Part shown: in pieces, positions 1 to 25,530 of the stretch
Layout of the letters: every line of letters starts with the position of its first letter
How positions within the stretch are numbered: position 1 is the first letter of the stretch
IMG/VR virus record: IMGVR_UViG_3300006841_000001
Location: 1 to 25,530 of that record
Direction: 5' to 3' (one strand)
Source: a virus
DNA: 25,530 nucleotides
Program-made: the position numbers and the translations under genes
Notes under the pieces: generated by a model
The model's input: the letters and a program-made list of their open reading frames with translations, nothing else
Told to the model about the DNA's origin: nothing
Databases searched by the model: none

Positions 1-1131
1 GCTGACGGTAAATTAGGTGATTGGAATTGGTTAGATTTATGGGGCGACACTAATCCTTTAGTTGAAGATTTCTTTGATTTTTGGGTAGATAAATTTAATG
101 AAGTGCCTTCTGACCAAGGCCAAGACATGGGTTATGCAGTTGAAGATTTACAGCATGATTTTTTCTACGATGATACTCACGGTTTATATGCACAAGACTG
201 GTGGATAGATCAACAACAATCAATTTTAGATCATATGGAGTTTTTCTACAATTACGGTGGTGAAGGTGATATCCAAAGTGTTATGAACACTACGATGGGT
301 GGGGATGCTTGGCGGCCTTGGACTGGCATCGTTGGTATTGCAGATCGACCTGAAACTAATGCATACAATTCAGCTATTTTAGAATTTACAGAGTGGGCCA
401 AGGAAGCTATAAGAGAAGCAGGCGGCAAAGAAGCTTTAGCTATTATAGATAACCTTGAACTTGCCGGTTATGCATATCTTATTATGTCTAATGGTGGTGC
501 AACCTTTAAATTAGGTAGAGACAGAGAAGGTTTCAGACCAGACGAGTTTAAAGAAAAAGCTAAACAACTTGTTGAAAAACAATTCCTTGCTAATTGGACT
601 GACGAAGATGGCAACTTTATTCAAAAGATGTCTGGCACAATGTCCTTTGGTGTTGGGAGTGTACGTTCTCTTATGAACGAATGGCGTGCTTTAGGTAAAC
701 GAAATTTTCAAGACTTTTCTGATAATCAACTACGTAAATGGGCTGTTGATGTTAAGTCTGAAAAGATAACTAAAGAAATGGTGGATGCTGAAATAACTAA
801 ACGTGCATTCCATCGTATTGAATGGCCGTTCACTCCAGAAGAAAGAGAAGATTATATAGCTAAAGGCGCTACGTTAGATGAAGTTTTAAATGGACAGTAT
901 CTTTCTGTTAAAAACTTATGGGAAGACGCGAGTCTTTTACCTGATGACCCTTGGTTGCTTGCTAACTATTCGTTTACAGATGAGAATGGGAACCGCCGGT
1001 TCAGAAGTTCACAAGAGTTAATGACTCATGCTCGTACCAACATGGATAAATTTCAGTATTCTAACGAATCAAAAGATTTTCACAATGACTTTATTACAGG
1101 GGCGGCACGTATGTTTAGGAGTAGTTACTAA
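1..1131 (+). CDS. Probable internal virion protein, C-terminal part (5' truncated by window)
   Basis: The frame is open from the first base, so this is the 3' part of a gene that starts upstream; in-window starts such as GTG 103 are not its real start. The visible 376 codons are soluble, helix-prone and rich in acidic and aromatic residues, with no signal peptide or membrane span. The C-terminus (PDDPWLLANYSF, then FRSSQELMTHAR and a tail ending MFRSSY) resembles the ends of large internal or ejected virion proteins of phages, but I know no named domain here. It is followed with a TAATG overlap by another probable internal virion protein and lies upstream of the capsid genes, which fits a virion role. 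The function is inferred from position and general character only. Confidence 0.6.
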   Translation, partial: ADGKLGDWNWLDLWGDTNPLVEDFFDFWVDKFNEVPSDQGQDMGYAVEDLQHDFFYDDTHGLYAQDWWIDQQQSILDHMEFFYNYGGEGDIQSVMNTTMGGDAWRPWTGIVGIADRPETNAYNSAILEFTEWAKEAIREAGGKEALAIIDNLELAGYAYLIMSNGGATFKLGRDREGFRPDEFKEKAKQLVEKQFLANWTDEDGNFIQKMSGTMSFGVGSVRSLMNEWRALGKRNFQDFSDNQLRKWAVDVKSEKITKEMVDAEITKRAFHRIEWPFTPEEREDYIAKGATLDEVLNGQYLSVKNLWEDASLLPDDPWLLANYSFTDENGNRRFRSSQELMTHARTNMDKFQYSNESKDFHNDFITGAARMFRSSY

Positions 1132-2522
1132 TGGCAGACAATCTTTTTGATTTAGCTAGAGCAGTTCCGGGTTTAGATGTAGATGAGATGGATCCGTTAA
1201 ATATTTTAGCTCAAACTATTGAGAGGTTAGGGGCAGTAGGTCAAGGCAATTTAACATCTGCTGTTACTCAAGAGGATGTTGCACGATGGGCTGGAGAAAT
1301 AGCTGGTACGGTTGAAGGTGGTCGTGGTTCAGGTTGGGAAGCCGCTGAAAAAATTCGTAGTGATATTTTAAAATGGCGTGTCGGTCAAGACCAGTTAGAA
1401 GAAACATTTGGTATGACTTCTGCTCAGGCACAAGCGGCTATGGAAGTAGGCGGCGACATCGCTGGGACAGTGATCCAATCAGGTCGTGAGCATCCGGGTA
1501 CCATCAATCCTTACTCTCCGTCTAAAACAATAACTGAAACTATTTACAATGAGGATGGGACAGTAACATATGTTTATAGTGACGGCACTACCGAAACTGT
1601 CGGCACTCCAAAGGTTGAGTCTAAGCAAAGTATTATTAACAGAATGCAAGATGCATTCATGCTTGCTTTACGCAACGCAGGGATGAGCACAGAAAACATT
1701 ACTGCTCTTTGGACATGGGCACATGCCAAATTCAAAGCAGATCCTTCTTTTACTGCTGAACGTGCGCTATTAGAAATGTATGACCAGCCAGCTTTTAAAG
1801 AAAGATTCCCTGCTATTGCTAACATGAGGGAACGTGGAGAGAAAAACATTCCAACTCCGGGTGAGTATATTGCTTTTGAAAAGGATGTAGGTACTTCTTT
1901 GCAACAGTTCGGTGTGGAATATACTGCGGGTGAACACAGGGATTTAATAACAACTCTTATTGAGAATAATGTGGGTATGCCTGAAGTTAATGAAAGGCTA
2001 ACTGAAGCAGAACGTATTACTTATTCTGTCCCTAGAGAAGTTCAAGAGACATTGATGCAATGGTATTCGCCAACGTGGGCTAAATCTATTGAGATGAAAA
2101 TGTTTTTAGATCCCACTCAGGATTGGGCATCAGTTCAGGATGATATAGAAACTGCTGAAGTAGGTGGTTGGGGTAAGATGGTAGCTGGTTTAGATGAAGG
2201 TTGGAACGCAGAGATGGCTAACCAGATAGCTGATCTTGGTTTATCTCAGGCTCAAGTATGGAACTCTTTTGCTAATCTTAAACAAGAAGAAGCTTTGTTT
2301 GCTGAACAAGTAGGTGAAGATACTAATTTGCAGTATGAAACGCATGGTGTTAGCTCACAATTTGGTATTGATATAGCTGGCGAAGATGACGCTTTAGAAT
2401 TAAAAGACATGTTAGAACGTAGAAAGCAACGAAGAATATCTAGATTCGCTGGTGGAGGTACTGGTCAAGCTGGTGCTATTATTAGTGGACAGACTACAGG
2501 AATAGGAGCGGCTAATGCCTAA
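1131..2522 (+). CDS. Probable internal virion / ejection protein
   Basis: A 463-aa protein whose ATG overlaps the previous stop (TAATG). It begins with a hydrophilic helical region. Around residues 135-160 it has a short beta-rich stretch with repeated T-x-T-x pattern (TETIYNEDGTVTYVYSDG), reminiscent of beta-hairpin repeats. A helical part follows (LWTWAHAKFKADPSF, RFPAIANMRERGEKNIPTP) and the tail is Gly/Ala-rich (AGGGTGQAGAIISGQ). The middle part has the look of proteins found beside head genes of actinobacteriophages, often annotated as internal or minor virion proteins. No catalytic motif is visible. Neighbours (another large virion-like protein before, holin after) support a late structural role. 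A minor tail protein is the alternative. Confidence 0.55.
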   Translation: MADNLFDLARAVPGLDVDEMDPLNILAQTIERLGAVGQGNLTSAVTQEDVARWAGEIAGTVEGGRGSGWEAAEKIRSDILKWRVGQDQLEETFGMTSAQAQAAMEVGGDIAGTVIQSGREHPGTINPYSPSKTITETIYNEDGTVTYVYSDGTTETVGTPKVESKQSIINRMQDAFMLALRNAGMSTENITALWTWAHAKFKADPSFTAERALLEMYDQPAFKERFPAIANMRERGEKNIPTPGEYIAFEKDVGTSLQQFGVEYTAGEHRDLITTLIENNVGMPEVNERLTEAERITYSVPREVQETLMQWYSPTWAKSIEMKMFLDPTQDWASVQDDIETAEVGGWGKMVAGLDEGWNAEMANQIADLGLSQAQVWNSFANLKQEEALFAEQVGEDTNLQYETHGVSSQFGIDIAGEDDALELKDMLERRKQRRISRFAGGGTGQAGAIISGQTTGIGAANA

Positions 2523-2598
2523 ATATGCAACTAGCTCTTCCAAAGGGAAGGCTAAGAAAGTACCTTATAAGAAGGTAAAGAAAGGTAAACGTAAATAA
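2515..2598 (+). CDS. 27-aa lysine-rich basic peptide
   Basis: A small ORF that begins at ATG 2515 inside the end of the preceding gene and stops at TAA 2596-2598, where the holin ATG overlaps (TAATG). The 27-residue product starts MPKYATSSSKGKAKK and ends KKVKKGKRK, so about half of it is Lys or Arg and there are no acidic residues. Placement with start/stop overlap on both sides is the same arrangement seen at most junctions of this operon, which argues that it is translated. A role as a nucleic-acid-binding or virion-packaged peptide, or simply as a coupling cistron for the holin, is conceivable but unsupported. Confidence 0.55.
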   Translation: MPKYATSSSKGKAKKVPYKKVKKGKRK

Positions 2599-2786
2599 TG
2601 TTTAACAAAGACGTACTAGAGAGAGTGGTTGCCACATTCGCGCAATCATTCCTTGCTGTGTTCACCATTGGTGACATGGGAAGCATGAAAGCGGCTGGAC
2701 TTGCAGGAGCTACTGCTGTTCTTAGCCTTGTTAAGAGCGTTGTTGCCAAGCAGTTTGGTGACGGATCAGCTTCAGCGGCAAGCTAA
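2598..2786 (+). CDS. Holin, phage r1t type
   Basis: A 62-aa protein matching the character of r1t-like holins common in phages of Gram-positive bacteria, especially actinobacteriophages. A short N-terminal amphipathic segment (LERVVATFAQSFLAVF) is followed by a Gly/Ala-rich hydrophobic segment (AAGLAGATAVLSLVKSVVA) and a short tail. Two weak membrane spans are likely, around residues 9-25 and 31-50. The expected role is to form lesions in the cytoplasmic membrane that release or activate the endolysin. ATG 2598 overlaps the stop of the Lys-rich peptide, and the stop overlaps the next ATG. The cognate endolysin is not adjacent but about 7.3 kb downstream, after the head and tail genes. Confidence 0.8.
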   Translation: MFNKDVLERVVATFAQSFLAVFTIGDMGSMKAAGLAGATAVLSLVKSVVAKQFGDGSASAAS

Positions 2787-3097
2787 TGGGTAGAGGACAT
2801 CAATTAGATCCGGGTACTAAACGCCGTAGCGGTGGTTATATAGCTAGTTCTCCTAGTGGGCCGGGTGCTACAAATCCTCGTGGTAAAAAGCTTGAGTATA
2901 AGCATGAAGCAAGGAAACGTAAAGCAAAAGATCCGGGTGTCCGTGGCTCCGCTAGGGCGAATCAAACTTTTTATGATGCTATGTTTAAAAGACAACAGCG
3001 TTTTCCACTTTCTCCTGCTGCTAAGGAAGCCCACAATAAAATGCGTAACCATGTTATGAAACAAATCGGAAACAACAGATTGCATAAATCTAAATGA
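2786..3097 (+). CDS. Small basic protein, unknown
   Basis: A 103-aa, strongly basic, Gly/Ser/Arg-rich protein. The first half is probably disordered (GTKRRSGGYIASSPSGPG, ATNPRGKK). The second half could form a helix (PLSPAAKEAHNKMRNHVMK). There is no Cys pair and no hydrophobic segment. TAATG joins it to the holin, and ATGA joins it to the following membrane-protein gene. The charge suggests nucleic-acid contact, but no family is recognised. Confidence 0.6.
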   Translation: MGRGHQLDPGTKRRSGGYIASSPSGPGATNPRGKKLEYKHEARKRKAKDPGVRGSARANQTFYDAMFKRQQRFPLSPAAKEAHNKMRNHVMKQIGNNRLHKSK

Positions 3098-3570
3098 CTG
3101 ATGTTACCGACCTGAAACAAGTCAAAGTATCTAGGATAACCCTCGGACTTATCATGTCCGTGGCTATCACCAGTGGAGTTGTCGTATGGAATGCGGCTAG
3201 TATCGCTGGTAGGATAGATGATTTGGAAAAACAGGTGCAGGTAATTGAAGGAAACACTGGGACAGACAGTACAGTTTTGGCAAAACTTGATGAAATATCT
3301 CAAGGTGTCATGGAAAATGCTGGCGGTCTTGATGATCTGCGGAGCGCTAGGGTCGATGACCTTAGCCGTTTTACTCCTGCTCACATTACAAGCGCTATGG
3401 CGGCTGACTTAGAAGTAATCAGAGATGATGTTGATGAGATGAAAGAGATCATTGCTTCTATGGCTTGGGTTCCTTCAGAATTTAGTACGATCTGGGATCG
3501 TATCTATCTAGCTGAAGAAGCTATCCAAAGTAAAGCGTGGGGAGAGAAATTCTACAACGAAAATGAATAA
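3094..3570 (+). CDS. Single-span membrane protein with coiled coil
   Basis: A 158-aa protein with a charged N-terminus, one clear membrane segment around residues 16-36 (LGLIMSVAITSGVVVWNAAS), and then a long acidic helical region with heptad-like spacing (IDDLEKQVQVIE, LDDLRSARVDDLSRF, DDVDEMKEII). The coiled-coil part would lie outside or inside the membrane depending on topology. It follows the holin within the same translationally coupled string. Actinophage lysis cassettes often carry accessory one-span proteins beside the holin, so a lysis-timing or membrane-anchoring role is plausible. It is not a convincing spanin because a monoderm host needs none. The precise role is unknown. Confidence 0.65.
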   Translation: MTDVTDLKQVKVSRITLGLIMSVAITSGVVVWNAASIAGRIDDLEKQVQVIEGNTGTDSTVLAKLDEISQGVMENAGGLDDLRSARVDDLSRFTPAHITSAMAADLEVIRDDVDEMKEIIASMAWVPSEFSTIWDRIYLAEEAIQSKAWGEKFYNENE

Positions 3571-3745
3571 GACTGTTAAGCTCATTACTGCTATAACAGC
3601 CTTGTTAGTAGCTGTAGGTACTTTAATCGGAACGATTACTGTTACTTTAGGTAAGGGTGATGACAGCGCTAAGTATTCTTACACCACAATAGTTTTAGAT
3701 AGCCCAGAAAAATACGAGCAGTTTATTCAGAATCATCCCGGCTAA
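3563..3745 (+). CDS. Small single-span membrane protein
   Basis: A 60-aa protein starting with MNKTVK, then one hydrophobic segment (residues 7-29, LITAITALLVAVGTLIGTI), then a polar C-terminal tail of about 30 residues. The N-terminus resembles either a signal anchor or an uncleaved signal peptide; no lipobox Cys is present. Its start overlaps the end of the upstream membrane-protein gene by 8 bases and its stop overlaps the ferredoxin start (TAATG). Size, position and topology fit an accessory holin-like or antiholin-like protein, but nothing specific identifies it. Confidence 0.6.
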   Translation: MNKTVKLITAITALLVAVGTLIGTITVTLGKGDDSAKYSYTTIVLDSPEKYEQFIQNHPG

Positions 3746-3990
3746 TGCCAAAAGTTTGGATCGACCAAGACTTATGCACAGGCGATGGCTTGTGCGAAGA
3801 GATAGCACCTGACGTATTCTTTGGGCATGATGACGGCTTATTTTATGTAAGAGAAGTAGGCACTCCTGTACCTAAAGAACCCACTCACCGTATGGGAGAG
3901 TCAGTTAAAGTACCTGACCACCTGTTAGAAGTCGTTATTGAAGCGGCAGAAGAATGCCCCGGAGAGTGCATATTCCTTGATCCTGACTGA
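3745..3990 (+). CDS. Single-cluster ferredoxin (CxxDxxC type)
   Basis: An 81-aa ferredoxin. Cluster ligands are visible as C11-x2-D14-x2-C17 near the N-terminus and C71-P72 near the C-terminus, with an extra C75. The second Cys of the classical CxxCxxC motif is Asp, the same spacing and substitution as the well-studied Pyrococcus furiosus ferredoxin, so either an Asp-ligated [4Fe-4S] or a [3Fe-4S] cluster is expected. Small ferredoxins of this group in Actinobacteria usually donate electrons to cytochromes P450 or other oxidoreductases; no such partner is encoded in the window. It lies between small membrane-protein genes and the scaffold gene, with TAATG coupling upstream. It is an unusual cargo for a late operon and could be an auxiliary metabolic gene. 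Confidence 0.88.
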   Translation: MPKVWIDQDLCTGDGLCEEIAPDVFFGHDDGLFYVREVGTPVPKEPTHRMGESVKVPDHLLEVVIEAAEECPGECIFLDPD

Positions 3991-4004
3991 TATTCAGGTA
4001 TACT
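3977..4004 (+). promoter_or_regulatory. Candidate sigma-70-type promoter before the scaffold leader
   Basis: TTGATC (3977-3982) and TATACT (3999-4004) are separated by 16 bp and match the -35/-10 consensus at 4/6 and 5/6 positions. It sits at the end of the ferredoxin gene, directly before the only sizeable gap in the structural operon. The host may use other spacing rules, so this is a prediction only. Confidence 0.4.
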
Positions 4005-4182
4005 AACCGTAGGCCGTTCGTGAGCTTTTAAGGCCGAACGTGAGCTTCATCCATTAGGATACACCCACGCCCCTAATGAGTAGTTAGTGGAGGTTGAACC
4101 AGCTAGTGACGACTGGGGATACGAGTTAGTCACACACCGCATAGTTCCTCCGACTATGTGCGACAGTAAAGGAGTGATAGAT
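3991..4182 (+). promoter_or_regulatory. Structured 5' leader of the scaffold/capsid genes
   Basis: A 192-base gap in an otherwise overlapping operon. It contains a 17-base imperfect direct repeat (aggccgNNcgtgagctt at 4011-4027 and 4031-4047) whose differing centres also form an inverted repeat (CGTTCG/CGAACG, 4015-4020 with 4035-4040). There is a 7-bp hairpin CATTAGG/CCTAATG (4052-4058 with 4072-4078). A second hairpin, about 8 bp with one G.T pair (4138-4145 with 4153-4160), has loop TCCTCCG. That loop is complementary both to GGAGG at 4089-4093 and to GGAG of the scaffold ribosome-binding site (4168-4174). This suggests a leader that can mask or release the site. I do not recognise a known riboswitch class. 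Confidence 0.45.
4168..4174 (+). promoter_or_regulatory. Ribosome-binding site deciding the scaffold start
   Basis: AAAGGAG lies 8 bases before ATG 4183. It selects ATG 4183 over the in-frame upstream GTG 4087, which would run through the leader hairpins. Confidence 0.75.
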
Positions 4183-4662
4183 ATGGCAACACAGGATACT
4201 GGTGGAATAAAAGAACTTCGAGATGCGGCAGATCGAGGACGCGAAGCAATTCAAGAACGCGATCAGCTAAAACGAGAGATGGCTTTTATGAAAGCTGGAG
4301 TTGATACTGATTCTAAAGCAGGGCAATTATTGTTTAAGGCTTATGATGGTGAACTGGAAACAGAAGCTATACAGGCTGAATGGCAAGAATTAGTTCCTAC
4401 CTCTGCTCCCGTTGAACAACCGGAACAGGCGCAGGACACTGTTAATGAAGCTGATACGCAAGTAGCAGAACAAAGACAGGCACTAGCTGAAGATAGTGTT
4501 TCAGTAGAAGCAAGTACTCAAAGTCCTTATGAACAAGGGTTTCAGGAATTTAAAACTGCGTATGATGCAGGCAGTCCGAAGGAAGATTCGGCGGCAAGAT
4601 TTGTACACACTGTTCTTGAAGCGGCTAGTCAAGGTGACGAACGAGTCTTATCTGACCGATAA
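4183..4662 (+). CDS. Capsid scaffolding protein
   Basis: A 159-aa acidic, coiled-coil-prone protein encoded two genes before the major capsid protein, the usual place of a scaffold. The N-terminal part (IKELRDAADRGREAIQERD, then KREMAFMKAGVDTD and AGQLLFKAYDGELE) is very like scaffolds of many actinobacterial and marine phages, where helix, then F-K-A-G-I/V-D-T, then LL-K-A-Y-x-G-x-L is typical. The middle is Glu/Gln-rich and probably disordered. The C-terminus is short and mixed-charge, where scaffolds normally contact the capsid protein. The role is to guide procapsid assembly and then leave. The start is set by a strong ribosome-binding site, and the stop overlaps the next start (TAATG). 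Confidence 0.8.
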   Translation: MATQDTGGIKELRDAADRGREAIQERDQLKREMAFMKAGVDTDSKAGQLLFKAYDGELETEAIQAEWQELVPTSAPVEQPEQAQDTVNEADTQVAEQRQALAEDSVSVEASTQSPYEQGFQEFKTAYDAGSPKEDSAARFVHTVLEAASQGDERVLSDR

Positions 4663-5030
4663 TGCCTACATATGTTTACGAATGTAAGGGATGTACTCCC
4701 CCATTACTTTGGGAGTTAGTACAAAGCATGAAGGACGAACCTGTAAAGGTTTGCCCGCAATGTGGCAAGGATTCCGCGAAGCGGATTCTTCAGTCACCAG
4801 CTTTAACGGCTGATGCTACTCCGAACAGGGAACGGAATAAGATTCCTCCAAGAAGGGCAGAACCTAATTGGGAAAAAGGAAGAGCCGGTGAACATAGGGC
4901 GGATGGGTCTTTTGTCCCATACCGTAAGGCTGATGGTTCAACCATACCTATCAAAGAATTTACTGATAATCGCTCAAAGTATGAAGGGCTGTTGCGGGAC
5001 AGAAAGAACAAACAATCCACTACTAATTAA
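4662..5030 (+). CDS. FmdB-type zinc-ribbon protein
   Basis: A 122-aa protein with the FmdB/CxxC-CxxC-SSSS-type start MPTYVYECKGC and a second knuckle CPQC. C8, C11, C31 and C34 would bind one zinc ion. After the ribbon (about residues 1-45, with the usual KRILQSPA ending) the protein is basic and probably extended, with GRAGEHRADGSFVPYR and a Lys/Arg-rich end. Such proteins recur beside capsid genes in actinophages, but their role is not established; a nucleic-acid or assembly-factor function is a guess. It is coupled to the scaffold by TAATG and followed by the capsid ribosome-binding site. Confidence 0.75.
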   Translation: MPTYVYECKGCTPPLLWELVQSMKDEPVKVCPQCGKDSAKRILQSPALTADATPNRERNKIPPRRAEPNWEKGRAGEHRADGSFVPYRKADGSTIPIKEFTDNRSKYEGLLRDRKNKQSTTN

Positions 5031-5042
5031 AGGAGCGATAAC

Positions 5043-6218
5043 ATGGCTATAGTTGGCTATGGAGGTAAAGTAACCTCATATGATCTTGCCGTTGGCGTTA
5101 AGATCAACATGGATGAACTCATTTACATGATTTCACCCACAGACTCTCCGTTTATCAACGGTATTGGAACTGATGGAAGGCAACTTCTTGGCAGTTCTCC
5201 CGTAGATCAGCAAGAGTTTAAATGGATGGACGAAGAACTTTTGATTCCTCGTGCAACCGTAACCGATACAGGAGCCGCAGGAGCAGGAGCAACTGATGTT
5301 ACTGTATCTACTTCGGACATTTATAAATTCCAAGTTGATGATCTCATCACCATAGGTGAAGCAGATGCCGCCGTTAACGCCGCAGTAAAGCGCGTTACGC
5401 ATGTCAACACCGACGCTGGTGTTTTGACTCTTGCGGACTGGGCAAACTCCGCTGATTGGCCAGCAACAACAGCCGCACATGCAGACACAGTTATCTGTGT
5501 AGGTACTGCACTGGTTGAAGGTTCCGATCCGGGAGAAGCACGTTCAGCAGATCGCACGATCCGCACAAACTGCACCCAAATCTTTGGGCCTACTCCTATC
5601 CACATGTCACGTACTGAACAGCAGGTATCCCGTTATGGTGTATCTGATGAGTTCGCCAAGCAAGTTTATGGCCGCTCAGTTGAGAACGTGATAACTCGTG
5701 AACAGGCTTTCTTGTATGGTCAGTACAACAATGACACTTCAAACAAGCGTCGTTCAACTGGTGGGCTTAACTACCACATTACTTCCAATACCGATACAAC
5801 AACTACGTTGACTGTCGCCGCATTGGAAGCACTACAGCAGAAATGCTACAACGCAGGCGGTATGCCAGATCTTTTGATCGCTAACCCTGCCTCGTTTGCT
5901 ACACTCAACGCAGTATCAGATAGTGGCCGTGTACGCACAGTCATTGATGATCCTCGCCGTGGCCGTGTACCTGTAGCATCCGTCTTCACCGAGTTTGGTG
6001 AAACACAGATGCTCAGGAACCGTTGGTGTCACGCTGAAACAGCGTTCTTGATCGCGAAGGATGGCATCTCTCGTAGAGTTATGCAACCTCTCGTTGTCGA
6101 GGCTCTCGCTAAAACAGGCGACAGCGACAAGGTACAAATCGTATGTGAAGAGGGCCTTCAAGTGAAGGGCGAACAGCATATGGGCAAGTTCACTACCTTA
6201 ACAGGATACTCGGACTAA
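5043..6218 (+). CDS. Major capsid protein, SU10-like (DUF5309) HK97 fold
   Basis: A 391-aa protein preceded by AAAGGAG at 5029-5035, the strongest translation signal of the late operon. The N-terminus (TSYDLAVGVKINMDELIYMISPTDSPFINGIG) is typical of the SU10/DUF5309 group of HK97-fold major capsid proteins. An inserted Ala/Thr/Asp-rich beta segment lies around residues 73-150. The conserved core follows (EGSDPGEARSADRTIRTNCTQIF, VSRYGVSDEFAKQ, REQAFLYGQYN). The C-terminal part ends in a beta-rich region (IVCEEGLQVKGEQH) before a short tail. The role is the icosahedral shell. Codon use is more C-rich than in its neighbours, as often seen in highly expressed phage capsid genes. Scaffold and zinc-ribbon genes precede it. 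Confidence 0.9.
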   Translation: MAIVGYGGKVTSYDLAVGVKINMDELIYMISPTDSPFINGIGTDGRQLLGSSPVDQQEFKWMDEELLIPRATVTDTGAAGAGATDVTVSTSDIYKFQVDDLITIGEADAAVNAAVKRVTHVNTDAGVLTLADWANSADWPATTAAHADTVICVGTALVEGSDPGEARSADRTIRTNCTQIFGPTPIHMSRTEQQVSRYGVSDEFAKQVYGRSVENVITREQAFLYGQYNNDTSNKRRSTGGLNYHITSNTDTTTTLTVAALEALQQKCYNAGGMPDLLIANPASFATLNAVSDSGRVRTVIDDPRRGRVPVASVFTEFGETQMLRNRWCHAETAFLIAKDGISRRVMQPLVVEALAKTGDSDKVQIVCEEGLQVKGEQHMGKFTTLTGYSD

Positions 6219-6235
6219 GTACCCTATTAGTTTGT

Positions 6236-6271
6236 TTGTTGTGGGGTGGGTGTATACCTGCCCTGCAACAA
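6236..6271 (+). terminator. Stem-loop after the capsid gene (terminator or processing site)
   Basis: In the 70-base gap after the capsid stop, TTGTTG (6236-6241) pairs with CAACAA (6266-6271). Inside this, GGG pairs with CCC and GGT with ACC around a GTAT loop, giving one long imperfect hairpin. No U-tract follows, so it may moderate readthrough or stabilise the upstream mRNA rather than end transcription. Confidence 0.4.
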
Positions 6272-6288
6272 CAGCTAGTATTTAAACC

Positions 6289-7260
6289 ATGACTTATATC
6301 TCGCCTACCATAAGTGACTGTGTAACTCACGTTAAAAGACTATTAAATAGCAATACTCGTACGGAGTTAGATGCAGTAGGGGAAACACTTACGTCAGGTA
6401 CAGATACAACTCTTAAATTAAAATACAATACGGATGGGGTGCGTGCTGGTTCTTATCTTTCGTTAACTAACGGTGATTACCCACCTGAAACTGTGTATGT
6501 ACATTCACGTAACGGTAGCAATGTTGTTATACAACGAGGAATAGATGGCAGTACTGCTAGAGGATGGGAAATAGATGCTACTACTATTGAAGTAGAACCA
6601 AGATTTAGCGCACATCAAATACTTGAAGCAGTAAGAGATTCTATACGTGCCTTACCTAATAATCTTTACGGTGTTGGCAGTACCAGCGTTACGTTTTCCT
6701 CAACTTCTACACAAGCTGTGGATGCTTCTGCTTTAAATGACCAAGATCATGGTACACCCGGAACAGGATTTTATCATGTTCTTTCTGCTACTCGTACAGC
6801 TAAAAATAATGAAGATAGATTGTTAGAAATAAATGTTACTGTTCAACGTCAAACTGATGGAACATATAAAGTAGTACGACAAGAGGGAATAGAGAAAGCT
6901 GTTACAGTTAATCTTATTTATGCCCACCCTTTTAAAACAGGTACATTAAATATGGATACTCGTCTTGACACCAATTCTGGAAATGGGATTGGGATGTTGG
7001 ATTCGATGCGAGATATTCCAGCATTAGGAGCAGGAGCAAACCTTCTTCTAGGAGAAGAATCACTTCGTCTGGATCTGCATAGTCAGGGTGACAGTCGATC
7101 AGATGCGTCTGTTGCCGCCGGTGATCGCGCTCGGTATTCAATGATATTACAGGGGCAATATGATCGTCGGGTAGGTGAAGAGGCGCGTCGTTTGATGAGT
7201 CTTTACGGGATAAGAAGCGGAGCTTCTGTTTCTTCTGTCTTTCCGACAACTCTTCGTTAA
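6289..7260 (+). CDS. Probable head-tail adaptor / neck protein
   Basis: A 323-aa soluble protein directly after the major capsid gene, where head completion or adaptor proteins are normally encoded. It starts with a helical segment (SDCVTHVKRLLN). A beta-rich part follows with a T-x-G-x-R-A-G-S-Y-L pattern and a QRGIDGSTARGW loop. A helix, HQILEAVRDSIRALPNNLYGV, comes next, then a long beta-rich C-terminal domain ending with an Arg-rich helix (VGEEARRLMSLYGIR). The helix-loop start and the RDSIRALP segment resemble unnamed neck proteins of SU10-capsid phages. No enzyme motif is seen. The assignment rests on gene order and general architecture. Confidence 0.55.
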   Translation: MTYISPTISDCVTHVKRLLNSNTRTELDAVGETLTSGTDTTLKLKYNTDGVRAGSYLSLTNGDYPPETVYVHSRNGSNVVIQRGIDGSTARGWEIDATTIEVEPRFSAHQILEAVRDSIRALPNNLYGVGSTSVTFSSTSTQAVDASALNDQDHGTPGTGFYHVLSATRTAKNNEDRLLEINVTVQRQTDGTYKVVRQEGIEKAVTVNLIYAHPFKTGTLNMDTRLDTNSGNGIGMLDSMRDIPALGAGANLLLGEESLRLDLHSQGDSRSDASVAAGDRARYSMILQGQYDRRVGEEARRLMSLYGIRSGASVSSVFPTTLR

Positions 7261-7262
7261 TC

Positions 7263-9182
7263 ATGTCTAGTGTACAGAATAGCGTAAGAGATTCTTTACC
7301 AATAAAACTTGGTGAAAGAAATTATAATGTTGATTTAGCTAAGATGGGTCGATCAACTATAGACCCAATAAGACAGGGCTTTGATACTCAAGGTAGTCCG
7401 GGTGAACAATCTTTAAATCAGGCTGGTGTGTGGAAACGTACACGTAATGATTGGCAGTTGGGTGCAGGTCAGCAGGATGGTGACACACCTGAGTCTGGAC
7501 CACGCCAGTACTATAAGTCTACTGGTATAGATCCTTGGACTAAAAATGAAATTACTTTATTAAAGGATACTAACCTTACTATTACTGATTCAGGTACTAA
7601 TCTTTACATGGCTTTTGCGATGGTTGGTGTTCAAGAGTACGGTTATGTGTGTACTGGTTCTGATGTTAAACCTACTGACGATTCATTTACTACTACAGAA
7701 ACAGCAATTTCTAATCCTGCTGGTGGTGCAATTATTGGTATAGCTTCTGATGGTACAAATGTTTATGTGGCTTCTACTGTTGGTAATAAAGTACAAAAGA
7801 TAAGCGCATTAGCTGTAACTGGGTCATCAGCTAACACAGATTACTGGACATTAAATAATGTTGATGGGGTATGGGTAGCTAACGGATATCTTATTGCAAG
7901 TGTAGCTGACAGGCTTACAGTATTATCTGTTGGCACAGCACCAAGCACCAACGCTGATATAGCAAGTTCATCTTTCAACCAAGTAGATAGTTGGGAAACA
8001 GTTATTGGTACATCAGTAGGTATATTCGCTGGTGGTAATCAAGGTGGACAAGGAAAGATATATTACATAGGAATCAACGATTCAACTGCCGCACTAAATG
8101 TACCTGTGATAGCGGCTGAACTGCCACAAGGAGAGAAGATCCTATCAATGGCAGAATACTTAGGGTATGTAGTACTAGGTACGAACAAAGGATTTAGACT
8201 CGCATCCATTACAGGCCAAGGCTACCTATCTTATGGACCACGAGTAGATATAACGAACGGTGTTCAAGTGTTCGAGCCTCAAGGCGAACACATGTGGTTC
8301 GGATGGAAAAATTATGACTCACCGTTTGATGGCACAACTCGTGGAGGGTTAGGTCGTATAGGTTTATCCGAATGGACAGACCAATTAGTACCAGCTTACG
8401 CTAGTGATCTGATGGCTAGTGGTAGTGGTACCGATGCGGCAGTTCAAGGTGTCGCTACTTTTACTAGAAGTGGAACTGAGATAAGAGCATTCTCTATATC
8501 TGGCAAAGGAGTATATGTAGAACATGCCACTAACTATGTGACAACTGGAAGCATAGACGAAGGCAAGTTCCGGTGGGGTATATCAGAACTTAAAGTAGCC
8601 GCATCAGTTGATCTGCGTCATAAGGCTTTAGCTTCAGGTCAATCAGTAGCTATTAAAGTAGACAGCGATGACGGTAACACAGGCACAGTTACATCTAACA
8701 CAGAGGATAGTTTAACACCCGGAATACAACCCATACTTACATCTACTGAAGCGAACATAGACGGCGAGTATTTAATACCAACCATTACATTAAATACTAC
8801 TACTGTTACAGCTACACCTACTTTATATAGGTGGACGTTGCGTGCTATACCTATGCCGTTCGTAGCTGAGGTGCTTTCATTACCTATGATATTAACTAAT
8901 CATGTAGGTTACGATAAAAGAGATGTCTATCAAGATGTATATGATGAGTATTCTTACATTAAATCATTACTTGAAAGCCGTACATTAGTTAAATTTAAAA
9001 TGGGGGCAGAGGAAAAGACAGTGTATGTTGCTGGTGTGGCATATGAACCCGGCTCTATTAGCCAATGGAGTGACGCGGCGCAACACCATAACCCTTATGA
9101 AAGGTACCGTTGGGTAGATGGTGTGTTAACAGTGCAACTTATTACTGTGCAAACTGGAGTGACTACCTATCGTGCGTCCTAG
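7263..9182 (+). CDS. Large beta-rich tail protein (nozzle/tube-like)
   Basis: A 639-aa protein of almost entirely beta character. Residues about 150-240 contain repeats like beta-propeller blades (GIASDGTNVYVASTVGNK, WVANGYLIASVADRLTVL). Further repeats follow, with GYVVLGTNKGFRLASI and GRIGLSEW. The C-terminus has LVKFKMGAEEKTVYVAGVAYEPG, a small domain seen at the end of unnamed actinophage tail proteins. There is no signal peptide. Its place between the adaptor and a fibre gene fits a tail nozzle or tube protein of a short-tailed phage, or a minor tail protein of a siphovirus. It starts at ATG 7263, two bases after the previous stop. Confidence 0.55.
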   Translation: MSSVQNSVRDSLPIKLGERNYNVDLAKMGRSTIDPIRQGFDTQGSPGEQSLNQAGVWKRTRNDWQLGAGQQDGDTPESGPRQYYKSTGIDPWTKNEITLLKDTNLTITDSGTNLYMAFAMVGVQEYGYVCTGSDVKPTDDSFTTTETAISNPAGGAIIGIASDGTNVYVASTVGNKVQKISALAVTGSSANTDYWTLNNVDGVWVANGYLIASVADRLTVLSVGTAPSTNADIASSSFNQVDSWETVIGTSVGIFAGGNQGGQGKIYYIGINDSTAALNVPVIAAELPQGEKILSMAEYLGYVVLGTNKGFRLASITGQGYLSYGPRVDITNGVQVFEPQGEHMWFGWKNYDSPFDGTTRGGLGRIGLSEWTDQLVPAYASDLMASGSGTDAAVQGVATFTRSGTEIRAFSISGKGVYVEHATNYVTTGSIDEGKFRWGISELKVAASVDLRHKALASGQSVAIKVDSDDGNTGTVTSNTEDSLTPGIQPILTSTEANIDGEYLIPTITLNTTTVTATPTLYRWTLRAIPMPFVAEVLSLPMILTNHVGYDKRDVYQDVYDEYSYIKSLLESRTLVKFKMGAEEKTVYVAGVAYEPGSISQWSDAAQHHNPYERYRWVDGVLTVQLITVQTGVTTYRAS

Positions 9183-10152
9183 ATTCTTTCCTTCTTTACC
9201 TAATCAGAACCGTCCACCTAGGACACAGCAACGTGTAGGTAGTGGTGGTATGACAGAATGGAAAGGTGCTAATGATTCAGCTTCCGTTCGGATAGGTTCT
9301 AATAACTCTGGTCAAGGTAACTATGGTTACGTTGGGTTTGGTACAGGACATAGCGAAGAAGATTATATAGGGTACATAATTGGTACGAGTGGTACTCATG
9401 CTACTTACGGTGATTATGGTGGTATGCTAATGCGCCCACCTGTAATGACTAATGATGCCTATCGTCCCTTTATGAGTATGGTTGAATATGGTTCAGGAGA
9501 TGCTGGACGTTCTTATACGGCGATGGGTATTTTCGATAACAGTGTTGATAACGGAGATCAAAACACAACTAGTTGGTTTCGTCTTGCTAGTGGGTCGTAT
9601 ACTCAAATGAATTACGGTGACTTTTGGGGTTGGTATGATAACCCGACTTCTGGTAGTTCATGGACTGCCTTAATGACACTCAATGCTTCAGGTAATCTAG
9701 CTATTAATGGTTCATTGTCTAAAGGATCCGGGTCATTCGATATACCTCACCCAGTAGTAGAAGACAAAAGGTTACGTCACTCATTCATAGAGGGACCGTA
9801 TGCTGATCTAATATACAGAGGCACTGTGACATTAGGAGCAGAACCAGTAACTATTTGCATGGATGAACAGTACGGTATGGCTGAAGGCACATGGAAAGCA
9901 TTGAATACTAACCCTTGGTCTATGGTTTCAGCATCAGGCAAGCTGGTTGAATGGTCGTTAGATGAATGTAAGTTGACTATCACTGGGGATGAAGGAACAG
10001 TTTGTCAATGGATGGTCATAGGTGAACGCAAGGATCAGCATATGATTGACACGGATAGTACTGACAATGATGGTAGACTTATACTAGAGTATACTCCGAC
10101 GGCTGAACCAGAGGACATACATGACAAACCCCCTACTCCCAACTACAGATAA
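9172..10152 (+). CDS. Tail fibre protein with conserved C-terminal domain
   Basis: A 326-aa protein beginning at GTG 9172 inside the end of the previous gene (11-base overlap); ATG 9250 is an alternative start. Residues about 30-170 are Gly/Ser/Tyr/Asn-rich and beta-prone, as in fibre shafts. From about 173 the sequence switches to GNLAINGSLSKGSGSFDIPHP, then EDKRLRHSFIEGP and YRGTVTLG. This is the conserved module at the C-terminus of many phage fibres (H-P-x5-K-x-L-x-H-S-F-x-E-x-P, then Y-x-G). It probably mediates trimerisation or attachment of further receptor-binding parts. It lies directly before the endolysin gene, which starts 32 bases before its end. Confidence 0.7.
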   Translation: MRPRFFPSLPNQNRPPRTQQRVGSGGMTEWKGANDSASVRIGSNNSGQGNYGYVGFGTGHSEEDYIGYIIGTSGTHATYGDYGGMLMRPPVMTNDAYRPFMSMVEYGSGDAGRSYTAMGIFDNSVDNGDQNTTSWFRLASGSYTQMNYGDFWGWYDNPTSGSSWTALMTLNASGNLAINGSLSKGSGSFDIPHPVVEDKRLRHSFIEGPYADLIYRGTVTLGAEPVTICMDEQYGMAEGTWKALNTNPWSMVSASGKLVEWSLDECKLTITGDEGTVCQWMVIGERKDQHMIDTDSTDNDGRLILEYTPTAEPEDIHDKPPTPNYR

Positions 10153-10864
10153 GAGTATTGATCTAAGTTTATTACATCCTAGATTTATACAACGATTAGA
10201 AGACTTCTTCTCTGACGGGCGCATAGGTAACAAAGTGGCGATATGTTCAGGTTGCAGGTCGTACGCCGCTCAGAAGGCCCTCTACGACCGTTACAAGAGA
10301 GGTAAAGGTAACCTTGCGGCTAACCCTGACTGGCTTAGACCGGATGGTTTCTTTCGAGGGAGCTTTCATCAAGAACAACCAGACGGATACTCATATGCAG
10401 TTGACCTACGTATAGTTAAACGAGGTATAACAACAGATGAAGTAACAGCTATCGCTCACAGGTACGGTATACGACCCACAGTTAAAGGAGAATGGTGGCA
10501 TTTCCAACCACGTAACGGCAACAGTTGGTTCAACAGAGCAGGCTCAGTCTTCCTTGGCAGGCCAGAAGAACCACCAGAACCAGAGGTTAACTGGACTGGC
10601 ATCCAAGCAATCATAGATGACATGGGTAGACAGATAGGTATGTCTCCATTGAGGCGAGGATCTAAAGGAGATATCGTAAAGGTTGCGCAATCAAAGCTCA
10701 ACTCGTTAGACTTTAATTGCGGAATAGCCGACGGAGTGTACGGACGCAAAACTTTAAAAGCTGTGCTGATGTTACAACGTACGATGCTACTAAAAGAGAG
10801 CGGGATTATGGATCATAAGACATGGACTGCAATGTGGAAACCAGAGGTGCCCATTGGCCTCTAA
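10121..10864 (+). CDS. Endolysin: M15 peptidase plus peptidoglycan-binding domain
   Basis: A 247-aa two-domain lysin. Residues about 15-145 form an M15/VanY-type peptidase: substrate-binding R46 in SGCRSYAAQ, zinc ligands H83 (SFHQ), D95 (YAVDLR) and H127, and catalytic E124 in EWWHFQP. This domain cleaves peptide stems of peptidoglycan (D-Ala carboxypeptidase or L-Ala-D-Glu endopeptidase type). Residues about 173-240 form a peptidoglycan-binding repeat (LRRGSKGDIVKVAQ, GIADGVYGRKTLKAV). There is no signal peptide, so export depends on the holin at 2598. Domain order enzyme then wall-binder is usual in phages of Gram-positive hosts. The start overlaps the fibre gene by 32 bases, and the next gene starts inside this one. 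Confidence 0.92.
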   Translation: MTNPLLPTTDKSIDLSLLHPRFIQRLEDFFSDGRIGNKVAICSGCRSYAAQKALYDRYKRGKGNLAANPDWLRPDGFFRGSFHQEQPDGYSYAVDLRIVKRGITTDEVTAIAHRYGIRPTVKGEWWHFQPRNGNSWFNRAGSVFLGRPEEPPEPEVNWTGIQAIIDDMGRQIGMSPLRRGSKGDIVKVAQSKLNSLDFNCGIADGVYGRKTLKAVLMLQRTMLLKESGIMDHKTWTAMWKPEVPIGL

Positions 10865-11075
10865 ATCTTTAGAAGAATTTGCAAGCGACGGACGTAAATT
10901 ACCCGGAGCTTGGATAGATACATTACCTGATGAGATTTATAACCAAGTATGGGATGCGTTAAATACTGACATACCTATTGGAAAGATAATAATAACCAGA
11001 TGGTTACACTCGGAAGGTTATCCTGATGCTACACAAGGAAAGATAGCGGCAATCCTTACCCGTGACCGACGCTAA
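10854..11075 (+). CDS. Small protein, unknown, sharing an N-terminal motif with the next gene
   Basis: A 73-aa protein starting at TTG 10854 within the endolysin end, with AGAGG about 8 bases upstream. It begins MASKSLEEFASDG and continues with helical segments that could form a small helix-turn-helix (LPDEIYNQVWDALNT, then IGKIIITRWLHSEG, then TQGKIAAILTRDRR). The first ten residues resemble the start of the phosphoesterase encoded next (KSLEDYALAG). The likely fold is a compact helical, possibly DNA-binding domain, but no family is recognised. It overlaps the following gene by 14 bases. Confidence 0.6.
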   Translation: MASKSLEEFASDGRKLPGAWIDTLPDEIYNQVWDALNTDIPIGKIIITRWLHSEGYPDATQGKIAAILTRDRR

Positions 11076-12117
11076 ATCCCTAGAGGATTACGCCTTAGCA
11101 GGCGCAGATATCCAACAGATCACCCAACTTTCAAGACAAGTAAGTAAGGTTAAAACTGAACGGGATATATTTAAAGGCCAAGTTAAAGAACTTGAAGAAG
11201 CATTAGACGAAGCAGAGTTAAGAAGCCACCTGCTTACCCAGTTATCTAAAGCTGATTACAAACCACCAACATGGTTAACTAAGAAAAGAAAGAAATCAAC
11301 AGGCGTAGTATGCACAATACTATCCGACACACACTTTGATGAGGTAGTTAAACCAGAAGAGATACAGTTCCGCAACGAATACAACAGAGAGATAGCTGTT
11401 AAAAGACTCGAAGCATACTTTCAAAAGATAATACTACTCACTAACGATTACGTGACTGGTATAGATTACGAAGGCATAGTCTTATTCTTAGGCGGTGACA
11501 TATTCTCAGGTGACATACACGAAGAACTATCTGAAACCAACGAAGACACTATGCTCGCATCCATTATCTTCTGGACTGAACAACTATCAGCAGGTATCAA
11601 CCTGTTAGCTGAACACTTCAACCATGTACACATACCATGCGTGGTAGGTAATCATGGTAGACGTAGCCGTAAACCTAGACACAAGCTAAGAGTTAAAGAT
11701 AACTTTGATTGGTTCCTATCTAAAACATTAGAGCAACGTTTTATAGATAACGACAAGGTTACGTTTGATGTAGCAACAGGAGCAGATTTACTTGTCGATG
11801 TGCAAGATACAACATACCTGCTTACTCATGGTGACCAAGCTAAAGGTGGCGGTGGTATCGGTGGTATCTGGCCTCCACTTATGAGAATGGTGGCACGTAA
11901 ACGACAAAACACAGACTTTGATTACATGGTACTCGGTCATTTTCATCAGCTAATCATGGCACCATCATCAGGATTCTTATTGAATGGTAGCCTTAAGGGT
12001 TACGATGAGTACGCTTCGATAGGTAACTTTGCTTTCGAGGCACCACAACAGGCGCTATGGATTAACGTTCCGGGTAAGGGTGTGCTTTGGCAGACAGCTT
12101 TACTCGTCGACGACTAA
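11062..12117 (+). CDS. Calcineurin-like metallophosphoesterase
   Basis: A 351-aa enzyme starting at GTG 11062. Residues 1-75 form an N-terminal helical, coiled-coil-like part (TQLSRQVSKVKTERD, KELEEALDEAEL). The phosphoesterase core has all family motifs: D89-x-H91 (SDTHFD), GGD146, G-N197-H198, H256 in THGD, and G-H293-x-H295. A two-metal site is therefore intact and phosphoesterase activity, perhaps nuclease or nucleotidase, is expected. The C-terminal NGSLKGYDEYA and FAFEAPQQALW are characteristic of the phage subgroup. The substrate is unknown. It is the last rightward gene before convergence with the leftward block; its final 18 bases overlap the end of a minus-strand gene. Confidence 0.85.
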   Translation: MTDAKSLEDYALAGADIQQITQLSRQVSKVKTERDIFKGQVKELEEALDEAELRSHLLTQLSKADYKPPTWLTKKRKKSTGVVCTILSDTHFDEVVKPEEIQFRNEYNREIAVKRLEAYFQKIILLTNDYVTGIDYEGIVLFLGGDIFSGDIHEELSETNEDTMLASIIFWTEQLSAGINLLAEHFNHVHIPCVVGNHGRRSRKPRHKLRVKDNFDWFLSKTLEQRFIDNDKVTFDVATGADLLVDVQDTTYLLTHGDQAKGGGGIGGIWPPLMRMVARKRQNTDFDYMVLGHFHQLIMAPSSGFLLNGSLKGYDEYASIGNFAFEAPQQALWINVPGKGVLWQTALLVDD

Positions 12118-12249
12118 CGGTTCGGCGTAACAAAGAGGACAAACATTATCGAAGTCATCTCTTTGCACAATGTTCTTTCCAATGTACCCATCACAGTTCC
12201 AACACTTTACGTAATCTCTGGTTCTACCAGTTGGGTTGTGCATCGTCAT
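12100..12249 (-). CDS. 49-aa zinc-ribbon mini-protein
   Basis: Read on the minus strand from ATG 12249 (or ATG 12243) to TAA 12100-12102. The product has two Cys knuckles, CWNC (C16, C19) and CPLC (C37, C40), the spacing of a small treble-clef or rubredoxin-like zinc ribbon. Its start overlaps the end of the upstream minus gene by 26 bases, consistent with coupled translation. Its last codons overlap the end of the oppositely oriented phosphoesterase gene by 18 bases. It is probably a zinc-binding adaptor or regulator; the function is unknown. Confidence 0.65.
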   Translation of the reverse strand: MTMHNPTGRTRDYVKCWNCDGYIGKNIVQRDDFDNVCPLCYAEPLVVDE

Positions 12250-12493
12250 TAAATTTATCCATCCAATCAGTATCTATATCACCTAAATCAAATCGCATTA
12301 GCTGATCGAACTTTGCTTCTTCCCACAATTTCTTAGCGAGGCTTTCTTCACTGGGATCTAATAAGAAAAACAAAAGCATAGCGGCTGGGCCTTGCAATTC
12401 TAACCGCCACATTCTAGTCGAGGGATCTAACATTAAGTTAGCAGAAATTTCATCACCTAACATTTGGTTGTATTGTGAATCGTCTTCAGACAA
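12224..12493 (-). CDS. Small acidic protein, unknown
   Basis: An 89-aa acidic protein with a helical, partly hydrophobic middle (LELQGPAAMLLFFLLDPSEESLAKKLWEEAKFDQLM) that looks amphipathic rather than membrane-spanning. The C-terminus is very acidic (FDLGDIDTDWMDKFNDD). It overlaps the HNH gene end by 8 bases and the zinc-ribbon gene start by 26. No family is recognised. Confidence 0.6.
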   Translation of the reverse strand: MSEDDSQYNQMLGDEISANLMLDPSTRMWRLELQGPAAMLLFFLLDPSEESLAKKLWEEAKFDQLMRFDLGDIDTDWMDKFNDDAQPNW

Positions 12494-12845
12494 GACCCTT
12501 CTCCTTTGCTATCTCTCTTAATCGGTTAGCTTCTTCTTCCCAGTCCATCTTATCTATACGTTCTCTCTTACGATAGAGAGCATAGTAGTTGTCTTCACCT
12601 ATTTGTTCAATCGTAAACTTTCCGAATTCAACAGGGTTGTCAGTGAATGTCATATGACATGACGCACACAAACAGAAAGCATTATCTAAATCAGTACGTG
12701 TGTGAGAATACTTACGTGAAATAATATGAGCACATTGCAACGCTTCAGTAGTACCGCAGTTCATACACTTACCAAAGTCTCTAGTAATTAAAGCATGTAA
12801 CCTCGTAGCTCTACCCTTCGCACCCTTACCATATATGTCTGCCAT
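12486..12845 (-). CDS. HNH nuclease-type protein
   Basis: A 119-aa protein. ATG 12845 is chosen because it overlaps the stop of the upstream gene (TAATG); an in-frame upstream start exists but would extend into that gene. Zinc knuckles C27-x2-C30 and C60-x2-C63 flank an HNH core: H40 in CAHIISR, N55 in DLDNAFCLC, H64 in SCHMTF. This is the usual layout of small phage HNH endonucleases with a zinc-stabilised beta-beta-alpha-metal fold. The C-terminal third is helical and charged. Phage HNH proteins of this size can act in packaging with terminase, or as free-standing nickases. Its location in the early-type block favours DNA processing or homing. Confidence 0.8.
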   Translation of the reverse strand: MADIYGKGAKGRATRLHALITRDFGKCMNCGTTEALQCAHIISRKYSHTRTDLDNAFCLCASCHMTFTDNPVEFGKFTIEQIGEDNYYALYRKRERIDKMDWEEEANRLREIAKEKGLV

Positions 12846-13225
12846 TACTGTGTCTCCCAACAGCGGTAGCTCGGCCACCAGTGGGACAAGCCTCCCCATC
12901 TTTCATTACTATTCTGTCCATAGTATAGGTGAGCGGCAACAGCTACGTTAGCGACAGGATCAAGAACGTGCGCTCCAGCATAACCAGCGTCGGCTGACCG
13001 TTCGATCCAATACTGGGGGAGATGCTGGAACCAGCCAGCGGCTTTACTCTTAGGATTAATAGCAACACTATACGTGTCATCAGGACTAGCAGACGATTCA
13101 CATTCAGCTACTTGTAACATTTGATCCCTGTCTTCAGGCGCAAAGAATACTGATACTAATTCATCTAACGAAGAGCAACTCCCTACACTGGTTAATGCAG
13201 TTACTAATAATAATTTAGTTAGCAT
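12845..13225 (-). CDS. Exported lysozyme-like (transglycosylase) lipoprotein
   Basis: A 126-aa protein with a signal sequence, MLTKLLLVTALTSVGSCSS. Cys17 after V-G-S is a possible lipobox, so membrane anchoring on the outer face is plausible. The rest resembles a short soluble lytic transglycosylase/lysozyme-like domain: candidate catalytic E43 in AECES, then INPKSKAAGWFQHLPQYW and the helix VANVAVAAHLYY. The end (LSHWWPSYRCW) is typical of small actinobacterial versions of this fold. It should cut glycan strands from outside the membrane without needing the holin. It is encoded in the early-type leftward block, not with the lysis genes. It overlaps its upstream neighbour by 11 bases. Confidence 0.7.
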   Translation of the reverse strand: MLTKLLLVTALTSVGSCSSLDELVSVFFAPEDRDQMLQVAECESSASPDDTYSVAINPKSKAAGWFQHLPQYWIERSADAGYAGAHVLDPVANVAVAAHLYYGQNSNERWGGLSHWWPSYRCWETQ

Positions 13226-14051
13226 CAGCAGGTATCCACTTCGGTGAACCAGTTGGATTCTTCTTAACAGCCACGCCTGCTGGTGGGATATCCCACCCTT
13301 CAGTTACTATCTCAGCTTCAATGACTTCAGCCTCAAGTTCAAGCACCGGCGCTGGCCGAGGGGGTGAATCCAGCGCCGATGCCAAACCCTTCCCTTCGAG
13401 CAACTCTTCAGGCGACGTATCCATCGACAAACGAGGAACAACAAAGTGTCTAGTCTGCCCACCAGAAACTTTAGTTCGTTTCTCTAAAGATAGCATAGCC
13501 TCAGCTAACCCTATACTCTGCAACTGACCCAACATTCCAGCCATACCCGGCATTTCATTAGCCGCGTTCCATCCCTTAGACTCTAGTCTCCATACCCCAC
13601 CGAATCTTATTTCAGGTAGGACAACACGCAACCTAGTATAAGGAGAACAAACCATTGACTGCTCAAGAGAACACAAACAAGGAACGCTGTCAGTGTCCAT
13701 GCCATCTGGAGTTTTCACCGGAACATCGGCACTCACACCATCGCAACGACGCTGACAACCACCAGCAGACCACTGCTCGTACCACACATCAATGCTGTTC
13801 GGAGGCAGGAACACCCGTATCTCAGATGAAGTAGTAATAACTTCCCACTGTTGTTGTTTAGATTTAGGTGGAGTCCAACTCTTTACATTACCACCATGGG
13901 CATTAGCTATTTGTTCTATGGCTTCTTTATCAGGAGAAGTAAACCGAAACGTGTCAAGACTTTTCATGGCACGTTCCGTCTTTACTCCCAACCGAATACG
14001 CCCATGCTCTGGTGTCCGTCCCAGATCCTGTATTGCTTTAATCGGTTTCAT
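13215..14051 (-). CDS. phiC31 Gp3-like / recombination directionality factor-like protein
   Basis: A 278-aa protein with the features of the Gp3-like family named after the phiC31 recombination directionality factor. These are an opening G-R-I-R-L-G segment (residues 17-22), LDTFRFTSPDKEAIEQIA, a beta segment ending VITTSSEIRVFLPP, and then WYEQWSAGGCQRRCDG. A second Cys cluster CLC is at 125-127, with C135. LRVVLPEI and GGVWRLESKGWNAANE follow. Cysteines at 99, 103, 125, 127 and 135 could bind zinc. The C-terminus is Pro/Glu-rich and probably disordered. In phiC31 the factor turns serine-integrase recombination from integration to excision, but relatives are frequent in phages without an integrase, where their role is unknown. 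No integrase is in this window. Confidence 0.75.
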   Translation of the reverse strand: MKPIKAIQDLGRTPEHGRIRLGVKTERAMKSLDTFRFTSPDKEAIEQIANAHGGNVKSWTPPKSKQQQWEVITTSSEIRVFLPPNSIDVWYEQWSAGGCQRRCDGVSADVPVKTPDGMDTDSVPCLCSLEQSMVCSPYTRLRVVLPEIRFGGVWRLESKGWNAANEMPGMAGMLGQLQSIGLAEAMLSLEKRTKVSGGQTRHFVVPRLSMDTSPEELLEGKGLASALDSPPRPAPVLELEAEVIEAEIVTEGWDIPPAGVAVKKNPTGSPKWIPADAN

Positions 14052-14340
14052 TTTGTTTGTAATATCCCCTCATCTTTTTAACTACATTAAACATAAGTTC
14101 AGACATTTCTTCTGCTGACTTATACCTTTGTTCAAGCACATAGATACCATCGTCTTCTGCCTTCTTACCCTTTTCTATCTTCGCTTTATAATAAGTAAGC
14201 TGACCATATAACTCTGCTTTGTGTGTCTTTAATGCATCCACTATAGCACTAGCTTGCCAGTAATCTATCGCACCTACTTCTTCCCATTCATCTTCACCAG
14301 TTATCCAATCAATAACAAGAAACCCACTCTTAGAATCCAT
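14038..14340 (-). CDS. Small helical protein, unknown
   Basis: A 100-aa protein starting inside the end of the nuclease gene (11-base overlap) and overlapping the Gp3-like gene start by 14 bases. After a short beta start (GFLVIDWITGEDEW) it is helical and charged (IVDALKTHKAELYGQLTYYK, then VLEQRYKSAEEMSELMF). Its position between a nuclease and a recombination-type protein suggests a helper role in the same process, but there is no recognised domain. Confidence 0.6.
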   Translation of the reverse strand: MDSKSGFLVIDWITGEDEWEEVGAIDYWQASAIVDALKTHKAELYGQLTYYKAKIEKGKKAEDDGIYVLEQRYKSAEEMSELMFNVVKKMRGYYKQNETD

Positions 14341-15172
14341 TAGCTTTATCCTCTACACACTGGAGTTGATGGTTACAGTAATTGCATTGCCATACCTTGC
14401 CGTAAGCTGTCCCATCTACCCACAATCCTTTACTTGGATCATCTATTTCAGCAGGGAAAGGAACATCAGGATCAGAATGCGAGAACCTACGAGGCACAGA
14501 CTGTGGTCCTTCAGCTTCAGTAGCTAACGCTATACCCTCTATCCTTGCCATCTCTTGTTCAGCAAGAGGAAAGAATTCATCAGGTGTTAAATGCCATTCA
14601 GCCGCGAACCTACCTATATCATCAAGCCCAAACTTAGCGGCACGACCCGGAGCTATGTTCTCTAATGATAAGTAAGCGATGACTAAATAGTCTGCGTTCA
14701 AAGCACGCGCATACATAGAACCTTGTAACACAGCGTTGTGTCGAGGCCCCTCCCCCTTCTCAATAGCCATCTTGTAACCGAAACCGTTGATTGTTTTCAA
14801 CTCAACAACCACTGTCTTACCATCTTCAGTTTCTAATACAAGATCAACATGACCATGACCATGCTCACCTAATACTACGTTAACTTCTTCTTCTGCATTC
14901 AGTGTTGTATCCGAACCTATCCATTGTTCAATAGCAGGTTGCAACAACTCATGTACTACAGATCCCAATCCCATACGCCATATGTCAGCGGTACTAGATG
15001 GGTTAGTTTCAGGCACATCAGCAACCATGTACGCAATCTTTCTTGCACACATACCTGCCCATGACCCACGCCATTTAGTTTCATCAGGTTGCGACGGTGC
15101 TTCATTACCTTCAGCCCACGCCTCAGCTATACGATGAACAACTAATCTATTATCTGCTTCAGCTAGATGCAT
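14330..15172 (-). CDS. Cas4/RecB-like Fe-S nuclease
   Basis: A 280-aa PD-(D/E)xK nuclease. ATG 15172 is preferred to ATG 15178 because AGAAGG lies at proper distance and TAATG joins it to the upstream gene. Numbered from this start, motifs are H74 (GSVVHELLQP), D110 (GHVDLVLE), E124-x-K126 (VVELKTING) and Q150 (LQGSMYARAL). One Cys near the N-terminus (C42, MCARKIAY) plus C263-x2-C266-x5-C272 near the C-terminus form the four-Cys iron-sulphur signature of the Cas4/AddB-type group. Such phage enzymes are 5'-to-3' or end-processing exonucleases used in replication and recombination. SSB, Gp3-like and DUF932 genes in the same operon support this. No Cas1/Cas2 or CRISPR array is present. Confidence 0.85.
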   Translation of the reverse strand: MHLAEADNRLVVHRIAEAWAEGNEAPSQPDETKWRGSWAGMCARKIAYMVADVPETNPSSTADIWRMGLGSVVHELLQPAIEQWIGSDTTLNAEEEVNVVLGEHGHGHVDLVLETEDGKTVVVELKTINGFGYKMAIEKGEGPRHNAVLQGSMYARALNADYLVIAYLSLENIAPGRAAKFGLDDIGRFAAEWHLTPDEFFPLAEQEMARIEGIALATEAEGPQSVPRRFSHSDPDVPFPAEIDDPSKGLWVDGTAYGKVWQCNYCNHQLQCVEDKANGF

Positions 15173-15414
15173 TACCATCCTTCTTTCTTTAAGAGGAATC
15201 CACCCTCAATTTTTACTGTTCTGATACGACCGTACTGTTTCTTCTTTAAGTAAAGTAAATTTCTAAACGACATGTCAGTGCAATGGTAATCAACATCTCT
15301 AATTACTTGATGCCAATTACCATCTAACCATTTATGCCAGTTGTATACGCTACGTTTATTAGGAGTAGCCGCTATTAAAGCGTTAGCTTCTTCTTCTGTT
15401 AATTGTCTAGACAT
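15172..15414 (-). CDS. Small basic protein, unknown
   Basis: An 80-aa basic protein: an acidic start (LTEEEANALIAAT), then an aromatic and basic stretch (VYNWHKWLDGNWHQVIRD) and a Lys-rich part (LLYLKKKQYGRIRTVKI). It resembles small unnamed phage proteins with a nucleic-acid-binding look, but no motif is decisive. Its start overlaps the DUF932 gene end by 8 bases and its stop is coupled (TAATG) to the nuclease gene. Confidence 0.6.
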   Translation of the reverse strand: MSRQLTEEEANALIAATPNKRSVYNWHKWLDGNWHQVIRDVDYHCTDMSFRNLLYLKKKQYGRIRTVKIEGGFLLKKEGW

Positions 15415-16384
15415 TTAATAGCTCCAATGTTTTCTTAGCTAAGGGAGTCTTACCCTCAACAGCTTTAATTAATGAACGTGTCCTTTTAACTACTTGATTA
15501 CCACGTTGACCTAGATTTATATGATGCTGTTCCGCACCTTGAATAGCATTGTAAGCAAGCCACTTGTTCTTATCATCCCAAGTCTCTGTCTCTCTACGCC
15601 ATTCATTATTAAACCAATACATTTTTTCTTTATAGTTCTCAACTGTTTTATGATGAGGTTCTATAGGAAAACTACCTTTGAATCTAGTCTTAGGTTCAGG
15701 TACTAATTGCTTAGTTAATATTTGAAACTGTTCATCAGTATAAGACTGACTCTTCAACGTCACAGCTATACGTTTCATAGTCTCAGCGTGAGCCATCGCA
15801 TCACCCAATATCTTTGAACGATACTCAGCAGTAATATCATGCTGTTCAGTACGCCTAGCTTTAAACAAAGCAGTACCCATCATCAACATATTAGAACAGA
15901 ACACACGAGTCGTGAAATCATACACACCTGTCGACCACGTACCATCAAACGATGCAGTCCACGCAATCTCAGGTTTAATCACATCACCACCACCCAAATC
16001 AATAGGCTCACCTATGCTTTGAGTCATGAACAATCTCCTACCACCATCAAGCACAGCACATCCTGTTGTACTCTCAGGTAAGAAAGACTCCATCATGTCA
16101 GCTACAAACTTATAGCTTGTGTTCTCACTATATCCGGGACCATGAATACCAATAGGTTCCCCATTGTCTTTACGAATAACCCACTTGAACAGCGGATTAG
16201 GTTCATCTTGGTGATGTCTTGTCTTTGGTGCCTCCGGTACTACGAACCCTTTCTCAAAGGTGTAGTAACCAGCATCGTTATACCAAACTTCAAAGTCACC
16301 ATCATGCTCAGTTAAATATTCATGAGCGGATTTCTTACTGCCAGACTTAATCATCTGGTCACGGAAATTACTTTCCATCCTCAT
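15407..16384 (-). CDS. DUF932 (phage/plasmid-like TIGR03299-type) protein
   Basis: About 325 aa from ATG 16384 (ATG 16378 is the alternative; upstream in-frame starts lie in the preceding gene). Its layout fits DUF932 proteins: FKWVIRKDNGEPIGIHGPGY, then YKFVADMMESFL, GRRLFMTQSIGEPIDL, and a later D-F-T-T-R-V-F-C-S-N-M-L segment, followed by a long helical C-terminal half. The family is widespread in phages and plasmids, commonly near recombination genes and SSB. Its biochemical role is not established, and a link to ssDNA annealing or recombination is only suggested by context. Here it sits in a cluster with SSB, a Fe-S nuclease and a Gp3-like protein. Confidence 0.75.
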   Translation of the reverse strand: MRMESNFRDQMIKSGSKKSAHEYLTEHDGDFEVWYNDAGYYTFEKGFVVPEAPKTRHHQDEPNPLFKWVIRKDNGEPIGIHGPGYSENTSYKFVADMMESFLPESTTGCAVLDGGRRLFMTQSIGEPIDLGGGDVIKPEIAWTASFDGTWSTGVYDFTTRVFCSNMLMMGTALFKARRTEQHDITAEYRSKILGDAMAHAETMKRIAVTLKSQSYTDEQFQILTKQLVPEPKTRFKGSFPIEPHHKTVENYKEKMYWFNNEWRRETETWDDKNKWLAYNAIQGAEQHHINLGQRGNQVVKRTRSLIKAVEGKTPLAKKTLELLNV

Positions 16385-16658
16385 AGTTTCTCTTCTCTTT
16401 AAGTAATGCACGAGCTTCAGCTACGCGCTCTTTATTTTCTTCAGCAGACAACGCATCAGTATTATCTACTGGTGTCCAGTCTACCATACGTTGAGACTCA
16501 TGCGGCATTGCGTTCATGATGTCTCTCAGTTCTCTAATGAAAGCTAATACTCTGGCATGATCCAACTTATTAGCCAACGGTTTACGTCTTATGTTAGAAG
16601 CAAATACATTAGTAGCCTTACCTAATGCGGCTAGCTTTTTGTTTCCTTTCGCTTGCAT
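16368..16658 (-). CDS. Small helical protein, unknown
   Basis: A 96-aa charged helical protein with AAGGAG five bases before ATG 16658. Residues about 30-52 form an amphipathic helix (LDHARVLAFIRELRDIMN). The C-terminus is Glu/Lys/Arg-rich and coiled-coil-like. It starts within the end of the whiB-like gene (41-base overlap) and its end overlaps the DUF932 start. No domain is recognised. Confidence 0.6.
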   Translation of the reverse strand: MQAKGNKKLAALGKATNVFASNIRRKPLANKLDHARVLAFIRELRDIMNAMPHESQRMVDWTPVDNTDALSAEENKERVAEARALLKEKRNYEDGK

Positions 16659-16926
16659 GTCTGCTCCTTGCTATCTCGACAACACACATGTCGAAGCTGT
16701 CTTTTAAATCTCTATTCTTAAAGAACCAAATCTCTTCACGTTTACCAGCAGTCAACCCACCACGTATAAACATTGGATGGTCACTGATCCTGTCGTCTTT
16801 CTTCAACGCCATCCATAAACATTCAAACTGAACAGGACATTCCCAACATAATTCTTTCTTAATGGTTTCAACTTTCAACCCTTTACATAGGGCATGATGT
16901 AACCAATCTTCTAGTTGTAGTTTCAT
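16618..16926 (-). CDS. WhiB-family Fe-S transcriptional regulator
   Basis: A 102-aa protein with the complete four-Cys WhiB signature, C14...C27-x2-C30-x5-C36 (CWECPVQFECLWMAL), which binds a [4Fe-4S] cluster. The family turn follows as FIRGGLTAGKREEIW: GGLT and the basic residues are kept, but the Trp normally before GG is replaced by Arg (R55). A Lys/Arg-rich C-terminal tail could contact DNA. WhiB proteins bind region 4 of the main sigma factor and redirect transcription; phage versions such as TM4 WhiBTM4 can interfere with host division or regulation. The family is confined to Actinobacteria and their phages, so it is the strongest host marker here. AAGAAGG lies just before ATG 16926. 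It follows a 328-base structured gap after ssb. Confidence 0.88.
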   Translation of the reverse strand: MKLQLEDWLHHALCKGLKVETIKKELCWECPVQFECLWMALKKDDRISDHPMFIRGGLTAGKREEIWFFKNRDLKDSFDMCVVEIARSRHASERKQKASRIR

Positions 16927-16986
16927 TATCCCTTCTTAATTTAAATGGTGGTGGCAGAGAGACTAGTAAGACATGAATGGTGCCTT

Positions 16987-17079
16987 TTAAATATTCTCTA
17001 CCACCACCAATGTTCTACTACTCGGTCTGTGAGAGTGGACCTGCCACCTTACCTCATCAGCGTACACCGCCACAGTCAT
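16987..17079 (-). CDS. Possible 30-aa mini-protein upstream of whiB-like gene
   Basis: ATG 17079 is preceded by AGGAG with 6 bases between, and the frame runs to TAA 16987-16989. The product starts MTVAVYADEVRWQVHSH and has no recognised motif. It lies inside inverted repeats, so it may be a leader peptide affecting the downstream whiB-like gene, or an accidental ORF within a structured RNA. Confidence 0.25.
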   Translation of the reverse strand: MTVAVYADEVRWQVHSHRPSSRTLVVVENI

Positions 17080-17114
17080 CCATTACTCCTGCTTTAGTAG
17101 AACATGTACGATGA

Positions 17115-17201
17115 TATATAGGAGAGCATGAACAGGATAACACACGGGAACATCAACCCTAAACCTGTGCGCTCCTCACGGTCACGCAACTCTCCTATAT
17201 A
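17115..17201 (-). ncRNA. Candidate three-way-junction RNA element
   Basis: A perfect 12-bp outer stem (TATATAGGAGAG / CTCTCCTATATA) encloses two hairpins. One is CAGG/CCTG (17133-17136 with 17164-17167) with an inner GGG/CCC (17146-17148 with 17157-17159). The other is TGCG/CGCA (17168-17171 with 17185-17188). The strand is assumed to be that of the surrounding genes. I do not recognise an RNA family. It could be a regulatory leader for the whiB-like gene, a processing element, or a small RNA. Confidence 0.4.
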
Positions 17202-17206
17202 AACAA

Positions 17207-17249
17207 TGACTAAGGGTAAGTGAAAGTAGAAAACCCTTACCCTTAGTCA
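17207..17249 (-). terminator. 14-bp perfect hairpin terminator after ssb
   Basis: TGACTAAGGGTAAG (17207-17220) and its exact complement (17236-17249) flank a 15-base loop. The hairpin begins 6 bases past the ssb stop on the minus strand and is followed there by TTGTTTATAT, an imperfect U-tract. This fits an intrinsic terminator or attenuator limiting readthrough from ssb into the downstream block. Confidence 0.55.
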
Positions 17250-17254
17250 AACCT

Positions 17255-17665
17255 TTAGAACTGTGCTTCAGGTGTAGAGTATGACTTACCTCCACCACCT
17301 TCAGACTTTTCGTTCTTAGTTACTGTAGTAACAGCCCACCTTACGGTGTGCCCGATCTCTTCCACATTTATTTGTGGATAAACCTTCTTACTTCCGTCTG
17401 GATCTTCAACACGCTTAATGTTAAGACTGCCAACAACCATGACACGATCGCCACTAGACATAGACTCAACCACATTCTCACCCATCTTACCGTAGATAGA
17501 AAGGTCGAAGAACTGTGTGCTCTCCTGCTTTTTACCTTGCGGATCGGTCCATGATTTATTAATCGCCATGCCGGTGTTGGTGACAGAGTTCTCATCTTCA
17601 AAGTATCTGATCTCCGGGTCTCTTGTTAGGTTACCCCAACATACCATTTGATTTGCTTGACTCAC
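17255..17665 (-). CDS. ssb: Single-stranded DNA-binding protein
   Basis: A 136-aa OB-fold SSB starting at GTG 17665 with AGGAGG 9 bases upstream. Family features in order: VCWGNLTRDPEIRYFED (strand 1 and loop), GMAINKSW, STQFFDLSIYGKMGENV, SSGDRVMVVGSLNIKR, and YPQINVEEIG. The C-terminal tail is short and Gly-rich, ending TPEAQF, and lacks the usual acidic DDDIPF tip that recruits host repair enzymes. The protein should coat ssDNA during phage replication or recombination without necessarily docking the host partners. It lies in the leftward block with a Fe-S nuclease, DUF932 and Gp3-like genes, and a strong hairpin follows its stop. Confidence 0.9.
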   Translation of the reverse strand: MSQANQMVCWGNLTRDPEIRYFEDENSVTNTGMAINKSWTDPQGKKQESTQFFDLSIYGKMGENVVESMSSGDRVMVVGSLNIKRVEDPDGSKKVYPQINVEEIGHTVRWAVTTVTKNEKSEGGGGKSYSTPEAQF

Positions 17666-17694
17666 TGTTAATTACCTCCTCGTAATTATTTATA

Positions 17695-17925
17695 TTAAAA
17701 TGGTTCGGTTGAACGCCTCTCAATTTCAGCTTCAACCCAACGCTCTACAAGATTATAAGAAAGAACCAACTTACTAGATGCTTCTTTACTTGCTTCTTCT
17801 AGAGTTCCTGAATGCACACCTTGGTGCAAGACTGTTGTTGCTTGCTTGTGTATATCATCAAGCATCGCTATTAATGTAGTACATTTCATTTCTTCTACCG
17901 GAATAGGTAGTGTATTACTCAGCAT
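17695..17925 (-). CDS. Small protein, unknown
   Basis: 76 aa from ATG 17925, which has CGGAG 5 bases upstream; ATG 17940 in frame is less likely. After a short hydrophobic start, the product is helical with a His/Thr-rich turn (MLDDIHKQATTVLHQ, LEEASKEASSKLVLSYNLVERWVEAEIE). It overlaps the upstream gene by 11 bases. A four-helix or coiled-coil mini-protein is likely; no family is recognised. Confidence 0.55.
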   Translation of the reverse strand: MLSNTLPIPVEEMKCTTLIAMLDDIHKQATTVLHQGVHSGTLEEASKEASSKLVLSYNLVERWVEAEIERRSTEPF

Positions 17926-18220
17926 CGGTGCTCCGCTCATCAGCTAACTGCTCCTCATGTAAGTCGTTATCGTACTGCTCCATAACAAGCTTAACATTTT
18001 TAATCACTGTGTCTACCATAGTCACAGGAAATTTAACACAAGCGTCACCTATATATAATAAGAAAGTATCAGGTTCATTAGTAAAGTAGTTCTTACTTAT
18101 GAATGCATAGTTATAATTACTATCAACCTCACACTCTACTACAGTTGCATCTTTAATATGATGATACTCAGCTACGTTTCCATACTCAGTATCTTTATCA
18201 GTTCTGAAACTTAAATTCAT
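17915..18220 (-). CDS. Small protein, unknown
   Basis: A 101-aa protein with GGAGG 8 bases before ATG 18220 and an ATGA overlap with the upstream zinc-ribbon gene. It is mixed beta then helix (YNYAFISKNYF, TFLLYIGDACVKFPV, TMVDTVIKNVKLVMEQ) with an acidic tail. No motif is recognised. Confidence 0.6.
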   Translation of the reverse strand: MNLSFRTDKDTEYGNVAEYHHIKDATVVECEVDSNYNYAFISKNYFTNEPDTFLLYIGDACVKFPVTMVDTVIKNVKLVMEQYDNDLHEEQLADERSTDAE

Positions 18221-18486
18221 AATTGTTCCTCCATCATTTCTGTTATATAAATGTCATGTTGAACTTGCAACATGTCAATAGTTTCTTGGTTACTACGTTC
18301 TTCCATAGGCCAATTAATTATAGGAGTTAATCCTTGACTATGGAATTCTTCGAACGCTTCGTCAGTACCACAAGGATTGCAAACATATACATGTTCATCA
18401 TCTATTCCTCTAGTACAGCGACTTAATGAGTTCATTACTTGTGGCACTCTCATTACTGAGCGCTCACATCTTGGACACAACGTCAT
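18217..18486 (-). CDS. Zinc-ribbon protein
   Basis: An 89-aa protein with MTLCPRC (C4, C7) at the start and VYVCNPCG (C36, C39) as second knuckle; C24 is an additional Cys. One zinc ion bound by two CxxC pairs is expected. The pattern CPRC...VMRVPQ...YVCNPCGTDEAF is common in small unnamed actinophage proteins. The C-terminal half is helical and acidic. It is coupled by ATGA to genes on both sides. The function is unknown; small ribbons often act as adaptors on polymerases or nucleases. Confidence 0.7.
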   Translation of the reverse strand: MTLCPRCERSVMRVPQVMNSLSRCTRGIDDEHVYVCNPCGTDEAFEEFHSQGLTPIINWPMEERSNQETIDMLQVQHDIYITEMMEEQL

Positions 18487-18638
18487 ACTTTCTCCTTTAC
18501 TTCAGGTAAATGAGTCCATCTATATGAACTCTTCTTATAATTAGAACGGCATGAAATCACACCGTCTTCACGTCTACGCCATATGTTATTAAGCGTATCC
18601 AAATCTATTGCTTTATGGCAGTACCTACATTCAATCAT
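18483..18638 (-). CDS. 51-aa Cys-containing basic mini-protein
   Basis: From ATG 18638 (overlapping the previous TGA as ATGA) to TGA 18483-18485, which overlaps the next ATG (ATGA). The product starts MIECRYCHKAID (C4, C7, H8), has C30 later, and is rich in Arg, Lys and aromatic residues. An incomplete or CCHC-like zinc finger is plausible. Perfect coupling on both sides supports translation despite its size. Confidence 0.6.
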   Translation of the reverse strand: MIECRYCHKAIDLDTLNNIWRRREDGVISCRSNYKKSSYRWTHLPEVKEKV

Positions 18639-18805
18639 CTTAAGCTCATGTCTATATACTCATGCCGTTCTCTTGGCGGCACCTTATGAACACACTGCTG
18701 ACAGATATCATGAGGATTGAAACGACTCAACACAGTACTGCAATCAACACTGTACTTAGTACCCTTACATATCCTGTCTGTTTCTAAGTTAATTACCTCG
18801 ACCAT
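18635..18805 (-). CDS. 56-aa four-Cys mini-protein
   Basis: From ATG 18805, with GAAGGGGA just upstream and 13 bases of overlap with the previous gene, to TGA 18635-18637. Cys residues at 13, 22, 35 and 38 (ICKGTKYSVDC, then DICQQC) suggest a zinc-finger or Fe-S mini-domain. The spacing does not match WhiB (no C-x2-C-x5-C). It belongs to a run of three consecutive Cys-rich genes. Confidence 0.6.
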   Translation of the reverse strand: MVEVINLETDRICKGTKYSVDCSTVLSRFNPHDICQQCVHKVPPRERHEYIDMSLR

Positions 18806-18999
18806 TCTTCCCCTTCACATTCAATGTTGTATATATCTACCTCGATGTAATCCCATTGTTTAGGCATACAACCTTCAGGTAGTTCTATCCATTCATCCCA
18901 GTTGTCACGCATATCATGTATAGACATGTCATCTTCAAATGTTTGGTCAACTTTATACTCTATTGTTACTTGTATTAATGCTGTTGCTACTTTACCCAT
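18793..18999 (-). CDS. Small acidic protein, unknown
   Basis: A 68-aa protein with AAGGA upstream of ATG 18999. A beta start (GKVATALIQVTIEYKVD) is followed by a very acidic, Trp-containing part (MRDNWDEWIELPEG, WDYIEVDIYNIECEGEEW). Such compact acidic proteins in early phage operons can be DNA mimics or inhibitors of host factors, but nothing here demonstrates that. Confidence 0.55.
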   Translation of the reverse strand: MGKVATALIQVTIEYKVDQTFEDDMSIHDMRDNWDEWIELPEGCMPKQWDYIEVDIYNIECEGEEWSR

Positions 19000-19129
19000 T
19001 AGTGTTATATTCCTTTAGTATTTTATTCCACTTTGTATAAGCGGCTGACCATTGTCTGTCAGCAACATCAGCACGTATCTCAAGTTCTTTGATACGAAAT
19101 AAGATTTCTTTAATTTGTTTGTCACTCAT
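18992..19129 (-). CDS. 45-aa helical mini-protein
   Basis: From ATG 19129, which overlaps the upstream TGA (ATGA) and has GAGGGGA upstream, to TAA 18992-18994. The product (MSDKQIKEILFRIKELEIRA, then WSAAYTKWNKILKEYN) is one or two amphipathic helices with heptad spacing. It overlaps the next start by 8 bases. Confidence 0.55.
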   Translation of the reverse strand: MSDKQIKEILFRIKELEIRADVADRQWSAAYTKWNKILKEYNTNG

Positions 19130-19401
19130 TGTTTCCCCTCGTAATAGTCAGTGCGATTGAATCTTTCTTCCGCATCCTTCTCATCCCAATTCTTTACATG
19201 CTTATTGTCACGTTCCCAACGCATGAGACTGTCATGTATTCCTTCAATAACATCGTCATAATGAGAGAACTGTCTGCTTAATACGCTTCGTTGCGCCCAG
19301 TTATTAAACTCTTCATCCCATACAAGACGATCTATTTGATATGTAAAATAATCATCTTCTTTGTTTTCATTTATTTTAATTCCAATTATGAAATCACTCA
19401 T
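19126..19401 (-). CDS. Small protein, unknown
   Basis: A 91-aa polar protein with a beta-rich first half (FIIGIKINENKEDDYFTYQI, VWDEEFNNWAQRSVL) and a helical, charged second half (DVIEGIHDSLMRWERDNKHV). Its start overlaps the upstream stop and its stop overlaps the next ATG. It was not recognised as any named family. Confidence 0.6.
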   Translation of the reverse strand: MSDFIIGIKINENKEDDYFTYQIDRLVWDEEFNNWAQRSVLSRQFSHYDDVIEGIHDSLMRWERDNKHVKNWDEKDAEERFNRTDYYEGKQ

Positions 19402-19751
19402 TACTTCACCTGCCTTGTCTTAAAGAACCCTCTTAACCGAGGCTCCATGTCCATCAAATACCTTGCATAATACGGGGCATGATTGTTATTAATCTTAAAC
19501 ACAGGGTCAGTAGTAGTAGTAGCTACCTGCCAACGCACTGCCTCAATCAAAGACTTCATACCCCATGTCTTATGACCTGTCTCAAGAAGATCCAATGCCA
19601 TACTCCTTAAATAAAAATAAATGTCAGGGTTATCAGCATGGAATCTCAACCACTCACCCGGATAATCTCTCCAATAAATAGGATGAAGATTATCTCTAAT
19701 GATTTCTTCTTCACTATAATTAGGATTCATTTCATCTAATACTGCTGGCAT
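19401..19751 (-). CDS. Conserved phage protein of unknown role
   Basis: A 116-aa protein. Its C-terminal half, SLIEAVRWQVATTTTDPVF, then KINNNHAPYYARYLM and LRGFFKTRQ, follows a pattern I know from many unrelated phages and prophages (R-W, T-x-D-P-x-F-K-I-N, P-Y-Y-A-R, F-F-x-T-R) with no assigned function. The first half is acidic and aromatic (YSEEEIIRDNLHPIYW, NPDIYFYLRSMALDLLE). It starts by TAATG overlap with the upstream mini-gene. It is probably a DNA-metabolism or regulatory accessory. Confidence 0.65.
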   Translation of the reverse strand: MPAVLDEMNPNYSEEEIIRDNLHPIYWRDYPGEWLRFHADNPDIYFYLRSMALDLLETGHKTWGMKSLIEAVRWQVATTTTDPVFKINNNHAPYYARYLMDMEPRLRGFFKTRQVK

Positions 19752-19882
19752 TAAGCTTCCCCCTCTTCTTTTATAGACATGATTTCTTCTAAATTAAATG
19801 CATCCAACACAAACTCTGGAAACGGCACGATATTACTAGCATGATATTCAAATCTCATATCATTAATTTTAAATTTAATCAT
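19751..19882 (-). CDS. 43-aa mini-protein
   Basis: From ATG 19882 to TAA 19751-19753, which overlaps the next ATG. The start lies inside the end of the upstream mini-gene, with AAGAGG a short way upstream. The product starts MIKFKINDMRFEYHA with beta character and ends in an acidic helix. It is a stand-alone small domain with no recognised family. Confidence 0.5.
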   Translation of the reverse strand: MIKFKINDMRFEYHASNIVPFPEFVLDAFNLEEIMSIKEEGEA

Positions 19883-20045
19883 TAACTGACCTCTTAACGG
19901 GAGACATAAGTAGTAAGTATTCTTTCTGAACTACTGCTAGCTCTTCAATAATTTCTTCAACCTTTGCATTAGACCCAAAAGAAAGAGCATGATAATACGC
20001 ATCAGTTAAATCACCCATCTTTTCAATGAGTGAATCAGTATTCAT
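19875..20045 (-). CDS. 56-aa helical mini-protein
   Basis: From ATG 20045 (ATGA overlap with the upstream mini-gene) to TAA 19875-19877. The product is helical (MNTDSLIEKMGDLTDAYYHA, VEEIIEELAVVQKEYLLL), with an amphipathic heptad pattern suggesting oligomerisation or a partner-binding helix pair. No domain is recognised. Confidence 0.5.
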   Translation of the reverse strand: MNTDSLIEKMGDLTDAYYHALSFGSNAKVEEIIEELAVVQKEYLLLMSPVKRSVND

Positions 20046-20131
20046 GGCTTCACCAACACTGGCTTACCTGTTTCTTTAGCCAAAGCTACAGCTTCAGCTA
20101 GATTTATAAATGGTTTAAATGTTAATGGCAT
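20042..20131 (-). CDS. 29-aa mini-protein with strong ribosome-binding site
   Basis: AAAGGAGG lies 4 bases before ATG 20131, the strongest such signal among the small leftward genes. The product starts MPLTFKPFINLAEAVALAK and ends VLVKP, stopping at TGA 20042-20044 with ATGA coupling. It may be a true peptide, or mainly a leader cistron that loads ribosomes onto the mini-genes behind it. Confidence 0.55.
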   Translation of the reverse strand: MPLTFKPFINLAEAVALAKETGKPVLVKP

Positions 20132-20141
20132 AATGCCTCCT

Positions 20142-20285
20142 TTATATTTTATTTCCAACATCATACTTACTCGTGGACCCTATTAATTTTTCTTCTTGGA
20201 TTGTCCACTCATCCTTGAGTGGTGATCGTCCACGGATCATTCCGTGGTCGTCGCATGAATCAAACGGCTCTTTTGTTTGATTCAT
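20142..20285 (-). CDS. Doubtful 47-codon ORF over the hairpin array
   Basis: An open frame from ATG 20285 to TAA 20142-20144, starting MNQTKEPFDSCDDHGM. There is no ribosome-binding site, and the 5' half consists of inverted repeats, so its amino acids are dictated by hairpins. It may be non-coding. Confidence 0.2.
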   Translation of the reverse strand: MNQTKEPFDSCDDHGMIRGRSPLKDEWTIQEEKLIGSTSKYDVGNKI

Positions 20286-20314
20286 TTAAAGCGACGAAAG
20301 TGCGACTTGTCGCT
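20205..20314. repeat. Array of four consecutive hairpins
   Basis: H1 CCACTCA-TCCT-TGAGTGG (20205-20222), 7-base spacer, H2 CCACGGA-TCAT-TCCGTGG (20230-20247), 7-base spacer, H3 ATGAATCAAAC / GTTTGATTCAT (20255-20265 with 20275-20285), 4-base spacer, H4 AGCGAC / GTCGCT (20290-20295 with 20309-20314). H1 and H2 share size, loop length and outer CCAC/GTGG, but their inner three pairs differ with both arms changed together. That compensatory difference indicates that pairing itself is kept. Confidence 0.65.
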
Positions 20315-20350
20315 CCCTCAAAACCGAGCGCAGCGAGGAAAAATTTTTTT

Positions 20351-20382
20351 GGGAGAGACCGAACAATTGTTCGATCCCTCCC
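20351..20382. promoter_or_regulatory. LexA/SOS-box-like operator inside a hairpin
   Basis: CGAACAATTGTTCG (20360-20373) is a perfect 14-bp palindrome and matches the mycobacterial/actinobacterial LexA site CGAAC-A-N2-T-GTTCG. It is flanked by GGGAG (20351-20355) and CTCCC (20378-20382), making a larger interrupted stem. It lies downstream of the 20449-21102 gene and upstream of the leftward mini-gene cluster, where host LexA could repress transcription until SOS induction. Alternatively the palindrome is only the tip of a structural hairpin. Confidence 0.5.
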
Positions 20383-20448
20383 GATCCCATCGCATTCAGT
20401 GACCGGCTTATGGGCGGGTATGACTTCCCAATGGGGGCATTGCTAATT

Positions 20449-21102
20449 TTAGAAACCGGCGTCGGCCAGTCTTTTTTCTTGCTCTTCCTCGATGTTGCGA
20501 GCGAACTCACGGTCAAGAGGATTATGCACACGGTTTTTAGTTACTGCATGCTGGAGCTTCGTTAAGAAATCAGCTCCATCTGTAAAGTTTGCGGGAATGT
20601 CTGCGATTCCTACAGCTTCAAATTTAATTGAAACTTCAGCGGATGGATCTGATATTTTTATGGTTTCCCCGGTGAATGGATCTTCTAAAAGCTCATCGGA
20701 TCCACCCTTAGATATAACCGTAATAACCACACAATCAGAACCAACTGTTGTATACCCGTCTGGGTTTTCTTCTGTTGGTTCAGTCGTGCGCCCTGCTCTA
20801 GTAGCCAGTTGAAACTGTACCGCATCAGGGGCTTTTGATTTCGAGCTAGCTAGCTCAACCATGCTTGCATAGTCGCCTAGTATTTCATGCTCTTCAATGC
20901 CCATCCAAACAGGCTTAACGCTTCTATCAAGCGCTTCAAAGTAGTTACTTCTAGCGGCTTGTCTGTCTTTGGCATTGTCTAGTGTCATGAATGGAATAAA
21001 AGCTTGGTAGATCGCATCCATGAAACGCCCTACTAGCTGAACTATCGCTTCGCCTGTTCCGGCTAAGCTTGCGGTATCTACCGCTTCGGCAGATTTTGCC
21101 AT
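20449..21102 (-). CDS. First leftward gene: acidic protein, unknown
   Basis: 217 aa from ATG 21102, chosen because GGAGG lies 7 bases upstream; an in-frame upstream start would run into the promoter. The N-terminus (EAVDTASLAGTGEAIVQLVGRFMDAIYQAFIPFMT) is a moderately hydrophobic helix. The middle is mixed (MVELASSKSKAPDAVQFQLA) with a beta-rich part (VVITVISKGGSDELLEDPF, AEVSIKFEAVG). The C-terminal half is helical and charged, ending EEEQEKRLADAGF. As the first gene behind the predicted leftward promoter it is expected early and abundantly. It does not match a family I know; a host take-over or ssDNA/recombination helper role is possible. Confidence 0.75.
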   Translation of the reverse strand: MAKSAEAVDTASLAGTGEAIVQLVGRFMDAIYQAFIPFMTLDNAKDRQAARSNYFEALDRSVKPVWMGIEEHEILGDYASMVELASSKSKAPDAVQFQLATRAGRTTEPTEENPDGYTTVGSDCVVITVISKGGSDELLEDPFTGETIKISDPSAEVSIKFEAVGIADIPANFTDGADFLTKLQHAVTKNRVHNPLDREFARNIEEEQEKRLADAGF

Positions 21103-21127
21103 TATTGAACCTCCTCGGCTCTGTTTG

Positions 21128-21156
21128 TTTACACCTATAAAATTACCACATGTCAA
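21128..21156 (-). promoter_or_regulatory. Predicted leftward promoter
   Basis: On the minus strand TTGACA (21151-21156) is a perfect -35 box, followed after 17 bp by TGTAAA (21128-21133), a 4/6 match to -10. It lies directly before the ribosome-binding site of the gene starting at 21102 and is the best promoter candidate of the leftward block. Confidence 0.5.
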
Positions 21157-21360
21157 TAATCAAGTGGTGGATGGTCTAAAGATTTTTTTTTCTAGATCCA
21201 ACCGTTTTTTTTTTTCGCCCTTTGGTTCTTTGGGCGAGCAAAGAACGAATCAGCGCGGTGGGTCGCTCATACCCACTGATGTTTTTGGTTCCGGTTTTTG
21301 CATCATTGTAAAAAGCGGAGACTTGTTGCCTCAAAACCTAAACACCTAAAGCAAATTGGA

Positions 21361-21452
21361 ACTTGACAAGTGCTGATAAGATGAACTCCTTAAATCTCAT
21401 CACGCCTTTCGATGAGATTTTTTAGAAGTTCACTTACTCACGCTTGTCAAGT
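21361..21452. repeat. Nested inverted repeat with two palindromic operator-like ends
   Basis: Outer arms ACTTGACAAG (21361-21370) and CTTGTCAAGT (21443-21452) are exact complements, and each is itself a near-palindrome (ACTTG-A-CAAGT, CTTG-T-CAAG). Inside lie TGAACT/AGTTCA and then the 10-bp terminator-like hairpin. The whole could extrude as a cruciform or bind a dimeric repressor at two spaced sites. Confidence 0.55.
21392..21423 (+). terminator. Intrinsic terminator
   Basis: AAATCTCATC (21392-21401), a 9-base loop, then GATGAGATTT (21411-21420) running into a six-T tract (21418-21423). This is a textbook rightward intrinsic terminator. No annotated rightward gene precedes it, so it may end an unannotated RNA starting in 21.2-21.4 kb. 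Confidence 0.6.
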
Positions 21453-21712
21453 GAGAACTTTGCAACCAGTTGACCACAGCCCCGCCGAAGGGAACAATCA
21501 AATCACTAACCTACCGGCGGACACAAACAACTAACAAACACGCCAGTGTCTACCAAACCCTTCTCCTGCCCCCTGACACCACGTACACACCCAATCCCAC
21601 ACAACCTGTCTACCTCATACCCTAAAAGCCTACAAAAGCCAGTAAAATTGAATCATTAAGTGCTGATTAGCTCCATGTGGTGTTTTCTTAGGTGTGGGTG
21701 TGTGAATGTAGG

Positions 21713-21758
21713 AATTCTGGTGTGTATGTGTGTGTAAAGTTTTATGTGTACCAGAATT
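21713..21758. repeat. 9-bp inverted repeat in G/T-rich stretch
   Basis: AATTCTGGT (21713-21721) is the exact complement of ACCAGAATT (21750-21758). The 28-base interval is nearly all G, T and A (TG dinucleotide repeats), so the element is a long-loop hairpin or a pair of protein-binding half-sites. Confidence 0.45.
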
Positions 21759-21831
21759 TCGGTTTGGCTAACCCACCGATGTACCCGAAGGGGGTTCATT
21801 AAATATGTGTCAGGCTTGTTATTCTCGTCGT

Positions 21832-22011
21832 GGACACCCGATGTGTTGAGTCTGGTTTCCCCTTGGGTGCCATCCGTCCGTTTTGAGTACGGTTCCACTC
21901 TGAGTTCGAGCGATCACGCTTTGCTCTGTCCCTGCCGACTTGCTGGTAGGGAGCAGAAGCCCTTCTAACGGGCGAACGGAACCTGATAAGGGTTCGCACA
22001 TCTCATTTTTT
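21832..22011 (+). ncRNA. Candidate structured RNA of about 180 nt
   Basis: Consecutive helices: GG(A)CACCC/GGGTGCC (21832-21839 with 21865-21871, one bulge), CCGT/ACGG (21878-21892), AGCG/CGCT (21909-21920), TCCCTGCC/GGTAGGGA (21929-21936 with 21945-21952, one G.T pair), GCCC/GGGC (21959-21973), and CG(G)AACC/GGTTCG (21977-21996). T6 follows at 22006-22011. The block is visibly richer in G+C than its surroundings and has no credible frame. Strand is inferred from the terminal T-tract. It does not match tRNA, tmRNA or another RNA that I recognise. Confidence 0.45.
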
Positions 22012-22043
22012 ATGAATATGCCCTGTGATGTGGACGGGGCTCG

Positions 22044-22075
22044 GATATATTTATATCATAGTACTGAACATGTTC
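22044..22075 (+). promoter_or_regulatory. Palindromes before the rightward fibre operon
   Basis: GATATA-TT-TATATC (22044-22057) and the perfect palindrome GAACATGTTC (22066-22075) lie 20-50 bases before ATG 22096 with its AGGAGA site. The A/T-rich palindrome could contain a -10 element; the second looks like an operator. No good -35 box is visible, so a host sigma factor with an activator, or a phage polymerase, may be used. Confidence 0.4.
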
Positions 22076-22095
22076 AAACCTTTTAGGAGATATTA

Positions 22096-22482
22096 ATGTC
22101 AGCAATGTCAAATTACTTGGAGACTAAAGTCTTAGACTATGTTCTCCGCGATCAAGCAGATTGGGCTCCAACTGCTGTGTATCTTGCTTTGCATACCGCA
22201 GATCCTACTGATGCCGGTTCCGGTGCAGAGTGTTCTGGCGGGTCTTATGCACGGCAGGCTATTACTTTTAATGCCGCCCATGCTACTAACGGTACGATAG
22301 ACAATTCGTCCGCTGAGGAGTTTACTTCCATGCCAGCTTGCACTGTGAGCCATATAGGTATTTGGGATGCGGCTTCTTCGGGTAACCTTTTGTTTTATGG
22401 TGCTGTTACTGCATCTAAGGCTGTTGCATCTGGAGACACTATTTCAATGGCGGCAGGTGCGCTAGTTATAACATTGGCATAG
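22096..22482 (+). CDS. Tail-associated structural protein of a common phage family
   Basis: A 128-aa protein after AGGAGA. Its pattern, M-S-N-Y-L-E-x3-L-D-Y-V, then VYLALHTADPTDAG, then ECSGGSYARQAITF, THE small-residue middle, and VSHIGIWDAASSGNLLFYG with a T-I-S-x-A-A-G-A-L-V-I-T-L end, is found in many actinobacteriophages and cyanophages, usually within tail or fibre gene clusters. It is a compact beta-sandwich-like protein with no enzyme motif. It probably forms part of the tail tip, fibre base or a head decoration. It is first in the rightward operon behind the divergent region. Confidence 0.65.
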   Translation: MSAMSNYLETKVLDYVLRDQADWAPTAVYLALHTADPTDAGSGAECSGGSYARQAITFNAAHATNGTIDNSSAEEFTSMPACTVSHIGIWDAASSGNLLFYGAVTASKAVASGDTISMAAGALVITLA

Positions 22483-22486
22483 TCCA

Positions 22487-23035
22487 ATGGCTACGAACTT
22501 TCCGGGGTCTTTAGATACCGCTACACAACAACCTTCACCGTCTAGTACAACTGATTTAGACGCGGCAGGGTATGAGCATGACGTAGTTCATACGAATCAT
22601 TCTGGTGCTCTTATCGCTTTGGAAACAAAGTTGGGTACTACTGATAGTAACGCTACGAATCGTGCTGTGTTGGTGGGTACTGGTTCGGGTACTTCTGCGT
22701 GGGATGATTCTCCTACGTTCGCGGCTACGTTAGATACCACTACACCTACGGATAATTACACGTTGACGATTAATGACGCGGCGAAGATAGTTAATATGAA
22801 TAAGGGGACTGCGGTTAACTGCACTGTTCCTCCTAACAGTTCGGTTGCTTTTAGTGTCGGCGCTCAAGTGTTGGTTAACAATTACGGCGCTGGGCAGGTT
22901 ACTATTGTTGCCGGTTCGGGTGTGACATTGCGCTCGGACGGTAGCAAACTGAAAATTGCTTCACAGTACTCTGCCGCTACGCTTGTTAAAATCGGCACCG
23001 ATGAGTGGATGGTCTTCGGAAATTTAGAGGCGTAA
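22487..23035 (+). CDS. Fibre/appendage base protein
   Basis: A 182-aa protein beginning MATNFPGSLDTATQQPSPSS, an N-terminal module widespread in phage fibres (N-F-P-x-S-L-D, then H-S-x-x-H-x2-x-A-x3-L-E-x-K-x-G). Here it reads VVHTNHSGALIALETKLGT. The C-terminal domain (YTLTINDAAKIVNMNKGTA, TVPPNSSVAFSVGAQVLVNN, QVTIVAGSGVTLRS) is the beta-rich module that commonly follows it and ends in LVKIGTDEWMVFGNLEA. The N-terminal part likely attaches to the particle and the C-terminal part carries further fibre proteins. The stop overlaps the next ATG (TAATG). Confidence 0.7.
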   Translation: MATNFPGSLDTATQQPSPSSTTDLDAAGYEHDVVHTNHSGALIALETKLGTTDSNATNRAVLVGTGSGTSAWDDSPTFAATLDTTTPTDNYTLTINDAAKIVNMNKGTAVNCTVPPNSSVAFSVGAQVLVNNYGAGQVTIVAGSGVTLRSDGSKLKIASQYSAATLVKIGTDEWMVFGNLEA

Positions 23036-23691
23036 TGCAGTTTCAGTATCAGAGCGGTGTTGTAGGTTCGGCTGGTGGTGCTGATTTTTCTGGTAATGGT
23101 TGGGTTAAGATAGAAGAAATCACAGCGCCATTAGGTTCTGATTCCACTAGTATTTATCTTGGTAATACCACTAATGGGCCTTGGACTGATTACCAAGTGT
23201 TGCAACTCCGGTATGGTTTAAGATCAACAAACACAACTGCTGGTACTCATCCTCAAATGGTTTTGCAAATGGGGCATACTGGTACGAGTTACACATCGGG
23301 TTGGGATTTAAATGTTCACGACCATTACCAGTCAAGTAAACGTGGGAATCCTTACTATAATCAGAGTAACGCTATTGAGCATGGGTACGGTGAGCAAGTA
23401 GTAGACAACACGTATTCTGTTCCTGCTAGAACTTTATCGCATGGTCTTTTAAATGTTTACAATCCGAACGATAGTGATAATTGTTTGGTTTATCAAAATA
23501 GTTTAATTAGTATGAGTCCCACATCGGAAAATAACAAAACTGGCCATGACCTTTGTGGTGACAACTGGGGTACGAGTGATTGGACTAATGCTTTAAAAAA
23601 TATAAGAGTTTATATATCTGGCGGCGGTTATTGTGCGAAAGGTTCTTACATGTATTTGTTTGGTTTGCAAACAGGAAGTAGCGGTTCATAA
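23035..23691 (+). CDS. Fibre-tip / receptor-binding-type protein 1
   Basis: 218 aa from ATG 23035, which overlaps the preceding stop; an earlier in-frame ATG (23005) is less likely. Almost wholly beta, rich in Gly, Ser, Asn, Tyr and Trp (TSIYLGNTTNGPWTDYQVL, LRYGLRSTN). It ends IRVYISGGGYCAKGSYMYLF-G, the edge strand pattern seen in distal domains of many phage fibres (I-x-I-Y/x-S-G-x3-x-x-G-S-Y-x-L-Y/F-G). Two more genes of similar size and composition follow with TAATG overlaps. It is probably a receptor-binding jelly-roll-like protein. Confidence 0.6.
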   Translation: MQFQYQSGVVGSAGGADFSGNGWVKIEEITAPLGSDSTSIYLGNTTNGPWTDYQVLQLRYGLRSTNTTAGTHPQMVLQMGHTGTSYTSGWDLNVHDHYQSSKRGNPYYNQSNAIEHGYGEQVVDNTYSVPARTLSHGLLNVYNPNDSDNCLVYQNSLISMSPTSENNKTGHDLCGDNWGTSDWTNALKNIRVYISGGGYCAKGSYMYLFGLQTGSSGS

Positions 23692-24281
23692 TGCCAGCAG
23701 GAGATTCAGGAGAATTACACTATTTAAGTCTTGAAACTACAAGCGATACCTCTCACGATGCATTTGTTTGCACTCTAAATGGTTCGTATCATCATACTAG
23801 ATTTTTTTTCAGAGGAGCTTGGAACTACAATTATGCGTATACGTTTCAACCTTACATATATTTTGAAGATAATAATTCTGGTTCTTGGGATACAGCCGCT
23901 TCGTACAATGAGGGTATAGCTTATGGTAGTGGTTCAAATAATTGGGTTTATGGTAATAATCGTCAAACTTCTGGGAACGGGCCTTTAATAAATTGTCATA
24001 GTGCTGGTACTGCGTCTTGGTCACCGAACATTATTACTTGGTGCGAAGGAACTATTTGGAATCATAATGACGCTAATAAAGCAACAACTATAACATTTAG
24101 ATCAGGGACACAAAACGACTCTAATCAAGCCGGAGATGGTACTTATACTGATCCAAGATATTCGTGGGGTTGGGTAAATTATAGAGAAGCTTGCTTGGCT
24201 TCATCATTTTATTGGGGTTACTCTGGTATAAATATGGTTCAAGGATCTCGCATAGATCTTGTAGGAGTTGATTTAGTATAA
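23691..24281 (+). CDS. Fibre-tip / receptor-binding-type protein 2
   Basis: 196 aa, second of three tandem genes. It starts MPAGDSGELHYLSLETTSDT and is aromatic, Asn/Gly/Ser-rich and beta-prone (FFFRGAWNYNYAYTFQPYI, NNWVYGNNRQTSGNG). It ends INMVQGSRIDLVGVDLV, again a final strand with Q-G-S-x-I-D-L-x-G as in gene 1. Sequence identity to its neighbours is low but the architecture and C-terminal pattern correspond, suggesting diverged copies or alternative tip proteins. Confidence 0.55.
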   Translation: MPAGDSGELHYLSLETTSDTSHDAFVCTLNGSYHHTRFFFRGAWNYNYAYTFQPYIYFEDNNSGSWDTAASYNEGIAYGSGSNNWVYGNNRQTSGNGPLINCHSAGTASWSPNIITWCEGTIWNHNDANKATTITFRSGTQNDSNQAGDGTYTDPRYSWGWVNYREACLASSFYWGYSGINMVQGSRIDLVGVDLV

Positions 24282-24895
24282 TGTCTGCATCTGACGGTTT
24301 AATATTGCATGGGTCTACAACAGTGTCGGGTGACACAACTACGTCTATAGTTTTTCCTCTTTATGATGCTGGAGTATTTTATTGTTCGTTAGCGACACAT
24401 GCTGACGATACAGGTAGCGCAGATTATGGTTACGGCTGGGCTTATGCAAGGCTTTATAGCGCGGCTGACGGTTGGGCTAATGGAGCATCACAATACGATT
24501 TTAACCAAATATATTCTTCTGGTAACGCTCCGACAGCTTTCACAAATAAAACTAGCGCGTTTTCATACATGGCTGTAGCTAATCAACATTCCACTATTGA
24601 CGAGCATCAATGGGGTGTAACAAGAATTGAATATCGAAACATGGATGACAGCAACTTTACTTTTATAGCTGACGAATTTTGTTCTGCTAACGACACAAAC
24701 GTAATACCATCAGGCAGGAGTGTTCCATATGGGAAAATAGATGGACACCCTCCTTATGAATGGATTGGTCGAGGAGGCGGTACATGCGAAACTTCCAATA
24801 AACCTACGCATATTTATTTTTATATAAATGGAGTTAGCATTACAAATTATGCACCCGGATCAATAATTTCACAATTCTATTGGAATTTTTCATAA
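24281..24895 (+). CDS. Fibre-tip / receptor-binding-type protein 3
   Basis: 204 aa, third of three. It starts MSASDGLILHGSTTVSGDTT and is beta-prone and aromatic (YDAGVFYCSLATHADDTG, YGYGWAYARLYS). It ends IYFYINGVSITNYAPGSIIS-QFYWNFS; PGSIISQFYW is the counterpart of the closing G-S-Y-x-L-x-G strand of gene 1. Its start overlaps the previous stop and AAGGAG follows for the next gene. Same inferred role as its neighbours. Confidence 0.55.
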   Translation: MSASDGLILHGSTTVSGDTTTSIVFPLYDAGVFYCSLATHADDTGSADYGYGWAYARLYSAADGWANGASQYDFNQIYSSGNAPTAFTNKTSAFSYMAVANQHSTIDEHQWGVTRIEYRNMDDSNFTFIADEFCSANDTNVIPSGRSVPYGKIDGHPPYEWIGRGGGTCETSNKPTHIYFYINGVSITNYAPGSIISQFYWNFS

Positions 24896-24904
24896 GGAGA
24901 AATA

Positions 24905-25216
24905 ATGGCTATACGAAGACCCTCACATATTGCTTATGTCACAGAATCAGGTGAACAAGGAACTAGAGAACTAACTGAAGAAGAATACGCAATGCTAGAA
25001 GAAGCACAAGAAGAAAGTGACTTAGATCTTGGTTTTGACAGAAGTCAGCGTAACGCTTTCTTATCTGATTCTGATTGGACTCAATACGCTGAAGACAATC
25101 CGTTGTCTGACGAGAAGAAAGCTGAATGGGCTACGTACCGTCAAGCTTTAAGAGATCGTTATGAAGGTAAAACGCGTCGATCAAAACTTGATCCTTGGCC
25201 TGCGCCTCCTAGCTAA
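24905..25216 (+). CDS. Tail assembly chaperone-like protein (Phage_tail_APC type)
   Basis: A 103-aa acidic protein after AAGGAG. The C-terminal half carries the module RNAFLSDSDWTQYAEDNPLS, then EKKAEWATYRQALRDRYEG and a WPAPP end. This matches the short R-x2-x-L-x2-S-D-W-T-Q...PL...W-x2-Y-R-Q-x-L-R-D...W-P pattern of phage tail/fibre assembly chaperones. The N-terminal half is variable and acidic (LTEEEYAMLEEAQEESDL). It lies between fibre-tip genes and a repetitive structural gene, which fits a chaperone for fibre folding or attachment. Confidence 0.7.
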   Translation: MAIRRPSHIAYVTESGEQGTRELTEEEYAMLEEAQEESDLDLGFDRSQRNAFLSDSDWTQYAEDNPLSDEKKAEWATYRQALRDRYEGKTRRSKLDPWPAPPS

Positions 25217-25530
25217 TGGCGTACGATTATAGACAAAGCGGAATTGACTATCGGGCATCCGATACCACATATCAGGGCGTAGTAACTCGCCATGAAATAG
25301 CCGCGTCTATATCAAGTTCGGCTTCAATAAGTTGCGCTATTGTTGAAGAAGCGTCAGTTCAGTCTTCTTTGTCGTGTTCAACGACAATCTCTGCTTCTAT
25401 TTCCCACACAGCGCCAGTAGCTTCTGCGCTTTCTTCAGCGGCTTCTGTTTCTTGTTCTGTTGTTGAAGTTGCATCCATAGCTTCGAGTATATCATCTACT
25501 GCGTCTACTGCTACAGCTATTATAGAAAGA
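25216..25530 (+). CDS. Ser/Ala-rich low-complexity structural protein (3' truncated by window)
   Basis: Starts at ATG 25216 overlapping the previous stop (TAATG) and stays open to the window end (105 codons). After a short start (MAYDYRQSGIDYRASDTTYQ) the sequence becomes a repetitive run of Ser, Ala, Thr, Ile and Val with periodic single Cys and Glu-Glu or Glu-Val steps (for example ASISSSASISCAIVEEASV and ASVSCSVVEVASIASS). Alternating small polar and beta-branched residues suggest a long beta-helix or beta-roll. It is probably a fibre or tail-surface protein, but this is unrecognised. Confidence 0.6.
   Translation, partial: MAYDYRQSGIDYRASDTTYQGVVTRHEIAASISSSASISCAIVEEASVQSSLSCSTTISASISHTAPVASALSSAASVSCSVVEVASIASSISSTASTATAIIER

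Follow-up and report, generated by a model that had tools for sequence, protein, structure and literature searches.

Structure of the intergenic element

The DNA analyzed here (the window) is a 25,530-nt stretch of the virus record IMGVR_UViG_3300006841_000001, positions 1 to 25,530. Within it, the interval 21832-22011 contains no convincing genes, as a preliminary description of this DNA had proposed, and the downstream gene (22096-22482) encodes a podophage GP4 fibre I protein (Pfam PF23140). A tRNA search of the interval found none. Apart from an unrelated tRNA in contig L175, neither the window nor any tested member of the family described below matched an Rfam family above its gathering cut-off, in keeping with the earlier view that this is no known class of RNA.

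The interval was folded on both strands. Because the folding energy was only modestly better than chance (plus strand, z -2.0, with 8 of 200 shuffles as good; minus strand, z -1.9), a single sequence would not convince, and this measure was rejected as a judge of either strand or reality. Comparative evidence is decisive for the reality of a structured element. Using the downstream fibre gene as bait, we collected 48 related loci; about 25 of these also have conserved DNA upstream of the gene, and homologous DNA is present in dozens of marine viral contigs. The fold of this marine set is a chain of hairpins flanked by two pseudoknots (Table 1).

Table 1. Features of the element in the window, and matches to the P7-P6 covariance model (R1) in mycobacteriophage origins.
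Feature	Sequence	Positions	Strand	Description
Candidate -35 box	window	22072-22077	minus	TTGAAC; predicted from sequence; 16 nt from the -10 box
Candidate extended -10	window	22050-22058	minus	TG-A-TATAAA; from sequence; predicted transcription start about 22042-22044
PK-B pseudoknot	window	21997-22040	minus	hairpin 22034-22040/22020-22026; loop 22027-22032 pairs with 21997-22002
P7 hairpin	window	21979-21995	minus	7-nt loop, plus-strand family consensus about KGNYNAG; variable stem
P6 hairpin	window	21959-21973	minus	near-invariant; plus strand GCCC-NTCTRAC-GGGC, then GAY; family hallmark
P5 hairpin	window	21929-21952	minus	long; 8-bp stem TCCCTGCC/GGTAGGGA, 21929-21936 with 21945-21952; family-wide, usually ends about 6 nt from P6
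P4 hairpin	window	21902-21926	minus	plus strand GAGT/GCTC; relatives GACC/GGTC, GCATC/GATGC; alignment judged by eye
PK-A, H-type pseudoknot	window	21878-21900	minus	CCGT/ACGG with GAGT/ACTC (helices 6 and 7); 21885-21888, inside 21878-21892, pairs with 21897-21900
Conserved purine-rich block	window	21859-21877	minus	GGATGGCACCCAAGGGG; GGAGGG in another subclade
Possible hairpin	window	21807-21837	minus	plus strand GTGTC/GACAC; variable-length linker to core
Downstream box	window	21779-21805	plus-strand sequence	ATGTACC, 14 nt, A/T-rich hexamer; candidate initiation site or opposing promoter
R1 match	RedRock	27572-27616	minus	49.7 bits
R1 match	LadyBird	26198-26242	minus	51.3 bits
R1 match	Gladiator	24748-24792	minus	39.5 bits
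R1 match	Alma	26742-26786	minus	33.4 bits

Covariation, which the preliminary description had put forward as a check on its candidate, is present. Across the marine alignment, 14 pairs of the scored structure show two-sided changes and 92.5% of cells are paired, against at most 3 such pairs and at most 38.5% paired cells in slid-partner controls. P4 was left out of this scoring because it is misaligned between subclades. The signal is clearest in helix 3 of PK-B (CACATC/GATGTG), where all six pairs change on both sides and 97.8% of cells are paired; one of these pairs, for example, is G-C in 14 sequences, C-G in 7, A-U in 6, and U-A in 3. In PK-A, two-sided changes occur in three of the four S2 pairs, and S1 is invariant. 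A broader set of 49 sequences from many families gave 89 cells with two-sided changes, against 32 after shuffling, and 96.8% pairing, against no more than 52% with slid partners; in this set all five P7 pairs change on both sides.

We therefore have very high confidence that the candidate is a real, conserved structured phage element, although its ends and role, and probably its strand, had been wrongly assigned. The 8-bp stem with one G.T pair noted earlier is indeed present, as P5. The proposed end at 22011 is too early, since PK-B extends to 22040, and the RNA is longer than the 180 nt suggested. The T6 tract is present at 22006-22011, but not as a terminator: it lies in a PK-B loop, the T run is not kept in relatives, and it is absent from the list of terminator-like sites in the window.

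Two further conserved features lie farther along the minus-strand RNA. The ATGTRCC box occurs in 45 of 92 members, where 2.5 would be expected, and its distance from P6 is almost always 177-240 nt. Several families also keep purine blocks that resemble a Shine-Dalgarno sequence (GGAGG or GGATGG) in the minus-strand RNA, with no start codon evident.

Distribution and genomic setting of the family

The set was enlarged by three pattern scans and by one scan of bacterial genomes, which contributed two contigs from Actinomycetota and Dehalococcoidia bins; since phage contigs are prone to misbinning, the host of these two is uncertain. The P6 pattern GCCCNTCTGACGGGCGAY retrieved 112 viral DNA stretches. 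Matches within long open reading frames or without neighboring hairpins were excluded, and the first pattern match (L083) was set aside. The remaining matches are mostly intergenic and have the same P5 and P7 neighbors. The hallmark of the family is the adjacent pair of hairpins P7 and P6, and by sequence similarity its members form 21 families, many of them with a single sequence. Among isolates, the element occurs in Mycobacterium subcluster A4 phages, RedRock-type phages, and Gordonia phage Coeur, where it lies between genes and carries no annotation.

We built a covariance model of P7 plus P6 (R1) from 49 training rows, five of them RedRock-type. R1 finds exactly one copy per viral record in 30 of 30 records. 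In about 590 Actinomycetota and Dehalococcoidia genomes it gave, beyond the two seed contigs, only two weak matches (L224 and L225), which we judged to be chance: both are apparently coding sequence, L225 by eye part of an acetyltransferase-like protein. Because these are the only bacterial matches besides the seeds, the element looks phage-borne. The abundant RNAs of Rhodococcus phage WC1 and of D29 were rejected as homologs, as the motif was not found in WC1 or in the D29 right end. In D29 (L219), a stretch that looks tRNA-like by eye, GGGTAGC...CCAGGTTCGATTCCTGGCTACCC, lies on the minus strand at about 47,975-48,080, inside the Pleft noncoding RNA region; it was rejected as a tRNA, since ARAGORN makes no call there.

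Most marine families carry the element in the gap that separates leftward genes from rightward late genes, about 100 nt away from the gene on its right. RedRock-type phages have it in the middle of the genome, ahead of parA; in A4 phages it lies at the genome's right end, within the early Pleft region and outside any mapped origin. Many of the marine contigs (L002-L034) stop no more than a few hundred bases from the RNA; a conserved stretch common to otherwise different co-occurring phages may be what breaks assembly there.

Among the 30 viral records with the element, some of which may be incomplete contigs, we found no family-A DNA polymerase (DNA_pol_A) and no tyrosine integrase, and DnaB helicase (DnaB_C) in one. 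This scarcity of phage polymerase and helicase fits the use of host replication enzymes. AAA_31/ParA was likewise found in none of the 30; the marine records thus do not share the plasmid-prophage setting in which the proven origins discussed below occur. A Gp3-like protein of the recombination-directionality-factor family, encoded at 13215-14051 in the window, is present in 10 of the 30 records despite the lack of a detected tyrosine integrase, and may have a replication role.

Strand and promoters

The element is very likely a minus-strand RNA. Of 64 non-redundant members, 34 have a leftward extended -10 in its strict form, TGNTANNNT, just past the outermost helix, where 1.8 would be expected; on the plus strand, 22 were counted and 8.3 expected. 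It is because of this leftward enrichment that the RNA is most likely to be read from the minus strand. The window's own -10 box was not counted because it ends in A, a near match to the strict form, and the RedRock-type members have no leftward extended -10 beside P7. In all seven testable families, the minus strand gives the higher structure conservation index, to which base composition contributes, and in five of six families its unpaired columns contain more A than U. Together with the RNA of homologous loci described below, promoter counts, structure index, and unpaired columns thus favor the minus strand, and the plus strand chosen in the preliminary description is probably wrong. Wobble pairs favor neither strand (27 G.T versus 15 A.C cells; 11 versus 11 columns), and counting them was rejected as a strand test.

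Transcription from both strands may nevertheless occur here: a plus-strand sigma-70-like site overlaps the promoter region of the window, so that divergent promoters are possible. The conserved TATCAT was considered as a late promoter pointing rightward into leaderless genes. We dropped that reading because the spacing to the start codon varies and the reverse complement makes a much more convincing extended -10; the TATCAT stretch is still a possible plus-strand promoter site.

Relationship to RNA-based origins and proposed role

In cluster A parABS mycobacteriophages that lack RepA, a segment of about 600 bp upstream of parA replicates autonomously with no protein product (Wetzel et al. 2020; PMC7157519). 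Strand-specific RNA-seq shows a noncoding RNA that is read from this region in reverse, and Alma and LadyBird require the region for stable lysogeny; the authors describe these as the first RNA-based origins of their kind in prophages, in a text that makes no mention of RNA secondary structure for them (PMC7157519). R1 matches all four origins examined, on the minus (RNA) strand and inside the published intervals, with E values from 2e-11 to 7e-7 (Table 1). The RedRock and LadyBird matches are not independent because five training rows are RedRock-type, one of them identical to the LadyBird stretch; Alma and Gladiator are less closely related and differ in the P6 stem by a pair change that is compensated. 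Bachome, standing in for Et2Brutus, an A11 phage with a proven RNA-based origin, has no R1 match, so the core may be dispensable in some RNA-based origins.

The marine element shares with these prophage origins the P7-P6 pair on the corresponding strand, a mostly ORF-poor region, and a single copy. It differs in lying at the divergence of early and late genes with no ParA or integrase detected, whereas theirs adjoin parABS, and in having PK-A and PK-B and a distinct downstream box. We judge it to be a structurally defined new branch of a recently recognized kind of origin, a branch that occurs mostly in uncultured phages.

By this analogy, the locus is probably an RNA-based replication origin with the element as its initiator RNA. 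In this phage, an RNA of roughly 250-290 nt would start near 22,043 on the minus strand, at the extended -10 promoter, and run leftward, away from the fibre operon, through PK-B, P7, P6, P5, P4, and PK-A to the A/T-rich box near 21,780-21,805. On the model of the mycobacteriophage origins bearing the same hairpins, it would start replication without a phage initiator protein. Most plausibly, the nascent RNA would fold, stay hybridized to its template near the downstream box, and then be processed to prime the host DNA polymerase in the manner of ColE1 RNA II. The resemblance to ColE1 RNA II and RNA I, also drawn by Wetzel et al. (PMC7157519), is one of proposed logic, a structured RNA priming host polymerase without an initiator protein, and not of sequence. 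We consider it likely that the RNA acts in replication; that it does so specifically as a primer is, by the same analogy, an evenly balanced proposition. The preliminary description's phage small RNA holds insofar as this is a noncoding RNA of a non-Rfam family, but the evidence favors an origin RNA over a free, abundant one.

An unlikely alternative is an early leader or free regulatory RNA, transcribed on the minus strand from an early promoter, that affects either the host in trans or, in cis, elongation through the early operon. The element does open a leftward early transcription unit in marine families, and its setting resembles that of the Pleft RNA of cluster A phages (L5, D29, Kampy), which likewise comes from an early leftward promoter region. 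The P7-P6 pair is present in the A4 phages Wile and Kampy, where it falls within the region upstream of Kampy gene 88, reported to be transcribed from right to left. Uncalled DNA upstream of gene 88 accounts for 41-51% of early phage transcription, a figure for the region and not for the element itself (PMC4626039), and the abundant, stable, and toxic Pleft RNA of L5 and D29 offers a precedent (PMC5712189). Yet the motif is missing from the D29 right end, as it is from WC1, and in RedRock-type phages the reverse-strand RNA faces the late-gene end, with no early operon downstream, and acts in replication (PMC7157519). The put RNA of phage HK022 is a structured, processive antitermination RNA beside an early promoter. 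The RedRock-type element differs from put in that it does not lead an operon.

Reading the element from the other strand, as the untranslated regulatory leader of a late (fibre or terminase) operon that starts at the ATGTRCC/A-T-rich box, would account for the strong enrichment of that box at 177-240 nt from P6, its near-constant 14-nt spacing to the A/T-rich hexamer, and the slight excess of G.T over A.C cells. We regard this as improbable, given the leftward extended -10 at the opposite end, the minus-strand structure index and A-rich loops, and the reverse-strand RNA measured in homologous origins (PMC7157519). Least credible of all is a DNA-level element without RNA, such as a cruciform or a packaging (cos) site: terminase-sized or other late genes lie nearby in many families and the wobble counts are indifferent to strand, but H-type pseudoknots with compensatory changes speak against it, as does the noncoding transcript that covers the homologous element in mycobacterial prophages (PMC7157519).

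If the locus is an RNA-based origin, the consequences reach beyond this virus. Phage RNA-based origins have so far been known from one mycobacteriophage group, with no published structure; a shared covarying RNA core would make them a definable family, predict replication start sites in many uncultured phages, and single out bases for mutagenesis in M. smegmatis origin plasmids, a tractable system. It also suggests that many marine phages begin replication using RNA and host enzymes. Only tentatively, and a little short of evenly balanced, do we extend this to an undescribed, widespread RNA family that starts initiator-protein-free replication, in lytic growth and not just in prophages, in diverse environmental phages, most of them apparently without a polymerase, helicase, integrase, or ParA of their own.

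In the window, a nested inverted repeat at 21360-21460, CTTGACAAGTG ... CACGCTTGTCAAG around AAATCTCAT-N11-ATGAGATTTTTT, is at least partly kept in three other contigs (L009, L007, and L010) and could be another regulatory element, or a terminator, that separates the RNA from the early genes. In RedRock (L221), 27659-27740 contains a plus-strand extended -10, TGGTATAGT, and, no more than about 70 nt downstream of it, a strong terminator-like hairpin; the arrangement also occurs in relatives and possibly yields a short counter-transcript, like RNA I in ColE1.
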